From positions 1 to 64,000 of the forward strand of contig MIYU01000001.1 of NCBI GenBank assembly GCA_001875425.1: a DNA stretch of 64,000 nucleotides, written 5' to 3'. The translations under genes were made by a program, and so were the position numbers. The notes beneath the pieces were generated by a model that made no database searches, was not told the origin of the DNA, and saw nothing but the letters and a program-made list of their open reading frames with translations. The DNA comes from Marine Group III euryarchaeote CG-Bathy1. GTDB taxonomy: Archaea; Thermoplasmatota; Poseidoniia; MGIII; CG-Epi1. This document shows positions 1 to 64,000 of this stretch, in pieces; positions within the stretch are counted from its first letter, which is position 1; each line of letters opens with the position of its first letter.

Positions 1-356
1 GGTTTTCTTTTAACAAAAATCTCAGTATCCTGATAATCTACAGGTAAGTAGTAGATTGCACTTTTTCTTTCTGCTTTGAGAACAATATATAGTGGAAAAT
101 ATATTCCAGCGTCCATTCTCTCTTTTTGCGGTCTCCATGCAGCTCCAAGGATGTTTTTTGGTAAAACGTCGATGTTCTTTACATTTTTCGATTTAACTTG
201 GGCCAAATATCCGCAGAAATCACATACTATGTCTGCACATTTGAAATTAGGTGGTAAAGTTTTCAACGTTTTTTCTTTCTTACATTTTGGACAAGAACAT
301 TTTTTAGCAATTAATTTTTCACCCCAATCACCAAGTTTTTGTTTGTCAGTTGGCAT
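1..356 (-). CDS. Partial DpnI-like PD-(D/E)XK nuclease (N-terminal part, runs off the window)
   Basis: I translated this reading frame by hand from an ATG at 356-354; it stays open to base 1, giving about 118 residues without the C-terminus. An early helix with GDWGEK is followed by two Cys pairs (CPKC near residue 22, CDFC near 46), an Asp in CADIVCD and a QVKSK strand. This zinc-ribbon plus D...QxK layout resembles the catalytic domain of DpnI-type restriction nucleases, which cut methylated DNA. It starts 2 bases after the kbl stop and is probably co-transcribed with it. Family assignment is by motif only. The substrate is unknown, and a non-restriction role such as repair is possible. Confidence 0.5.
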   Translation of the reverse strand, partial: MPTDKQKLGDWGEKLIAKKCSCPKCKKEKTLKTLPPNFKCADIVCDFCGYLAQVKSKNVKNIDVLPKNILGAAWRPQKERMDAGIYFPLYIVLKAERKSAIYYLPVDYQDTEIFVKRK

Positions 357-358
357 TT

Positions 359-1546
359 TTATATTACGCCTGCAGATTTTCCACCCTTTTCAAAGCTAGA
401 TAGGGCGGCATCTAAATCTTCCCGCTCAAGTCCAGCACTCATCATAACTCTAATTCTAGCCTTATCTGGGGCGACCATTGGAAAAACAATAGGTAGTGCA
501 AATATTCCATCATTAAGTAATTCCTTACTCAGAGTTTTTGCTTTATGAGATTCACCACACATTACTGGAATAATCGGGGTTTCAGAAACTCCCGTATCAA
601 AACCCATCGCTTGTATCTCCTTTCTAAAATATTCCGTATTATTCCAAAGTCGTTCTACATGCTGAGGCTCACTTTCTAACACTTCTATCGCCGCTTTACA
701 AGATGCTACAGTTGCTGGGGGAGCAGATCCTGACAATAACATTGTACGGGATTTATTGAATGCATATTTCACCATATGTTCTGAACCTGCTACTAATCCA
801 CCTACAACACCAAATGCCTTTGAGAATGAACCAGATTCCATGTCAACATCCTTTTCAATTCCAAAGTGAGCACCTATTCCTCTACCTCCAGCAAGTACTC
901 CTTCTCCATGACAATCATCAACGTAAGTCATAGCTCCATACTGTTTCGCTAATTTTGTTATTTCATCTAAGGGGGCAATATCTCCATCCATTGAAAATAC
1001 ACCATCCGTTATCACCAACGTCTTTTCACAATTCTTAGTTATTTTACGTAGACAATCTTCCAATTCTCCCATGTCATTATGTCCGTAGACTACTCTGTTA
1101 TCCTTTTTTACACCAGAAAGCCTTACTCCATCTATTATTGAACCATGATTTAATTGATCTGATATTATACCATCATTTTTTCCAGCAAGCTGCGGTATCA
1201 AACCAGAATTCACCGCAAAACCGGTCTGAAAATACAAAGCCGATTCTCTATGTTTAAAGCGTGCAATAGTTTCCTCAAGTTGATTGTGAATGTCCATATT
1301 CCCCGCTATTGGTCGTACACTACCACTTCCTACTCCATGACTTTCAATAGCCTCTATCGCTGCCTTTTTCACTTTCGGATGTGTACTTAAATTCAAATAA
1401 TTATTGGAACAGAGCATTACGGTTTCTTTACCATTTATCATACTTCTAGCCGACGACGGTCCTTGGATTACAGGCGGCTGCCAATCGAATCCCTTAGAAA
1501 CTAAATCTTCGTATTCTTTCTTCATCCACTGTGTAGGTTCGTTCAT
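359..1546 (-). CDS. kbl: Glycine C-acetyltransferase (2-amino-3-ketobutyrate CoA ligase)
   Basis: A cytoplasmic fold-type I PLP enzyme that splits 2-amino-3-oxobutyrate with CoA into glycine and acetyl-CoA, the second step of threonine breakdown. The 395 residues match the family length. The cofactor aspartate and histidine lie in VDDCHGEG (D210, H213) and the PLP lysine in GSFSKAFG (K243). It follows tdh with a one-base gap, so the pair forms an operon for both steps. The family also includes serine palmitoyltransferase and 8-amino-7-oxononanoate synthase, but the tdh neighbour makes Kbl by far the best reading. Confidence 0.92.
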   Translation of the reverse strand: MNEPTQWMKKEYEDLVSKGFDWQPPVIQGPSSARSMINGKETVMLCSNNYLNLSTHPKVKKAAIEAIESHGVGSGSVRPIAGNMDIHNQLEETIARFKHRESALYFQTGFAVNSGLIPQLAGKNDGIISDQLNHGSIIDGVRLSGVKKDNRVVYGHNDMGELEDCLRKITKNCEKTLVITDGVFSMDGDIAPLDEITKLAKQYGAMTYVDDCHGEGVLAGGRGIGAHFGIEKDVDMESGSFSKAFGVVGGLVAGSEHMVKYAFNKSRTMLLSGSAPPATVASCKAAIEVLESEPQHVERLWNNTEYFRKEIQAMGFDTGVSETPIIPVMCGESHKAKTLSKELLNDGIFALPIVFPMVAPDKARIRVMMSAGLEREDLDAALSSFEKGGKSAGVI

Positions 1547-1547
1547 T

Positions 1548-2501
1548 TCACTCTTCCTTTAATTTGATTTCTAAATTAGCTAACATATCTTCTGTCATCC
1601 GTTCTAAATTATAAGCAGGATCCCAATTCCAATCATTTCTGGAACTAGCATCATCTATTTCATCTGGCCAAGAATCAGCTATCTCTTGACGATTATCTGA
1701 CACGTATGTACATTCAAAACCATCAATTCTCTTCGCTATACTTTCAGCAAGTTCACCAGCTGTAAAACTCATAGAAGATAAATTATAATCTGAATGTTGA
1801 TTAAGATTTTCCAATGGTGCATCCATCAAATCCAAAGTTCCTTTTATCGCATCAGACATATACATCATAGGCAATTTCGTATCAGCTCTAACGAAACATT
1901 CATACTTTTTATTTCTAATAGCTTCATAATATATTGCTACAGCATAATCTGTCGTTCCACCACCGGGTTCCGTTTTCCAACTTATCAACCCCGGATATCT
2001 AATACCTCGTACATCTACAGCATATTTACGATAATAATAATCGCATAATAATTCACCAGCAACTTTGGTTACACCATACATCGTTGTAGGTTTCAACACA
2101 ACTTCTCCAGTTTCTTCATCATTTCCAAATACTGCAATAGAGCTAGGACAAAACAACCGTTGATCTCTCTTCCGAGCTACCTCTAAGATATTGTACAGTC
2201 CATTCAAATTCACATCATAACAAAGTTGAGGGTTTTTTTCACCCGTCACTGATAATATAGCAGCCAAATGATAAACAGTATCTATTTCATACTCATCAAC
2301 AATTTTCTCATAACTTTCTAAATCATTAATATCTCCATAAATGAAAGGCCCTTCTTCTAATTCTTTAGGCGCTTTAGTTCTGTGCCCCATACCTATTACA
2401 TTCTCATTCCCCAATCTTTCGCGCAGAGCGATAGTTAATTCGGTACCAATCTGTCCCGCAGCACCAGTAATCAAGACTCTTTTCTGTTCTCTAGTATGCA
2501 T
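1548..2501 (-). CDS. tdh: L-threonine 3-dehydrogenase, short-chain (epimerase-like) type
   Basis: Oxidises L-threonine with NAD+ to 2-amino-3-oxobutyrate. The N-terminal Rossmann motif GAAGQIG (residues 13-19) and the catalytic pair in MYGVTK (Tyr142, Lys146) mark an extended SDR protein. The PGGGTTDYAV stretch is characteristic of the epimerase-like threonine dehydrogenases of bacteria and Thermoplasmatales, which are unrelated to the zinc-dependent medium-chain type. I chose the ATG at 2501 because a GGGTG purine run lies just upstream; GTG at 2507 is an alternative. The downstream gene kbl takes the unstable product. Confidence 0.9.
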   Translation of the reverse strand: MHTREQKRVLITGAAGQIGTELTIALRERLGNENVIGMGHRTKAPKELEEGPFIYGDINDLESYEKIVDEYEIDTVYHLAAILSVTGEKNPQLCYDVNLNGLYNILEVARKRDQRLFCPSSIAVFGNDEETGEVVLKPTTMYGVTKVAGELLCDYYYRKYAVDVRGIRYPGLISWKTEPGGGTTDYAVAIYYEAIRNKKYECFVRADTKLPMMYMSDAIKGTLDLMDAPLENLNQHSDYNLSSMSFTAGELAESIAKRIDGFECTYVSDNRQEIADSWPDEIDDASSRNDWNWDPAYNLERMTEDMLANLEIKLKEE

Positions 2502-2551
2502 CAACACCCTATCTATCGGCCTTTATTTTAGCATAAGTGGCATACAAATTA

Positions 2552-2559
2552 CATATATG
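2552..2559. promoter_or_regulatory. Palindromic TATA element shared by divergent tdh and tpiA
   Basis: CATATATG lies in the 79-base divergent spacer, about 29 bases before the tpiA GTG and about 50 before the tdh ATG. As a palindrome it could place TBP in either direction. It would give a nearly leaderless tpiA transcript and a short tdh leader. Confidence 0.45.
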
Positions 2560-2580
2560 CCTCATGTAAATTGAGGTAGT

Positions 2581-3255
2581 GTGCTCAAAACTCCATTAAT
2601 CATAGTCAATCTCAAAACCTACGAAAAAGGATTCGGCAATCTTGGCTTAGCTTTATGCAAAGATATGGAAAGCGTAGCTCAGGAGAGTGGGGTTTGTATC
2701 GCAGCTGCAGTTAATACCGTCGATATTTTTGCTTATTCTCAAGCAACTAACATCCCTATAATGGCACAACACATAGATCCCATAAATTTTGGTGCACACA
2801 CCGGCCATTCTCTTCCTGAAGCAGTCTTGAATGCTGGAGCTGTTGGAACTTTAATAAATCACGCCGAAAGACAAATTGATGAGGAAAAAATATCTGCAAC
2901 AATTTCTAGATCTAGGGATTCAAACCTCACTACAATCCTCTGTACTGCCGATATAGATAAAACAATCAGCGGTGCTAAATTAGGGCCAGATATGATAGCT
3001 ATAGAACCTCCGGAACTCATAGGTGGAGATATTTCAGTCTCTACAGCTAATCCAGAAATCATTTCTGAAACAGTTTCTAAAGTCTCTGAAATTTCTAACA
3101 ATATCAAAATTTTATGTGGGGCGGGTGTAAAGACTCGAGATGACGTTTCCAAAGCTTTCGAACTAGGTGTCGATGGAATTTTATTAGCCTCCGGAGTAGT
3201 TTTATCCGATAATCCCAGAAAAATACTCCATGAGTTGGTTTTAGGAATCGTTTAA
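2581..3255 (+). CDS. tpiA: Triosephosphate isomerase, archaeal type
   Basis: Interconverts glyceraldehyde 3-phosphate and dihydroxyacetone phosphate. At 224 residues it has the short archaeal (tetrameric) form rather than the roughly 250 of bacteria. Substrate-binding Asn10 and Lys12 are in VNLKTYE, catalytic His94 in LINHAER, and catalytic Glu142 in AIEPPE; the phosphate-binding CGAG and LLASG loops are near the C-terminus. The start is GTG, preceded by GAGGTAG. It is transcribed away from tdh and followed by a T-run that may end the transcript before groES. Confidence 0.93.
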   Translation: MLKTPLIIVNLKTYEKGFGNLGLALCKDMESVAQESGVCIAAAVNTVDIFAYSQATNIPIMAQHIDPINFGAHTGHSLPEAVLNAGAVGTLINHAERQIDEEKISATISRSRDSNLTTILCTADIDKTISGAKLGPDMIAIEPPELIGGDISVSTANPEIISETVSKVSEISNNIKILCGAGVKTRDDVSKAFELGVDGILLASGVVLSDNPRKILHELVLGIV

Positions 3256-3260
3256 GCCCC

Positions 3261-3266
3261 TTTTTT
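3261..3266 (+). terminator. Oligo-T tract after tpiA
   Basis: Six T residues after a C run, 5 bases past the tpiA stop. Archaeal intrinsic termination uses such T-tracts. It sits just before the groES TATA box, so it would separate the two transcripts. Confidence 0.35.
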
Positions 3267-3273
3267 GAATTAA

Positions 3274-3282
3274 TTTTATATA
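3274..3282 (+). promoter_or_regulatory. TATA box of the groES-groEL operon
   Basis: TTTTATATA in the 114-base tpiA-groES gap, about 95 bases before the groES ATG, implying a leader of roughly 65 bases. An AAGGAGTAAAT ribosome binding segment sits at 3359-3369. The same 11 bases precede EF-1A, which fits strong translation. Confidence 0.6.
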
Positions 3283-3369
3283 TTCTCCTGGTTAACAACC
3301 TCCGGTTGCATAGCACTAGGGCTTCACAATTCTCTAGGCAACTAATAAAAGAATTAACAAGGAGTAAAT

Positions 3370-3639
3370 ATGACAGGTATCGAACCTTTAGGAGAGATGG
3401 TTCTCGTTGAAATGGAAAAGGCCGCTGAAAAAACAACTTCAGGTCTTTTAATTCCAGAAGCAGCGAGAGAAAAGATGAATGTTGGCGTAGTAGTTTCTGC
3501 AGGCCCAGAGGCCGAAATAGCTGGCATCTCATCTGGAGACAGAGTTGTTTACAGAAAATATTCTGGAACAGAAATGGAATGGGAAGGGAATGAATATCTC
3601 TTAGTTAAATCTGAAGATATACAAGCTAAGATAAAGTGA
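3370..3639 (+). CDS. groES: Group I co-chaperonin GroES (Cpn10)
   Basis: The lid of the GroEL folding chamber. The 89 residues show the Cpn10 pattern: IEPLGEMVLVEMEKAAEKTTSGLLIP, where the TTSGLLIP part is the mobile loop that contacts GroEL, then a beta barrel ending LLVKSEDIQAKI. A strong AAGGAG ribosome binding site lies 5 bases before the ATG. groEL follows after 9 bases. Group I chaperonins are bacterial, and among archaea are known mainly from Methanosarcina-type methanogens and some marine Thermoplasmatota, so lateral acquisition is the likely origin. Confidence 0.92.
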   Translation: MTGIEPLGEMVLVEMEKAAEKTTSGLLIPEAAREKMNVGVVVSAGPEAEIAGISSGDRVVYRKYSGTEMEWEGNEYLLVKSEDIQAKIK

Positions 3640-5304
<1,665 letters not shown>

Positions 5305-5308
5305 AGAT

Positions 5309-5785
5309 TTATTGTTTAATTTCAACAAGTCTATTCAAAACAATTTCAGCATGCCCCTTCGCTTTGACATTAGTCCACACTTCGGCTACATCGCCTTTAT
5401 CATCAATTAGGAATGTTGTTCGTGTAACGCCCATGTAGGTACGACCGTACATCGATTTCTCTTTCCAAACACCATATTCCGTAACCAATTTTTTTTCTGT
5501 ATCAGCAAGTAAATCAATATTCAATTTATATTTTTCAATAAATTTACAATGACTTTTTTCATCATCCGGACTTATCCCAAATATGATTGTGTTTTCTTTT
5601 TCAAAGTTTTTACTTAAAGATGTAAACTCATTAGCTTCTATTGTACAGCCAGGTGTATCGTCTTTAGGATAGAAGTACATCACTACCCACTTCCCATTCA
5701 AATCTTTTAGATTTATATTCTCACCATTCTGATTCAGAACAGAAAAATCAGGCGCTTTTGTACCAACATTAGGAATTTCTACCAT
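5309..5785 (-). CDS. bcp: Peroxiredoxin, BCP/PrxQ family
   Basis: Thiol peroxidase that reduces H2O2 and organic peroxides. The 158 residues carry the family block YPKDDTPGCT with the peroxidatic Cys47. The usual resolving cysteine five residues later is an asparagine. The only other cysteine is Cys80 (KSHCKF), in the region of helix alpha-3, where a subset of PrxQ proteins place their resolving residue. It lies 6 bases downstream of the carboxyltransferase gene in one transcript and converges on groEL with a 4-base gap. Confidence 0.9.
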   Translation of the reverse strand: MVEIPNVGTKAPDFSVLNQNGENINLKDLNGKWVVMYFYPKDDTPGCTIEANEFTSLSKNFEKENTIIFGISPDDEKSHCKFIEKYKLNIDLLADTEKKLVTEYGVWKEKSMYGRTYMGVTRTTFLIDDKGDVAEVWTNVKAKGHAEIVLNRLVEIKQ

Positions 5786-5791
5786 ATTATT

Positions 5792-7339
5792 TCACAACGG
5801 AATATTACCATGTTTTCTATTAGGCTTTTGCTCTCTTTTAGAAGAAAACCTTTCCAAACCTTTAGCCAACATCATTCTGGTTTCTCTTGGATGTATTACT
5901 GCGTCAATATATCCCATTTCAGCAGCTACATACGGAGAAGCAAATTTCTCTTTGTATTCTTCTACTAACTCATTTCTTTTTTTGTCCGGGTCTTCAGATT
6001 CTTTCAATTCTTTTCTAAATATGATATTTACAGCCCCTTCAGCCCCCATAACTGCAATCTCTGCTGTTGGCCAAGCTAAATTCAGATCGGCACGAATATG
6101 TTTTGACGCCATCACATCATAAGCACCACCATATGCCTTTCTTGTAATCACAGTTAATTTAGGAACGGTAGCTTCAGAAAATGCATACAATAGTTTCGAT
6201 CCATGACGTATAATTCCTCCATGCTCTTGTTCTTTTCCAGGAAGAAATCCAGGAACATCAACCAAAGTAACAAGAGGTATGTTGAAAGCATCACAGAATC
6301 TAACAAATCTCGCACCTTTTATTGATGAATTTATATCTAAACAACCTGCAAGGTGCATCGGTTGATTGGCAACCACTCCGACGCTTTGTCCATTTAATCT
6401 TGCAAATCCAACAATCATATTTTTAGCCCAATCAGCCTGAACTTCTAGAAATTCTCCTAAATCAAAAATTGATTGAATTATATCTTTCATGTCATACGGC
6501 TCATTCGAATTGTCCGGCATGAAAGAGTCTAATGAATGAATCTCTTCGAATGCATCATCCCCACCTGCAAGGTGTACAGGCTTCTCCATATTATTTTGCG
6601 GAAGATATTCCATTAAATTCTTCAACCTGTCTAAAGCCTCTTCTTCATTTTTACACGAAAAATGAGCCACCCCCGAAATACTACTATGGGTTTCTCCACC
6701 CCCTAATTCATCGAATGAGACTTCTTCGTTAGTTACAGTTTTAATCACATCGGGTCCGGTGATAAACATATGACCGGTTCCTTCTGCCATTATTACAAAA
6801 TCGGTCATTGCTGGAGAATAAACTGCCCCTCCTGCACATGGTCCCAATATAACAGATATCTGTGGAACTACACCGGACAAAGCTACATTTCTATGAAATA
6901 TTTCAGCATATCCGCCTAGACTTGCCACACCTTCTTGAATTCTAGCACCACCTGAATCATTCAATCCAATTACCGGCGCCCCCATCTTCGAAGCTAAATC
7001 CATTATTTTGCATATTTTATTCGCATACGCCTCACCTAGTGCACCTCCAAAAACAGTAAAATCTTGAGAAAAAATATAGACGACCCTTCCATTAATGGTT
7101 CCGTGACCAGTAACAACTCCATCTCCTACAATTCTTTTTTTATCCAAATCAAAATTATTCGATCTATGCTTAACAAATGCATCAGTTTCAACAAAACTTC
7201 CACTATCTAGTATTTGCTCTATTCTTTCCCTTGCAGTTCCTTTTCCTTTCTCACGCTGTTTCTTCTTTTTCTTAGAATCGCCAGTCTTCAATTCCTTCAA
7301 CCGTTTATCTAATTCTTCTAGCCTTTCCTCTGTATTCAT
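5792..7339 (-). CDS. pccB: Acyl-CoA carboxylase, carboxyltransferase (beta) subunit, propionyl-CoA type
   Basis: Transfers carboxyl groups from carboxybiotin to an acyl-CoA, most likely propionyl-CoA giving methylmalonyl-CoA. The 515-residue crotonase-like double domain has GGARIQEG and [12 protein letters not shown] in the N-half and the biotin-side DVPGFLPG and [11 protein letters not shown] motifs in the C-half. The biotin carboxylase and biotin carrier subunits are not in this window. The methylmalonyl-CoA mutase gene at 11.7-13.4 kb supports a propionyl-CoA to succinyl-CoA route. Acetyl-CoA specificity or a decarboxylase role cannot be excluded. Confidence 0.88.
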
Positions 7340-7414
7340 TCTATGGGGTTAGAAACATCAATGTATAATCTTACTCCCCCTAAACACTTAACTCCTCATT
7401 TATTACGGTTTATA

Positions 7415-8677
7415 GTGAGCGAACTCAGACCGGTAAGGGGTGCGAGGGATTTTTATCCGGAAGATGCACGACTAAGGAGTTGGTTATTTTCTCATTTTAA
7501 AGAAGTTTCGCGCACCTTTGCATTTGAAGAATATGATGCCCCAATCGTTGAATCTGAAAGCATCTATACTAGAAAATCCGGAGAAGAGATAACTGATCAA
7601 ATCTATAACTTTGAAGATAAAGGCGGAAGACGAATATCTTTACGTCCTGAAATGACTCCTTCTTTAGCTAGGTTGATAATTCAAAAAGCACCCGTTCTTT
7701 CATTCCCTCTTAAATGGTACAGCATTCCACAATGTTGGCGCTATGAGCGAATGACACGTGGTAGAAAGAGAGAACATTACCAATGGAATATGGATATCAT
7801 AGGTGTTGAGAACACTTCAGCAGAAGTAGAGCTCTTATCTGCAATAATTTCATTATTCGAAAGAGTAGGGTTATCTAAAGAAGATGTCGGAATAAGAATT
7901 TCAAATAGAAAACTTTTACAAGAACTTCTTAGCAACATGGGCACCCCAGAAAATCAATTTTCTGAAATTTGCGTCGTTTTAGATAAGATGCACAAGCTAT
8001 CCAAGGAAGACATTTTCGAAAATCTCTCTCAATTGGGGTTAAGTGAAGATATATCTTCTGAAATTTTCGATATGTTGAAAATTCAAGACATCTCTACCTT
8101 CGAGCAGAAATTGGGCGCAGATAGTGAAGCAGTTTCAGAATTAAAAGAACTTTTCAACTTAGCTGATTCTTGCAGTATAACGGAATGGTTGTCTTTCGAC
8201 GCATCGATAGTGAGGGGACTGTCGTATTACACTGGTACAGTTTTCGAAGCATTCGATAAAAAACAAGATTTCCGCGCTATTTGTGGGGGAGGCAGGTACG
8301 ACAAACTTCTCAGCAGTTTCAATGCTACAGACATGCCCTGCTGCGGTTTCGGTTTCGGCGATGTCGTAATTATGGAAATCCTCCAAGAAAGAAATCTTCT
8401 CCCTTCTTTACTTCAAAATACAGATGATGTTGTTTTTTTCATGGAAGATTCTCTAAGAGAAGTCGCTATGAAAGTCTCTACTATTTTACGTAAGAATGGT
8501 CGGTCTGTCGATTTAATCATGAAAAGTAAAAAAGTCAAAAAAGCACTCAAATATGCCAACAAGATTGGAGCTTCCCGATTAATCATGATAACTCCTGATG
8601 AATGGGAAAAAGAGTCTATCAGAATCAAAGACATGGCTAGTGGAGAAGAATCAGAACTACTACTTTCCAAACTTTAA
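7415..8677 (+). CDS. hisS: Histidyl-tRNA synthetase
   Basis: Charges tRNA-His; a class II synthetase of about 420 residues. Motifs: RPEMTPSLAR, motif 2 RYERMTRGRKREHYQW, the histidine-specific LSYYTGTVFEAF and GGGRYDKL, then a C-terminal anticodon-binding domain. I prefer the GTG at 7415 because conserved sequence begins at RPVRGARDFYP just after it and a TATA-like GTATAATC lies near 7363. An in-frame ATG at 7343 would add 24 residues with no family resemblance and abut the divergent pccB start. A tRNA-His gene lies 3 kb downstream. Confidence 0.92.
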   Translation: MSELRPVRGARDFYPEDARLRSWLFSHFKEVSRTFAFEEYDAPIVESESIYTRKSGEEITDQIYNFEDKGGRRISLRPEMTPSLARLIIQKAPVLSFPLKWYSIPQCWRYERMTRGRKREHYQWNMDIIGVENTSAEVELLSAIISLFERVGLSKEDVGIRISNRKLLQELLSNMGTPENQFSEICVVLDKMHKLSKEDIFENLSQLGLSEDISSEIFDMLKIQDISTFEQKLGADSEAVSELKELFNLADSCSITEWLSFDASIVRGLSYYTGTVFEAFDKKQDFRAICGGGRYDKLLSSFNATDMPCCGFGFGDVVIMEILQERNLLPSLLQNTDDVVFFMEDSLREVAMKVSTILRKNGRSVDLIMKSKKVKKALKYANKIGASRLIMITPDEWEKESIRIKDMASGEESELLLSKL

Positions 8678-8682
8678 ATTTT

Positions 8683-8724
8683 CGACTAAATTATTATATT
8701 CATATGTATTTTACATCTTCAATG
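8683..8724 (+). repeat. Promoter-leader cassette, copy 1
   Basis: Forty-two bases, from CGACTAAATTATTATATT to the ATG of the Asp-box lipoprotein gene, match the copy at 10338-10379 at 39 of 42 positions. They include the AT-rich TATA element at 8691-8700, about 27 bases before the ATG, implying a leaderless transcript. Similarity continues more weakly into the signal peptide. Confidence 0.8.
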
Positions 8725-10344
8725 GACGGGTCAAAACAGAAACACAATATATCGCTAATATCTCTCGTAGCACTACTACTAGTTTCTGGCTGTCTTCAAG
8801 AAGATACAATATTACCACCCTCGCCGCCTGAAGAACCATCTCTTCCAGATGGTATTTTTGTTACAGGTCCTGATGGTCTCAATGTTTCAGATGAACCACT
8901 TCTCATGGACTTCGTTTTTAGCGATGTAGGTGAACAAGGAGCCGAACCCAGTATAGGTGTTACTTCTAGCGGTTGCATATTTTTCATAGCATTTGAAAAA
9001 CCGATGCGTTCTTGTGACTATGGTCAATCGTGGATAAATGCCGCCGAAGGAGATCCGACACAAGCTCCGTTTACTAATGATCCATATGGTTGGGTGGACA
9101 ATGTTACAGACCGTGTATTCAATATTCATATGATGGGACTTCAAACCACTTGGATTGGTTGGTCTGATAATGATGGCGAAACATGGGCAGGCAATCCTCA
9201 TGATTCTGGAACAACTCCCCTAAATGACCACATCAAACTTGGTTCAGGACCATGGACTGATGAAGGTCTGTATGCTGCGATAGGACAAGGTAGTAGCAAC
9301 GTGTACGAGCAGGCCGTATATTTCTGTTATAACAAGCTAGCCGGCATATTCTGCTTCACTAGTTTCGATGGTGGGGCTTCATTCGAGGCAGGGGGGCAAA
9401 TCATAGGATTGGCAACCACTAATGGGGGGTTACATGGGGCCATTACGACTGCGGCCGATGGTACAGTTTATTTGCCTCCAAGGGTTTCAACACCAACAGT
9501 CATTTTCTCTAAAGACAACGGCTTTAGTTGGGAACAGCGTACAATGGGAGAAGATGTAGGCACACCAAACCCTCGTAAGAATGCAGAAGTCGCTACAGAT
9601 ACTCTTTCCAACGCATATCACACATGGGTTGGCGCCGATGAAGGCATCTATATGTCACGAAGTACCGATTCCGGTAATACCTGGGAACAGGAAAGTACTC
9701 GAATCAGTCCTGCTGGAGTAATTTCAACTACATTTCCCCACACATCTGCCGGCAGTCCTGGCCGAATCGCTATTACTTACTTAGGAAGTGAAAATGCTAG
9801 CGCATTAGGGCAACCCAACATTGATGATGAACCATGGGATGGAAATGCACACTATGCTCCCGCCAATGTCAGTTATCATCTTTACATTACATACAGTTTG
9901 AATGCTTTGGATCCAAATCCAGTATTTCATACACAGAGAGTTACATCAGATCCTGTCCAAATGGGTAGTATCTGTCTAAACAGCGGAGATTGCCGGGATA
10001 CTGGCGGGGACAGATCTAATCGGAATCTTTTAGATTTCAATGATCTTCATATAGATTTAGAAGGAAGAGTGTACGTGGCTTTTGCAGACGGGTGTACTGG
10101 GACTTGCGCATCTGGAGAGGACACCTCCCCTGAAAATTCTCGAGATAGATTGGGTTCTGTGTATTACTTAGGAAATGGACCAAGCCTTTACGAATCTGTA
10201 GGCAATTTATCCATATTAATTCCACCTCTCGGTACTCCTGAACCATTCATTTTTAATCACATTCTTTCCATTTCGTTTACCACCTTCGCTATTCTTCCTT
10301 CGTTAAAAGTATCTAGGATAAGGTCATTACTAGAACTCGACTAA
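8722..10344 (+). CDS. Secreted lipoprotein with Asp-box (BNR/sialidase-like) beta-propeller
   Basis: A 540-residue exported protein. A signal peptide ends in the lipobox LVSGC with the lipidated cysteine at residue 24. Five Asp-box motifs of the S-x-D-x-G-x-x-W type occur near residues 97-104, 148-155, 214-221, 263-270 and 314-321, typical of sialidase-like propellers; catalytic residues of a true sialidase were not identified. I moved the start to the ATG at 8722 because upstream sequence is a copy of the region before the next gene, whose start aligns there. A short hydrophobic stretch lies near the C-terminus. It might bind or cut glycans on particles. Confidence 0.75.
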   Translation: MDGSKQKHNISLISLVALLLVSGCLQEDTILPPSPPEEPSLPDGIFVTGPDGLNVSDEPLLMDFVFSDVGEQGAEPSIGVTSSGCIFFIAFEKPMRSCDYGQSWINAAEGDPTQAPFTNDPYGWVDNVTDRVFNIHMMGLQTTWIGWSDNDGETWAGNPHDSGTTPLNDHIKLGSGPWTDEGLYAAIGQGSSNVYEQAVYFCYNKLAGIFCFTSFDGGASFEAGGQIIGLATTNGGLHGAITTAADGTVYLPPRVSTPTVIFSKDNGFSWEQRTMGEDVGTPNPRKNAEVATDTLSNAYHTWVGADEGIYMSRSTDSGNTWEQESTRISPAGVISTTFPHTSAGSPGRIAITYLGSENASALGQPNIDDEPWDGNAHYAPANVSYHLYITYSLNALDPNPVFHTQRVTSDPVQMGSICLNSGDCRDTGGDRSNRNLLDFNDLHIDLEGRVYVAFADGCTGTCASGEDTSPENSRDRLGSVYYLGNGPSLYESVGNLSILIPPLGTPEPFIFNHILSISFTTFAILPSLKVSRIRSLLELD

Positions 10345-10379
10345 ATTATTATATTCATACATATTTCACATCTTCAATG
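10338..10379 (+). repeat. Promoter-leader cassette, copy 2
   Basis: Second copy of the 42-base cassette (39 of 42 identical to 8683-8724). Its first seven bases, CGACTAA, contain the stop codon of the upstream lipoprotein gene, and its last three are the subtilase ATG. The TATA-like element is at 10346-10355. Confidence 0.8.
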
Positions 10380-11612
10380 AGCGGGTCGAAACACAAGCAA
10401 AGTGCGTCATTAATTTCTCTTATAGTTGTTTTATTTTTTTCAGGTTGTTTAAATGAAATACCGGAAATAATAATAGAACCAGAACCACCAGCAGAGGATA
10501 CTTGGAGGGCGTATTCCGTAGTTGCTCCCGTTGATACTGGAATCAATCCATATCATATTCATTTTCAGACAAATGATACTCTCCCTTCATGGTTTTTAGA
10601 TGATTTTGGCGTTACTTTAGTTTGTGATTTATCGGATGAAGGTTCTTGGGAAGAAAGAGTTGAAGCCGATAGAGAATCTTGCTGGAACAAAATCACTTAT
10701 GCAGATATCGTTTATTTTGAAGGTACTAGAATTATCGGTGCAATGGGCGAAGAAGGATGGAGCGAAACTCCAATTTTAGATGACCCTAATGACGGCCACG
10801 GAACTGCCGTTACTGGCGCAGTACTCGATGGAAACCCGGACGCAGTTATTTTCTTCTTGGAAGGTTTCGATGGAGTTAGAAGAGCGGCTGAACATCCAAT
10901 GGTTGATATCATCACTACGAGTTTCGGCCCAATTGCTTCTGTACCAGTTTCAGGCATAGAAGATGATACTGAATATGCGGTCAATGAAATGGGAAAGCTA
11001 CACACAGGCGCCTGTGATAATACCGCTTCTACTTGCGTTCAGGATTCAACAGGTGGCCCACCTTGGTCTATAGGTATCTCAGGATTTCAAGAAGATGGTG
11101 ACAGGGGTAAAGTTATGCATTGTTCCGGAACTGCGCCAGATATAGTTGCTGATTGGACACAATATTTACCAGATCACGATTCAATTGATGGATACCACGA
11201 TACTTCTGGAACTAGTTTCGCTACTCCAAGAACTGCAGGCATTCTTTCTTTTGTAATTCAAGAATTAAGAAACCAAACTCTCGACTTCGGTTCAGGCGGT
11301 CGTAACGGCAGCCTAGTATTTGGTGAAAATTTCTCCGTTACGAATTATGATATTCGAAGAAGTATGGAAAAAGCATCATATTTCCCATCTTTTTCAGAAT
11401 ACGATCCTGGAGAAAATGAAGGACCATGCCAAACAGGCACTCCAATTTCCCCCGTCGCCCCATATACACAAACTGGTTGGGGCGTTGTAGATCCAACAGT
11501 TTCCCAGTCTATGATTGATGATTTAATCGGTCTATCTTCTTTATCAGATAAAAGTTTCGATTGCGAAACTTACATGGATTCTGTAATGGTGGCTCGAGAA
11601 GCTTACTGGTAG
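10377..11612 (+). CDS. Secreted subtilisin-like (S8) serine protease, lipoprotein
   Basis: A 411-residue extracellular protease. A signal peptide ends in FFSGC with lipid-modified Cys24, the same position as in the upstream lipoprotein. The S8 triad is visible: Asp53 in PVDTGIN, His141 in GHGTAV, and Ser280 in GTSFATP. The domain starts soon after the lipid anchor with no obvious inhibitory propeptide, unusual for subtilases. With its neighbour it forms a secreted pair driven by near-identical promoters, probably for degradation of protein or glycoprotein outside the cell. The 3' end faces tRNA-His. Confidence 0.88.
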   Translation: MSGSKHKQSASLISLIVVLFFSGCLNEIPEIIIEPEPPAEDTWRAYSVVAPVDTGINPYHIHFQTNDTLPSWFLDDFGVTLVCDLSDEGSWEERVEADRESCWNKITYADIVYFEGTRIIGAMGEEGWSETPILDDPNDGHGTAVTGAVLDGNPDAVIFFLEGFDGVRRAAEHPMVDIITTSFGPIASVPVSGIEDDTEYAVNEMGKLHTGACDNTASTCVQDSTGGPPWSIGISGFQEDGDRGKVMHCSGTAPDIVADWTQYLPDHDSIDGYHDTSGTSFATPRTAGILSFVIQELRNQTLDFGSGGRNGSLVFGENFSVTNYDIRRSMEKASYFPSFSEYDPGENEGPCQTGTPISPVAPYTQTGWGVVDPTVSQSMIDDLIGLSSLSDKSFDCETYMDSVMVAREAYW

Positions 11613-11621
11613 CTTAGATTA

Positions 11622-11696
11622 TGGGGCGAGGCCCGGGTTTCGAACCCGGGACGAGGGAACCACAGTCCCCCAGTTTACCACTAGCCTAGCCTCGCC
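11622..11696 (-). tRNA. tRNA-His (anticodon GTG), with encoded G-1 and CCA
   Basis: Folding by eye gives acceptor GCGAGGC/GCCTCGC, an anticodon stem GGGGA/TCCCT with loop CTGTGGT (anticodon GTG), and T-arm CCGGG-TTCGAAA-CCCGG. A G precedes position 1 (base 11696) and faces C73, the identity element of tRNA-His, so G-1 is genome-encoded. CCA is encoded at 11624-11622. The D-stem has a C-A mismatch and a G-T pair. No intron. Confidence 0.9.
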
Positions 11697-11723
11697 ATTT
11701 GCTGCTGTGAAATACGATGCAGG

Positions 11724-11732
11724 TATTATATG
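11724..11732 (-). promoter_or_regulatory. TATA box of tRNA-His inside the mutase gene end
   Basis: On the minus strand the bases read CATATAATA, 28 bases upstream of the tRNA-His 5' end. They overlap the stop codon of the mutase gene, so the tRNA can be made on its own or read through from the operon. Confidence 0.5.
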
Positions 11733-13369
11733 ATTTCTTTAGGTCTATATTCGCCCCAAACACTTCGTAATAAGTCACAAACTTCTCCTAACGTCGCATC
11801 ATTGTCAAAAGCTTTCATCATATACGGAATCAAATTTTCCTCTCCCTCTTTCGCTACTTTTTCAAATTCATTCATTATCTCTTTCAAATTTCTATCCATC
11901 TTTTTGATTTTAGAAACGTCTTCGCTTTGTTTCTCCCCCATTCCATCTTCTATCTTTGTAAAATCTTCTTCCTCATTTTCATTAGATTCTGTAAATTTAT
12001 TTATTCCAACTACAATCAAATCATCCTTCTCTACCTTTCTTTGGTATTCATAAGATGCATCTGCAATTTGCTGTTGAACCCAACCACTCTCTATCGCTTT
12101 TAACATCCCACCTCTTTCATCTATTTTCTCTATTATTTCTTCAGCTTCTTTACACATATCTAAAGTCATTTTCTCAATCGTCCAAGATCCGGCCAACGGG
12201 TCTACTGTGTTCACAATTCCAGATTCATGAGCTATTATTTGTTGAGTGCGGAGTGCTAATCTTGCAGCTTTTTCAGAAGGTAAACCTAATGCCTCATCTA
12301 GACTATTGGTATGTAGGGATTGCGTACCTCCCAATACAGCGGATAGGGCTTGAATAGTAGTTCTAATAACATTGTTATATGGTTGCTGAGCTGTAAGGGT
12401 GCTTCCTCCAGTTTGTGTATGAAATCTTAATCTCGCAGATTCTTCTTTTTGTACTCCAAATTTATTTCTCATTATATTTGCCCACATTATTCTCGCAGCT
12501 CTGAATTTTGCAATTTCAACTAAAAAATCGTTGTGAGCGTTAAAGAAAAACGCTATCCTGGGTGCTACCGAATCTGCCGATAACCCCCTAGCTATTGCAG
12601 CTTCAACGTACGTTATACCATTGGCCAATGTAAATGCTAATTCTTGAACTGCTGTCGATCCAGCTTCTCTTATGTGATATCCAGAAACAGATATCGTATT
12701 CCATCCAGGAACATTTTTAGAACAATATTCAAAAATATCTGTCGCCAATTTCAGAGATTTATCTGGCGGATAAATGTAAGTTCCTCTTGCAATATATTCT
12801 TTGAGAATATCATTTTGCACCGTCCCTCTTATAGATTTTAGATCAGTTTTTCTTCTTTTAGCAAGTAAAAAATAGAGACTAGAAAGCATAGCTGCAGGAG
12901 CATTAATGGTCATACTTGTGGAAATATCATCCAAGGGAAGCTCTTCGAAAAGTTTTTCCATATCTTTGATAGAATCTATAGCTACACCAACTTTCCCCAC
13001 TTCTCCTCGAGCTATTGGGTTATCACTGTCGTAACCCATTTGTGTCGGTAAATCAAAAGCAACACTCAATCCCCTATTTCCTTGAGAAATCAAATATCGA
13101 AATCGTTTATTCGATTCTTCTGCAGAACCAAAACCAGCATATTGACGCATAGTCCACAAACGACCACGATACCCAGTTGCATGCAAACCTCTGGCATACG
13201 GCACTTCCCCAGGAAATCCAATATTTTCAAGATATTTCTTATCTTTCAAATCTTCTTCACTATTGACAAAATCACTATCTATCTCGTTGTGCGAATTCTC
13301 ATTCTTGTTCAAACTAGGATTTAGCGTCTCTTCTCTCCATCTTTTTTTATCAGACATTCGTTTCGTCAC
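11726..13369 (-). CDS. mcmA: Methylmalonyl-CoA mutase, large (catalytic) subunit
   Basis: Rearranges (R)-methylmalonyl-CoA to succinyl-CoA with adenosylcobalamin. The 547 residues hold the TIM-barrel catalytic domain ([23 protein letters not shown]-like entry, then [14 protein letters not shown] and the [12 protein letters not shown] block). The cobalamin-binding domain is absent, as in archaea that encode it separately; that subunit is not in the window. A charged segment near residues 435-475 is rich in Glu and Lys. The start is GTG at 13369 or ATG at 13357, both overlapping the plsC end. It is the last gene of the rpoK-eno-rpsB-plsC operon. Confidence 0.92.
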
Positions 13370-14069
13370 AGCTATCTATCAGCTCTTTTAACACAGTTTG
13401 CATCCTTGCTCTAAGTTCTTTCATTGCTTCTTCAACTTTACCCTTTTCGACAGTAATAGGTTCTATCCATTTTCCTTTCACTATTGTTCCACTTCCAGAG
13501 TAGAAATATTTTTTCATTCCTTCAACTAAACTATCTTCTCTCGACCAATCTAAGCTTTGGTTAGTATAGTAAAAAACCATTACATTAATCGGGGCACCAG
13601 TTTTTTCAGCAGCCACAAATATTCCTTTTTTAAATTCACCAATTGTATCATTGGCAGTACACGTTCCTTCAGGAAGAACCCACAACGGTTTTTCCATAAT
13701 AGGCCAATTTTTGATAGCTTCTATCGTTTCTCTTCTTGAACTCTTTTTATCTCGCTCTACAAAGAGGCAATTCGCCGTTTGGAATACCTTTCCAATTATC
13801 GGATAATTTTGTGTTTCTGCTTTTACAACTGCTCCGCCCATTTTTTGAGCTGGAAGAATCAACGTGTCAAGCCAACTCGTATGATTCGCACAGAGATATC
13901 CATCTCCCGGACTCCCATCTATATCTAACACCACATCATATTTTTTTAACAATCTTTTAGCAGTCTTTCCACATTCCTTTCTCCAATTCTCTTCATCCAT
14001 ACGGGTGGACTTAAAACGCAATTTTAGAAATTCAATACCTATTTTTCCTAATTCTAGGTATGCACGCAT
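13350..14069 (-). CDS. plsC: 1-acyl-glycerol-3-phosphate acyltransferase-like (PlsC family)
   Basis: PlsC enzymes place a fatty acyl chain on lysophosphatidic acid at the membrane. The 239 residues show the HX4D catalytic motif (NHTSWLD, His63 and Asp68), the acceptor-binding LFVERDK and the LPEGTCT motif. The ATG at 14069 has a GGGGG purine run 5 bases upstream; a TTG at 14084 would overlap the rpsB stop as TTGA. Archaeal core lipids are ether-linked isoprenoids, so an acyltransferase is unexpected, although marine Thermoplasmatota have been reported with such genes. The substrate is unknown and could be a non-lipid acceptor. Confidence 0.82.
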
Positions 14070-14080
14070 ACTTTCCCCCT

Positions 14081-14698
14081 TCAAATTAGAGGAGCTTCAA
14101 AATCATCAATAGTTTCTTCTAACTCTTCATCTTTTCCTATTTGCCCTCTTACACGCAAAATTTCTATTGCAAGAAGCCTATACATCAAAGCCAGAGATCT
14201 CCTACCTTTGTTGTTACCTGGTATCACTAAATCTACATTAGTGGTTAAATTATTAGAATCACAAAAAGCAATTACAGGTATGTCTATTGAAACTGCTTCT
14301 CTAAACGGTTGAGCATCTGCTGCAGGGTCTGTTAAAATAATGGCCACAGGTTCTACAAAACTCTCCATTCTCGGGTTGGTTAATCTACCGGGTGTAAATC
14401 TACCAGGAATACAACTAAAATTCACAACATCACTGAACACTTTAGCCGGTTTTTGTCCATATTGTCTGGCAGAAACCACCATAACCTCTTCAGGGTTGAA
14501 ATCCTTCAAAAAGTTAGCCGCTTCCGTTATTTTTTCACTAGTTTTTTTAATATTTATTATACGTAATCCATCTTCTCTAACTTTGTAAATATATTCTTCC
14601 ATATCGCCACTTTTTTGTTTTGTTCCTATATGAACTCCACACGTCAGAAAAGTATCTTCATCGGTCAATAATACTTCACTTGCGATTTCTTCTGTCAT
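14081..14698 (-). CDS. rpsB: Small ribosomal subunit protein uS2
   Basis: A 205-residue archaeal S2 that joins the 30S head-body neck and helps place S1-type contacts. Family blocks are CGVHIGTKQKSGDMEEYIY, ARQYGQKPAKVF, RFTPGRLTNP, the P-A-A-D-A-Q segment and PVIAFCDSNN. The gene sits between enolase and plsC; its ATG region overlaps the enolase stop by four bases. Archaea commonly join rpoK, eno and rps2 in one operon, which is what is seen here. Confidence 0.95.
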   Translation of the reverse strand: MTEEIASEVLLTDEDTFLTCGVHIGTKQKSGDMEEYIYKVREDGLRIINIKKTSEKITEAANFLKDFNPEEVMVVSARQYGQKPAKVFSDVVNFSCIPGRFTPGRLTNPRMESFVEPVAIILTDPAADAQPFREAVSIDIPVIAFCDSNNLTTNVDLVIPGNNKGRRSLALMYRLLAIEILRVRGQIGKDEELEETIDDFEAPLI

Positions 14699-15888
14699 TT
14701 CATTTCCTCTTCTATTCGTACAAGCTCGTTTAACTTAGCTATGCGTTCTCCACCCACGGAGCCAGTTTTTATAGCATGGCATCCAAAAGCAACACCTAAA
14801 TGAGATATAGTCGAGTCCGTAGTTTCTCCACTTCTATGGGATATTACAGTCACCATACCTGCTCCATGAGCCATCTCAATAGCTTTTCTAGTTTCAGTCA
14901 ATGTGCCTATTTGATTCGGTTTAATCAATACAGCATTTGTTGATTTTTTACCTATTCCGATTTCTATTCGATTTCTATTTGTCGTGTATAAATCATCACC
15001 AATTATCAACGCATTAGTTTTAGATGTAAGTTCTGCCCATCCATCAAAATCTTCTTGATCAATTGGATCTTCAACAGAGTACAAATCATATTTATCAATA
15101 ATCTCTGCTACCCAGTTTATCTGTTCTTCAGAAGTAAGGCTCATTTCTTTATATTCATATTTATTATTAATGAAAAACTCACTCGCGGCCATATCGAGCC
15201 CCGTTTTTATTTCCACAGATCGTTCTTCACCAATTTCTTTTGCTGATTCTACTACAATCTCTAACGCTTCAAGATTACTAAGGGGAGCCACCCAAGCTCC
15301 TTCATCTCCCTTTCCTAGTGCATGTTTCGGTAATCTTTTCTTTAATTTATTCTTAACTCTACTATGTACCGCTACATTAGCAAGCATAGCATCCATGATA
15401 TTATCACAAAAACTCGTTACTAAAAATTCCTGAATATCAGTTCCACCAACTGCGTGTGCACCACCTCCGAGAACATTCCCCATCGGAGCTGGTATTTTGA
15501 TTTCATCTACATTTTTTAAATATTTGTAAAGTTCTATTTGCTTTCCATTTGCAGCCGCTTTCGCTGAGGCAAGAGATATCGCTACAGCAATATTACCGCC
15601 TATTCTAGAAAAATTATCCGTTCCATCTATCTCAATTAACGTTTGATCAATATGTTCTTGATTCTCCACATTCATCCCTATTAATTTAGGAAGAACCTCT
15701 TTTTGAGCTATTTTTATTCCTTGATTAATTCCACTTTCTGGGTATGCTTGTGCTTCATATATTCCCGTAGATGCACCAGCTGGTGCAGCACACCTTCCAT
15801 TCCCACTAGTGGTTTCAATATCTACTTCAATAGCAAGATTTCCTCTAGAATCTATAATTTTTCTAAAATTTATTCTCTCTATTATCAA
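14695..15888 (-). CDS. eno: Enolase, short and divergent
   Basis: Converts 2-phosphoglycerate to phosphoenolpyruvate in glycolysis and gluconeogenesis. Visible family residues: the SRGN entry, the GASTG loop, GNVLGGGAHA in place of the usual NGGSHA, the catalytic Glu in GKGDEG, catalytic Lys in LIKPNQIGT, and SHRSGETTD near the end. At 397 residues it is about 30 shorter than typical, mainly at the C-terminus, which stops soon after RIEEE. The start is a TTG whose last two bases form part of the rpoK TGA stop (TTGA at 15888-15885), suggesting coupled translation. Confidence 0.92.
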   Translation of the reverse strand: MIIERINFRKIIDSRGNLAIEVDIETTSGNGRCAAPAGASTGIYEAQAYPESGINQGIKIAQKEVLPKLIGMNVENQEHIDQTLIEIDGTDNFSRIGGNIAVAISLASAKAAANGKQIELYKYLKNVDEIKIPAPMGNVLGGGAHAVGGTDIQEFLVTSFCDNIMDAMLANVAVHSRVKNKLKKRLPKHALGKGDEGAWVAPLSNLEALEIVVESAKEIGEERSVEIKTGLDMAASEFFINNKYEYKEMSLTSEEQINWVAEIIDKYDLYSVEDPIDQEDFDGWAELTSKTNALIIGDDLYTTNRNRIEIGIGKKSTNAVLIKPNQIGTLTETRKAIEMAHGAGMVTVISHRSGETTDSTISHLGVAFGCHAIKTGSVGGERIAKLNELVRIEEEMK

Positions 15889-16064
15889 TTATCATCCGAC
15901 CTTGATATGTCTATAGGTATCACTTCTTCGTCATACTCTAACTGAGCAATCAAAACAGGATCTATCATTTCTTTTGGAACTTTTACATTGACGGGAGCTC
16001 CCATCGCTATCTGCTGTGCTCGTGCTCCAATTATTCTCGCTTTTTCAAATCTAGTGTGTTTCAT
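15885..16064 (-). CDS. rpoK: DNA-directed RNA polymerase subunit K (Rpb6/omega homologue)
   Basis: A 59-residue gene read by hand from the ATG at 16064. It contains the RpoK core TRFEKARIIGARAQQIAMGAP followed by a PIDI tail, which latches the RNA polymerase clamp as omega does in bacteria. Length is normal for archaeal RpoK. It leads the operon rpoK-eno-rpsB-plsC-mcmA. A GGTGAAA segment precedes the start. Confidence 0.95.
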   Translation of the reverse strand: MKHTRFEKARIIGARAQQIAMGAPVNVKVPKEMIDPVLIAQLEYDEEVIPIDISRSDDN

Positions 16065-16140
16065 ATTTTCACCACAATACGTATACCAAACCAGCTGTTG
16101 TCTAGAGGGATAAAAAACTTCCTCTCTTAAACCCTAAGCA

Positions 16141-16149
16141 TTATATATG
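16141..16149 (+). promoter_or_regulatory. TATA box of the PGF-CTERM surface protein gene
   Basis: TTATATATG in the 137-base divergent spacer after rpoK, about 60 bases before the ATG at 16202. A GAAGAGGAAAAA purine tract lies just before the start. The spacer also holds an AT-rich TTTTTTAT on the minus strand near 16110 that probably serves rpoK. Confidence 0.55.
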
Positions 16150-16201
16150 ACTCACATCGGTATAAGATGGTATTTCGCTCAACGATGCGAAGAGGAAAAA
16201 T

Positions 16202-18505
16202 ATGAGAAACGAACAAAAAAATAATAAAGCTTATCTAGCTAGTATTCTGACAATGCTTCTTTTGGCATCTTCAATCCCATTGCTAAACACTGCTCAAGCC
16301 AATATGTCCGATAACGTTTTTCTCATTGGTGATTCCAGTAACAAATCATTCGCTTCATTTAACGGAACTGCTTCTTACACCATAGAAGTCACGTCCGATT
16401 CTGATATTTCACTATTTATGGGTCTTCGATATATAGAAAATTCTACTGAAGTTATAGAGGAGTGGGATTCTAGTATAGCTACTTTCATTTACGCCGGACA
16501 GATATCTACATCAAATTACACATTAGATGTTGGCCCAGGCACACATGAAGTGACCATATCTATCGAAATCCCCTCAAATCCAGGTAATTTTGATAACGGA
16601 CGATATCTCGCAAGATTCGGTTTCTGCACAGCTCCTTGTGACTATATGGATACGGACGACAATAGTTGGTTCCCAAGATTGGGAATGGTAGAGATTAGAG
16701 ATTGGGTAGTTTTAGCAGATGAAGATGTTAGTTTTGTTGATGCAGGCGGTACAGAGCGTCTAGACAATATTATTCTTAAAAATCTATTACGAGATGAAGA
16801 TGGAAACTCCGTTAGATTATCTCAAGCAGTAAGCGTAAACACAGATACTAATTCTTTAACAGGAGGAATTCTAACTGCATTCGATGATTCAGGACTTTCC
16901 TCAGATTATGATTTCAATAGTGCAGACGCAGGTCAAAATTATATTACAATTAACGGTTTAAAAGATGAAGAAATACCTTTACCATTAGACGTTACACTTT
17001 CTCCAACAACAAGTGTTGTCTATTGTCCATCAACACCATCTGTCATAGGATTCCTCGCTGTAGATGATGAAGAATATAGGCAATTTGAAGATGGTTTCGG
17101 TCCCGGTATTGCAATAGGTATAACTGCAAATCCATATTCTCTTGTATATCTCAGTTCAGATTCAATATCACAAGAAGCAAATACATGGAATGGTGATAGT
17201 TATGAATCGACCGAAGTCAATTTCGATATCGATTTAGAAAATGGCGGTAATATTTACGACTCTTTCGATGTGTCTCTGGTTAAAGATTCTAATTGGAACA
17301 GCGAGTGGGGTATAGTCGCCAATTTAGACGGTGTTCTTCCATTCGATGACGATGTCGATAATACTTATCGAACTGAAGAATTAGAATATCAAAACGCTGC
17401 ATCACGTCCTTGCAATTCTCTTTATCACGAAAGTGATGCAGATAGAGATGCTCTAGGTCTTGCGCTCAAGTTCACAATTCCTGCCAATGCCCAAGTAGGA
17501 GAAACAGGGGGTGTAACATTACACGCATCTTCAGCTACAGATCCTACTATTAGTACAGAACAACATTTCTTAGTAACCATCGCTCAACATTATGCAGTAG
17601 ATCTCGTATTCACTTCAATTACAACAGTCGAAACAGACCCAGAATCAACTGCACAATTTAATTTCACAGTTACCAATAATGGTAACGGCGAAGATAGTTT
17701 CAACATAGTTTCAACAGCATCTTCAGATTGGAATCCATCTCTGAGTTCTTCAATGATAACTTTAGGAGTTAATGAAGAATATACGGGTCATATGTCTATG
17801 ACTGTGCCTGAAGGTATGATGTTTGGCGACACTAGTGGGGCTGTTAGAATATCTGCACACAGTAACGGCGATCCAGCAGATGAATGGGACGACGAAGATG
17901 GAGATGGTGTTTGGGATCAAGGCGTGGAACAACTAACAGTAGATCACAATGGAAACGCCGCCTATGATTCAGGAACTCATGATGGCATTTATGTTCAAGT
18001 CAAAGTTAGCCAAGTTCACGATGTTGAATTTAATTATTATGTCAACGAGTCAAAAGTTATGATTTCAACTATTGAAATTTATACAGACACTACTACTATT
18101 ATCAACATCAATGCTACTAACGTTGGCAACGGTGCTGATCAAATTCGTTTTGAAATATCAAGTCTTTCTACTGAAAATGCAGCAAATTGGCTAGAAATCG
18201 TTCAAGATGTTGAATATCTAAGTCCAGGCGATTCTGTTACAGTATCGATAAAGGCTACACCTTATCTAACCACTGTACCTGATACCTATACTTTCACACT
18301 TACAGCAATGAGTTATGGTACAATTAATAGCGGAGAAAGTCAAATCCTCACTATAATAGTACAACAACGTGAAACTCTACCGGACGGTGGCCAAACAGTT
18401 GAAGATATAGAAGAAGGAGGCCTTCTAGGCATTCCAGGTTTCGAACTAGTAGGTGTACTCCTATCATTAGCAGCTATATCGTTATCTCGCAGACCTAAAT
18501 TTTAG
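16202..18505 (+). CDS. Secreted surface protein with CARDB/NEW3-like repeats and PGF-CTERM sorting tail
   Basis: A 767-residue exported protein. An N-terminal signal peptide (hydrophobic near residues 12-30, AQA at the likely cleavage site) precedes an acidic beta-rich region. At least two repeats of the type ETDPESTAQFNFTVTNNGNGEDSF and TDTTTIININATNVGNGAD lie near residues 470-560 and 620-720, resembling CARDB or alpha-galactosidase NEW3 Ig-like domains. A short acidic stretch near 560-570 could bind calcium. The tail has PGF at 745-747, one membrane helix, then RRPKF. This is the tripartite signal for archaeosortase, and a candidate enzyme lies at 60274-60927. Confidence 0.85.
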   Translation: MRNEQKNNKAYLASILTMLLLASSIPLLNTAQANMSDNVFLIGDSSNKSFASFNGTASYTIEVTSDSDISLFMGLRYIENSTEVIEEWDSSIATFIYAGQISTSNYTLDVGPGTHEVTISIEIPSNPGNFDNGRYLARFGFCTAPCDYMDTDDNSWFPRLGMVEIRDWVVLADEDVSFVDAGGTERLDNIILKNLLRDEDGNSVRLSQAVSVNTDTNSLTGGILTAFDDSGLSSDYDFNSADAGQNYITINGLKDEEIPLPLDVTLSPTTSVVYCPSTPSVIGFLAVDDEEYRQFEDGFGPGIAIGITANPYSLVYLSSDSISQEANTWNGDSYESTEVNFDIDLENGGNIYDSFDVSLVKDSNWNSEWGIVANLDGVLPFDDDVDNTYRTEELEYQNAASRPCNSLYHESDADRDALGLALKFTIPANAQVGETGGVTLHASSATDPTISTEQHFLVTIAQHYAVDLVFTSITTVETDPESTAQFNFTVTNNGNGEDSFNIVSTASSDWNPSLSSSMITLGVNEEYTGHMSMTVPEGMMFGDTSGAVRISAHSNGDPADEWDDEDGDGVWDQGVEQLTVDHNGNAAYDSGTHDGIYVQVKVSQVHDVEFNYYVNESKVMISTIEIYTDTTTIININATNVGNGADQIRFEISSLSTENAANWLEIVQDVEYLSPGDSVTVSIKATPYLTTVPDTYTFTLTAMSYGTINSGESQILTIIVQQRETLPDGGQTVEDIEEGGLLGIPGFELVGVLLSLAAISLSRRPKF

Positions 18506-18521
18506 TCGTTCCTCATATGCT

Positions 18522-19355
18522 ATGAACACTGAAAAAGTATCATCGTTATTAGATTCTTGGATTGATGAAGATTCTGCGCTGAAAGATGTCACTACGCAAC
18601 TTATAGATTCTAAAAAAAATGCCGAATTCATAGTTACTGGTGGCCCCGGCGTTCTATCAGGTTCTATTATCACCACTCATTTAATGTCTAAAGTAGGTTT
18701 AATTTGTAAATTCTTAAAGTCTGATGGAGATTCTATATCAAACAACGAAACAATCGCACTCATTTCAGGCGAGTTCAATCTTATTCTTTCCCGAGAACGT
18801 TTATTTTTGAACCTTCTTTCACATCTAAGTGGCATATCTACATTAACTAAAGAAATCGTAGATATTGTCAATTCTACAAATTCTAACACAACTGTCTTAG
18901 CTACTCGAAAAACAACGCCGGGATTGCGCTTTCTCGAAAAAGAAGCAGTTATCCACGGAGGTGGTGCGCCTCATAGATTTGATTTAAATGAAGCAATATT
19001 GGTAAAAGATAATCACTTAAATTTTATAGATAATTTAGAAACATACGTAAAAAACGCTAAAAATAAATATCCCGATAAGAAAATAGAAGTAGAAGCAGAT
19101 ACTATCAATCAAGCCTTAACGTTCGTTCATTTACCAATAGATAGGTTGATGCTAGATAATTTCACTCCCAAAGAAGCAAAGAAGGCTTATTCGAAAATAA
19201 AAGAAATAAATCCATCACTAGAAATTGAAATTTCAGGAGGATTAAACAAAAAAAATATACTCGATTATGTAAATTGTGCAGATTTTTTAAGTCTTAGTTG
19301 CTTAACAATGAACGCACCACCTATCGATTTCTCAATACATGTTAACAAAAATTAG
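18522..19355 (+). CDS. nadC: Nicotinate-nucleotide pyrophosphorylase (carboxylating)
   Basis: Makes nicotinate mononucleotide from quinolinate and PRPP in de novo NAD synthesis. The 277 residues match family length. Motifs include TRKTTPGLR with EKEAV and the following HGGG..HR run, the ILVKDNHL lysine loop, EVEADT, and DFLSLSCLT near the end, which fit the QPRTase N-terminal sandwich plus alpha/beta barrel. nadA and nadB are not in the window. Its 3' end overlaps tsr3 by 17 bases. Confidence 0.93.
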   Translation: MNTEKVSSLLDSWIDEDSALKDVTTQLIDSKKNAEFIVTGGPGVLSGSIITTHLMSKVGLICKFLKSDGDSISNNETIALISGEFNLILSRERLFLNLLSHLSGISTLTKEIVDIVNSTNSNTTVLATRKTTPGLRFLEKEAVIHGGGAPHRFDLNEAILVKDNHLNFIDNLETYVKNAKNKYPDKKIEVEADTINQALTFVHLPIDRLMLDNFTPKEAKKAYSKIKEINPSLEIEISGGLNKKNILDYVNCADFLSLSCLTMNAPPIDFSIHVNKN

Positions 19356-19785
19356 AATTTTAGATATGGGTCAAGACGATCCAAAAAAATGCACTGCACA
19401 ACGTCTTGCACGTTTCGATTTAGCAGAATTATTCCACAGAATATCAACTTTACCACAAATGGGGGTTCTTTTAGATCCATATTGTGAAAGACCAATGGAT
19501 ATCTCAGATAAACTCTTAGTTAAAGTTGGAGGTCTAGTCGCTGTTGATTGTTCATGGAAAAACGCTTCCAATTTATTCCCTAAATTACAATTACACGGTT
19601 TAGAATCAAGAAGCTTACCAGAGATAGTTCCAGTTAATCCCGTAAATGCAGGAAAAATAGGAAAACTAACTACAGCAGAAGCACTGGCTGCGAGTTTAAT
19701 GATTACAGGTTTCGAAGAAGATGCTTCAGATCTAATGTCAGTTTTCAAATGGGGCCCCTCTTTTTTACGTTTAAACACATTCTAA
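19339..19785 (+). CDS. tsr3: 16S rRNA aminocarboxypropyltransferase Tsr3 (DUF367)
   Basis: Transfers the 3-amino-3-carboxypropyl group of SAM to a methylpseudouridine of small-subunit rRNA in eukaryotes, with archaeal homologues. The 148 residues show DDPKKCTAQRL near the start, VDCSWKNA, the RSLPEIVPVNPVNAGKIGKLTTAEALAAS block and a hydrophobic end. The upstream ATG at 19339 is right because the first beta strand KIRILDM is needed. It overlaps the nadC end, so translation is probably coupled. Confidence 0.88.
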   Translation: MLTKIRILDMGQDDPKKCTAQRLARFDLAELFHRISTLPQMGVLLDPYCERPMDISDKLLVKVGGLVAVDCSWKNASNLFPKLQLHGLESRSLPEIVPVNPVNAGKIGKLTTAEALAASLMITGFEEDASDLMSVFKWGPSFLRLNTF

Positions 19786-19828
19786 ATCAACAGAGATACT
19801 TTTTTACTATCCCAGACTGACACTTTCT

Positions 19829-21007
19829 GTGGCAATTTTCGATGTAATAGTAATAGGGGGTGGTCCTTCAGGAGCATCTGCAGCTAAAGAGGCAGTCGAA
19901 CGGGGTCTATCCGTCGCTCTTTTTGATCATACACACCCTAGAAGGAAAGCATGTGGCGGGGGCCTCCCTGTCAAAGGTATCGAATGGATGGATGCTCCCG
20001 ATGAAGCAATAGAGTGTCACATTAGTTCTATTTCCTTCAAACTCGATGATATAAAATTGAAAATTCCAGTTAACAAAGGAAAATATGTGAGAAGAGATGA
20101 TTGGGACAATTATTTGTTTAATAGAGCGGAAGAGGCAGGCGCAAAACTATTCAAAGAACGCGTCGTAAAAATAGAAAAAAATAACGATTCGTGGGTGGTA
20201 AATGATTCCTATCAGTCAAAATATATAATAGGTGCTGACGGTGTAAATGGTATTTCACGAAAAACCTTCTCAAAAAAGATATCTAGAGATGATCTTTTCT
20301 CGGCCTTTGGCTATTATTTAGATATTCAACCCGAAGACAATGAAATGGAATTCATAGTAGGTCATCTCCCAGGCGAAGAAGGTTACATTTGGGTCTTTCC
20401 AAAAAAAGATCATTACAATGTAGGCATTTGTTACAATGCACGAACTTCCGGAATGAGAGATGCCCTGGATAATTTTGTTAAAGACAGATGGCCTGGTGAA
20501 AAAATAGATGGTAAAAAATGGAAATTAGATGAAACCGGCGAAGAAGTTGATTGCATACCGTTTGGCTCCGCTATACCTTCTTACAACAATAAGAAATTAT
20601 TCGATGCCCCTATCTCGGGACCCGATTGGGTTTTGTGTGGCGACGCTGCGGGCCATGTTAATCCTATACACGGCGAGGGTCTAAATCACGCCGTTTTGGG
20701 GGGTCGTCTAGCAGCTCAAGCCGTTTCCGAAGGGGATCCCACTAAGTTCGAATCTTATTGGAGGGAACACTACCGTGAAGATATGTATCATGCAGTAACC
20801 GTTAAACACCAAATTTATCGTTCTTGGTTCCTTAAACTCGCTTTTAAATTAGGTAGAACTCCGACCCTTTTCCATCTTCTTTCATCAATAGTTAGAGATG
20901 AAGATAAACAATCTATGTCTGTCTTCAAATTCTGGTATAAACTTCCTATAGCTTTCATACAAGCTTTGTTCGGTATGTCTCATCATTCACTTAAAAATGA
21001 GACATAA
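19829..21007 (+). CDS. Geranylgeranyl reductase family FAD protein (copy 1)
   Basis: FAD-dependent reductase of isoprenoid double bonds, expected to act on unsaturated archaeal lipids at the membrane surface. The 392 residues start with a GTG, then the dinucleotide motif VIGGGPSGASAA, a GGGLP segment in place of the CGG/CGE region of others, GADGVNG, and the second FAD motif CGDAAGHVNPIHGEG. A second family member, copy 2, is at 42032. The two differ strongly, so they may reduce different substrates, such as glycerolipids versus quinones or chlorophyll-like chains. Confidence 0.85.
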   Translation: MAIFDVIVIGGGPSGASAAKEAVERGLSVALFDHTHPRRKACGGGLPVKGIEWMDAPDEAIECHISSISFKLDDIKLKIPVNKGKYVRRDDWDNYLFNRAEEAGAKLFKERVVKIEKNNDSWVVNDSYQSKYIIGADGVNGISRKTFSKKISRDDLFSAFGYYLDIQPEDNEMEFIVGHLPGEEGYIWVFPKKDHYNVGICYNARTSGMRDALDNFVKDRWPGEKIDGKKWKLDETGEEVDCIPFGSAIPSYNNKKLFDAPISGPDWVLCGDAAGHVNPIHGEGLNHAVLGGRLAAQAVSEGDPTKFESYWREHYREDMYHAVTVKHQIYRSWFLKLAFKLGRTPTLFHLLSSIVRDEDKQSMSVFKFWYKLPIAFIQALFGMSHHSLKNET

Positions 21008-21066
21008 TTTTTTGGATTACTTTTATTAAACCCTAGTCCTGGTGCATTACCTATTCGGTGAGAGCA

Positions 21067-21345
21067 ATGAAAATTCCACGTAGAATAAAGCTTTACAGTC
21101 CATTTGCTAAAAAACACACTATTCACGAAGTTGAAGTAGTAAAGAAGAAGAAAGCTTCTGAATTAGCAAGAGGACAAAGATTATTCAGAAGAGTAACATC
21201 TGGTTATGGTGGTTTCCCAAGACCGAAACCAGAAGGTAGAGAAAAACCAACTAAAAGAGTGTACGTTCGATATAGGTGCACGGAGACGGGTAAAGCTCAT
21301 CATCGTAAAAATATAAGGGCTAAAAAGTTCGAAATGACGGAGTAA
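21067..21345 (+). CDS. rpl44e: Large ribosomal subunit protein eL42 (L44e), zinc ligands mostly lost
   Basis: A 92-residue archaeal L44e located near the ribosomal E site. The ATG at 21067 fits the family start MKIPRR; an in-frame GTG at 21058 is less likely. Haloarcula L44e holds zinc with Cys11, Cys14, Cys71 and Cys74. Here the positions are Ser11, Ala14, Cys71 and Thr74 (KLYSPFAKKH and RYRCTETGKAH), so three of four ligands are gone while surrounding residues are conserved. First gene of the operon L44e-S27e-aIF2 alpha-Nop10-PAC2. Confidence 0.93.
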   Translation: MKIPRRIKLYSPFAKKHTIHEVEVVKKKKASELARGQRLFRRVTSGYGGFPRPKPEGREKPTKRVYVRYRCTETGKAHHRKNIRAKKFEMTE

Positions 21346-21349
21346 AAAA

Positions 21350-21526
21350 ATGAGTAAAATAGAAAGTAAATTTCTGAAAGTCAAATGTTCAGACTGTGCT
21401 AACGAATCTGTTTTATTCAATAAAGTTTCCTCATCTGTTTCTTGTCAATTCTGCGGTTCATCTTTAGCATCCTCAACAGGAGGCACTGCAACTATAACAG
21501 CAGAAATTGTGGAGGAACTTGATTGA
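21350..21526 (+). CDS. rps27e: Small ribosomal subunit protein eS27 (S27e)
   Basis: A 58-residue zinc-ribbon ribosomal protein read by hand. All four cysteines are kept: C13, C16, C32 and C35 (VKCSDCANE and VSCQFCGSS), in contrast to the upstream L44e. It starts 4 bases after the L44e stop. The stop TGA overlaps the TTG start of the aIF2 alpha gene as TTGA, with GGAGG 7 bases before that start. Confidence 0.95.
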   Translation: MSKIESKFLKVKCSDCANESVLFNKVSSSVSCQFCGSSLASSTGGTATITAEIVEELD

Positions 21527-22302
21527 GCAATGATATTTCAATAGTCGAAGAAGGTGATTTTTTAGTTGCTAGAGTTGCAGAAGTAAAAAATTACGGAGCT
21601 ATCTTAAATCTTATAGAATACGAAGGAGAGCAAGGATTTGTTCATATCTCTGAAGTAACTTCTGGTTGGATTAAATATATTAGAGATTTTATTAGAGAAG
21701 GGCAAATGGTCGTTTGTAAGGTTCTTAAATCAAAAGAAGATGCTAAAAGAGGAATGGTCGATCTCAGCATTCGACAAGTTTCCGGTCACAAAAAAAAGGC
21801 TAAGATACGTGAATGGAAAAATGAACAAAAAGCTTCTAAATTATTTCAAATACTGTCAGAAGGTGCAGGTATGAAAACAGACGAATCACTAGAAGCAGTT
21901 ACAGATTTAAAAAATACATACACTACACTTTATTCAGCATTCGAATCAGCTATTTCAGATGAAGATAATTTTAGAAAAAACAATAGCGGTTCGTGGGTTG
22001 ACGGTTTAGTTGAATCAGCTAAAAATAACATAGTTTCACCATTCGTAAACATAGAAGGTGTTCTTACTTTAAATTCCAATGATCCAGAAGGCATTTCAAT
22101 TATCAAAGAAGCTCTTTTGTTACCAACTCCAAAACATAGCGATTCTAAGATAGATATATCTGCTTCCGGAGCTCCAAATTACAGAGTTAAAATTACATCA
22201 GCAGATTATCGTCAAGCCGAAGAAGAGCTTAAGGATTCAGTAGAATTAATAATAGATTTTATGGAATCAAAAGGTGGCCAAGGATCTTTTGCGAGGGTAT
22301 AA
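21523..22302 (+). CDS. eif2a: Translation initiation factor 2, alpha subunit
   Basis: Part of the aIF2 trimer that brings initiator methionyl-tRNA to the small subunit. The 259 residues begin with an S1 domain ([20 protein letters not shown] to [16 protein letters not shown]), followed by a helical domain and a C-terminal alpha/beta domain ([14 protein letters not shown]). The start is TTG, overlapping the S27e stop. Its own stop shares bases with the Nop10 ATG (TAATG). Confidence 0.95.
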
Positions 22303-22460
22303 TGCGTTCTTTATTTTTTAGTTGTACTAATTGCAATATTTACACCCAAAAAGAACTTTGTAAAATCTGCGGGTCTGCTACAATTAACCCCCTTCCTCCA
22401 AAATATTCTCCTGAGGATAAATATGGTAAATACAGGAGAAGGGCATTACAACAAAAATGA
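22302..22460 (+). CDS. nop10: rRNA pseudouridylation protein aNop10
   Basis: A 52-residue zinc-ribbon subunit of H/ACA guide RNP, bridging Cbf5 and the guide RNA. Cysteines lie at C8, C11, C20 and C23 (SCTNCNIY and LCKICG). The tail [20 protein letters not shown] is the conserved Cbf5-binding segment. The start overlaps the aIF2 alpha stop, and its stop overlaps the PAC2 ATG (ATGA), so the whole operon is translationally linked. Confidence 0.96.
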
Positions 22461-23221
22461 GTTTTTTAGAAATTTCCGTTACAGATAAACCAACGTTAAA
22501 CAACGCATTCTTAATAGAAGGATTACCGGGAATAGGTAACGTAGGTAAATTGGCAGTTCATCATCTAATTAATGTATTAAATGCAAAAAAATCATTAGAG
22601 ATATATTCATCATCTCTCCCTCCGCAAGTTACTATTAATGAAGGAGGTATAGTTGGCCTCATCAATAACGAGTTTCATTATTACAAAAATTCAAAAAATC
22701 AACGAGATATTATTTTCTTAACTGGCGAACATCAAGGTTTAGATCATAAAGGTCAGTATGATTTGTGCATAAAAATTCTAGAATTAGCAAAAGAGATGGG
22801 CGTTACAGAAATCATCACACTCGGAGGTTACGGTTTAGGTAAAATCGTTGAAAAACCACGAGTTTTAGGTGCCGCTACATCTATTTCAATGGTTAAGAAA
22901 CTGAAAAAAGCAGGAGTACATTTTTCAGCAGAACAAGAAGAATCTAGTGCAGGCATAGTTGGGGCTTCTGGTTTATTATTGGGTTTAGGAAGATTAAATG
23001 GTTTAGAAGGTGGTTGTTTAATGGGCGAAACCAGTGGATACATAGCAGATCCAACATCAGCTCGCGAAATTTTACTAGTATTACAAAAATTACTTTCTTT
23101 AGATATAGATTTGTCTGATTTAGATGAAAAAATTGAAAAAGTTGGAGCACTAACTAAACACCTAACAGGTATGTCAGATTCTTTAGATGATTCGGAAATA
23201 GATATCAGTTATATTGAATAA
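22457..23221 (+). CDS. PAC2-family protein (proteasome assembly chaperone-like)
   Basis: A 254-residue cytosolic protein of the PAC2/DUF75 family, whose archaeal members assemble proteasomes or related rings. Family signatures are [17 protein letters not shown] near the start, LTGEHQ in the middle, TLGGYGLG, then [33 protein letters not shown] and DPTSAREIL near the end. It is the last gene of the conserved L44e to Nop10 operon, where archaea usually place it. It converges on the 610-residue membrane protein gene with a 1-base gap. Confidence 0.88.
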
Positions 23222-23222
23222 T

Positions 23223-25055
23223 TTAGTCGCTAGATTTATGTACTTCTATTACAAATAATAATAATCCATCATTCCCATCAACAGCAGCTCCAATCATTGA
23301 ATTATTATTTTCCTTCTCTAAATAATATCCATACCCCCCATTCGGTTCAATAGTTTTTTGATATTCGGCTAAATTAAAATTCCCATTCCATAAATCTAAT
23401 ATTAATGTTCCAATATCTAATGTATCAAAATCCAACCCTACCGTTGGTGCCATAGCACTCTGCCCAATCGTGAGTGTTAGTTTATTATGATCTATCTCAT
23501 TACCAACTAAACCACCATATGATGCCCACGAGGAAACTTCTTCCCAGGATGTAAATATTTCTTCAGCAGATGAAACAGTTAGCGGATTACTCAGTGTACA
23601 TTCATCAGATTCATCCATTTCATTCAAACACGGTTCCATCACAATAGGGTTTTCACTCTGCGTAGCGTTCGAAGTTATCAAACCACTTTTATTCACTCTT
23701 ATGTTGTATCCATCAGTTACACCTTCCCCCTCACTGCTATATCCAAATGTCACATTCCATTCTTCAGTCTGATTAGTATAAACAGCATTAGTAACGTATG
23801 CATTTTCATATTGCTGCAAATAATTTTCAAAATCTATATCGCTATTCTCTGCTATTTGTATAGCATCTTGAACAGTCCAATTTTCCTCAAGACTTGTTGG
23901 TCTATTTCCAAAATCAGGCGCTCTTCCATTCCATGATTCAAATTCACCTTGAGCATTAGGTCCAGTAATGCCACCTCCTGTAGGTTTTGGAACGACTTCA
24001 TTTCCTTTACTGAAAAAAGCACCTCCTTCAATAACCGTGCCGCCATAATTGAATTCTACATCAAATATTTTTTGATTGCTAACACTAACAAAAAACGTTA
24101 CTGCATAATCAAATTTCAACGGCAAAAAACTTTCTTCGGAAATGTATAAATCTAATACATATGAATAATTGTAGTCAAGTAAACCTATCTCACTTTCACA
24201 GTATTGATTTCCATAACAATATGTCTGTATTCTCAATTTTACAGTTTCATATCCTTCTATTTTCTCACCTTCTAAAACACTCCATTTCAAATCAAAACCA
24301 TTTGAAACGTCAGTTCCACTTGTACCAACTATCAATTTTTTTCCTTCGTACAGGTTTGTATGAGGGAGAAGTCCGTGGTTGCTGGTTCTAGGTACCCAAT
24401 TCACTAATTTTTGAGATCCCCATACACCACTAATAATCGAAAGGTTGCTTTCACTTTCCGATTTAATCGTTTCACCGTCTTGTACAGTTACATACTCTTT
24501 CTGTCTAATAAACACCTTTCCACCGCTAATCTGTAGCGTTTCATCATTTTCTGATACAAATTCGCCCTGTACATGACTCAAATCTAATTTAGCTTCTCTA
24601 ATGAAAACGCCATGACTATCACCATATCCATCTTTCACAGTACTTGCTTGTTGAGTTGTGGAAGTATCCATTATTCCGGCATAACTCAAATTAATTCTTT
24701 TTACTTCAATATCGCTACCAATTAAATTAATAGGTATTGTGGTCTGTTCACTCTCTACTCTTAAATCACCAGAAACGTCATACCCTATCGAATCACCATA
24801 TCTTTCATTAGGTACTACAATTTCCATAGAATTCCCAGCTATTAATAACCAAAAACTCGTAGCAAGAAGAAGCATCACTACAACACTAGCAGCTATGACT
24901 GCCTTGTTTATCTCATTTTTAATAGGAAGCGTATTTCGTTCTTCATCATTTTCAGATTTTGAATATACATTTTCTGAAGGCTCAGATAAATCTATTTCAG
25001 TCTGTTCTGAATCTTCTTCTTCCGAATCCCAAAGTTTTTCTGTGTTTTCTACCAA
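23223..25055 (-). CDS. Single-pass membrane protein of unknown function, large extracellular beta-rich domain
   Basis: A 610-residue protein I cannot assign to a family. Residues 1-45 are acidic (DSEEEDSEQTE) and have no signal peptide character, a membrane helix spans about 50-72, and the rest is outside: Asn/Ser/Gly rich with repeated NXS/T sites and several cysteines (CYGNQYC, CLNEMDESDEC). The start is TTG. It is the last gene of a three-gene operon with two small four-helix membrane proteins. It could be a receptor, a substrate-capture subunit or a structural surface protein. Confidence 0.7.
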   Translation of the reverse strand: MVENTEKLWDSEEEDSEQTEIDLSEPSENVYSKSENDEERNTLPIKNEINKAVIAASVVVMLLLATSFWLLIAGNSMEIVVPNERYGDSIGYDVSGDLRVESEQTTIPINLIGSDIEVKRINLSYAGIMDTSTTQQASTVKDGYGDSHGVFIREAKLDLSHVQGEFVSENDETLQISGGKVFIRQKEYVTVQDGETIKSESESNLSIISGVWGSQKLVNWVPRTSNHGLLPHTNLYEGKKLIVGTSGTDVSNGFDLKWSVLEGEKIEGYETVKLRIQTYCYGNQYCESEIGLLDYNYSYVLDLYISEESFLPLKFDYAVTFFVSVSNQKIFDVEFNYGGTVIEGGAFFSKGNEVVPKPTGGGITGPNAQGEFESWNGRAPDFGNRPTSLEENWTVQDAIQIAENSDIDFENYLQQYENAYVTNAVYTNQTEEWNVTFGYSSEGEGVTDGYNIRVNKSGLITSNATQSENPIVMEPCLNEMDESDECTLSNPLTVSSAEEIFTSWEEVSSWASYGGLVGNEIDHNKLTLTIGQSAMAPTVGLDFDTLDIGTLILDLWNGNFNLAEYQKTIEPNGGYGYYLEKENNNSMIGAAVDGNDGLLLFVIEVHKSSD

Positions 25056-25065
25056 GCTATCTCAC

Positions 25066-25386
25066 TCACGCCTTAGTAAGTACTGTCAAAAAGACTACCG
25101 CCGCCATTCCTAGCCCTAAAATCACTCCCACTATAGATATCAAAGAGTTAATGATAATGTAATTATTTTCAATTGAAAAATTCAGTGAATCGATAAATGT
25201 AACAAACAAAACTACACCAATTAGAGTTAGAATATATTTCATATTATTTTTTCTAGAATAATAAAATAACACTATACTAAAAAATAGAGAAGAAATACTA
25301 ACTCCTCCTATAAACATGAAGAGAAAAATAGTCACAGTTAGTCCATAATTTGACATAATATTTTCTATAGTTATTCCTTCAATCAT
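25066..25386 (-). CDS. Small four-helix membrane protein (unknown), paralogue of the next gene
   Basis: A 106-residue hydrophobic protein with three or four predicted membrane helices and few charged residues. Aligned by eye with the upstream 135-residue protein, it shares the pattern FMF..GVS near the start, a TLIG../GLFG segment, an Asn after a helix, then IxSxIxIxxGxxLG. Its start overlaps the upstream stop by 8 bases and its end is 10 bases from the 610-residue gene. No recognised domain. It may be a membrane anchor or channel partner of the 610-residue protein. Confidence 0.6.
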   Translation of the reverse strand: MIEGITIENIMSNYGLTVTIFLFMFIGGVSISSLFFSIVLFYYSRKNNMKYILTLIGVVLFVTFIDSLNFSIENNYIIINSLISIVGVILGLGMAAVVFLTVLTKA

Positions 25387-25786
25387 CTCCTCTATCCTCC
25401 TTCATTTCACGCTCTAATTTTTTCAATTCATCTTCTAAATCAACATCTTCAAACTTATTAATTTCACTATATTTATTTCCAGTTTTTATTCTCGACAAAA
25501 TCTTAAAAATTAAAAGACTAGAAATCGTAATTCCTGTTAAAATTCCTATAGTTGATAAGATCCCAATCTCTATCCAGTTTGTAGGGGGGTTAATCATACT
25601 CAATATCGTAATCAAACTAAACATTCCAAACAGCCCTAATATACTACCAATCCTCTTAGTTTTTCCAATTCCAAAATATACTGAGAAAACGCCCAATATT
25701 ACAAATCCAACACTAACTCCCATTGCAAACATAAATGAAAAATACGTCACCCCCAGAGGAAGAATATTTTCAAACATACTAATCAT
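25379..25786 (-). CDS. Small four-helix membrane protein with charged tail (unknown)
   Basis: A 135-residue protein with four hydrophobic helices (about residues 10-105) then a charged tail of Glu, Asp and Lys (KFEDVDLEDELKKLEREMKED) that looks helical or coiled-coil. It resembles the next gene in its membrane part and is likely its duplicate plus a tail. First gene of the operon 25786 to 23223. No family recognised. Confidence 0.6.
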   Translation of the reverse strand: MISMFENILPLGVTYFSFMFAMGVSVGFVILGVFSVYFGIGKTKRIGSILGLFGMFSLITILSMINPPTNWIEIGILSTIGILTGITISSLLIFKILSRIKTGNKYSEINKFEDVDLEDELKKLEREMKEDRGDD

Positions 25787-25847
25787 AACTTTGCTAAATA
25801 TATCTGTACATTTATGCTTTTTTTATCGTCGAGACGTCGTCGGTTAG

Positions 25848-25856
25848 ATATTTATA
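25848..25856 (+). promoter_or_regulatory. TATA box of the small repeat protein gene
   Basis: ATATTTATA, 32 bases before the ATG at 25888, in a 101-base divergent spacer. The distance predicts a very short leader. A GTGGTG purine-rich segment lies just before the ATG. The other half of the spacer serves the membrane operon on the minus strand (an ACAGATATATTTAG run near 25800). Confidence 0.55.
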
Positions 25857-25887
25857 CCTGTCACAAATCGTAAAGTGGTGCAATATC

Positions 25888-26118
25888 ATGGCCGAAGTAG
25901 TAAACAACACAAATGTTAGCAAAGAACCTGGATATCTCTATTATTTAGATAAGGATGGAGATGTTTCACGAACAAAGATGGCACGCGGTGGCAAGAAAAC
26001 CGGTGCAGGACCTGAAAAAGTCAAAATCGCAGGAGTAAAGAGAGAAGAAGGACACCTGTACTTTATTGACAAGGGTGGCAACGTCGCAAGAGCTAAAATG
26101 GCTCGCGGACGCGGCTAG
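25888..26118 (+). CDS. Small basic protein made of two YLYYLDKDGDVSR-type repeats
   Basis: A 76-residue basic protein with two copies of one 23-residue unit: residues about 13-35 (GYLYYLDKDGDVSRTKMARG) and 54-76 (GHLYFIDKGGNVARAKMARG), joined by a Lys/Gly-rich linker. Each unit reads aromatic strand, DKxGxV, then a KMARG end with conserved Arg and Lys. I recall similar single-repeat small proteins in other archaea without known function. The promoter is close and strong-looking, and a tRNA-Ser gene follows. Nucleic-acid binding is suggested by the charge only. Confidence 0.7.
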   Translation: MAEVVNNTNVSKEPGYLYYLDKDGDVSRTKMARGGKKTGAGPEKVKIAGVKREEGHLYFIDKGGNVARAKMARGRG

Positions 26119-26124
26119 ATATAT

Positions 26125-26137
26125 TATAAATATATAT
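26125..26137 (+). promoter_or_regulatory. TATA box of tRNA-Ser
   Basis: An AT-only run containing TATAAATATATAT, about 30 bases upstream of the tRNA-Ser 5' end and right after the small protein stop at 26118. Confidence 0.5.
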
Positions 26138-26164
26138 CATATTAATCGCCCACTGGCATCCTAA

Positions 26165-26251
26165 GCAGAGGTCGCTTAGCCCGGTATAGCGCCGGCCTTG
26201 AAAGCCGGTGGGCAATTGCCCTCGGGGGTTCAAATCCCTCCCTCTGCGCCA
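26165..26251 (+). tRNA. tRNA-Ser (anticodon TGA), CCA encoded
   Basis: Acceptor GCAGAGG/CCTCTGC, discriminator G73 and CCA at 26249-26251. The anticodon stem CCGGC/GCCGG has loop CTTGAAA with anticodon TGA. A long variable arm GGGCAATTGCCC confirms a serine (class II) tRNA. Reads UCA codons. No intron. It faces thrS, whose stop lies 12 bases beyond. Confidence 0.95.
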
Positions 26252-26254
26252 CTG

Positions 26255-26264
26255 TTTTCTTTTT
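26255..26264 (+). terminator. T-rich terminator after tRNA-Ser
   Basis: TTTTCTTTTT begins 4 bases after the tRNA CCA and runs into the thrS stop codon on the opposite strand. T-tracts end archaeal transcripts. Confidence 0.4.
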
Positions 26265-28107
26265 ATCCTCTGAATTTAGATCTAAGACTTATTCTTTCAG
26301 GTAGAGGTAAGCTTCTCTGTGGTTCATTTTCCTGCATTTTTGTCATAATCTCAATCAATTCTTTCATATTTACTGTAAAATCACTTTCATTTCTAACTCT
26401 TATTGGGTATTTTTCTGCTTTAACTTCCTTTTCACCTACGACTAACATTAAAGGAATCCATTCCTTTTCACCTTCTCTTATTTTCTTTCCTAATCCTTCT
26501 TCTCTATCATCTATGTCTGCTCTAAATCCATTATCAGTCAATTCTTTAGCAAGTTCAAAACACTTTTCTACATATTCTGATGACAAAGGCAATAATCTTA
26601 TTTGAGTTGGGCAAAGCCAAAACGGCAACGACGGTTTTTCCCCTCTTCTAGATTTAGCTGCAGCTTCTTCAAGTAAAGCATACAAATTTCTATCTATAGA
26701 TCCAGATAACGAAGCATGAAGTATGTATGGTAATTTTTTCTTTCCATCTTTATCTACATAATTAATTTCAAACCGCTCCGCATTCTCTACATCAATTTGC
26801 ACGGTACTAAGTGCCGCAGCTTTTCCTTGAGTGTCTAGTACGTTAAATTCGAATTTTGTTATAAAGTATGCATATCTTTCATCAAATAATTCTAAAAGCA
26901 TAGGTCTGCCAAGTTTTTTCGCTATCTGTTTATAAAATTCTTTATTTTCCTCAAAGAAATCTTTCTGTACTCTCATTGCAGCTTCGTAAGGCACATCTAA
27001 AGATTCCATCCACTCCATAGACAGTGAGAATTGTTCTGACATTTCCTCTAATCCCTGGTTCAAATCTTTAACAAAAGTGTGCATATCTGGCATTGTAAAA
27101 CCACGCAATCTTCTCAAACCTGCCAATTCTCCTCTTTTCTCTCTACGATACGAAGAGTGAGCCAATTCGTAATATTTTATTGGAAGATGTTTGTAAGATA
27201 TTTGAGCATCACGAGCTATCAAAAATTGCCCAAAACACGCTGCAAATCTCATGAAATAGGGTTTTTCACCACTCATCACTCTATATTGTCTTGCAGGAAA
27301 CCGTTCTAAATATTCTTCTAAACATGGATGTCCATAATCATACATTTCAGGAGTCTCTACTTCCATAGCTCCAGCTTTTTTAACCAACTTCTCAACTTTT
27401 CGCTCTAATAATCTCTTAATCATCGTTCCTTTTGGATACCACCTCATATTTCCTGCATCACTTCCCGGTTCCCTATCTACGAGTTCTAATTTTTGCATCA
27501 ATTTTATGTGAGGGGGTTCTTCACTCGCTGTTCGATCCTTCTCTGTTTCATATTTGATAAGAACATTTAATGGAGTATTCGTTCCACTTTCTTTTAATTC
27601 AACCATCTCTCCATTAGGATTCAGTATGCAAAATTCACTCTTTGTTTTTTCTTCTGCGGACAGTGCTATATTTTCAGTACTCACTTTTCCATCTCCTGCC
27701 CTTATTCTTCTGCTCAATTCTGATAATTCATGCCCTTTACATGATAAATTAAACGATTTATACCATCCAAATGGAACTCTTTCTATGTTCAATTCTGTTT
27801 TATCCAATACCTCACACATCAAATCTAAAACTTTCATTGCGCCATTGGGGTTTTCTAATTCGTTACTTAGGTGTGCATAAGGATAAATTACAATATCTTC
27901 ACATCCAACGTTAGAGCTGTATTGAATTATTTCTTCAACCGTTTGGGCAATTATCTCTTCTTTATTCTTTAAATCACCTTTTTCAACCGATGTAAATACT
28001 ACAATACATTCTCCATATTTACCCGATTTCTCCTCTTCTCTTTCTTTAGTGGCTGGTTTTTTTGACTCGAATTCAAGTCCATCTGAATGTATCATTAAAA
28101 TCTGCAT
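26263..28107 (-). CDS. thrS: Threonyl-tRNA synthetase, archaeal type with DTD-like editing domain
   Basis: Charges tRNA-Thr; 614 residues. The N-terminal domain (residues 1-140, starting MQILMIHSDGLEFE) is the archaeal D-aminoacyl-tRNA deacylase-like editing domain that removes mischarged serine. The class II core has motif 2 RREKRGELAGLRRLRGF and motif 3 GSIDRNLYALLEEA, then a C-terminal anticodon domain. Zinc-site residues are visible (AACFGQF and following His). Bacterial-type N-terminal TGS and editing domains are absent. It converges on tRNA-Ser and has its own promoter toward the 28.1-kb spacer. Confidence 0.95.
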   Translation of the reverse strand: MQILMIHSDGLEFESKKPATKEREEEKSGKYGECIVVFTSVEKGDLKNKEEIIAQTVEEIIQYSSNVGCEDIVIYPYAHLSNELENPNGAMKVLDLMCEVLDKTELNIERVPFGWYKSFNLSCKGHELSELSRRIRAGDGKVSTENIALSAEEKTKSEFCILNPNGEMVELKESGTNTPLNVLIKYETEKDRTASEEPPHIKLMQKLELVDREPGSDAGNMRWYPKGTMIKRLLERKVEKLVKKAGAMEVETPEMYDYGHPCLEEYLERFPARQYRVMSGEKPYFMRFAACFGQFLIARDAQISYKHLPIKYYELAHSSYRREKRGELAGLRRLRGFTMPDMHTFVKDLNQGLEEMSEQFSLSMEWMESLDVPYEAAMRVQKDFFEENKEFYKQIAKKLGRPMLLELFDERYAYFITKFEFNVLDTQGKAAALSTVQIDVENAERFEINYVDKDGKKKLPYILHASLSGSIDRNLYALLEEAAAKSRRGEKPSLPFWLCPTQIRLLPLSSEYVEKCFELAKELTDNGFRADIDDREEGLGKKIREGEKEWIPLMLVVGEKEVKAEKYPIRVRNESDFTVNMKELIEIMTKMQENEPQRSLPLPERISLRSKFRG

Positions 28108-28154
28108 ACTACCTCCGACAAAGACCCAAGCACAAAAGATTGCCCCCTACATAG

Positions 28155-28163
28155 TTTTTATAC
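28155..28163 (+). promoter_or_regulatory. TATA box of the 227-residue membrane protein gene
   Basis: TTTTTATAC, 35 to 43 bases before the ATG at 28198, in the 90-base spacer divergent from thrS. An AGGGTG ribosome binding segment precedes the start. Confidence 0.5.
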
Positions 28164-28197
28164 CATCCAGCCGTTGTAAGCAGTCCTAGGGTGTACT

Positions 28198-28881
28198 ATG
28201 GTAGGCAAGAAAAGAAGAAAGAATCGCCCATCTCAGAGTCGAGAGTCTAAAACTATCAAAGTATTAATTTTAATTGCCATATCTTCTGCATTAATAACGA
28301 TTTTAATGATTTCTGAAGGAATATTAAGTACAAATCAAGGCAGTATGGGGTTAGTAGTTATTTTAAGTTTAATATTCCTATTTTTAGGAAGGGATAGAAA
28401 TAATATTTCTAGGAAAAGAGGATCTAAGCGTCGAAGTGCACCACAAACCACTACTGCACAACAATCTCCAGATTCTTCAGGCGGGTTAACTATAGAAGCC
28501 ACTTCACCAACTACAGATGGCGTTTCTGAACCAATCACAACTCCAAAGCCACAATTGGTCAGGGCTGCTCGTCGTAAAAGAGAATATGTTTCATATCCAA
28601 TTAATTTAGAAGGTGGTAGTTATGCAGATACTTATTTACAATTGAATAAAGACAAAGTTCTCAAATTACGTTCAGCACTTTGGGATGGTAAAGGGCTATT
28701 GGCATTACCCGGTCAATCAATTCCTTCTTTAGAAGTTACTGAAGAAGTAATTACATCTCCTGAACCTACTCCAGCAACTGTAGCTGAACCAGCGGCCACA
28801 ATCACGCCTGCAGTTGAACCAATCACTCCCGCACCCACTGAAGCAGAAGTTGATTCTGATTTCGATTTCGAATGGGAGTAA
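28198..28881 (+). CDS. Membrane protein with Pro/Thr-rich linkers (unknown)
   Basis: A 227-residue protein with no recognised family. A basic N-terminus (KKRRKNR) is followed by two membrane helices (about residues 22-42 and 48-64), a basic patch, a Thr/Ser/Pro-rich linker, a short compact segment near residues 120-180 (EYVSYPINLEGG to DGKGLLALPG), then a second Pro/Thr/Glu-rich tail ending DSDFDFEWE. The charge layout suggests both ends are cytoplasmic. It is 23 bases upstream of the lipid gene GGGP synthase and may be co-transcribed with it. Confidence 0.7.
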   Translation: MVGKKRRKNRPSQSRESKTIKVLILIAISSALITILMISEGILSTNQGSMGLVVILSLIFLFLGRDRNNISRKRGSKRRSAPQTTTAQQSPDSSGGLTIEATSPTTDGVSEPITTPKPQLVRAARRKREYVSYPINLEGGSYADTYLQLNKDKVLKLRSALWDGKGLLALPGQSIPSLEVTEEVITSPEPTPATVAEPAATITPAVEPITPAPTEAEVDSDFDFEWE

Positions 28882-28904
28882 GAATAATTCTGAGTTGATT
28901 TTTA

Positions 28905-29645
28905 ATGGAAGTACATTCCTATTTTTTAAATACAAGAAAAAAGCATCCGTTACATCTAACTTTGTTAGACCCCGGTAAGATGGATTCAGAAAATCTTAGT
29001 AAGATAGCTAAAGAAGCAGATCAGGCAGGCACTGATGGTATTATGGTTGGTGGCTCTACAGATTTAAGTTTCGAAAATGTCGAAAAATCTGTTCAAGCCA
29101 TAAAAAATGTGACAGATTTGCCGGTTATTCTATTCCCTTCAGATTCTGGAGTTCTTTCTGGAAAAGCAGACGCTATTTTTTTCATGACGCTATTAAACAG
29201 TTCAAGTCTCCAATATATCGTCGGAGAACAAATAGCAAGCGCAACACATATCAAAAAATTAGGTTTAGAAACCCTTTCTATGGCTTATTTATTATTAGAA
29301 CCAGGAATGCGAGCCGGTTTAGTCGGTAAGGCACGTCTATTGCCAAGAGACAATCCAAATTTAGTCATTTCCCACGCGTTGGCCGGTCAATATCTGGGTA
29401 TGAATTACATTTACCTCGAAGCAGGTTCAGGCGCAGAATCTCCGGTTCCATCAGAAATGGTTAAACAAGTTCGAGAATCAATAGATAATACATTAATCGT
29501 CGGTGGAGGTATCCAAACTCCAGAATCTGCACGCCTACTAGTTGAATCTGGAGCTGATATAATAGTCACAGGAACTTTCGTAGAAACTTCAAACAGCTTA
29601 GTAGAAGATTTAAAACCAATAATAGACGCTATACATTCTGCTTAA
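28905..29645 (+). CDS. Geranylgeranylglyceryl phosphate synthase
   Basis: Joins geranylgeranyl diphosphate to sn-glycerol-1-phosphate, the first ether bond of archaeal lipids. The 246-residue TIM barrel shows HLTLLDPGK, DGIMVGGS, the VILFPS strand, YIYLEAGSGA and VGGGIQT with a phosphate-binding end VTGTFVE. Length and motifs match the group II enzymes of archaea. It takes the product of the mevalonate genes at 50.5-54.5 kb and precedes the two geranylgeranyl reductases functionally. Confidence 0.94.
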   Translation: MEVHSYFLNTRKKHPLHLTLLDPGKMDSENLSKIAKEADQAGTDGIMVGGSTDLSFENVEKSVQAIKNVTDLPVILFPSDSGVLSGKADAIFFMTLLNSSSLQYIVGEQIASATHIKKLGLETLSMAYLLLEPGMRAGLVGKARLLPRDNPNLVISHALAGQYLGMNYIYLEAGSGAESPVPSEMVKQVRESIDNTLIVGGGIQTPESARLLVESGADIIVTGTFVETSNSLVEDLKPIIDAIHSA

Positions 29646-29648
29646 TTC

Positions 29649-31430
29649 ATGACTGAAAATAATAATTCAAAAGAATTAACCGATGCACCGGGTAGATTAT
29701 CTTCTTTTCTAGTACACACACCCAGTACAACATTTAGTTTTTTACTACTCATCAGCACTTCCTTAGTTTTATTTTTATTTCTTTGTGAATATTTTCCATA
29801 CACCTTTTCTTTAGATGTTAATTCATTCATTTTAACTATCTCTTCTTTTTTATTACCTGCTATTTTATTTTCTTATTTAGTATCTTTTTCGGCAGATAAA
29901 TGGAATGGTAGATATCCATTAAGATACGGCTTTCAGGCCAATTCTGTTGCTTTTTTTCTAGTTTCACTTTCTATGTTTGTAAATTCATTTTTTAGCAATG
30001 ATGTACTGGGGCTGTTCTTCGGTTTCGGTATTATAAGTTCAATATGGTATCTCACTCTTCGTACACACGGTAACACTCCTGAGTGGATTTCTTTCTTATT
30101 TGCTTTCACAGCTTCTTTTTCAATAATTTCCTCATTATTCTTCTTCGTAATGTATCATTCTTCATTAACAGATGCGTTACAATATCCTCATTTTCTATTT
30201 TACGGGAGCGTTTCAGCCTTATCTTTTACCTTCGCTAGCTTTCTTTATCTATATTTGGTCGATTACCCCTACAAACAGGCTATCGGAGCTTCCGGTTTAC
30301 GTCATGCCGCCGCCTATATCGAATTTTTCTCGACTGGAAACGGCGAAAGATTAATGAAAGCATTGAGTGAAATCAGCGAATCAGTTTCAATAAGAAGTTC
30401 ATGGGTTTGCATTAGAAATTCTGAAAAACCATTGGCTTTTTTTGCAATTCCTGGTATACATCCAGGCCCTGTAGGTGATTTTGGAGGAAGCAATCTACCA
30501 GTCAAAATAGAGTCATTTTTACCCGGTCTTTCTTTCGCCTTTCACGGTGCAAGTTTCAATGATCACAATCCCATCTATTCTAAAGATATAGATAGAATAG
30601 GAAAAGCAATGGCAGAAGCTTCTAACAAGGCTAATTATGCTTCTAAATCGTTTTCACTTAATCATGCAGGCACTAAACCTAATTGTTATTCTATGGGGGT
30701 GAATGATGCATTATTGCTCTTTTATGAACCGGAGAAAAGCGACGATGTGGCTCCTGATTTAGCTACAATTATAGAGAATCAAAATTCTGACGACAACTTA
30801 ACAAAAATATTTGTGGATTTACACACACAAGAAATAGGTAAACATATCGGCACTCCTCTTTACGGCGGAACTCCCGAAAGTACAATTCTAGAGCAAGCTT
30901 CAATAAAGTCTTGGAATGAAACATTAAAATCATCACACAGTTCCTTCAAAGCAGGCGTAGATAGTTTAGATTGTGAAGATTTAGATCTTGGAATAGGTCC
31001 TTGTGGTCTTCGCACTATTGTTTTTGAAATAGGGGGCCAAACTACAGCAATACTTCTTTGGGATTCAAACGGTTTCTCTAAAAATCTTAGAAATAAATTA
31101 AAACGAGAGCTAGGCAACGTAGTCGATAATCTTATTCTTTCAACTACTGACAATCATTTCGTTAACAAAAAACCAGGCGGAGAAAATCCTCTCCATTATT
31201 CAAAAGATTTAGTACTAAATGCATCAACTTCTATAAAAAATGCGTTGAGTGATTTAGACTATGCAGAGGCGTCCTCAGGTAAAATTACAACTGACGATGT
31301 CGATATTTTAGGGCACGGTAAACAAAACAGCATAACTAACGCAGTCAATACAACAATCCAAATCGCCCGTTATTCTTGGCTTCCAATCTATGGCTCAGCC
31401 TTTATGTTTTATCTTCAGTTCCTTCCGTAA
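29649..31430 (+). CDS. DUF2070 family membrane protein
   Basis: A 593-residue archaea-specific membrane protein. About seven helices occupy residues 15-190; the remaining 400 residues are a soluble domain with GIHPGPVGDFGGSNLP, FHGASFNDHNPIYS, VDLHTQEIG and GPCGLRT motifs that look metal- or phosphate-binding. A last hydrophobic helix is at the C-terminus. The function is unknown in the literature I recall. It starts 3 bases after the GGGP synthase stop and so sits in the lipid transcript, which hints at a membrane or lipid role. Confidence 0.88.
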   Translation: MTENNNSKELTDAPGRLSSFLVHTPSTTFSFLLLISTSLVLFLFLCEYFPYTFSLDVNSFILTISSFLLPAILFSYLVSFSADKWNGRYPLRYGFQANSVAFFLVSLSMFVNSFFSNDVLGLFFGFGIISSIWYLTLRTHGNTPEWISFLFAFTASFSIISSLFFFVMYHSSLTDALQYPHFLFYGSVSALSFTFASFLYLYLVDYPYKQAIGASGLRHAAAYIEFFSTGNGERLMKALSEISESVSIRSSWVCIRNSEKPLAFFAIPGIHPGPVGDFGGSNLPVKIESFLPGLSFAFHGASFNDHNPIYSKDIDRIGKAMAEASNKANYASKSFSLNHAGTKPNCYSMGVNDALLLFYEPEKSDDVAPDLATIIENQNSDDNLTKIFVDLHTQEIGKHIGTPLYGGTPESTILEQASIKSWNETLKSSHSSFKAGVDSLDCEDLDLGIGPCGLRTIVFEIGGQTTAILLWDSNGFSKNLRNKLKRELGNVVDNLILSTTDNHFVNKKPGGENPLHYSKDLVLNASTSIKNALSDLDYAEASSGKITTDDVDILGHGKQNSITNAVNTTIQIARYSWLPIYGSAFMFYLQFLP

Positions 31431-31445
31431 TATCAATCTTCACGA

Positions 31446-31775
31446 TTAATCATTCTGTATCTGTATTGAAATTTTAACGCCATCTGGAATCTGAATTCTC
31501 ATCAATTGTCTAAGAGCTCTTTCATCAGCTTCCAAATATATCAATCTTTTATGAAGTCTAGCTTCCCATCTGTCCCATGTTTCACTACCTTCTCCATCTG
31601 GTGATTTTCTTACAGGGACTTTCAATTTCTTAGTGGGTAATGGGATAGGACCAGTCATTCCAACGCCCGTTCTATCAGAAATAGTTCTAATGTCTTCACA
31701 GACACCATCTACTACACTGTGCTCTAAGGCATGAAGCGAAATGCAAGCTTTTGATTTCGCTTTCTTAGTGGCCAT
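31446..31775 (-). CDS. rps10: Small ribosomal subunit protein uS10
   Basis: A 109-residue S10 of the 30S head. It ends in the S10 strand [11 protein letters not shown] and contains [29 protein letters not shown], the signature loop. In archaea rps10 follows EF-1A, as here: the EF-1A stop is 24 bases upstream. It converges on the DUF2070 gene with 15 bases between stops. Confidence 0.95.
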
Positions 31776-31799
31776 TTATTTCAAATTTCTAGGATTTAT

Positions 31800-33086
31800 T
31801 TAATCCCAGTTTTCCTCAATTTTCATACACATTCCAGCGCCAACTGTAGCACCCATATCTCTGATAGCAAATCGAGATAGCTGTTTGAAATTAGCTTGTT
31901 CCTCTATTGCTAAAGGTTTCGTTGGTTTAATGAGTACAATTGCTGCGTCACCGGCTTTTATGAAATCTGGGTTTTCTTCAGTCACATTACCAGTTCGTGG
32001 ATCAAGCTTAGCAAGTATTTTATCAAATCTACATGCCACTTGCGCGGTATGTGCGTGGAAAACAGGTGTGTATCCTTCAGTAATCACATTAGGATGCGAC
32101 ATAATCATTACCTGAGCTTTGAACGCTCTAGCAACCTTTGGAGGGTTACTCTCAGGACCGCCTACATCTCCTCTGCGGATATCTTCATGTGAAAGGCCTC
32201 TACAATTGAATCCTACATTATCTCCAGTTACTGCTTGTGGTACTTCTGAATGATGCATTTCAACAGATTTAACTTCAGCTGTTTTTCCGCCTGTGTGAGC
32301 GGAAGGTTTGAACACAATCTTGGTTCCAGGTTTCATCGTTCCAGATTCAATTCTTCCAACAGGAACTGCACCAATACCAGATATCTTGTAAACATCCTGT
32401 ATAGGTATTCTCAAATCTAAATCGTCCATTCCTTCTGGAGCTTTAAGTTTATTCAATGAATCTAATAGAGTTCCACCTTTCCACCAAGTCATATTGTCAC
32501 TCTTTGCTGCTACATTATCTCCTGTCCATCCAGAAGTAGGTATCATGGTAACTTTGTCTTCAGCATATCCAACTTGTTTTGTTTGAGTCTTTACTTCTTC
32601 AAGTACTTTGTTGAATTTTGCTTCATCAAATCCACCTACATCCATTTTGTTTATTGCAATAATCATCTGTTCAATACCCATAACCTTCGATAGCCACAAA
32701 TGTTCTTTTGTTTGAGGCATTATCCCCTCTTCAACAGATATACAAAGTACAGCTGCATCTGCTTGTGAAGTACCCGTAATCATATTCTTTACAAAATCTC
32801 TGTGCCCTGGGGCATCAATAATTGTAAAATGAGTCTTATCTGTTTTGAATTCCTTATGTGCTAAATCTATGGTAACTCCACGTTCTCGTTCTTCTTTCAA
32901 ATTATCCATTACATAGGCAAATTCAAATCCACCTTTTCCGTGCTCTTCAGCAAGAGCTCGAAAGTTATCTATTTCGTGCTGATCTATAGCACCAGTCTCA
33001 AACAGCAGTCTACCTACCATGGTCGACTTACCGTGGTCTACGTGTCCGACAAACACGACATTCATATGCGGAAGTTTACTTGCCAT
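31800..33086 (-). CDS. tuf: Elongation factor 1-alpha (aEF-1A)
   Basis: Brings aminoacyl-tRNA to the ribosome. The 428 residues carry all GTPase motifs: GHVDHGKST (P-loop), DAPGHRDF (switch II), NKMD (guanine specificity). Beta-barrel domains 2 and 3 follow. The AAGGAGTAAAT ribosome binding segment at 33101-33091 (minus strand) is identical to that of groES. It has its own TATA box, so it can be made independently of the EF-2 gene upstream. Confidence 0.97.
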
Positions 33087-33130
33087 ATCTATTTACTCCT
33101 TAACTGAGTTTGTCGTCGGAGAAAACAGGC

Positions 33131-33139
33131 CTTATAAAG
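33131..33139 (-). promoter_or_regulatory. TATA box of EF-1A and rps10
   Basis: On the minus strand CTTTATAAG, 45 to 53 bases upstream of the EF-1A ATG, within the 85-base gap after EF-2. Predicted leader about 20 to 25 bases. Confidence 0.55.
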
Positions 33140-33171
33140 TATTCGTTGACCTTCTTATTGCTAAAATCACT

Positions 33172-35376
33172 CTAAGCTTCGTAATAATCCATCGTTGGGG
33201 CTTGTTCTTTCAAGCCTTTTCTTATTCTTATTTCACTCGTTATAGGGTCTAAAAGTTCTCTCGGTAATAGTTCAAATCCAGAAAATTCAGTCGACCACAA
33301 AGCTCTACCTTGTGTCGCAGATCTAATTTCGCCAGCAAAACCAAACATTTCTTTTACGGGAGCTTTTGCCATTACTACTGCGGAATCACCTTCTTGTTCC
33401 ACACTGATTATCTCTCCTCTTCTTTGTGCCATTTCACTAGTAACAGAACCCATCTGTTCCTGCGGTACCTGTATGTGTATCTTTTGATAAGGTTCTAATA
33501 ATTGAATTCCTGCAGCGGTCATAGCTCCGTTTATCGCAGTTCTTACTGCAGGTATTGTCTGCGCAGGACCTCGGTGTATAGCATCTTCGTGTAATTTCGC
33601 ATCTACTAAACTTACCTTTACACCCATCAGTTTTTCATTTGTTCTAGCACCTCTATTAGCTACTTCTCTGAATGCCTCCATTAACAATTCTTGCGTTTCG
33701 AATAAATTTTGTATTCCCTTAGTGGCATCTATGAATACTGACCCATTCTCAATAGATAATACTCCTCTAGCAATCGGCCTATCCCATCCTAAATCCATTA
33801 ACTTACGTGCCACATCTCTATTTTTCTTAATATCACCAGTAGGAATATCGCCATTTCTTATAGCTTCAATTACACCTTCTTCTAAGGGTTCTACATTTAT
33901 GTAAAATCGATTATGTTTGTTGGGCGATTTACCTTCAAAACCTTTACGATTTGGATTTTCACCAATTACAGTTTCTCTGTATACTACAATAGGAGGTGAT
34001 GTTGTTATTTCAACACCATGTTCATTGGTAATTCTATATTCTGTTATTTCTAAGTGCAACTCTCCCATACCAGACATAAGATGTTCACCAGTTTCTAAAT
34101 TACTTTCAATTTGTACGGACGGGTCTGCTTTACTAACAGCCCTTAAAACTTCCACCAATTTCGGTAAATCCTTAGTATGTTTCGCTTCTATCGCCATAGT
34201 TACAACAGGTTCTGAAGTATGTACTATTTTTTCGAAAGGCGTCATTTCTTTATCTATTGTTACAGTTGAACCGGATACGGCATCTCTTAATCCAGCTACA
34301 GCCGCTATATTACCAGCACTAACTTTGTCAACTACAATTCTGTCTCCACCTACAAACATCCCAACAGATTGAACTCTATTGGCGTTTGGAAATCCAGCCA
34401 CAAATAATTGATCACCTTTAGATATACTACCAGAAAACATCCTACCTACTGCTATTTCTCCTGCATGAGGGTCCAGTACTACCTTAGTAACCATGAAAGT
34501 TGCTGGTCCCTTATCATCAACAGAAGTCATCGATTTTCCACTATCACTCTCTATATCTCCTGTCCAAATATGGGGTATTCTATATTCTTGTGAAGTTTTA
34601 GGATTAGGTAATTTTTCTACAATCATATCAAGAAGAACTTCATGTAGAGGGGCTATTCTAGCTAAGTCTCTACTCTGCTCTTTCTCTAAATGTTCATATA
34701 TTTGTGTAAAATTAATCTCTTTCTTGGCCATAAATGGAAAAGACGTTGCCCAATTATGATATGCAGAACCAAACGCAACACTGCCTGTAGCAGCATCAAC
34801 CATCCATTCCTTTTCCATTTCTTTAGGAACGTTCGCTTTAATCAATCTATTCACTTCAGTTATTGTTTTACCAAAGCGCACTTGCATATCTTCCTTAGTT
34901 ACTTGTAATTCGTTAATTAACCGATCCACTTTATTTATGAACAAAACAGGTTTTACTTTCTCTTTTAGAGCTTGTCTAATAACGGTTTCCGTTTGAGGCA
35001 TAATTCCTTCAACGGCACAAACAACTATGATCACCCCATCTAGAGCCCTCATTGCACGTGTTACATCTCCTCCAAAATCAACGTGCCCGGGCGTATCTAT
35101 TAAATTAATTAAATAATCATTACCTTTGTGCTCGTGCACCATGGATGCATTTGCCGCGTTAATTGTTATTCCACGAGCAGACTCTTGCTCATCAAAATCC
35201 AACATAAGTTGTTTTCCAGTCAATTCTTCTGACATCATACCTGCACCGAAAATTAAATTGTCAGATAATGTCGTTTTTCCATGATCAATATGAGCAGCCG
35301 TACCTATATTTCGAATAAAATCCAGTTTATTCATTAAATCTTGGGCTTTTGCTATGTTGTCTTCCTTACGGCCCAT
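33172..35376 (-). CDS. fusA: Elongation factor 2 (aEF-2)
   Basis: Moves the ribosome after peptide transfer. The 734 residues are usual for archaea. Motifs are AAHIDHGKTTL, DTPGHVDFGG and NKVD in the G domain, and the diphthamide histidine in the AIHRGPAQ loop of domain IV, typical of archaea and eukaryotes. The diphthamide genes are not in the window. It starts one base after the rps7 stop, in the order rps12-rps7-fusA-tuf-rps10. Confidence 0.97.
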   Translation of the reverse strand: MGRKEDNIAKAQDLMNKLDFIRNIGTAAHIDHGKTTLSDNLIFGAGMMSEELTGKQLMLDFDEQESARGITINAANASMVHEHKGNDYLINLIDTPGHVDFGGDVTRAMRALDGVIIVVCAVEGIMPQTETVIRQALKEKVKPVLFINKVDRLINELQVTKEDMQVRFGKTITEVNRLIKANVPKEMEKEWMVDAATGSVAFGSAYHNWATSFPFMAKKEINFTQIYEHLEKEQSRDLARIAPLHEVLLDMIVEKLPNPKTSQEYRIPHIWTGDIESDSGKSMTSVDDKGPATFMVTKVVLDPHAGEIAVGRMFSGSISKGDQLFVAGFPNANRVQSVGMFVGGDRIVVDKVSAGNIAAVAGLRDAVSGSTVTIDKEMTPFEKIVHTSEPVVTMAIEAKHTKDLPKLVEVLRAVSKADPSVQIESNLETGEHLMSGMGELHLEITEYRITNEHGVEITTSPPIVVYRETVIGENPNRKGFEGKSPNKHNRFYINVEPLEEGVIEAIRNGDIPTGDIKKNRDVARKLMDLGWDRPIARGVLSIENGSVFIDATKGIQNLFETQELLMEAFREVANRGARTNEKLMGVKVSLVDAKLHEDAIHRGPAQTIPAVRTAINGAMTAAGIQLLEPYQKIHIQVPQEQMGSVTSEMAQRRGEIISVEQEGDSAVVMAKAPVKEMFGFAGEIRSATQGRALWSTEFSGFELLPRELLDPITSEIRIRKGLKEQAPTMDYYEA

Positions 35377-35377
35377 T

Positions 35378-36004
35378 TTAGTGAGCAGCCTCTGCCTGTC
35401 TTTCTTTTTCTTCTTTCTTACTCACAGCAAAAGATTCTGCGTTACCTTCCGAAGCAATCATCAATTCTTTAGCCAATGCCTTTTCAATAGAACGGGCTTT
35501 TCCAGCCTTTTCAATAGCTCCTTGACAGATGTGTCTCAAAGTTACATCTATTCTTCGAGTAGGAGAAACATCAACTCCACTATACACTCTTATTCCACCA
35601 TAACGCAAACTTACAACTTCAGCCCTAGGTGATGCATTTTCTAAAGCTCTAACTAAAATTTGCACCGGATTCTCCTTCTTTTTTTCATATATTATATCAA
35701 ATGCTTTATTCACAACATTGTAAGCCTGTACTTTTTTTCCAGTGTATTTTTCACTTCTCATCATATTATTTATGAAACGTTCTAAAATGGGAAGATTAGC
35801 TTTACCAAGTAATTTATTTGCATGCCTTCCTCCCGTATGAGGAACTCTAAAAGAATCCAAATTCAAAGCCTTTACAAGGCTAGGATCTTCTACTACAACC
35901 TCAGACATATCCCATTTTCCAAATAACGGCAAAACCGGCAAAACCATTTCATTACTCGATTCTTTATTTTCCTCTTCTTTTTCAGTAATGTTTTCTTCAC
36001 TCAT
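35378..36004 (-). CDS. rps7: Small ribosomal subunit protein uS7
   Basis: Head-organising S7 of 208 residues. It has LFGKWDMSEV, DSFRVPHTGGRHANKLLGKA, the basic ENASPRAEVVSLRYGGIRV beta hairpin and DVTLRHICQGAIEKAGKARS. The first 25 residues are acidic, as in many archaeal S7 proteins. I favour the ATG at 36004, with AGGTGA 7 bases upstream; a GTG at 36013 overlapping the rps12 stop as GTGA is also possible. Confidence 0.95.
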   Translation of the reverse strand: MSEENITEKEEENKESSNEMVLPVLPLFGKWDMSEVVVEDPSLVKALNLDSFRVPHTGGRHANKLLGKANLPILERFINNMMRSEKYTGKKVQAYNVVNKAFDIIYEKKKENPVQILVRALENASPRAEVVSLRYGGIRVYSGVDVSPTRRIDVTLRHICQGAIEKAGKARSIEKALAKELMIASEGNAESFAVSKKEEKERQAEAAH

Positions 36005-36009
36005 TATCT

Positions 36010-36438
36010 TCACCTTATTGGTTTCTCTTTACGTCCTCTGACCATTTCCTTTAGAGATACATTGTTAACTTTGAATACTCTATATCTAACACCAGATAAA
36101 TCTCCATAAGATCTACCCATTCGCCCCGCAACACCTTCTATTTCAACTTCATCGTGTTCATCTATAAAACTAATAGCTAAATTTCCAGGAGCCAAAGCCG
36201 TAACCAATCTTCCATTTTTAATCAATTGAACTCTTACACATTTTCTTATTCCAGAATTAGGCTGCTTAGCTTCTACACCAACTTTTTCGACGACGATACC
36301 CTTTGCTTGCGGTGAGCCTTGTAAAGGATCCGCCTTCTCTTTAAGTTTCAACGCTCTTTTTCTATACTTTCTATCTTTCCAACGAGCACCTTGTCGGTTG
36401 TTTTTCAATTTCCTAGCAGTGAATAGTCCTTTTGGCAG
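36010..36438 (-). CDS. rps12: Small ribosomal subunit protein uS12, start uncertain (CTG or frameshifted ATG)
   Basis: Decoding-centre protein with the family core [20 protein letters not shown] and [14 protein letters not shown]. Any downstream start gives only 132 residues and drops the conserved [10 protein letters not shown] region, so the true N-terminus is upstream. In this frame the only upstream codon near a start is CTG at 36438 (142 residues, the length of haloarchaeal S12), placed 8 bases after a GGAG. An ATG at 36446 is one base out of frame; one added A in ACAAAC would give [14 protein letters not shown]. Either a non-standard start or an assembly error is involved. Confidence 0.9.
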
Positions 36439-36486
36439 TTTGTCATCTCCGTTTGTTTACTGGATTTTGACGTTCAGAAAGGACGC

Positions 36487-36495
36487 TTATATATA
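36487..36495 (-). promoter_or_regulatory. TATA box of the rps12-rps7-EF2 operon
   Basis: On the minus strand TATATATAA, 50 to 57 bases before the rps12 start region. A transcription start near 36462 would give a leader of about 20 bases containing the GGAG ribosome binding site. Confidence 0.6.
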
Positions 36496-36518
36496 GGATT
36501 CGGTAAAGATAAATTAGG

Positions 36519-36557
36519 CAGTTATCTCAAACTTTCCGGTTTTTGAGCTAATAACTG
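36519..36557. repeat. Interrupted inverted repeat between rps12 and tRNA-Thr
   Basis: The left arm CAGTTATCTCAAA (36519-36531) pairs with TTTGAG (36542-36547) plus ATAACTG (36551-36557); a CTA bulge splits the right arm. That is 13 pairs around a 10-base loop. It lies upstream of the rps12 TATA box and ends 20 bases before tRNA-Thr, so it could be an operator or a boundary hairpin. Confidence 0.6.
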
Positions 36558-36577
36558 AAATCTAAACTAACAGAGAT

Positions 36578-36654
36578 GCCACCGTAGCTTAGCCCGGTAT
36601 AGCGGCTGATTCGTAATCAGCAGATCGGGGGTTCAAATCCCCCCGGTGGCTCCA
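36578..36654 (+). tRNA. tRNA-Thr (anticodon CGT), CCA encoded
   Basis: Acceptor GCCACCG/CGGTGGC, discriminator T73, CCA at 36652-36654. The anticodon stem GCTGA/TCAGC has loop TTCGTAA, anticodon CGT, reading ACG codons. D-arm TAGCTTAGCCCGGTATAGC matches the tRNA-Ser gene in this window, as archaeal D-arms often do. No intron. Confidence 0.95.
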
Positions 36655-36714
36655 TTTAATTTTCGGGCATACTTATTAATTCCCAAATTCTAGACAGTTT
36701 TAGAAGGTGTTTAT

Positions 36715-37605
36715 TTGTTTATAAATAATTATTTCAAAGCGATAAAAGGTTCAACTAAAAGATACCTTCAAATAGATTTAAATTATAAATTTCATATTAT
36801 CACAGATATCGTTGATTTATTGCTAGTAATTGTCGCGTTTACAGTTTTAGGAGGCTATGTAGATAATAATACAGATTTAGATATATCTGGTAACATATCT
36901 GCATCAACCTACGATCTTCAAGGTTTTTTACTCATAGGTGTTCTTTTTTGGGCACTCTATCAAAGATCTTATGAAGATACAGTGGCGGTTTTACCAGACG
37001 AAGCTTCAAGAGGCACTATAGGATTTTTAATCACTAACAATGTTAGTTTGTCAACACTCTTAATATCAAGAAATATCGCATCCACAATCAAATCAATCTT
37101 AATGGTCGTATTCATAGTCATCCCTGTTCTGTTTATCATAGATACTTTTTTTCGTAACTCAGAATCTACTCTATTTTCCGGTTTAAATCTTCACACCCTT
37201 CCAATAATATTTACGGTGTTTATTTTAATGTGGATATTTATGCTAACCATTTCTGTCGCAGTTTCTTCTCTTAATATAATTTCTAAAAAAGTTACGCCTT
37301 TTGCAAATTTAATAGTAAATGCTCTAAAAGTTTTAAGTGGTTATTATTTTCCTATAGCTGCTCTAAATGATTATTTAGGCGTTAATAATTCACTTTGGCT
37401 TCAGCACAATATTCCTATAGTCACCGGTTTAGTCTTTGTCAGGGATTTAATGTTGTCTGATGGTAATATTTCATATTCTATATTTTGGGATGAATATATC
37501 AAATCAATGATTTTCGGAATTTCAATTTCTATAATCTTCTCTCTGTTTCTTTATAAATATTTGGAATATAAATCTCAAAGATGGGGTAGTTTGGAGTTCT
37601 ATTAA
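36715..37605 (+). CDS. ABC-2 type transporter permease
   Basis: A 296-residue membrane protein with about six helices, beginning with an amphipathic cytoplasmic stretch (NNYFKAIKGSTKRYLQ) typical of ABC-2 permeases of the NodJ/DrrB kind. The start is TTG with GAAGGTG 6 bases before it. The stop overlaps the ATPase ATG (TAATG), so the two are one unit. Cargo is unknown; ABC-2 systems export polysaccharides, lipids, drugs or proteins. An extracytoplasmic loop follows the first helix (residues 45-80). Confidence 0.82.
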   Translation: MFINNYFKAIKGSTKRYLQIDLNYKFHIITDIVDLLLVIVAFTVLGGYVDNNTDLDISGNISASTYDLQGFLLIGVLFWALYQRSYEDTVAVLPDEASRGTIGFLITNNVSLSTLLISRNIASTIKSILMVVFIVIPVLFIIDTFFRNSESTLFSGLNLHTLPIIFTVFILMWIFMLTISVAVSSLNIISKKVTPFANLIVNALKVLSGYYFPIAALNDYLGVNNSLWLQHNIPIVTGLVFVRDLMLSDGNISYSIFWDEYIKSMIFGISISIIFSLFLYKYLEYKSQRWGSLEFY

Positions 37606-38546
37606 TGCGCGCTTTAGAGGTGGTCGATTTAGTCAAAGAATTTCCAACAGGATACAACCTCCCTCCCAATAGGGTGATAGAGGATATCTCATTTGAAATG
37701 GATATGGGCGATAGGATGGCAATAATAGGTCCAAATGGGTGTGGTAAAACTACCTTACTCAAAACACTGGCCACTATTTATCTTCCAGATTCAGGTTCCA
37801 TTAAGCTTTTCAGCCAAGATATGTTAAAACACCGTTCTCGCGCTCGTAAAACCTTCTCCTTCGTATCTCCTTCTCTAAATTTTCAATCTAAACTAACACT
37901 TTCACAAACTATATCTTATTTTGCCACAGTACTCCAAAAACCACCAGAAATAGTAATACCATTTTTGAAACGTACTAATCTTTACAAAATGTGGAATTCT
38001 CGTATAGAATCATTTTCAGAGGGTCAAAAGGCCATATTACGTTTAGCACTCGGTTTCTTAAAACAACCAAAAATTCTTTTTTTAGATGAAGTGGTAGCCA
38101 ACTTAGATGTTTCTAGAAAAGAAAGTGTAATAAACATTATAGAGGAAATGGAAGCTTATCAAGATTTAACCTTGGTAATGGTTGATCATGATCCATATGT
38201 AGTAGATAGATTGTGTAGTAAAATTCTAGTTCTGAAAGGAAACGGCACAGTACATTCTGTAAGTTCCGTTTCCGATTTAATGAATAAATTGCATTACAAT
38301 TTTTCCGTAGATGTCACACTAAAATCCGACATACCTGATTCAAAAGCCCTTTCTATTAGTAAAGCAATGAGAAAAAATAATCTAAAAGTCCGATATTTCG
38401 CAGAAGATGAAAAAAATCTTAAATCTATAATAAACAAATTGATTTCTTTGGGCCCAATCATTCAAGAATTTACAACGTCTTCTGTATCTATGAGGGACGT
38501 TTATTATTTATTATTCGAAGGTGGTTTAGATGAAGGTGATGTTTAG
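37605..38546 (+). CDS. ABC transporter ATPase
   Basis: A 313-residue ATPase that powers the upstream permease. Walker A is GPNGCGKTTL, the signature is FSEGQ (degenerate from LSGGQ), Walker B is ILFLDEV and the switch histidine is in VDHDPY. About 80 residues after the core form an extra C-terminal domain. There is no gap before the following beta-propeller gene, so the complex may include all three proteins. Confidence 0.92.
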   Translation: MRALEVVDLVKEFPTGYNLPPNRVIEDISFEMDMGDRMAIIGPNGCGKTTLLKTLATIYLPDSGSIKLFSQDMLKHRSRARKTFSFVSPSLNFQSKLTLSQTISYFATVLQKPPEIVIPFLKRTNLYKMWNSRIESFSEGQKAILRLALGFLKQPKILFLDEVVANLDVSRKESVINIIEEMEAYQDLTLVMVDHDPYVVDRLCSKILVLKGNGTVHSVSSVSDLMNKLHYNFSVDVTLKSDIPDSKALSISKAMRKNNLKVRYFAEDEKNLKSIINKLISLGPIIQEFTTSSVSMRDVYYLLFEGGLDEGDV

Positions 38547-40973
38547 TTGCAATGGCGTCTAAAAATATTTGATGATAGATATAAGCCCACCCGCATTCAA
38601 GCAAAACAAAAAGTCAACGGAGAAATAATATCTTTAGATTGTGATAAAACCGGTCAAAAAGTAGTCGCATCGACTAGCACACATACCTATTTTTTTCTGG
38701 ATAGAAAATTAATAGAAACAATCGAAAAAGAAGGCGTTAAACAAGCTATTTTTTCCAGAGATGGTTCAAGAGTAGTATTAATCTGTTTCAACGGCATTTA
38801 TACTTATGATTCATGGGGCAATCAGCGTTGGTCATACAACACAGAAGAAGATATCCACTCTGCAGTCTTTTCTAAAAACGGTTCTTATTTAGCAATTTCA
38901 GAAGGTAAGAATTTATTATTATTAGATAAAGAAGGGTCCATTATTTGGAAGGAAAAATCAGACAACTTTGTCGGGGGTATTGTTTTTTCAAATTCTCAAA
39001 AAATCTTAGTAGGCATGGACAAGGGAGTATCTTGCTTTGATTTCAGCGGAGAAAAATTATGGGCAACTCATACTGGTAATTTAGTTCTAGGAATTGCAAC
39101 TAGTGAAACAAATACAATAGCTATATCTGGTAAAGAACTTATTTTTCTTAATAACAACGGCGAACTTATTTGGAAAACCAAAGTGGGCCCCTTCCGTTCT
39201 CTTTCTATAGCGCACGATGGTGGAATAATGGTCGCAACAGACACGTCTGTTCGTAGATTCACTCAAACAGGCAAAGAAGTGTGGAATGTAGGTGGAGAAG
39301 AATTTGTTGAAACCTGTAAATTCATGCATACTGGGGATTTTACTGCAATGGCATTTGGCGGTGAAATTTTTAATTCTCATAACCTTCAAGCTCTAGATGG
39401 CACAGGCAATGTAGTTTGGTCATACAACGCGGGTCAAAATATCAAAGATTTAGCTATACCTGAGAATGGAGGATTAGTTATAGCAGCACTCGAAAACAAA
39501 ATATGGTGGTTTCAAAATACCGGTTATTTAAAAATGAGAGTAAATTTAGATCTGACTAAATGTTCAAAATTAATCAAAAAAGTTTCTGCATACGAACCAG
39601 ATTTAAGACTCGTCATAGATAAGGCCAATTCTTCCAATTTAGATGAATTATACAAGGAGGCAGAAAACCTCTCAAAAGGTAATCACGACACTCTCAGAAA
39701 TTCATATGAAATACTCTCAGAAATACTTTCCAGATTAGAAACTCTTCACATACGTCATGTAGAATATTTAGACACTCTACCGATTTTTCTTTCTAAAATG
39801 GGTCTAGATTCAAACTTACCAGAAATCTTAATTCCAAACCTTTATCCACTTTATTCTCTATATTATGACGTAGAATCTAAAACCATCTTATCTTCATTAT
39901 TGGATGATATTAAATTCAATATCAAACATCTCAAAAATACGGAAAAAAATCTCTCAGATTCCAATACTACACTGTCAAATGAAAAGGTATCTTTTCTAAA
40001 TTCAGGTCTTAAAGCTTTGAGGAAAGAACAACGCTTCGTTCGTAGTTTGATGGATAAACAGTCATCCGAAAAAGAAAAAATTCAAATTAAAATCAAGGAA
40101 TTAATAAATGAGTGGTTACAAACGGGCAAAATCACTGTAGATACTTTCGCTTTTTCTGAAAAAATCCGCCTTGAATATTCGGCTCAAGATGATTTATTGA
40201 ACGCAATCAGAAATAGAATGGAAGGCCATCTTGCTTTTGTAGATCAGACTTCAGATTTAGATGATTTAATTTTATCTTCTATTCGTTTTGAAAGTAAACC
40301 TTCGAACGTTATTTTACACAGCACCATAAAGAATAATGCAAAGTTTACAATCGATAAAATCAAAATACTTATTAGAATTAATGGAGATTCTCTCGGTTTA
40401 TCTGAAAATCATTCGGATACCCTACAGGTAGGTCATTTAGATTCTTCTGAAACGTACAACCTTTCTTTTAATTTCATTCCAATCAATTCGAATACAACCG
40501 ATATCATTCTAATATCTCAATACGAGATTAACACAGGTCAAATCGTAACTTCTAGATTAGGTAAAATCTCTTCACTCGTAAAAGATTGTTTCGTAACTCC
40601 ATTGGAGGTGGATGGTAGTATCCATTCTGAAAAAAGAGCAGAATATAGAAAAAATCATTTCCAATTCACCCTCAAAGTAGAAGGCGTTTCTTATTCTCAA
40701 TTATTAGATTTTAATACAAGACATCTTCGTAGTTTCCATTTATCAGATTTACATTCAGATGAACAAAAATCGATATCCTATTATTCTGCTAAATCTAATT
40801 TATCAGATTCTGATTATTTCTTAATGTCTATAATACAAAAAACTCCACAAAATACATGCGAACTCGAATGTGTTTGTTATTCTAATGATACTGTAGGTAC
40901 TGAACTTATTATCAAAGAACTCATTGCTGCTTTTAGCGATTCAATTCTACACACTGGAGGGAAATTAGTTTAG
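38547..40973 (+). CDS. Cytoplasmic PQQ/WD-like beta-propeller protein with coiled-coil, linked to an ABC transporter
   Basis: An 808-residue protein with no signal peptide, starting with TTG directly at the ATPase stop. Residues about 15-330 hold repeats of roughly 40 residues, each ending in a G-x-x-x-W motif (WGNQRWSY, GSIIWKEK, GEKLWATH, GELIWKTK, GKEVWNVG, GNVVWSY), a propeller of the PQQ/quinoprotein type. A helical region with coiled-coil character (about 340-560) and a beta-rich C-terminal region follow. Function is unknown. It may regulate the transporter, or recruit cargo to it from inside. Confidence 0.75.
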   Translation: MQWRLKIFDDRYKPTRIQAKQKVNGEIISLDCDKTGQKVVASTSTHTYFFLDRKLIETIEKEGVKQAIFSRDGSRVVLICFNGIYTYDSWGNQRWSYNTEEDIHSAVFSKNGSYLAISEGKNLLLLDKEGSIIWKEKSDNFVGGIVFSNSQKILVGMDKGVSCFDFSGEKLWATHTGNLVLGIATSETNTIAISGKELIFLNNNGELIWKTKVGPFRSLSIAHDGGIMVATDTSVRRFTQTGKEVWNVGGEEFVETCKFMHTGDFTAMAFGGEIFNSHNLQALDGTGNVVWSYNAGQNIKDLAIPENGGLVIAALENKIWWFQNTGYLKMRVNLDLTKCSKLIKKVSAYEPDLRLVIDKANSSNLDELYKEAENLSKGNHDTLRNSYEILSEILSRLETLHIRHVEYLDTLPIFLSKMGLDSNLPEILIPNLYPLYSLYYDVESKTILSSLLDDIKFNIKHLKNTEKNLSDSNTTLSNEKVSFLNSGLKALRKEQRFVRSLMDKQSSEKEKIQIKIKELINEWLQTGKITVDTFAFSEKIRLEYSAQDDLLNAIRNRMEGHLAFVDQTSDLDDLILSSIRFESKPSNVILHSTIKNNAKFTIDKIKILIRINGDSLGLSENHSDTLQVGHLDSSETYNLSFNFIPINSNTTDIILISQYEINTGQIVTSRLGKISSLVKDCFVTPLEVDGSIHSEKRAEYRKNHFQFTLKVEGVSYSQLLDFNTRHLRSFHLSDLHSDEQKSISYYSAKSNLSDSDYFLMSIIQKTPQNTCELECVCYSNDTVGTELIIKELIAAFSDSILHTGGKLV

Positions 40974-41266
40974 TATTCTCTCCACTTATGTTTACATTCT
41001 AAGCATTGATATATTCTAGTTTCCGGTTCATCAGATGCACGTGTTTGTCTTATTATCCACGATGCTTTATTATGGCCACATTTCCCACATTCTATTACGG
41101 TGGTGGGTAATGTACCACTGATATCATCGACTACTTCTCTTTCTTTCTGACTTGCAGTAGTACTAGTAATAACTGCTCCACCTTTATCTTCCTTATATCC
41201 ACATTTTTTACATATCGATACCTCTCCTTCTGGATACAATATCGTTTTACACTTGGGACAGAACAT
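40970..41266 (-). CDS. tfs: Transcription factor S (TFS, TFIIS-like)
   Basis: A 98-residue factor that stimulates RNA cleavage by stalled RNA polymerase. The N-terminal zinc ribbon has CPKC and CKKC; the C-terminal ribbon has CGKC and CLEC, with the RASDEPETR hairpin whose Asp and Glu reach the polymerase active site. Its ATG overlaps the ferredoxin stop (TAATG), and its 3' end overlaps the propeller gene by 4 bases, so the two stops interlock. Confidence 0.95.
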   Translation of the reverse strand: MFCPKCKTILYPEGEVSICKKCGYKEDKGGAVITSTTASQKEREVVDDISGTLPTTVIECGKCGHNKASWIIRQTRASDEPETRIYQCLECKHKWREY

Positions 41267-41610
41267 TAATCTTCAGTAATCAAAACCGTTTGAACTGGGC
41301 ATACAGATTCACAGGCTCTACAAATTATACACTCTGGCTCTCTTAGCATCAATGGTTTTTGTTTCGATGCCGTGCTATTAGGAGTATCAAACCATTCGAA
41401 AACTTCAACAGGGCAAGCGTCTATACAGGCTCCATCTCCTATACATTCATCCATATCAACACCTACAACTGTCCCCCATATTCCTAATTTATCCGAATCC
41501 GTTCCTTCATAGGGGCGCTCGTCGTTCGCCCATACATCTATTTCACAATCTTCACCAGGTATGGTTGCGACTTTATTCCAAGTACTTTGGTAATCCTCAT
41601 CAATGGCCAT
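41266..41610 (-). CDS. fdx: Zinc-containing seven-iron ferredoxin
   Basis: A 114-residue low-potential electron carrier. The first cluster motif CIGDGACIDACP has Asp in place of the second cysteine, as in the 3Fe-4S cluster of Thermoplasma and Sulfolobus ferredoxins. The second, CIICRACESVCP, binds a 4Fe-4S cluster. The N-terminal extension (residues 1-45) and the loop EWFDTPNSTASKQKP match the zinc-ferredoxin family, although the usual zinc-binding histidines are not obvious. It probably serves the archaeal 2-oxoacid oxidoreductases and shares a transcript with tfs. Confidence 0.88.
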   Translation of the reverse strand: MAIDEDYQSTWNKVATIPGEDCEIDVWANDERPYEGTDSDKLGIWGTVVGVDMDECIGDGACIDACPVEVFEWFDTPNSTASKQKPLMLREPECIICRACESVCPVQTVLITED

Positions 41611-41680
41611 AGTTCAGAACCATGCATGGGGTTTTTTAAATCTAATGATTCACATTTCATGTCATTCTCTTAGTAAGCAA

Positions 41681-41690
41681 TTTTATATTA
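41681..41690 (+). promoter_or_regulatory. TATA box of aEF-1 beta
   Basis: TTTTATATTA, 24 to 33 bases before the ATG at 41714, so the transcript should be nearly leaderless. The same 103-base spacer carries an AT-rich ATTTAAAAAACC near 41634-41643 on the minus strand for the ferredoxin gene. Confidence 0.6.
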
Positions 41691-41713
41691 ACTACATTTT
41701 ACAGTGGATTATT

Positions 41714-41980
41714 ATGGGCGAAGTCGCTATCAAATATCGTTTAATGCCTGAGTCTCCAGAAGTAGACACAGACGCAATTATATCTAAAATTCCATCCTTG
41801 TTACCTGATGATGTTAATCTAGGCGCTAGTGAAACCAAACCGTTCGCATTTGGATTACAGGCAATATTCATATTGGTAAGGGGCCCTGATCGAGGAGGTC
41901 TTCCTGACGAACTAGAGAATGCTTTAGGAAATATAGACGAAATACAATCGGTCGAACTTGAAGAAATGTCTTTGATTTAA
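41714..41980 (+). CDS. ef1b: Elongation factor 1-beta (aEF-1B)
   Basis: An 88-residue guanine nucleotide exchange factor for EF-1A. It starts MGEVAIKYRLMPESPEVD and ends with DEIQSVELEEMSLI, the whole-family pattern. An in-frame upstream extension to 41603 exists but the TATA box at 41681 lies inside it, so the ATG at 41714 is the real start. Confidence 0.94.
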   Translation: MGEVAIKYRLMPESPEVDTDAIISKIPSLLPDDVNLGASETKPFAFGLQAIFILVRGPDRGGLPDELENALGNIDEIQSVELEEMSLI

Positions 41981-42031
41981 TTAATTGTAACTAACATACA
42001 ACTTTTTATTGATTAAATTACTGGAGGTATT

Positions 42032-43213
42032 ATGGACTACGATTTAATTGTCGTTGGCGCAGGACCTGGAGGCAGCACAGCCGCGCGTTTTGCAGCTGAA
42101 AACGGCGCACGTGTTCTTTTATTAGAAAAAAGAGAGAAGATAGGATATCCAGTTAGATGCGGAGAGGGCATTGCACCCAAATGGCTGGAATTTTCAAATA
42201 TACCTATTGATAATTATTGGATTTCTAAAAAAGTAAAAGGCGCAAAAATCTTCTCTCCAAATGGCTCATGCTTGGTCGTTGAAGATGATAATTTAGGAAC
42301 TGAAGTCGGTTTGGTTATAGATAGAGTAAAATTCGATCAAACCGTTGCCGATTTGGCAGTTGAAGCTGGTGCAGAATGTCGCGTTGGTGTATTTGTTAAA
42401 TCATTAATTATAGAAAATAACACGGTCAAAGGAGTAGAAGTAACTAGTAATGGTGTTGAAGAAAAAATAAGTTGTAATTTAGTTATAGGTGCAGACGGTT
42501 TCGAATCTCAAGTAGGGCGCTGGGCCGGTTTGAATACTTTAACTAAACCTTCAGATTCTTGTGGAGCTCTACAATACTATCTAACTAATTTGAATATAGA
42601 TCCAAATTATTGCGAATTCTATCTTTCAAAAGGTTCGAAAGGGGCATATATCTGGAGCTTTCCAAAATCTAAAACAGAATCCAATGTAGGTATCGGTTGC
42701 TTAATGAGCAGAGTTCACAACCCAGGTGAAATAAGGGATTTACTCGATGATTTCATTTCTAATCATCCAGATTTTAGTAAAGGTACAAGCATTAATGAAA
42801 TGGGCGGCGGCGTAAGTCTTTCTCCTCCATTAGATAAAACAATTCGCCAAGGCGTAATGCTCGTTGGTGATGCAGCTAGACATATAGATTCTATCACAGG
42901 CGGTGGAATAGCCAATGCCTGTATCGCCGGGATGGTTGCAGGAAAAGTAGCTGCAGATTCTATTAAATCAAAAGACTATTCAGAAGAGTTTTTAGAGAAA
43001 TATGAAAAAGGTTGGAGAGAACTAATGGAGGATAGATTGTATCATTCTTATGTTGCCAAAACAAAACTTTCACAAGTTTCTCCAGAAATGATAGATACTG
43101 TCGTAGCTACCATGAATAGAGTAGGTGTAGCAGAACCGACTGTACAATCAATTCTTTCCGTTTTAGATGAGTATCATCCAGATATTTTAAGAGAAGTCGG
43201 TGAAATGATTTGA
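42032..43213 (+). CDS. Digeranylgeranylglycerophospholipid reductase-like (GGR copy 2)
   Basis: A 393-residue FAD protein that saturates isoprenoid chains of archaeal membrane lipids. FAD motif VVGAGPGGSTAARFAA near the start, the PVRCGEGIAPKWL segment characteristic of archaeal lipid reductases, GADGFESQVGRWAG, and VGDAARHIDSITGGGI. A GGAGG ribosome binding site lies 6 bases upstream. The conserved CGE cysteine makes this the stronger candidate of the two reductases for lipid saturation. The stop is shared with the next gene (TTGA). Confidence 0.9.
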   Translation: MDYDLIVVGAGPGGSTAARFAAENGARVLLLEKREKIGYPVRCGEGIAPKWLEFSNIPIDNYWISKKVKGAKIFSPNGSCLVVEDDNLGTEVGLVIDRVKFDQTVADLAVEAGAECRVGVFVKSLIIENNTVKGVEVTSNGVEEKISCNLVIGADGFESQVGRWAGLNTLTKPSDSCGALQYYLTNLNIDPNYCEFYLSKGSKGAYIWSFPKSKTESNVGIGCLMSRVHNPGEIRDLLDDFISNHPDFSKGTSINEMGGGVSLSPPLDKTIRQGVMLVGDAARHIDSITGGGIANACIAGMVAGKVAADSIKSKDYSEEFLEKYEKGWRELMEDRLYHSYVAKTKLSQVSPEMIDTVVATMNRVGVAEPTVQSILSVLDEYHPDILREVGEMI

Positions 43214-43815
43214 AAGCTCTCATAGTAGGCGATAGACCAATTTTAGAAGATGTTTCAAGATTAGCAGAGGGCCGTTTTGTTATTGCCGCAGATGGTGGTG
43301 CCAATAGATTGCTAAGTCACGGCATAAGGCCTGATTTAGTTATAGGTGATATGGATTCTATATCTTCTAGTTCAAAGAGAGAACTCGAAGATGTACTCTT
43401 GGAAGATAAGAATATCAATTCTACAGATTTAGAAAAAGCATTCGACTACGCTAAAGATCAAAACGCTTCACAAATAACAGTCATAGGTTGGGCGGGCGGC
43501 CGAGTAGATCATACACTGGCTGCATTCGGTCTCGTATTCAAAGGTGCAATTTTAATTGATGAAGTGTTTCATGTAGAAGAAATAAAAGAGAAGTTTTCTT
43601 TCAGTTCTCCCGAAGGCACTATTTTTTCCTTAATATCTGTTCCAACAGCAGTTGTTTCAGTTTCTGGTTCAAGATGGGATTTAGATCAAACTAGTCTGAA
43701 TCTCGGAGGCCGTGCCTTACACAACGAAGTCGATTCAAGTGGGAAAGTAACTATCACTTGTCATTCAGGCAAACTAGCATTGATGAGAGGCAAATTCAGG
43801 CTTCCGCACGATTAA
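43210..43815 (+). CDS. Thiamine pyrophosphokinase
   Basis: Makes thiamine diphosphate from thiamine and ATP. The 201 residues carry the family pattern: AADGGANRLL, PDLVIGDMDS, STDLEKAFDYA, GWAGGRVDHTLA and a C-terminal beta-sandwich with the SRWDLDQ segment. The TTG start overlaps the upstream reductase stop, with GGTGA 7 bases upstream. It overlaps the facing symporter gene by 20 bases. Confidence 0.88.
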   Translation: MKALIVGDRPILEDVSRLAEGRFVIAADGGANRLLSHGIRPDLVIGDMDSISSSSKRELEDVLLEDKNINSTDLEKAFDYAKDQNASQITVIGWAGGRVDHTLAAFGLVFKGAILIDEVFHVEEIKEKFSFSSPEGTIFSLISVPTAVVSVSGSRWDLDQTSLNLGGRALHNEVDSSGKVTITCHSGKLALMRGKFRLPHD

Positions 43816-45241
43816 AAATTGCCGAACTAATTACAGTAATACTGCCTGAACCAATCAAAGCGGAAAGAAAAACTCCGAGGTTAGCAAGTCCCCATTCATT
43901 TACGGGGTTCGTCAGGTATCCAATTCCTGTTCCTATATCTGCCGTTATTGCACCATACACAATTACTGAAAGCAAGCCCGATATAGCTCCTATCAAACTT
44001 CCTTTAGGTGTTATTTTATCTGAAAGGGTTAGAAAAATCGGTAACACAGTGGCCGCAGCAAACAGATCTGCTACCAGAAAAATTCTAAAGACACTCAATG
44101 TCTCATCTTTAAGATACCAAGCCAGAATAATAGCAATAGGAACTATCGCGATAGTAACATATCTAGCTTCTTTTAATGATATTTTACCATCTGTAATATC
44201 TCGAGAAATAACAGCTACCAAAGCATTTTGCAACGTATCTATGCTAGAACAAACTAAGGCTATTCCAATAATAATGAACATAGCAAGTATTCCTGTAGAA
44301 TAATCTTTAATCAGCTCAAAAAAAGTAATTGAAGGATCATTCAAAGCACCTTCTCCAGCTTTCACCGTACCAAGGAAACCCATGAGTAGTACGGCTATGA
44401 AACATAGTCCTGCAGCAAGGTAGGATCCTTTTCGAAGTGCTAAATCATTTTCAGAAGCCCAAGCACGTTGCCAGTTACCCTGAGAGAACATCTCAGCGGC
44501 AGTTATCGCTAACACTAATGCTAATCCAGCTTCGAAGGTTGAATAGTCTGAAATACTTCCATGTAACCACTCCCATTCTACATCTTCTGGAGTGTACGCT
44601 TTCGCATTTTCCCACATATCGGACATCCCTGAAGTAACTATTATTAACAAAATACATATAATCAACCAAATAACAAAATAAGATTGTATACGATCAGTCT
44701 TAATCGATACAGGAAGCCCCCCCATCGTAGTATATACTGTAGTTACAATTCCAACAGCTATAATAGGTATTAACGGGTCCATACCTGATAGAAAATTCAT
44801 AGCCTTTCCAATAGCAATATATTCTGCAAACATGAAAGTTAACATATATATTGTAGAAATTATTCCAACATAAATTTGCATTGTTCTTCCCATTCTCTGT
44901 TTAACATAATCGGCTAAAGTTACTCCTTCTGGTGTTATTCTTCTTATTATCGGTCCTATGTTTGCTAATAAAATAAAAGGAGTAGCAGATGAAAGAGCAT
45001 AACCTAGAACATCATAGAAACCACCATAGTATCCGACTTCTGATGGGCCAAAAAGTATCCAGATTCCCATACCAGAAGCAAACAAACTTAGCCCAATACT
45101 GAGCCAAGATTGACTGTTTCTGGCAGAGAGGTATTCATCAAAGCTCGATTCTTTTTTCAGAGCATTCGTAATTCCTAACCAAGCAAAAAATCCTAATGAA
45201 ACTGCCATGAGAAGATATGCATAATTTACATCCATCATCAT
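43796..45241 (-). CDS. Sodium:solute symporter (SSS family)
   Basis: A 481-residue membrane transporter with about 13 hydrophobic helices that uses the sodium gradient to import a solute such as proline, a sugar or pantothenate. Family features include GASGMGIW-like sequence in helix 2 (ASGMGIWILFGPSEVGYYG) and ALVCSSIDTLQNALVAVISRDI in helix 8, where sodium is bound. The substrate cannot be told. It overlaps the thiamine kinase 3' end, a tail-to-tail overlap. Confidence 0.9.
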   Translation of the reverse strand: MMMDVNYAYLLMAVSLGFFAWLGITNALKKESSFDEYLSARNSQSWLSIGLSLFASGMGIWILFGPSEVGYYGGFYDVLGYALSSATPFILLANIGPIIRRITPEGVTLADYVKQRMGRTMQIYVGIISTIYMLTFMFAEYIAIGKAMNFLSGMDPLIPIIAVGIVTTVYTTMGGLPVSIKTDRIQSYFVIWLIICILLIIVTSGMSDMWENAKAYTPEDVEWEWLHGSISDYSTFEAGLALVLAITAAEMFSQGNWQRAWASENDLALRKGSYLAAGLCFIAVLLMGFLGTVKAGEGALNDPSITFFELIKDYSTGILAMFIIIGIALVCSSIDTLQNALVAVISRDITDGKISLKEARYVTIAIVPIAIILAWYLKDETLSVFRIFLVADLFAAATVLPIFLTLSDKITPKGSLIGAISGLLSVIVYGAITADIGTGIGYLTNPVNEWGLANLGVFLSALIGSGSITVISSAIFNRAEA

Positions 45242-45261
45242 TTTCCTATGTCTGTATCCAT

Positions 45262-45269
45262 CTTATAAG
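45262..45269. promoter_or_regulatory. Palindromic TATA-like element at the symporter start
   Basis: CTTATAAG is a perfect palindrome 21 to 28 bases before the symporter ATG, in the 88-base spacer to the divergent aminotransferase. It could serve as TBP site in either direction; for the symporter it implies leaderless mRNA. Confidence 0.4.
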
Positions 45270-45329
45270 TTTTCCATAAGCACGCTTTTAGGGATGTTCT
45301 CCTATTCCTATCTATTAGGGTGTTGAAAA

Positions 45330-46646
45330 TTGACAAAAGAAAATATACCATTACCATCTAAACTTATTGATGATTCTCTAAAGGAAACAGGTTTCTCATC
45401 TAACAATCTCGCTATAAGGGAGGTAAATCGCTTAGTTAATATTCTTGAAGACAAAACAGGTATCGATTTCATACGTATGGAGTTCGGCATACCAAATATT
45501 CCTCCTCCTGATTTTGTTAAAGAGGTAGAGCAAGAAGCTATGAGTCGAGGCGTACATGGGGCCTACCCTCCTTTTGACGGCATTCCTGAATTAAAACAGG
45601 CAGGTTCACGTTTCTTCGAAGCATTTTTCAATGTAAAAGTTCCAACTAATTCGATAATACCAACATGTGGTTCAATGCAAGGGGGGTTTATTTCTCAACA
45701 GCTCGCGGGAAATCTTTTTCCCAATAGAAAAAAAATACTGTTTTTAGATCCGACTTTCCCCGTATCGAAATTACAAACTCGTTTCTTAGGTCTTGAAACA
45801 GAGGGTATCGATCTCTACGACTGTAGGGGGGATTCTTTACTTACAGCTATAAGAAAAAAATTCGAAGAAGGGAATATTGGAGGTCTTTTATGGTCCTCTC
45901 CAAACAATCCTTCTTGGATTTGTTTGAGGCCTAGTGAGCTACAAGGTATAGCTGAATTATGTGATAAATATAAGGTCCTAGCAATAGAAGATCAAGCATA
46001 CATAGGTATGGATTTCCGTCAAGATTATTCTACTCCTTTTACAGAACCCTTCATACCTTCAGTAGCACAGTATGGTAATTATTGGGTAACACTCATCTCT
46101 TCTTCAAAGGCGTTTTCTTATCCAGGTCCAAGATGTGCCATATCTGTCATATCTCCTGCTCTTGTAGATATGAAATTTCCAAATCTAAAAGATAAATGCG
46201 GTTCTGAAACATTCGGCCATTCCTTCTCACATGGTGGTTTGTATGTTACTACCTCTGGCGTTAGCCATGCATCACAATACGGACTGTCATCATTACTCAA
46301 TGCAGCTTGTGATGGTTCTTTTAATTTCGTTGAACACACTCGTGAATACAGTTTACGCTCTGAAAAAATTTGTAAAATATTTACCAATCACGGTTTTCAT
46401 CAAGTCTACAAAACAGATATCGATATCCCTGTAGGAAATGGTTTTTTCCTGACAATGTGTTATCCAGATTTTACTGGTAACGATTTACTAAAAGAATTAC
46501 TTAGGTATGGTATTTCAACAACAACTCTTTCTAGTTCAGGCTCTTCTAGGGATGAAGGGTTACGAATTTGTATTTCATTCGTAAAACCCACCGAAATCTC
46601 TTTACTAGAGCAGCGTTTGAAGCATTTCGCGGAGGATCATATTTGA
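45330..46646 (+). CDS. Fold-type I PLP aminotransferase (class I/II), specificity unknown
   Basis: A 438-residue cytoplasmic transaminase. Visible marks are MEFGIPNIPPP, GAYPPFDGIPELKQAG, the SPNNPSW cofactor asparagine, EDQAYIGMDF, and the PLP lysine in SSSKAFSYPGPRC, with the arginine clamp region DEGLRICISF near the end. A TTG start at 45330 is used. The stop overlaps the next aminotransferase start (TTGA). It could convert aspartate, alanine or aromatic amino acids. Confidence 0.85.
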   Translation: MTKENIPLPSKLIDDSLKETGFSSNNLAIREVNRLVNILEDKTGIDFIRMEFGIPNIPPPDFVKEVEQEAMSRGVHGAYPPFDGIPELKQAGSRFFEAFFNVKVPTNSIIPTCGSMQGGFISQQLAGNLFPNRKKILFLDPTFPVSKLQTRFLGLETEGIDLYDCRGDSLLTAIRKKFEEGNIGGLLWSSPNNPSWICLRPSELQGIAELCDKYKVLAIEDQAYIGMDFRQDYSTPFTEPFIPSVAQYGNYWVTLISSSKAFSYPGPRCAISVISPALVDMKFPNLKDKCGSETFGHSFSHGGLYVTTSGVSHASQYGLSSLLNAACDGSFNFVEHTREYSLRSEKICKIFTNHGFHQVYKTDIDIPVGNGFFLTMCYPDFTGNDLLKELLRYGISTTTLSSSGSSRDEGLRICISFVKPTEISLLEQRLKHFAEDHI

Positions 46647-47665
46647 AGCCAGAAGACATAGATTTTGACAACTTATCCTTTTCACATACACCAACCCGTT
46701 CAATGTATATTTCTAAAAGAAAATTAAATGATGATGAATGGGAGAAAGGAGATTTATTTCCTTTTGGCGAAATATCTATATCTCCTGCTGCCGGCGTTCT
46801 AAATTACGGTCAAGGTCTTTTCGAGGGCATGAAAGCCTACAGAGGGCGCAACGGTAAACCCAGACTTTTTCGCCCTCATATGAATGCTAGTAGAATGGCA
46901 GAAGGGTGTGTCAGATTAGCAATCCCTCCTATAACAGAAGATGTTTTTCTTGATGGAGTTATGAAAACAGTATTGGACAATCATGATTACATACCAACTC
47001 CAGAACAAGGTGCACTTTACGTAAGGCCATTAACAATAGGCAATGGACCAATTGTCGGAGTAGCCCCTTCTCCTGAATTCACATTTTTAGTATATGTTCA
47101 ACCAGTAGCTCCTTACTTTAAGGGAAGTCTTAAACCAATAAATTTAATCGTAACTAATAACTATCATAGAGCTGCTCTGAAGGGAACTGGCGGTGTAAAA
47201 GCTATAGGAAATTACGTGGCCGGCATGAAGCCCGCTGGCGAGGCTAAAAGTGCAAACTACTCTGAAGTAATATATCTAGATGCAGCAGAAGAAAAATACG
47301 TCGAAGAGGTTGGCGCCGCTAATTTCTTTGCATTATTTGGAGATACATTAGTCACTCCTAGGTTGACTGGTTCAATTCTTCCAGGCGTAACTAGGGACTC
47401 TACTATGTACTTAGCTTTCGATCAATTCGGTATTAAAACAGAGGAAAGAAGAATAACAATAGAGGAAGCACTTACTGCCGATGAGGTTTTTTGCACAGGT
47501 ACTGCTGCAATTATAACTCCAATTGGAAAAATAAATTACAAAGAAGAAGATTATATTTTTTCAGATGGTCAAGTCGGTAAAACAACTAGAAAACTTTACG
47601 ACGCTTTAACAAGTATCCAATTTGGTGACGCGCCTGATCCATATAATTGGATAGTAGAATTGTGA
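46643..47665 (+). CDS. ilvE: Branched-chain amino acid aminotransferase
   Basis: Fold-type IV PLP enzyme, 340 residues, for the last step of leucine, isoleucine and valine synthesis or their breakdown. Motifs include the YGQGLFEGMKAYR loop, the PLP lysine in GGVKAIGNY, EVIYLD followed by EVGAANFFA, and the TGTAAIITPIG phosphate-binding loop. I set the start at TTG 46643, which overlaps the previous stop (TTGA) and has GGAGG 7 bases upstream; earlier in-frame starts lie inside the upstream gene. Confidence 0.94.
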   Translation: MKPEDIDFDNLSFSHTPTRSMYISKRKLNDDEWEKGDLFPFGEISISPAAGVLNYGQGLFEGMKAYRGRNGKPRLFRPHMNASRMAEGCVRLAIPPITEDVFLDGVMKTVLDNHDYIPTPEQGALYVRPLTIGNGPIVGVAPSPEFTFLVYVQPVAPYFKGSLKPINLIVTNNYHRAALKGTGGVKAIGNYVAGMKPAGEAKSANYSEVIYLDAAEEKYVEEVGAANFFALFGDTLVTPRLTGSILPGVTRDSTMYLAFDQFGIKTEERRITIEEALTADEVFCTGTAAIITPIGKINYKEEDYIFSDGQVGKTTRKLYDALTSIQFGDAPDPYNWIVEL

Positions 47666-47666
47666 A

Positions 47667-48590
47667 ATGGTTTCTACAGTACCGCCCGCCTTTATCGAAC
47701 GTTACGCCCCAATAAGTGGCAATGCAACGAAGTTCGCTGAATATCTTTCTAAGCCACTCCCCCGTTCTTTTCGTGTGAATACAATCAAAAATAATTCTGT
47801 AGATGTAGTAGAACGTTTAGAGAATGACGGGTTCAATATATCTCTAGTTCCTTGGTATAAAGATGCATTTATTTCAAATTCTGATAAGAGATTAGGCACA
47901 ACTCTTGAGCACTTTTTAGGAGAAATTTATATTCAAGAATTAACATCAATGTTACCTCCTATATTTCTCAAAGATGAAATAAAAAATGCCAATTCAATTT
48001 TAGACGCATGCGCAGCTCCAGGTTCAAAGGCCACTCAAATCGCAGCATTGATGAATAATAAAGGTACACTGATTTCTAACGATTTAAAGTATCAAAGAAT
48101 CAAAGCTCTTAGAGGTAACATAGATCGTTTAGGGGTTTTGAATACAGTCGTTACAAATTATGATTTTCGTTCATTTCCAAATCTAAAATTTGATGTAATA
48201 CTCCTCGATGCACCATGTAGTTCTGAAGGGATGTGTAGAAAAGATCCATCATTTTTTAATAGATGGAATGAAAGAAGATATTCTTATTTTAGTAGTATTC
48301 AAAAAACTCTGATTGCCAAGGCTTTCAGCATGCTCAATGAAGGGGGAACTCTACTCTACTCTACCTGTACTTTTTCACCTGAAGAAAATGAAGCAATCGT
48401 AAACACTTTACTTGATAACAAATCAGCAGAATTAATTCCTTTATCTCTACCAAATTTAATCTCTTCCAATGGTATTACAGAATGGAATGGAACCCATTAT
48501 TCTTCAGAATTATCAAAATCTCTGCGAATTTGGCCACATCAAAACAATACTGACGGTTTCTTCATATCTAAAATAATTAAAAATGCATAA
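47667..48590 (+). CDS. RsmB/NOL1/NOP2 (NSUN) family RNA 5-methylcytosine methyltransferase
   Basis: A 307-residue methyltransferase that makes 5-methylcytosine in rRNA or tRNA. It has QELTSMLPP, SAM motif I LDACAAPGSKATQIA, motif IV DAPCSSEGM with one catalytic Cys and motif VI STCTFSPEENEAIV with the other, which completes the two-cysteine mechanism. The PUA-like RNA-binding domain found fused in many members is absent but a small gene following by 8-base overlap resembles it. Confidence 0.92.
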   Translation: MVSTVPPAFIERYAPISGNATKFAEYLSKPLPRSFRVNTIKNNSVDVVERLENDGFNISLVPWYKDAFISNSDKRLGTTLEHFLGEIYIQELTSMLPPIFLKDEIKNANSILDACAAPGSKATQIAALMNNKGTLISNDLKYQRIKALRGNIDRLGVLNTVVTNYDFRSFPNLKFDVILLDAPCSSEGMCRKDPSFFNRWNERRYSYFSSIQKTLIAKAFSMLNEGGTLLYSTCTFSPEENEAIVNTLLDNKSAELIPLSLPNLISSNGITEWNGTHYSSELSKSLRIWPHQNNTDGFFISKIIKNA

Positions 48591-49044
48591 AATCAACAAC
48601 GAAATGGAACAAGAAATATACAAATATCTCAATGATAGATTCGGACTCAGTAAAGTTCTATTTTCATCATACTCATGGTATACTGGAAATTCTAGTAATA
48701 TTTATTTAGGTCCAAAACAGATTGAAAGTAAATTGAGTATCTCAAGTCCGGGAATCATTGCACTTCGAAAATCTAAAACTTACAAACCAACAACTAATTT
48801 CCTTCAACTCTTCGGTTCCCATATAAAAAAAAGTATATTCACCATATCTTCGAAAGAAACTATCGATTTTTGCCAAGGAAAAGATATCATTCCAAACAGT
48901 TCTAATCATGAGAATCTAATTCCAGGTTTCGTAGCTGTCGCTTATGAAACAAGAATCCTTGGGTGTGGTCATTGGAATGGTAAAAATCTCTCCTGTCTAA
49001 TTCCAAAATCACGTCGAATGCATTTGTCTATTCCGACTCAATAA
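48583..49044 (+). CDS. Small PUA-like RNA-binding protein, probable partner of the methyltransferase
   Basis: A 153-residue protein overlapping the RNA methyltransferase stop by 8 bases. Residues about 45-150 have the alternating short strands, a GIIALRKSKTYKPTT segment and a C-terminal GFVAVAYETRILGCGHWNG strand pair that resemble the PUA-like C-terminal domain of RsmF-type methyltransferases. An ATG at 48604 is a possible alternative start. Function is inferred from position and weak resemblance. It overlaps the facing gene by 17 bases. Confidence 0.6.
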   Translation: MHKINNEMEQEIYKYLNDRFGLSKVLFSSYSWYTGNSSNIYLGPKQIESKLSISSPGIIALRKSKTYKPTTNFLQLFGSHIKKSIFTISSKETIDFCQGKDIIPNSSNHENLIPGFVAVAYETRILGCGHWNGKNLSCLIPKSRRMHLSIPTQ

Positions 49045-50545
49045 TCTCTCTTTTACCTAGTAAATGCCTCAACGCATCTTCTAATCTTTCATGTCTAAAT
49101 TCATATCCCGTTTCAATTATTTTATTCGAATTTATTTTATTACTAGCTAGTAATAACATCTCTCCCATCTCTCCCATTATATTCCTAACAATAGACTCAG
49201 GTAGTGCCATCATATCCGGCCTCCACATGATGCCACATAGTGTTTTAGAAAATTCCTTTTGTCTAACTGGGAAAGGGGCCGTTACATTGTATTTCCCTTT
49301 CATTTCATCATTCATCATTGCGTGATAGATGCTTCCTATCGTATCATCAATTGAAACCCAACTCCACCATTGTTCCCCACCAATTCTACTTCCCAATCCC
49401 AAATTGACAGGCAACATCATTCTTTCTAGAGCTCCACCTTCAGGTGTAAGAACTATTCCAAATCTCATATTTACAGTTCTTATTCCAATTCCACTAGCAT
49501 ATTCTGTAGCCTTTTCCCATCCTTTCACTACATCGGAAAAAAATCCCCCTCCAGCACCACTAGTTTCATCAAGAAATTCATTTCCTCTGTCTCCATAATA
49601 ACCTACTGCAGAAGCAGAAATTAACGCCTTAACAGGTTTAACCATCCTCGATATTTTTCTACACAACAATCCAGTTCCAAGAACTCGACTTTCATATATC
49701 TCTTCTTTCTTTTTTCGATTCCACCTAATTCTAGATCCTACAGGCTCTCCAGCTAAATGTACTATTATATCTAATCCTTCTAATGAATCAATTTCTCCAG
49801 TTTTTGGATTCCAATATATTTCATTTTCTTTAGGGGTACCTCTAACAATCCTTGTTACTTTATGTCCACAAGTCGTAAGAAAAGGTATCAATGCAGTACC
49901 AATTAATCCATGACTGCCAGTTATACCAACATTCATTGTCTTTCCTCTGTATTTGTTTGCTATTTTGAAATCTTCATATACTGTTGAATGTCGATATTCT
50001 AGAAGTTGTTCAATTCTATTTTTCACATATTTTCTAGAAAAAATCTTACCAACTAAACCTAAAGGAATTCTACAGTCAATTATATCATTCATTTTTGTAA
50101 ATCCTTTCTTTGTTTCATTGAATAGATGAGTATGTTCCCACATAGGAAACGGTCCTTCTATTTGCACATCTTTGAATTTACTATTTTTTTTATATTCGCA
50201 ATGTTGCATTAACATTTTTACCCATAGAGGTCCAATTTTTACTCTCATATCCACCTCTCCATCTACAATCCCCCCTTCTTTCTTGATTATTTCTACAGGG
50301 TCCCATGTAGGAGTTAATCTTTCAAAAGCTCCAGGTTTTTCATGCCATTCAAATAATTCCTCAACATTCGTTTTTATCTCTATATCTTTCTCAAATCTTT
50401 CTTCGGTGTCTAAAATAGGATATAAAATTTTAATTCCCATCATGGCTGAAAATAATGAAAGTGCCATGTCTGGAGTTAAAAATAAAGATGTAATTATCAA
50501 TAAAAATCCGATAATAAATGTCCGATATTCAGAACGTATTAACAT
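49028..50545 (-). CDS. Membrane-anchored SRPBCC domain fused to TIGR01777-type epimerase
   Basis: A 505-residue fusion. Two hydrophobic segments lie in residues 8-45. An SRPBCC (START-like, ligand-binding) domain covers about 55-200 (KTNVEELFEWHEKPGAFERLTPTWDPVEII). An extended SDR domain covers about 215-505, with GITGSHGLIGTALIP, HLAGEPV, SASAVGYYGDRG and EWWSWVSIDDTIG-like blocks typical of the YfcH/TIGR01777 group. It starts 2 bases after the aconitase X stop, last in the mevalonate operon. The substrate is unknown; a lipid or isoprenoid is plausible given the operon. Confidence 0.82.
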   Translation of the reverse strand: MLIRSEYRTFIIGFLLIITSLFLTPDMALSLFSAMMGIKILYPILDTEERFEKDIEIKTNVEELFEWHEKPGAFERLTPTWDPVEIIKKEGGIVDGEVDMRVKIGPLWVKMLMQHCEYKKNSKFKDVQIEGPFPMWEHTHLFNETKKGFTKMNDIIDCRIPLGLVGKIFSRKYVKNRIEQLLEYRHSTVYEDFKIANKYRGKTMNVGITGSHGLIGTALIPFLTTCGHKVTRIVRGTPKENEIYWNPKTGEIDSLEGLDIIVHLAGEPVGSRIRWNRKKKEEIYESRVLGTGLLCRKISRMVKPVKALISASAVGYYGDRGNEFLDETSGAGGGFFSDVVKGWEKATEYASGIGIRTVNMRFGIVLTPEGGALERMMLPVNLGLGSRIGGEQWWSWVSIDDTIGSIYHAMMNDEMKGKYNVTAPFPVRQKEFSKTLCGIMWRPDMMALPESIVRNIMGEMGEMLLLASNKINSNKIIETGYEFRHERLEDALRHLLGKREIIESE

Positions 50546-50547
50546 GT

Positions 50548-52269
50548 TTAGATATCGCTTCGCTCCATAACTTCTAATTCAACATTTTGATTTTTTAATT
50601 CTATTTTAATCATATCTCTTGTATTTATTTCATAACAAGGATTCTCATTAAACGAATGAGCATAAGGTATCTTTAGCAATGAACATGCAGGTATCATTTG
50701 CTGGTCTAAATCTGAATTTACAATTGCTTTAGGTCCCTTTCCTCTATAGAATAACTCCATTAGTACATAGGGCGCTACACTGGAACCACTACCTTTAGGG
50801 AAAATCAAAATTTTATCAGTAATCGTTTTCCCATCCAAAGGGTGCCCCTCTTCCTCAATTTTTCCCGTTTCCCGATTAACATATCCTAGGAACGTTATCG
50901 GTACATCCGTTACCATTGCTTCCCCTTCTACCTTCCATTCTTTTTGAGATTTCAATCCCTTTCCAAAAATTTTACAAGCACCTTTTTTGTATTTTTTATT
51001 ACTACTTTTTTCAATTATTTTAATATCAGATTTTTTATTTTCTTCTATTTTCTTTTGAGGTGTCGCAGCTACTTCAATACAATTTTTCAATCTCATTACA
51101 GACGTAGGTATGTTGTTTAATCCCGATGTTAAATAATGTTCTGCTTTCAATGAATTTGTAAGGATATGTTTTACCTTTTCCCGGTTGTATGGTACTACCT
51201 CTGGACAAGTATTTTTCAAAATCATTGCCCCAGATGTTTCTATTCTCTCTACAATCCCTTCTTCATAAGCCCGTTCATAGTTACTTCTAGATGTAAAGAT
51301 CCATAATCTATTATCTGGAATTTCAACACCCCTCAATAGCTTTTCAGTTTCTTGAATCTCTTCATACGAAGCTTGCGGACATCCAATAACTACCAAATCA
51401 ACATCATCCTTAGGTGCCAATTCTGAATACCTTTTATCCAACTCCTTTTCAGAGAATATAATTTTTCTTTCACAGCAATCCGATGCCTTATTTTCTTTTG
51501 AACAATTCAAATATAACATCGGTGATCCATAGTTCGCAGCAGCGGCCGATAACGCCTTTCTACGATAGTAATCTATATCATTTTTTATTCCACATATACA
51601 AGGTATGGGGCCGTAAGGCATATCCCATTCAGGCGGTATATTTTTTCCTATCCAATCTCCCAAGATTGAGTAATCTGTAGGTGTTTCTAATTCACATACA
51701 ACATCCACACAAAAATTCGGATTTCGATTCTCATCTAACAATAATCCATATTCTGGTGTTTTTCCACAGATGGCAGAAGCTAGAGCAGAGAGTCCCGATT
51801 CTCTATTTGTTCTAAGTTTTGTATATGAGTTCGCATAGCATATCGCATTAGATTCTGCCCAAGCTGCATTACCTTTCTCAATTTTCTGTTCAACTTCATA
51901 AGGTGTACATGACATTGTCATTTCAATGCCCATCTTTTCATAACATTCAAGGATTTCTTTCTGTTTTTTAAGATAATTTTCATAAGGTATATCCATTTCA
52001 GTTATTCTATCTTCATCACAACCAGCAGCATTCAATGTAGTTGGTACACTTACTTTACATTCTTTATCTCTCGTTATATCTTCTAAAAATTTAATTAACC
52101 CAAAACCGCCCGTTAAAGGAGACACTCCAGATACATGCGCAGATTTTATCGAAATCATTTTACTAGCTTTAGCCGCCACTCCTAAATCAACTAACAAACT
52201 CATTGCCATTTGGCGACCACGGCCCTTTTCACCGTTCAAAATTTTTAATTCTTCTGTATTAAGTTCCAC
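50548..52269 (-). CDS. Phosphomevalonate dehydratase, aconitase X with large and small subunits fused
   Basis: Iron-sulfur enzyme of the archaeal mevalonate pathway that removes water from 5-phosphomevalonate giving trans-anhydromevalonate 5-phosphate. Residues 1 to about 400 are the aconitase X large subunit (LNGEKGRGRQMAMSLL, VSGVSPLTGG, TMSCTPYE, AWAESNAICYANS). A Lys-rich linker (about 410-440) leads to a DUF126 small subunit with GEAMVTDVPITFLGYV, KGSGSSVAPYVL and IVNSDLDQQ. Most archaea encode the two separately. The GTG start is 2 bases after the decarboxylase stop. An aconitase X acting on hydroxyproline is possible but the neighbours argue otherwise. Confidence 0.9.
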   Translation of the reverse strand: MELNTEELKILNGEKGRGRQMAMSLLVDLGVAAKASKMISIKSAHVSGVSPLTGGFGLIKFLEDITRDKECKVSVPTTLNAAGCDEDRITEMDIPYENYLKKQKEILECYEKMGIEMTMSCTPYEVEQKIEKGNAAWAESNAICYANSYTKLRTNRESGLSALASAICGKTPEYGLLLDENRNPNFCVDVVCELETPTDYSILGDWIGKNIPPEWDMPYGPIPCICGIKNDIDYYRRKALSAAAANYGSPMLYLNCSKENKASDCCERKIIFSEKELDKRYSELAPKDDVDLVVIGCPQASYEEIQETEKLLRGVEIPDNRLWIFTSRSNYERAYEEGIVERIETSGAMILKNTCPEVVPYNREKVKHILTNSLKAEHYLTSGLNNIPTSVMRLKNCIEVAATPQKKIEENKKSDIKIIEKSSNKKYKKGACKIFGKGLKSQKEWKVEGEAMVTDVPITFLGYVNRETGKIEEEGHPLDGKTITDKILIFPKGSGSSVAPYVLMELFYRGKGPKAIVNSDLDQQMIPACSLLKIPYAHSFNENPCYEINTRDMIKIELKNQNVELEVMERSDI

Positions 52270-52271
52270 AG

Positions 52272-53555
52272 TTAATTGCCTTCTAAGTAATCATCTAGAT
52301 TAATTTGCATAGCAGGCTCTGGCTTTTGAAAATGTTCCAAGTTTTTATCAAGAGGCACTGTACAATCAAAACCAACTTTACACGTCTCTCTAGTTTCAAT
52401 ACACGAACTAGGATCTAATGAAGATCCCTTCTCTAATTCTTTGACTATCATGTCTTTGTCTCCTTGAAACCGAGTAGCCATTGCCCATTCTACTTCTTCC
52501 GCTTTCGTTACATCTATATCGTTATCTACAATCCAAACGTGTTTCAGGGATTTATGACCACGGAAAGCAGCTTCTATTGCTTTTCTTCCGTCCTCTTCAT
52601 CTTTTTTATTAATAGATACAAAAGCATGCAACCACGACCCTCCTCCCGGTGTAACATTAACATCAATACACTCCACTTCCTTATTTATTTCATAGAATAT
52701 AGTCGGTTCCCTAGGCATACCCATTAGGACTTTATGTTCTGGTCCGCCAGGTAATAATGCATGAAAAATCGAATCGTTTCTGGCAAAAATCTTCTTAATT
52801 CTAACAACAGGTTGCTTCCTAATAATATCCAATGTTTCAGTTATATCAAGGAACGGTCCTTCATCCGCTTCCTCTCCTGTGAATTCACAAATCATTACAA
52901 ATTCTGATTCAGGAACCATATGCCCTCCTACTTCTATTAATGGCGATTCGGAAAGTGCATTCGCTATAGCCATTTCACTAGTACCTATTTCAAAAGACGT
53001 GGCAGCTCCTAGTAGAACGGCTCCAGAAACTCCATTACAGAATGCAAATTCATTCACTCCTTCTTCTCTAAACGCTTGTAAATTTCTTGGTAATATGCGA
53101 AGAACTAATTGTTCATTATCTATTTTCATCCCTCTATGAAATGACATATTCATTCCATATTTTTCACTATGCGCCACTGCAATAGCACTAGCAATGTATG
53201 CACCACCATCTCCTTTTTGATGAGTTAAAATTGGCATACCTTCTAGAGTTGGCTCAATTTCTATATATCCTAATTCTACTTTCTCCTCCGGATCTTTTGG
53301 ATTATTACCCGCTTTAGCAATCATATGCAGTATATCCTTTTCTTCACAATTCAAACTCATTGCAACTAACTCTCGACTCGAACAAATATTAGTAATTACA
53401 GGAAATTTACTGCCCTTTACATTTTCAAACAATAGTGGGCAATCGCCAGCTTGCTCCATCAATGCTGCAACTTCATATTCGGGAGAAACTTCCTTTGTTA
53501 TTCTTTTCAACATTTTATTTTCGTCAAGAACATTAACAAATTTTCTTAAATTCAT
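52272..53555 (-). CDS. Anhydromevalonate phosphate decarboxylase (UbiD family)
   Basis: Prenylated-FMN enzyme that decarboxylates trans-anhydromevalonate 5-phosphate to isopentenyl phosphate. The 427 residues show UbiD features: LFENVKGSKFPVITNI, MSFHRGMKID, NALSESPLIEVGG, the EFTGEEADEGPF segment with the catalytic Glu region, and FRGHKSLKHVWIVDNDID. It overlaps the mevalonate kinase stop (ATGA) and precedes aconitase X, an arrangement pointing to the archaeal pathway rather than ubiquinone synthesis. Confidence 0.9.
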   Translation of the reverse strand: MNLRKFVNVLDENKMLKRITKEVSPEYEVAALMEQAGDCPLLFENVKGSKFPVITNICSSRELVAMSLNCEEKDILHMIAKAGNNPKDPEEKVELGYIEIEPTLEGMPILTHQKGDGGAYIASAIAVAHSEKYGMNMSFHRGMKIDNEQLVLRILPRNLQAFREEGVNEFAFCNGVSGAVLLGAATSFEIGTSEMAIANALSESPLIEVGGHMVPESEFVMICEFTGEEADEGPFLDITETLDIIRKQPVVRIKKIFARNDSIFHALLPGGPEHKVLMGMPREPTIFYEINKEVECIDVNVTPGGGSWLHAFVSINKKDEEDGRKAIEAAFRGHKSLKHVWIVDNDIDVTKAEEVEWAMATRFQGDKDMIVKELEKGSSLDPSSCIETRETCKVGFDCTVPLDKNLEHFQKPEPAMQINLDDYLEGN

Positions 53556-54487
53556 AGTTTAGCACCCACCTTAGTCTTACAAACACCATAACCAGCACCT
53601 TCAATAGCGTTTGCTATCATTTTTTGTGTTTTGGGGCTATCTGAAATCGCAACTACATTACCTCCTCCTCCTTTCCCAGTCAGTTTAGCACCAAGAGCTC
53701 CAGCCTTTCTAGCAATTTCAATTATAGTGTCTAATTCTGGATGCGATAATTCCATCTCTCTCAATATTTCTTGATTTTTATTCATTAATATTCCAATCTC
53801 GCCTATATTTCCATTTTCAATATTCTGCTCAGCCTTCTTAACTAATTTTCCTATCGTATCAAATTTCTTTTCAAATTCATCGGGGTTTGTATTAACTAAT
53901 TCTCTGATGTTTTTCACCATTTTCATCGTAGAACTTTCCACACCACTTTCTCCTATCACAATATACAAATCCTTCTCTAATTCTAATATTTTTGGTTCTT
54001 CTTCTTTTACAAACAATATCGGTTTTTCATAAACTATAACATTATTGTCTATACCACTTGGAGTCCCGTGTACGATTTTTTCAGCTCTAAATACAATCTC
54101 ACTTTCTTCTTTTGCTGTTAATTCTATTCCGAAGTATTCTGCTACACACCTACAGACTGCAGCAGAGGTAGCAGCACTACTTCCCATTCCTACTGATTGA
54201 GGTATTTTCGATGTTAATTTAACAGTAAAATTTATTTTTTTCCTATCACTTCTTTGCATTAATTCATTTATCACAATAGAAAACTGATGTCTATTCTCAT
54301 TTTCAACAATAATTTTCTCATTAAGATCTAAAGCGTCAACTTCGATTCCTCTTTGATTATTTTCCTCTATCCATGCCATTGCTCTGATATCTTCCATTGG
54401 TATGGCTATTGCCGGTTGACCGTACACAACTGCATGCTCTCCCAACAAAATACTCTTGCCACATGCACTCTGTTCGGCAATCTTCAT
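53552..54487 (-). CDS. mvk: Mevalonate kinase
   Basis: GHMP kinase making 5-phosphomevalonate, 311 residues. Markers: GKSILLGEHAVVYGQPAIAIP at the start, PQSVGMGSSAATSAAV (ATP loop), GTPSGIDNNV with the catalytic Asp, and GAKLTGKGGGGNVVA near the C-terminus. It is first in the mevalonate operon. A separate phosphomevalonate kinase is not seen here, as expected when the product goes to the dehydratase. Isopentenyl phosphate kinase must be encoded elsewhere. Confidence 0.94.
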   Translation of the reverse strand: MKIAEQSACGKSILLGEHAVVYGQPAIAIPMEDIRAMAWIEENNQRGIEVDALDLNEKIIVENENRHQFSIVINELMQRSDRKKINFTVKLTSKIPQSVGMGSSAATSAAVCRCVAEYFGIELTAKEESEIVFRAEKIVHGTPSGIDNNVIVYEKPILFVKEEEPKILELEKDLYIVIGESGVESSTMKMVKNIRELVNTNPDEFEKKFDTIGKLVKKAEQNIENGNIGEIGILMNKNQEILREMELSHPELDTIIEIARKAGALGAKLTGKGGGGNVVAISDSPKTQKMIANAIEGAGYGVCKTKVGAKL

Positions 54488-54578
54488 ACTTAGATATGAT
54501 AAAGTGGGGGTTTTACCAATATTCTTTACAAATTATAGAACCTAAACTAATAGTAGTCCCCCCTCTTAATCGCATTCC

Positions 54579-55145
54579 ATGGAAAGAATAGTTGTAGGAA
54601 TTAGCGGCGCATCAGGGCTACCTTATTCCATCCGCCTTTTAGAAATTCTAAAACCTTTGAATTTTGAAACTCATTTGGTTTCAACCGATTCTTCTCAATT
54701 AGTACATAAACACGAATGTCAAGGTGTTTGGCAGGACGTTTTGGATTTGGCCGATGTAGTTCATGAAAATCAGAACGTAGCTGCCAGTATAGCTTCAGGC
54801 TCTTTCAAAGCCAAAGCTATGGTCATAATTCCTTGTTCAGGTACAACATTGGGCAAGATTGCATCGGGAGTTTCTGATAACCTTCTAACTCGTTCTGCAA
54901 CAGTCATGCTAAAAGAGAGAAGAAAACTAATTTTAGTTCCACGCGAAACTCCATTGAGTACAATATACATAGAGAATATGTTGAAGATAGCACAAGCCGG
55001 TGCCATTATGATTCCAGCTATGCCGGCCTTCTACAATTTACCAAAGACAATAGATGATAATGTAAATTTCATTGTTGGTAGAGTTCTCGACGTTTTAGAT
55101 ATAGATACAAACATATTCAAACGTTGGGAAGGCTCTGAAGATTAA
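54579..55145 (+). CDS. ubiX: Flavin prenyltransferase UbiX
   Basis: Attaches dimethylallyl phosphate to FMN, making the prenyl-FMN cofactor that UbiD enzymes need. The 188-residue flavodoxin-like protein starts ERIVVGISGASGLPYSIRLLE, and has IIPCSGTTLGKIASGVSDNLLTRSATVMLKERRKLILVPRETPLS. It is transcribed divergently from the mevalonate operon across 91 bases, so cofactor maker and cofactor user sit back to back. Confidence 0.95.
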   Translation: MERIVVGISGASGLPYSIRLLEILKPLNFETHLVSTDSSQLVHKHECQGVWQDVLDLADVVHENQNVAASIASGSFKAKAMVIIPCSGTTLGKIASGVSDNLLTRSATVMLKERRKLILVPRETPLSTIYIENMLKIAQAGAIMIPAMPAFYNLPKTIDDNVNFIVGRVLDVLDIDTNIFKRWEGSED

Positions 55146-55146
55146 T

Positions 55147-55581
55147 CTAAACTGTGATTATGTCTGGTTCTTTATCCAGAGGAATTCTCCCCTCAAAACC
55201 ATCTTCTACATTGTGCCAATGAGTCATTCTCTTTTCTCCAAGTCTGTGACACAAATACACCGGTTGATCCCCTCTCATCGCTGGAAAATCAACTATGCCC
55301 AATATAGGGTCCTTTACGTTTAATCCCATGTTAGATATTTCTCCTTCTACCTTGTCTATTTCTCTAACATTAATATCTAACGTTTCTTTAATCTCCTTTA
55401 GTTCATCTATAGCATTCGGGTGCGTTCCTTCCTCCATTACTTCATCCAAAATTTCATTTGCCTGTTCTTCAAGGAGTTTTTGTTTCACACTCGTATCTAC
55501 TAACCTCTGTAAAAGTGAATCCACAGTAGGCAGAAGTTCCTCCGCCTCCTCTGTAGTAAAAACCCGAACCACACCTGTCAT
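55147..55581 (-). CDS. DUF2203 family protein
   Basis: A 144-residue soluble protein. The N-terminal FTTEEAEELLPTVDSLLQRL and a central helical, coiled-coil-prone part (residues 15-85) lead to the block DPILGIVDFPAMRGDQPVYLCHRLGEKRMTHWHNVEDGFEGRIPL, which identifies DUF2203. Conserved Cys, His and Trp residues in that block may bind metal. The function is unknown. It is convergent with ubiX, one base apart. Confidence 0.85.
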   Translation of the reverse strand: MTGVVRVFTTEEAEELLPTVDSLLQRLVDTSVKQKLLEEQANEILDEVMEEGTHPNAIDELKEIKETLDINVREIDKVEGEISNMGLNVKDPILGIVDFPAMRGDQPVYLCHRLGEKRMTHWHNVEDGFEGRIPLDKEPDIITV

Positions 55582-55625
55582 TCGGACATACCAGTTGGCT
55601 ATAGACTATAAATCGTAACGTATAC

Positions 55626-55634
55626 CTTTATAAT
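55626..55634 (+). promoter_or_regulatory. TATA box of gcvP
   Basis: CTTTATAAT, 66 to 74 bases before the gcvP ATG, in the 118-base gap divergent from the DUF2203 gene. It gives a leader of about 45 bases, too short for a glycine riboswitch; none is seen. Confidence 0.5.
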
Positions 55635-55699
55635 CCCCAAGCCAAAAAATCTATTAATCCACTCTTTTTAGTACCCTATCTACTTTGAGAAATTAAGTT

Positions 55700-58543
55700 A
55701 TGGCTGATTATTCTAAACATCCTGACATTTTCAATCATAGGCACATCGGCCCGAATGATTCCCAAATTCAATCCATGCTCAAAACTATAGAGTATAATTC
55801 TTTAAACGATTTAATAGATACAACAATACCACCTTCAATACGTTTTAATCAACCCATTCCTGAAAGTTTCAATGAAGGTTCCAAAAGCGAATTCGAAACA
55901 TTAAAAGAATTAGAATCTTTAGGCTCCCATAATAAAATTTTCAGATCGTACATTGGTATAGGTTATAATGATTGTATCACCCCGCCTGTAATTCAACGTA
56001 ATATATTGGAAAATCCAGGTTGGTATACTCAGTATACTCCATATCAGGCTGAAATATCACAAGGTCGTTTGGAGGCACTTCTCAATTTCCAAACTATGGT
56101 TATGGATCTAACAGGCATGGGGTTCGCTAACGCCTCTTTGTTAGATGAATCAACTGCAGCTTCTGAAGCAATGACAATGGCATACAATCTTACTAACCAT
56201 TCCAATACTTTATTAATTTCAAATAGGTGCCATCCTCAAACAATCAATGTAGTAAAAACTAGGGCCGACCCCTTAGGTATTGAAGTAAAGGTCATAGATC
56301 ATAATAACGTATCTCAAATAAGTGATTTCTTCGGTATCATTTTACAATATCCCTGCACAGAAGGCAGTGTAGAGGATTATTCTCAAATTTCAAAAATTGC
56401 CCATGATAATGACGCTCTCGTAATAGTTTGTGCAGATATACTCTCTCTCACTCTTTTAACTCCGCCCAGTGATTTTGGTGCAGATGTAGTAGTTGGCAAC
56501 ACTCAAAGATTCGGCATGCCTCTCGGTTTCGGCGGACCCCATGCTGCCTTTTTCGCCACTCACGATAAATACAAGAGACGGACGCCAGGCAGAGTTGTCG
56601 GCGTTTCAAAGGATTCAAATGGAAATACTGCTTTGAGATTAGCATTACAGACTAGAGAACAGCACATACGCAGAGATAAAGCTACAAGCAATATCTGTAC
56701 TGCGCAAGTTTTACCTGCTATAGTTGCCAGTATGTATGTTGTTTATCACGGCCCTCAACGTTTGAAACAGATTGCTGCTTACGTTAATAATTTAACAATA
56801 TCATTAGCCGCTAAATTGTCTTCCATAGGATATACACCATCTCATTCTCAATTCTTCGACACTCTTTGTATCAAAACTAAAAATCCCTCTCAAATAATTT
56901 CAAGAGCTATTGAAAAAGAAGTGAATTTAAGGACATTAAATGATGATTCAATTACAATATCTTTGGATGAAAAAACAACAGAAGAAGACGTTTTAGAACT
57001 TTTTAATATTTTCAATTTAGACGAAGCCTCAATTTCCAATGAAAACAATTCAGATACATTTACCTTAGCTAAACATCTTCATCGCAATTCTCCCTATCTT
57101 GAAAATCAAGTTTTCAATTCATATCATTCCGAAACTGAACTTTTACGATACATTTTCAAGCTACAAAATAGAGACTTATCTTTGACAAGTAGTATGATTC
57201 CTCTCGGCTCATGTACTATGAAATTAAATTCTACTACAGAAATGATGCCAATTACTTGGAAATGTTTTTCAGATGTACACCCATTTTCCCCTTCAGAACA
57301 GACAGAAGGTTATCAAACATTAATCTCCTCATTAGGAACTTGGCTAGTAGATCTCACAGGGTTGGATGAAATTTCTTTCCAACCAAACGCAGGGTCGCAG
57401 GGCGAATACGCAGGTTTACTTGCAATACGTAATTACCATATATCCAAAAATCAATCAAATCGAAATGTTTGTTTAATCCCAATTTCTGCACACGGAACGA
57501 ATCCTGCAAGTGCAATTATGGCAGGCATGAAGGTAGTTCCTGTTTCTTGTGATGATCAAGGAAATATAGATATTTCCGATTTAACTGATAAAATTAAAGA
57601 ACATTCTACAAATCTTGCTGGAATTATGATTACATATCCTTCAACACATGGGGTTTTTGAAGAATCCATAGTTTCTGTTTGTAATTTGATTCATTCTAGC
57701 GGTGGCCTAGTCTATATGGATGGGGCGAATTTCAATGCTATGGCTGGGGTTTGTAGGCCAGGTGATTTAGGAGTAGATGTCTGTCATCTTAATTTACACA
57801 AAACTTTCTGTATTCCTCATGGCGGGGGAGGGCCAGGTATGGGTCCAATTGTAGTTCAGAAAGACTTAATCCCTTTCTTACCAGGAGATTCTCTTAACGG
57901 TTCTGGTGCTATCTCCTCTTCTTCACTAAGTAGTGCTCTAATTCTAACAATTCCTTGGGCTTATATTTCGATGATGGGGTGGAATGGTTTAATCAAAGCT
58001 ACCAAAATCGCTATTTTGAATGCTAACTATATCGCTCATCGTTTGAAAAATGATTATCCCATACTTTTTACGGGAAACAAAGGTTTAGTCGCTCATGAGT
58101 GTATTTTAGATATCCGCAATATTACTGAAAACACAGGAGTAACTGTAGAAGATATAGCAAAAAGATTAATCGATTATGGTTTTCACGCACCAACTATGTC
58201 TTGGCCAGTTAGTGGAACTTTAATGATAGAACCAACAGAATCAGAATCTAAAAAAGAACTAGACTCTTTTTGTGATACGCTTTTACTAATTAGAAAAGAG
58301 ATAGAAAATATCGAAAACAAAAAAATAGATGTTTCAGAAAGCCCTCTTCGAAATTCCCCCCACACTGCAAAACAAATAGCATCTGAAAACTGGACTTATC
58401 AATATACAAGAGAAACGGCCGCCTTTCCAATGCCCAATTCTTATGATAATAAATTTTGGCCACACGTTGGAAGAGTAGACAATGTTCACGGCGATAGAAA
58501 TTTAATCTGTTCCTGTAATACGATGGAAGACTATTTGGAGTAA
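55700..58543 (+). CDS. gcvP: Glycine dehydrogenase (decarboxylating), full-length fused P protein
   Basis: PLP enzyme of the glycine cleavage system that decarboxylates glycine and passes the aminomethyl group to lipoyl-GcvH. The 947 residues carry both halves in one chain: the N-half ([48 protein letters not shown]) and the catalytic C-half ([36 protein letters not shown] and the PLP lysine in [16 protein letters not shown]). Many archaea encode the halves separately. gcvT and gcvH are not in the window. A glutaredoxin gene follows after 4 bases. Confidence 0.96.
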
Positions 58544-58547
58544 AATA

Positions 58548-58802
58548 ATGAATTCGAATTCAAAACCAATAGAGATATACGGCACAACTTGGTGTGGTGA
58601 CTGTCACCGTTCCAAGGATTTTTTAGACAAACATCAAATTTCGTATGTTTGGATCAACATAGAGGAAGATGACGAGGCCAGAGAGAAAGCTGTTGCATTG
58701 AATGACGGCGTTCAAAGAGTTCCTGTGCTAGTTTTTCCTGACAATTCTATCTTAGTTGAGCCTACAAATTCTGACTTAGAAGTCAAATTAGGGCTTAACT
58801 AA
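58548..58802 (+). CDS. Glutaredoxin-like protein
   Basis: An 84-residue thiol-disulfide protein with a YGTTWCGDCHRSKDFL active site (CxxC) and the RVPVLVFPDNS cis-proline strand. Resembles NrdH or Grx-like proteins. It follows gcvP by 4 bases with a good start context, so the two are probably on one transcript, although no functional link is known. Confidence 0.9.
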   Translation: MNSNSKPIEIYGTTWCGDCHRSKDFLDKHQISYVWINIEEDDEAREKAVALNDGVQRVPVLVFPDNSILVEPTNSDLEVKLGLN

Positions 58803-58840
58803 GTTTTTTATGCTCGTTTCCGAGTGTTGCACCGGTCAAC

Positions 58841-58850
58841 TATAAATATC
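58841..58850 (+). promoter_or_regulatory. TATA box of the second PGF-CTERM protein
   Basis: TATAAATATC, about 35 to 44 bases before the ATG at 58885, in the 82-base gap after glutaredoxin. A GGAG ribosome binding segment precedes the start. Confidence 0.55.
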
Positions 58851-58884
58851 GGCCCACGATATTATAGAATACTGGAGACTATAG

Positions 58885-59766
58885 ATGAAAAATAATCCTC
58901 TGAGAGCGTTTCTGCTTGTTGTCCTATTATTGGGTTCAACAATGCTAGTTTACGTGCCAACGAGCTCATCACAGCTAGCAGCTGTTTCTTTCTCGATAGA
59001 AGTTGCCGATGCTAGTGTCCAACTAGATGTCCGTCCAGGTTCTAGTGGTGTTGGCTGTACTTCTATGACTATAACTAATCAAGGTACTGCAAACATAGAT
59101 GTAGACATACAACTTAGTGGAGGGGGCGTTACTATCTCACCTTCTGCAACTTCTGTTACATTGAGTGCTGGTGCGGATGCTACGGTGCCTGTATGTGCTT
59201 TAGCACTTACGCAATCTTCATACAAGAATGTAGATGTTTCAATAGTAGCTCAAGGTAAGGAATCGAATACTCAAACATTTACAGTTACTAAATATGCAGG
59301 GTTTACAGCACAGATTCTTCAGTATGCACGACTTGCAATCAGAGCAGATTCTCCTTTCATTAGAATAGGCCCAGGTAGCGATTACGTACAAACATACACT
59401 GTTGTTAATTATGGAAATTATATCGACACAATCCTAATTGAAGTTCTGAATCAAGAGGATTTAGAGGAGGGTGGTTTTACATTAGCTCTCGGTCAATCTC
59501 AATGGCAGGTCGATTCTTTAGGTGAACAAGTAATTCCAATAACAATGCAAACTCCTCGAGGAACAGTTTTAGGCTGGTTTAATGAATATCACACTGTAAT
59601 TGTTAAAGCTTCAACAACACTTTCTGGTGAAAATGAGGCCCGTACTGTAACGTCCACACTTTGGATTAGGGGTGTTTTTATTCCAGGATTTGATCCTATG
59701 TTTAGTATAATGGCCTTAGCTTTTCTTGCATCTATACTCGGTAGAGTAAAGATAGACGAAGAATAG
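58885..59766 (+). CDS. Secreted surface protein with PGF-CTERM-like sorting tail
   Basis: A 293-residue exported protein. The signal peptide (hydrophobic near residues 10-25) ends near SSSQLA. A beta-rich Ig-like domain with one Cys pair (CTSMTITN and VCALAL) covers about 35-140, and a second (about 150-250) has TYTVVNYGNYIDTIL, the CARDB/NEW3-type pattern seen in the 767-residue protein. The tail has PGF at 267-269, a hydrophobic helix, then RVKIDEE. The acidic end departs from the usual basic tail, so the sorting call is less sure than for the other. Confidence 0.72.
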   Translation: MKNNPLRAFLLVVLLLGSTMLVYVPTSSSQLAAVSFSIEVADASVQLDVRPGSSGVGCTSMTITNQGTANIDVDIQLSGGGVTISPSATSVTLSAGADATVPVCALALTQSSYKNVDVSIVAQGKESNTQTFTVTKYAGFTAQILQYARLAIRADSPFIRIGPGSDYVQTYTVVNYGNYIDTILIEVLNQEDLEEGGFTLALGQSQWQVDSLGEQVIPITMQTPRGTVLGWFNEYHTVIVKASTTLSGENEARTVTSTLWIRGVFIPGFDPMFSIMALAFLASILGRVKIDEE

Positions 59767-59823
59767 CGCATTCTTAGTTAGGCATTACTAATACTTTTAA
59801 GGTGCAGCCTTAGCTCTATTATT

Positions 59824-60234
59824 ATGGAGTATTCTTGCGGTATAGTTTTGTTTCACAAAGAAAAACTCCTTCTTTTGAAATACAAAGGTAAAGGTCACTG
59901 GGATTTTCCAAAAGGACATATAGAAAAAGGCGAGTCTGAAATGGAAACCACTCTACGAGAATTAAGAGAAGAAACTGGTATTTCTACTGTAAAATTATTC
60001 TCAAATTTCAGAGAGAAAATAGAGTATTCGTTTAGGAAAGGCAGCTCACTTATAAAAAAACAAGTCATATATTTTTTAGGAGAAACAGAAGAAAAAAATG
60101 TTACACTAAGTCACGAACACACGGATTTTGTTTGGGCTAATCCAGATCTTGCACTCAATACAGTAACTTATCAAAAATCCAAATCTATTCTAAATAAAGC
60201 ATTATTGACCAGAAAAGAGATGCTCAATATTTGA
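59824..60234 (+). CDS. Nudix hydrolase, probable dinucleoside tetraphosphatase type
   Basis: A 136-residue Nudix protein. The Nudix box GHIEKGESEMETTLRELREETGI is complete, with the REEUG-type Glu ligands, preceded by GHWDFPKGH, as in Ap4A hydrolases of the MutT/NudA class. It may remove diadenosine polyphosphates or damaged nucleotides. It starts 58 bases after the surface protein and 39 bases before the archaeosortase gene. Confidence 0.88.
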   Translation: MEYSCGIVLFHKEKLLLLKYKGKGHWDFPKGHIEKGESEMETTLRELREETGISTVKLFSNFREKIEYSFRKGSSLIKKQVIYFLGETEEKNVTLSHEHTDFVWANPDLALNTVTYQKSKSILNKALLTRKEMLNI

Positions 60235-60273
60235 ATAGATAGTTTTTAATTCTTGATACTCAGACCGGTAAGT

Positions 60274-60927
60274 ATGAAAGAGTATTTTGAACGTTTATCT
60301 ATTCAAATCGGTTCTTATTTAGACAATACAGAAAATAAACTTTTCAAATTAACTAATGCTACTAAGCCATCTGAAAAAACAGCTATCAGTACGGCTTTCA
60401 ATTTCTTCATTGTAATGGTGGTAGTTTTACCCATTGATTTATTATTTCAACATTTAACTCGTGCAGACAATTCTCTCTTATTTTTCCAAAAAATCGTAGC
60501 TAAATTTGTTTACTATAGTGAGAAACTTATGGGTATTGACGTTTTATTAACGGGTCCAAATCAAACAGAACTTTCATATGCGGAAATTCCAATTAATTTA
60601 GAGATAGTATCTCAATGTACCGGTTTGCATGAAACTTTATTTTTAGGCTTACTAGTTATTTGTTTTAGAGGAGTAAACCCCTATGTTCGTTTGAAATGGG
60701 CAGGTATTTTTGCTGTTTTAATCTTTATAGAAAATGCAATTCGTATAATCTCTTTTTATCCCGTAACACAAGCTTATGATTTTCAAACGTGGGATAAGCT
60801 TCATTATTTCTGGTGGCACACTGGTCAATATGCATTACTAATGACGGCGTTCATATTGTGGGTCTCAATAGTGGCAAGTAATCCTGCTAATAGAACTAAA
60901 CTCGGTAAAGAGATTCCAGAAAAATAA
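60274..60927 (+). CDS. Archaeosortase family protein
   Basis: A 217-residue membrane protein of the exosortase/archaeosortase superfamily, which cuts PGF-CTERM tails and attaches surface proteins to membrane lipid. About six or seven helices follow a soluble N-terminus (1-40). The catalytic set is visible: Cys115 in SQCTGLHET, Arg157 in ENAIRI, His182 in WHTGQ. The family ends with a short basic tail. Two candidate substrates are in the window (16202 and 58885). I chose ATG 60274; a TTG at 60253 adds 7 residues. Confidence 0.88.
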   Translation: MKEYFERLSIQIGSYLDNTENKLFKLTNATKPSEKTAISTAFNFFIVMVVVLPIDLLFQHLTRADNSLLFFQKIVAKFVYYSEKLMGIDVLLTGPNQTELSYAEIPINLEIVSQCTGLHETLFLGLLVICFRGVNPYVRLKWAGIFAVLIFIENAIRIISFYPVTQAYDFQTWDKLHYFWWHTGQYALLMTAFILWVSIVASNPANRTKLGKEIPEK

Positions 60928-60928
60928 C

Positions 60929-61546
60929 TTAATCTAATTTATGACCCATTCTTTCAGATTTAGTTTTTAAATATTCTTCATTTTCTTTGTTCGGAATGGT
61001 TTTGTGCGGTACTCTTTCAACTTCAAAACCACTACTTTTCAAATCTTCTACTTTAGCTGGATTATTGGTCATTAGGCTTATCTTCGAAACACTCATCGAT
61101 TTCAATATTCTGGCCGCTGCTTCGTATTCACGAAGCTCTCCCTCAAATCCTAATTTTTCATTCGCTTCTACAGTGTCCATGCCATCATCTTGTAGATTGT
61201 ATGCATGCAATTTATTGACTAAACCTATGCCACGTCCTTCTTGTCTTAGATAAACAATCATTCCTTTTCCTTCTTCAGCAATTTTTTCCATTGCACTTTC
61301 TAATTGTAAACCACAATCGCATCTTTTCGAATAAAAAGTATCTCCGGTTAAGCATTCAGAATGCACTCTAATCAATACTCTTCCTTTCGTAACATCTCCC
61401 ATAACTATCGCTAGATGTTCTCGGTTTTCTTCTTCTCCAGGAAATGCAATTATTCTAAATTCACCATATTTTGTTGGCAATCTAGCCGAAACCAATTCAC
61501 TTATTTCAGTTTCAATATTTTCAATGTCAGTTTTCGAAAATTCCAT
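60929..61546 (-). CDS. ribA: GTP cyclohydrolase II
   Basis: First enzyme of riboflavin synthesis from GTP in bacteria; 205 residues. Zinc-binding cysteines are in ECLTGDTFYSKRCDCGLQLE, followed by YLRQEGRGIGLVNKLHAYNLQD and LMTNNPAK. There is no fused DHBP synthase (RibB) part. Most archaea use an unrelated GTP cyclohydrolase III (ArfA), so the bacterial type here is notable. It converges on the archaeosortase gene with one base between stops. Confidence 0.92.
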   Translation of the reverse strand: MEFSKTDIENIETEISELVSARLPTKYGEFRIIAFPGEEENREHLAIVMGDVTKGRVLIRVHSECLTGDTFYSKRCDCGLQLESAMEKIAEEGKGMIVYLRQEGRGIGLVNKLHAYNLQDDGMDTVEANEKLGFEGELREYEAAARILKSMSVSKISLMTNNPAKVEDLKSSGFEVERVPHKTIPNKENEEYLKTKSERMGHKLD

Positions 61547-61622
61547 TCCTCACCAGTTATTCACCACTTTATTCTGACTAAAAGAAGGTTCGCCTCACAC
61601 TGTTTTATTTCGAATTATAATT

Positions 61623-61982
61623 TCAGAACATATTCAACTTTACTTTAGCTTCATCACTCATCATATCCATACTCCAAGGGGGATCAAATATTACTTCGAC
61701 CTTTGCACTACTTATCTCTTCTATCGCTTCTACTTTCTTTCTAACTTCTTCAGGTAAAGACTCAGCTACTGGGCAGAATGGAGATGTAAGCGTCATATTG
61801 ATTTCAACTTTATCTTCTTTGTCAATATCTATTGAATATATCAATCCAAGATCAAAAATATTTACAGGTATTTCAGGATCATAAATAGTTTTTATTATTT
61901 CTATTATTTTTAATTCTTCTTTAGAGTATTCTTTCTCTTCAGATTTCTCTTTTTCTTTCCATTCTATATCTTCTATTGACAT
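61623..61982 (-). CDS. SufT/MIP18 (DUF59) family Fe-S assembly protein
   Basis: A 119-residue DUF59 protein that helps mature iron-sulfur proteins. A charged N-terminus (1-25, EKEKSEEKEYSKEEL) precedes the domain: TIYDPEIPVNIFDLGLIY, TLTSPFCPVAESLPEEVRKKV with the conserved Cys, and IFDPPWSMDMMSDEAKVKL. It follows sufU by 2 bases, placing it at the end of the suf operon. Confidence 0.9.
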   Translation of the reverse strand: MSIEDIEWKEKEKSEEKEYSKEELKIIEIIKTIYDPEIPVNIFDLGLIYSIDIDKEDKVEINMTLTSPFCPVAESLPEEVRKKVEAIEEISSAKVEVIFDPPWSMDMMSDEAKVKLNMF

Positions 61983-61984
61983 TT

Positions 61985-62407
61985 TTATTCCATTTCTTTA
62001 ATTGCATTATTCATTGTGTGCCATGATAGGGTAGCACACTTTACTCGTGCTGGAAATTCTTTTACACCTTCAAACACTTTCAATTTTCCTAGATCTTCAT
62101 AGTCTCCTTCATCTTCTGTAAGCATTGAATGAAATTTCTCAAATATTTCTTCAACTTCTTCTATTTTTTTCCCTATAATAACTTCGGTCATCATAGAACT
62201 AGATGCCATAGTTATGGCACATCCTTCTCCTTTAAATTTTATATCCACTACCTTTTCATCCTCAATAATTAGATACAATATTATATTATCTCCACATAGC
62301 GGATTGTCTCCGTCTCTTCTAATGGTGCATGGCTCAAGCTCACCATAATTTCTAGGGCTTTGGTTATGGTCTAGAATAACTTCTTGATATAGATCTCTCA
62401 AACTCAA
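61985..62407 (-). CDS. sufU: Fe-S scaffold or sulfur-acceptor protein SufU
   Basis: A 140-residue IscU/SufU-like protein that receives sulfur from SufS. It has three metal-site cysteines: in PLCGDNI, GEGCAITMASSS and VKCATLSW, with the RxPRNYG start segment. A charged insertion of about 20 residues between the second and third Cys is typical of SufU rather than IscU. The start is TTG overlapping the preceding methyltransferase stop (TTGA at 62407-62404), with AAGGAG 8 bases before it. Confidence 0.93.
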   Translation of the reverse strand: MSLRDLYQEVILDHNQSPRNYGELEPCTIRRDGDNPLCGDNIILYLIIEDEKVVDIKFKGEGCAITMASSSMMTEVIIGKKIEEVEEIFEKFHSMLTEDEGDYEDLGKLKVFEGVKEFPARVKCATLSWHTMNNAIKEME

Positions 62408-62410
62408 TTA
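62398..62410. repeat. Junction 13-mer at the methyltransferase stop / sufU start
   Basis: On the minus strand TAATTGAGTTTGA covers the overlapping stop and start. The same 13 bases occur at 63030-63042 at the sufS/methyltransferase junction. Confidence 0.75.
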
Positions 62411-63039
62411 TTCATCTCCTTTTTCGATTCATTATAGTAACATATTATTCTTTGCATATTCTTATCTGTAGATATATGGGTTTTAGTAGGATTCCGCTTC
62501 ATCCATCCATATATTTTATTTTCATCTACTGGATCTTGTAAATGATTCGGACATTTTCCCTTTTTCCACATATACGGCACACTAATTAGTACGTGATTCG
62601 AAACTTCAAATAATTTCCTAGCAAATATTCCAACTTTTTCATCAGATATATGTTCTAAAGTTTGCATACATATTGCAATGTCATACTCTTTATCTGGTTT
62701 CCATGTTAAAAAATCATGAATTATGTTTCGTACATCATCATTACTTTCCGTTTTAGTTTCTATGTCTAAACAAACCTTTTCATCAATTTCTGTTTTGGAT
62801 ACAAATTTACCGGCCCAGCCACCTATATCTATTATAGATTCCGAACTATTTTCATTTTTAATTTCTTCAATAATATTCAAAGCATCTTTGTAATAATTCA
62901 TATCCTTTCGTCTCTCTTCATATCTTTTATTTATTTCTTTATTTTGTTCTTGATAATCTTTTTTGCTATCTAAATATTCACTATTTTCACCCGTTCGAAA
63001 CCAAGGTATTGCATTTTCTATATATTCCTTCAAACTCAA
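62404..63039 (-). CDS. SAM-dependent methyltransferase inserted between sufS and sufU
   Basis: A 211-residue class I methyltransferase fold: motif I SIIDIGGWAGKFVS near residue 68, CLDIETKT (motif II), and YDIAICMQTLEHISD (motif IV). A charged helical N-terminus precedes. It resembles methyltransferases of surface glycan or lipid gene sets more than Fe-S assembly. Both its ends overlap neighbours as TTGA, with the same 13-base sequence at each junction, which suggests it was inserted into an existing sufS-sufU joint. The substrate is unknown. A role in sulfur metabolism cannot be excluded. Confidence 0.8.
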   Translation of the reverse strand: MSLKEYIENAIPWFRTGENSEYLDSKKDYQEQNKEINKRYEERRKDMNYYKDALNIIEEIKNENSSESIIDIGGWAGKFVSKTEIDEKVCLDIETKTESNDDVRNIIHDFLTWKPDKEYDIAICMQTLEHISDEKVGIFARKLFEVSNHVLISVPYMWKKGKCPNHLQDPVDENKIYGWMKRNPTKTHISTDKNMQRIICYYNESKKEMNN

Positions 63040-63042
63040 TTA
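63030..63042. repeat. Junction 13-mer at the sufS stop / methyltransferase start
   Basis: Exact copy, on the minus strand, of the 13 bases at 62398-62410, covering the sufS TGA and the methyltransferase TTG. Confidence 0.75.
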
Positions 63043-64000
63043 AACCACCAATCGCACATTTCCTTCAATTTCACAACTAGTTTATCCACTTCCTCTTTTG
63101 TATTGTAATGAGAAAAAGATGCTCTGGCTGTAGAATTTATTCCATAACAATTCATAGCAGGTTGTGTACAATGATGCCCCGTTCTCACTGCTATTCCGTG
63201 TTCGTCTAACCATCCACCAATATCATGAGAGTGTATTCCATCTATTGTAAACGATACCACACTCGCTTTGTTTTTTGCACTACCAATTATTGTTAATTTA
63301 TCAATAGCTCCTATTTTTTCTGTTGCGTACTCTAATAATTCACTTTCATATTTCTCTATATTTTCTATTCCAATTTCTTTTAGATAATCTATAGCCTTTC
63401 CAAGCCCAATGGTTCCTGCAATATTCGGTGTTCCTGCTTCTAGTTTTGCAGGAATTTGATTGTAAGTAGTTTCTTCAAAAGTCACACTTCTTATCATATC
63501 TCCACCACCCTGATAAGGGTCCATCTCTTCTAATCTTTCTCTTTTACCGTATACTGCACCTATTCCCGTAGGTCCATACATCTTGTGTCCTGAAAATACA
63601 TAGAAATCACATCCAATATCGAGAACATCTACATTCATATGTGGTACTGCTTGAGCTCCATCAATCAAAATCGGTACACCGGCCTTCTTTGCAATTTCAC
63701 ATATCTCTTTTACGGGATTTATGGTTCCAAGAGAATTTGATACATGAACTACAGATATGAATTTCGTTTTCGAATTAATCAACCCCTCTATTTTTTCAAT
63801 CATTAAATCGCCATTTTCATCCATAGGTATGGATTTGATTTTGGCTCCAAGGGGGTGCGCTACAAGTTGCCAAGGTACAATATTGGCATGATGCTCCATT
63901 TGAGATACTAAAATTTCATCTCCAGGTTCTAAGATTCTTCTTAGAAAACCATTAGCTACTAAATTAATTCCTTCAGTAGTTCCTCTTACAAATATTATCT
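63036..64000 (-). CDS. sufS: Cysteine desulfurase SufS (5' end outside window)
   Basis: Group II PLP cysteine desulfurase that gives sulfur to SufU. The frame stays open to base 64000, beginning inside the sequence FVRGTTEGINLVANG, so the N-terminal ~90 residues lie beyond the edge. The PLP lysine is in SGHKMYGPTG, and the catalytic Cys in VRTGHHCTQPAM, in the extended loop. The operon order sufS-methyltransferase-sufU-sufT is read on the minus strand; sufBCD would be upstream, outside the window. Confidence 0.94.
   Translation of the reverse strand, partial: IIFVRGTTEGINLVANGFLRRILEPGDEILVSQMEHHANIVPWQLVAHPLGAKIKSIPMDENGDLMIEKIEGLINSKTKFISVVHVSNSLGTINPVKEICEIAKKAGVPILIDGAQAVPHMNVDVLDIGCDFYVFSGHKMYGPTGIGAVYGKRERLEEMDPYQGGGDMIRSVTFEETTYNQIPAKLEAGTPNIAGTIGLGKAIDYLKEIGIENIEKYESELLEYATEKIGAIDKLTIIGSAKNKASVVSFTIDGIHSHDIGGWLDEHGIAVRTGHHCTQPAMNCYGINSTARASFSHYNTKEEVDKLVVKLKEMCDWWFN

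Follow-up and report, generated by a model that had tools for sequence, protein, structure and literature searches.

What might a large cytoplasmic protein do when its gene is translated directly after those of an ABC exporter? The question is raised by a locus in a 64,000-nucleotide stretch of DNA from a Marine Group III (MGIII) archaeon (hereafter the window), where genes for an ABC-2-like permease, an ABC ATPase and an 808-residue protein, which we call P3, follow one another. A preliminary description had proposed P3 as an obligatory partner of the exporter, and the ensemble as a possible new transporter class. We compared the locus between the genus of the window (g1) and two other MGIII genera (g2 and g3). 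The outcome bears on the two-lobed appendages of adaptins and on the propeller-helix-GAE-platform layout, which are hallmarks of eukaryotic coats and of the BBSome. Archaeal appendage domains are already known from ESCRT loci, as described in 2024 (PMC11188069), but the architecture of P3 and its association with an ABC exporter appear to be new, and its host belongs to the planktonic Thermoplasmatota, distant from Asgard archaea. P3 may be a route to the roles that such modules had prior to vesicle coats. The features of the locus are as follows.

36578..36654, forward strand: tRNA-Thr (CGT), found by ARAGORN, directly 5' of the permease gene
36715..37605, forward strand: ABC-2-like permease, 296 aa, from hydrophobic segments and orthologues in g3
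37605..38546, forward strand: ABC ATPase, 313 aa, PF00005, in TAATG contact with the permease gene
38547..40973, forward strand: P3, 808 aa, TTG start right at the ATPase stop, from the open reading frame and AlphaFold model
38592..39515, forward strand: N-terminal PQQ/WD-like beta-propeller of P3, residues 16-323, from Pfam and the AlphaFold model
38907..39386, forward strand: P3 residues 121-280, candidate exporter-docking region, from windowed identities
39519..40235, forward strand: helical/coiled-coil middle of P3, residues 325-563, candidate dimerisation region, from the AlphaFold model
40266..40577, forward strand: predicted Ig-like beta-sandwich of P3, a GAE/appendage sandwich lobe, residues 574-677, from the model and weak family matches in homologues
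40578..40970, forward strand: predicted alpha/beta platform lobe of P3, residues 678-808, from the model and weak PF16381 matches in homologues
40970..41266, reverse strand: TFS/TFIIS-like transcription factor, convergent with P3

A coupled operon and its counterpart without the exporter

The three reading frames and their stop-start contacts are as first described: permease and ATPase overlap by one base (TAATG), and the ATPase stop TAG is followed by the P3 start TTG with a gap of zero. The tRNA-Thr gene, 60 bp 5' of the permease frame, had gone unmentioned. At the matching positions in g3 the junctions are TGATG and TAATG; since these are also in contact, despite permease and ATPase being only ~57% identical between g1 and g3, stop-start coupling has been kept across lineages. 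The gene order tRNA-Thr, permease, ATPase, P3 is common to both genera, and the three genes are contiguous in only four genomes. Permease orthologues are 48-59% identical in g3 and absent from all 14 g2 genomes; in g2, P3 keeps its place, with tRNA-Thr on one side and TFS on the other, but has no exporter genes beside it (n = 12 genomes). Whether for the operon or for a lone P3, tRNA-Thr is the constant left neighbour in every MGIII relative whose assembly covers this region, and TFS the constant right neighbour of P3 across all relatives; rpsL and a ferredoxin gene are likewise constant. The tree (g1,(g3,g2)) has support of 98/94, with an AU p of 0.02 against a g1+g3 grouping, and implies that the ABC pair was lost in g2. 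The three-gene block is hence conserved in g1 and g3 and broken in g2, where the lone P3 rules out an obligatory exporter subunit.

The permease has hydrophobic segments and distant homology to permeases adjoining DrrA-like ATPases, and lacks any Pfam family match. The ATPase matches PF00005 at 91.6 bits and carries Walker A (GPNGCGKTT), signature (SEGQ) and Walker B (LFLDE) motifs; its nearest curated family is TIGR01188 (DrrA), at 126.9 bits under a cut-off of 312. Because it is an ordinary DrrA-like ABC ATPase, the idea of a new transporter class is not supported. Eight loci elsewhere in the phylum, beyond the family, were examined for permease relatives next to a P3-like gene; wherever the permease match is clear, the locus is an ATPase-permease pair that lacks P3. 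A defence system was also considered and rejected, P3 and the permease having no PADLOC match and the ATPase matching only generic ABC/AAA entries.

Predicted architecture of P3

P3 matches the PQQ-type propeller family PF13360 at 45 bits (cut-off 27.6). A signal peptide or N-terminal transmembrane segment is found in none of 16 homologues, and the annotated start agrees with theirs; this excludes a secreted or periplasmic propeller and bears out the cytoplasmic location originally proposed. P3 is single copy in MGIII, and no second P3-like paralogue that might serve as a heterodimer partner occurs among 21 genomes. When a profile of the helical and C-terminal parts was run against 390 genomes of the phylum, only chance-level partial matches of 46-93 positions appeared outside the family. 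The profile scan of genome contigs used a query alignment of g2 sequences only. A separate scan of viral contigs returned no P3 relatives.

In the full-length AlphaFold model (pLDDT 81) an N-terminal propeller is followed by a helical/coiled-coil stretch and then by a C-terminus of two lobes (modelled separately at pLDDT 85), in keeping, like the PF13360 match, with the propeller, coiled-coil and beta-rich end already recognised. DSSP assigns 32 strands to residues 16-323 of the model, or about eight four-stranded blades, and the chain terminates after a single helix (residues 782-802). Comparison of homologues reveals no invariant Trp in the platform lobe.

What the preliminary description did not recognise was the likely nature of the C-terminus. 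In a Foldseek search of 350,542 PDB chains, the best 17 matches to the predicted C-terminal model are all eukaryotic coat appendages, aligned over 233-255 columns; adaptin and COPI appendages take the top 16 places (E 3e-10 to 3.9e-6), with gamma-COP at 3e-10, beta2-adaptin at 1.4e-8 and alpha-adaptin at 7e-8, and BBS7 is also among the top matches at 1.5e-5. With the full-length model, BBS7 and BBS9 occupy ranks 3, 5, 7 and 11 over 865-879 columns (E ~1e-14). Against known appendages the TM-scores stay low (0.32-0.41); a different orientation of the two lobes is the probable reason. Sequence matches of P3 homologues to appendage families lie below curated cut-offs in every case: PF16381, the gamma-COP appendage platform, reaches E 0.0023 (18.5 bits against 31.2) and PF02883 E 0.012, its best match scoring 19.4 bits against 27.6, while AP5B1_barrel matches the sandwich lobe weakly. 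In one genome (G011) P3 is the best PF02883 match genome-wide (E 9.6e-4). A P3 C-terminal profile found nothing significant among PDB sequences, so the assignment depends on fold comparison. Mainly from predicted structure, then, the C-terminus is probably an adaptin-type appendage of sandwich and platform, and what had been seen as a transporter subunit becomes an adaptor or scaffold that may dock on a transporter.

Propeller constraint and the role of P3

Loss of the exporter in g2 provides a natural experiment, in which only the propeller of P3 drifted. The ratio of g2 to g3 branch lengths is 2.73 for the propeller (bootstrap 2.01-3.73), which evolves faster in the exporter-less genus; for the helical part it is 1.09, and for the C-terminus 0.78. 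Within genera, the ratio of propeller to C-terminal identity is 1.05-1.12 for g3 pairs and 0.69-0.89 for g2 pairs. Inside the propeller, residues 121-280 are conserved only between exporter-bearing genera, with windowed identities of 0.35-0.42 for g1-g3 and 0.13-0.19 for g1-g2. The helical part and appendage stay well conserved, C-terminal identity within g2 being ~0.59.

The g2 rate shift is also compatible with any new role of the propeller in that genus. Replacement by an unrelated propeller is disfavoured there, since the homologues have in common the motifs on either side of it, N-terminal KPxxxxAKQ and WFQNxGxL at the exit.

Drift confined to the propeller after exporter loss makes a concrete prediction of which domain docks on the transporter. 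The reading that we tentatively favour, at somewhat less than even chances, is that P3 is a cytoplasmic adaptor or scaffold with a domain order like that of BBS2/7/9. P3 would be co-translated with permease and ATPase in g1 and g3 and dock on the exporter through its propeller, chiefly residues ~121-280; the helical part may self-associate as a dimer, and the appendage would recruit cargo or further partners in the cytoplasm to the exporter. In g2 the exporter genes are absent and P3 is kept with its appendage intact, which suggests that what P3 does at its core depends on the appendage and needs no exporter.

A rather unlikely alternative is that P3 is an independent cytoplasmic scaffold, perhaps an ordinary housekeeping one, that never contacts the exporter; its gene would merely lie downstream of tRNA-Thr and have its transcript in common, by chance, with an ABC pair inserted upstream or later removed. 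Its persistence without that pair at an unchanged site in 12 g2 genomes would fit, as would the restriction of its helical/C-terminal part to this family among sampled members of the phylum, and the lack of a P3-like gene next to the remotely homologous permeases of its other members. Against it, both stop-start junctions have been kept between strongly diverged lineages, and in exporter-bearing genera the constraint falls on the propeller only.

It is improbable that P3 belongs to an archaeal membrane-remodelling or protein-sorting system akin to the Meth_adaptin/Halo_adaptin ESCRT systems, with the exporter as cargo or client. Archaeal appendage and propeller-Ig proteins are indeed reported from ESCRT loci (PMC11188069), and MGIII genomes encode a Ras-family GTPase, adjoining V4R-like and TPR proteins in g2 and g3; however, across 21 genomes of MGIII no ESCRT-III protein clears the Pfam threshold, with a model insensitive to archaeal forms, and no ESCRT gene is recognisable among the annotated neighbours of P3. 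Finally, a dedicated regulator or sensor subunit, as in the preliminary description, whose propeller senses the substrate or nucleotide state of the exporter, with the g2 protein a re-purposed relic, would suit the operon conserved in g1 and g3 and a propeller constraint that follows the exporter, but is likewise improbable given the conserved helical part and appendage in g2, where P3 is no relic and has an exporter-independent role.

Beyond the docking adaptor itself, it is conceivable, though we think it unlikely, that a non-Asgard archaeon has here a complete coat-subunit-like protein, with propeller, coiled coil, sandwich and platform, through which the ABC exporter is linked to an adaptor in the cytoplasm. 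The protein would be the prokaryotic counterpart of BBS/adaptin-type cargo adaptors, or distantly related to their ancestor, and would act on a transporter and not on vesicles.

Comparison with known systems

Like DrrAB-type ABC-2 exporters, this one comprises one ATPase and one small permease; unlike them, it is co-translated with a cytoplasmic propeller/appendage protein, and its permease is unrecognised by Pfam. P3 resembles BamB and other PQQ-type propellers in its above-threshold PF13360 match, but has no signal peptide and is a cytoplasmic protein of several domains, of which the propeller forms just the first 40%.

In predicted domain order (reference architecture from PMC7018513), P3 is like BBS2, BBS7 and BBS9 of the eukaryotic BBSome: propeller, helix/coiled-coil, Ig-like GAE sandwich, alpha/beta platform. 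The BBSome proteins have seven WD40 blades, whereas the model of P3 suggests about eight PQQ-like ones; its helical middle (~240 aa) is much longer, it lacks their C-terminal coiled coil past the platform and, unlike them, it has no paralogue with which to form heterodimers. No BBS family appeared among the Pfam matches listed, nor any BBS chain in sequence searches of the PDB. The adaptin/COPI gamma appendage ('ear') and the predicted P3 C-terminus are both two-lobed, with sandwich and platform, but that of P3 comes after a propeller and helices, without an adaptin or COP solenoid trunk.

The closest archaeal parallels, reported by Makarova et al. 2024 (PMC11188069), are the appendage proteins (Ig plus TBP-fold) and propeller-Ig proteins that Methanobacteriales and Halobacteriales encode within ESCRT loci. 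Halo_adaptin proteins have, as in P3, an N-terminal WD40/PQQ propeller and Ig-like domains, and Meth_adaptin proteins, with their Ig and TBP-fold lobes, carry an archaeal appendage domain as P3 does (PMC11188069). P3 differs from both in that a single chain combines its propeller, its coiled coil and the two lobes of the predicted appendage. Whereas they sit with Vps4/ESCRT-III, P3, as far as its neighbours are annotated, adjoins an ABC exporter or stands alone.

Gene contacts and distribution of the operon

The permease, the ATPase and the third gene (P3) lie where the preliminary description placed them, as confirmed on the window sequence, and the stop-start contacts it reported are borne out: permease and ATPase meet at TAATG, and ATPase and P3 at TAG/TTG with zero gap. 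A tRNA-Thr gene ends 60 bp upstream of the permease, and a convergent TFIIS-type transcription factor gene (TFS) comes next after P3.

36578-36654, tRNA-Thr, upstream of the permease
36715-37605, permease
37605-38546, ATPase
38547-40973, P3, 808 residues

The tRNA-Thr anticodon is CGT in the window, as against TGT at the same position in every g2 and g3 relative (g1, the window's genus, g2 and g3 being the genera sampled in this Marine Group III (MGIII) family). In relatives, a gene of ~200-225 aa (e.g. L031:3039-3653) lies between TFS and ferredoxin, and the two copies tested matched no Pfam family; the gene is missing from the window, where TFS and ferredoxin abut at 41266.

Besides the window's own, 16 genomes of this family carry full-length P3, a count that takes in one genome (G019) with P3 split over two contigs; the genomes without full-length P3, two of g2 and two of g3, are all incomplete. 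The G012 contig breaks off within the ATPase gene, and G007 and G018 have only a truncated match to EF-2. Named records with P3 relatives include those of the Marine Group III euryarchaeotes CG-Epi1, AG-343 and AH-321, which places the window in MGIII. Among 390 phylum genomes, the helical and C-terminal part was not found outside the family, chance-level fragments aside. Gene order in g3 is that of the window (rpsL, tRNA-Thr, permease, ATPase, P3, TFS) with junctions TGATG and TAATG, and so tight coupling has been kept despite sequence divergence, identity between window and g3 being only ~57% for permease and ATPase and only ~30% for P3. In 12 g2 genomes, P3 stands directly between tRNA-Thr and TFS without ABC genes; the permease is present in 0 of 14 g2 genomes, where the closest ATPase matches are generic ABC proteins of roughly 20-30% identity. 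Adjacency to ABC genes therefore holds in g3 and fails in g2, and the partnership cannot be called obligatory, as had been proposed.

A tree of EF-2, S7 and S12 gives (g1,(g3,g2)) with support of 98/94, its root being only moderately secure because the outgroup branches are long, and a g1+g3 clade was rejected by the AU test (p = 0.02). Given this topology, the ABC pair is most simply ancestral to the family and lost in g2.

Elsewhere, three tandem AIM24-family genes (PF01987, assigned in the g2 locus L036:1186-3211) lie between EF-2 and EF-1alpha; same-sized ORFs occupy this position in most g2 genomes, and neither the window nor g3 has them there. A Ras-family small GTPase (PF00071, E 5e-36 and 3e-41) is also found in MGIII genomes; in g2 and g3 its gene precedes those of a V4R-like protein of 149 aa and a TPR protein of ~300 aa, both missing beside it in the window's genome.

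L107:6655-7179, Ras-family GTPase, window's own genome (contig C16)
L108:6364-6903, Ras-family GTPase, MGIII genome
L109:6879-7418, Ras-family GTPase, MGIII genome

Domains and predicted fold of P3

The annotated start of P3 agrees with its homologues, none of which has a hydrophobic N-terminus, and the reported lack of a signal peptide is upheld. So is the sequence of propeller, helical or coiled-coil region and beta-rich end, seen through a match to the PQQ-type propeller PF13360 and an AlphaFold model (mean pLDDT 81, 13 aligned sequences):

residues 16-323, propeller
residues 325-563, helices
residues 574-675, Ig-like sandwich
residues 678-808, alpha/beta domain

When the C-terminal part was modelled separately (pLDDT 85) and compared with 350,542 PDB chains, the top 17 matches were all coat appendages spanning both lobes, led by COPI gamma (E 3e-10), AP2 beta2 (1.4e-8) and AP2 alpha (7e-8), with COPI coat chains and BBS7 also among them. 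Sequence matches point the same way, all below curated cut-offs: PF16381 (gamma-COP appendage platform) in one g3 homologue (E 0.0023, positions 23-112 of 115) and PF02883 (Alpha_adaptinC2) weakly in others, P3 being the top PF02883 match in a search of the whole G011 genome (9.6e-4). The whole-chain model retrieved BBSome BBS7/BBS9 at ranks 3, 5, 7 and 11, amid many ordinary propellers, in alignments of 865-879 columns; the TM-scores are low, a probable cause being that the domains are oriented differently.

The modelled platform runs helix, strand, helix, four strands, helix. Its N-terminal helix is absent from BBS platforms, which have no known ligand, and present in alpha-adaptin (PMC7018513); hence the predicted layout of P3 is BBS-like overall, while its C-terminus appears closer to adaptin/COPI appendages.

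Propeller divergence and a possible role

Propeller identity is 37% between the exporter-bearing g1 and g3 and 23% between g1 and the exporter-less g2 (difference 0.14, 95% interval 0.09-0.19), an excess seen in neither the helical part nor the C-terminus. On a fixed three-clade tree, the g2/g3 branch ratio is 2.73 for the propeller (bootstrap 2.01-3.73), 1.09 for the helices (0.74-1.66) and 0.78 for the C-terminus (0.55-1.31), and the propeller contrast peaks at residues 121-280. Within g3, all 4 pairs tested have a propeller more conserved than the C-terminus (ratio of identities 1.05-1.12), and within g2 all 8 have a less conserved one (0.69-0.89); the pairs share lineages and hence are not independent tests. 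A propeller facing the exporter, and freed upon its loss, would be expected to leave such a pattern, which falls short of proving contact; the chief rival, to which the exporter-less P3 of g2 is congenial, makes P3 an independent scaffold merely on the same transcript as the ABC pair.

Of the readings weighed, the leading one makes P3 a cytoplasmic adaptor or scaffold. Its propeller would dock on the exporter, where one exists, and its helical region may self-associate, no paralogue able to form a heterodimer having been found in 21 genomes. Adaptin and COPI ears act as hubs for partners, and by analogy the appendage of P3 could be a hub for further ones.

Comparison with known systems

Nothing in its sequence sets the exporter apart from ordinary ABC-2/DrrA-like pairs, which does not favour the suggested new transporter class. 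P3 is not assigned to the BBS proteins: it shows no sequence homology to them, lacks their C-terminal coiled coil and probably has eight blades. In the literature searched, limited in extent, we found neither a propeller, coiled coil and both lobes in one protein nor an appendage protein linked to an ABC exporter. Appendage domains (Ig and TBP fold) have been described from ESCRT loci of Methanobacteriales and from Asgard archaea, and traced to the last archaeal common ancestor, in a study that also reports, from Halobacteriales, a propeller combined with multiple Ig domains (Makarova et al. 2024, PMC11188069); AP domains, unfused to one another, are present in Asgard archaea (Eme et al. 2023, PMC10307638). 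On its predicted fold, P3 is filed as an adaptin-appendage-like protein and, since archaeal appendage proteins have already been reported, it is thus a novel variant among them.
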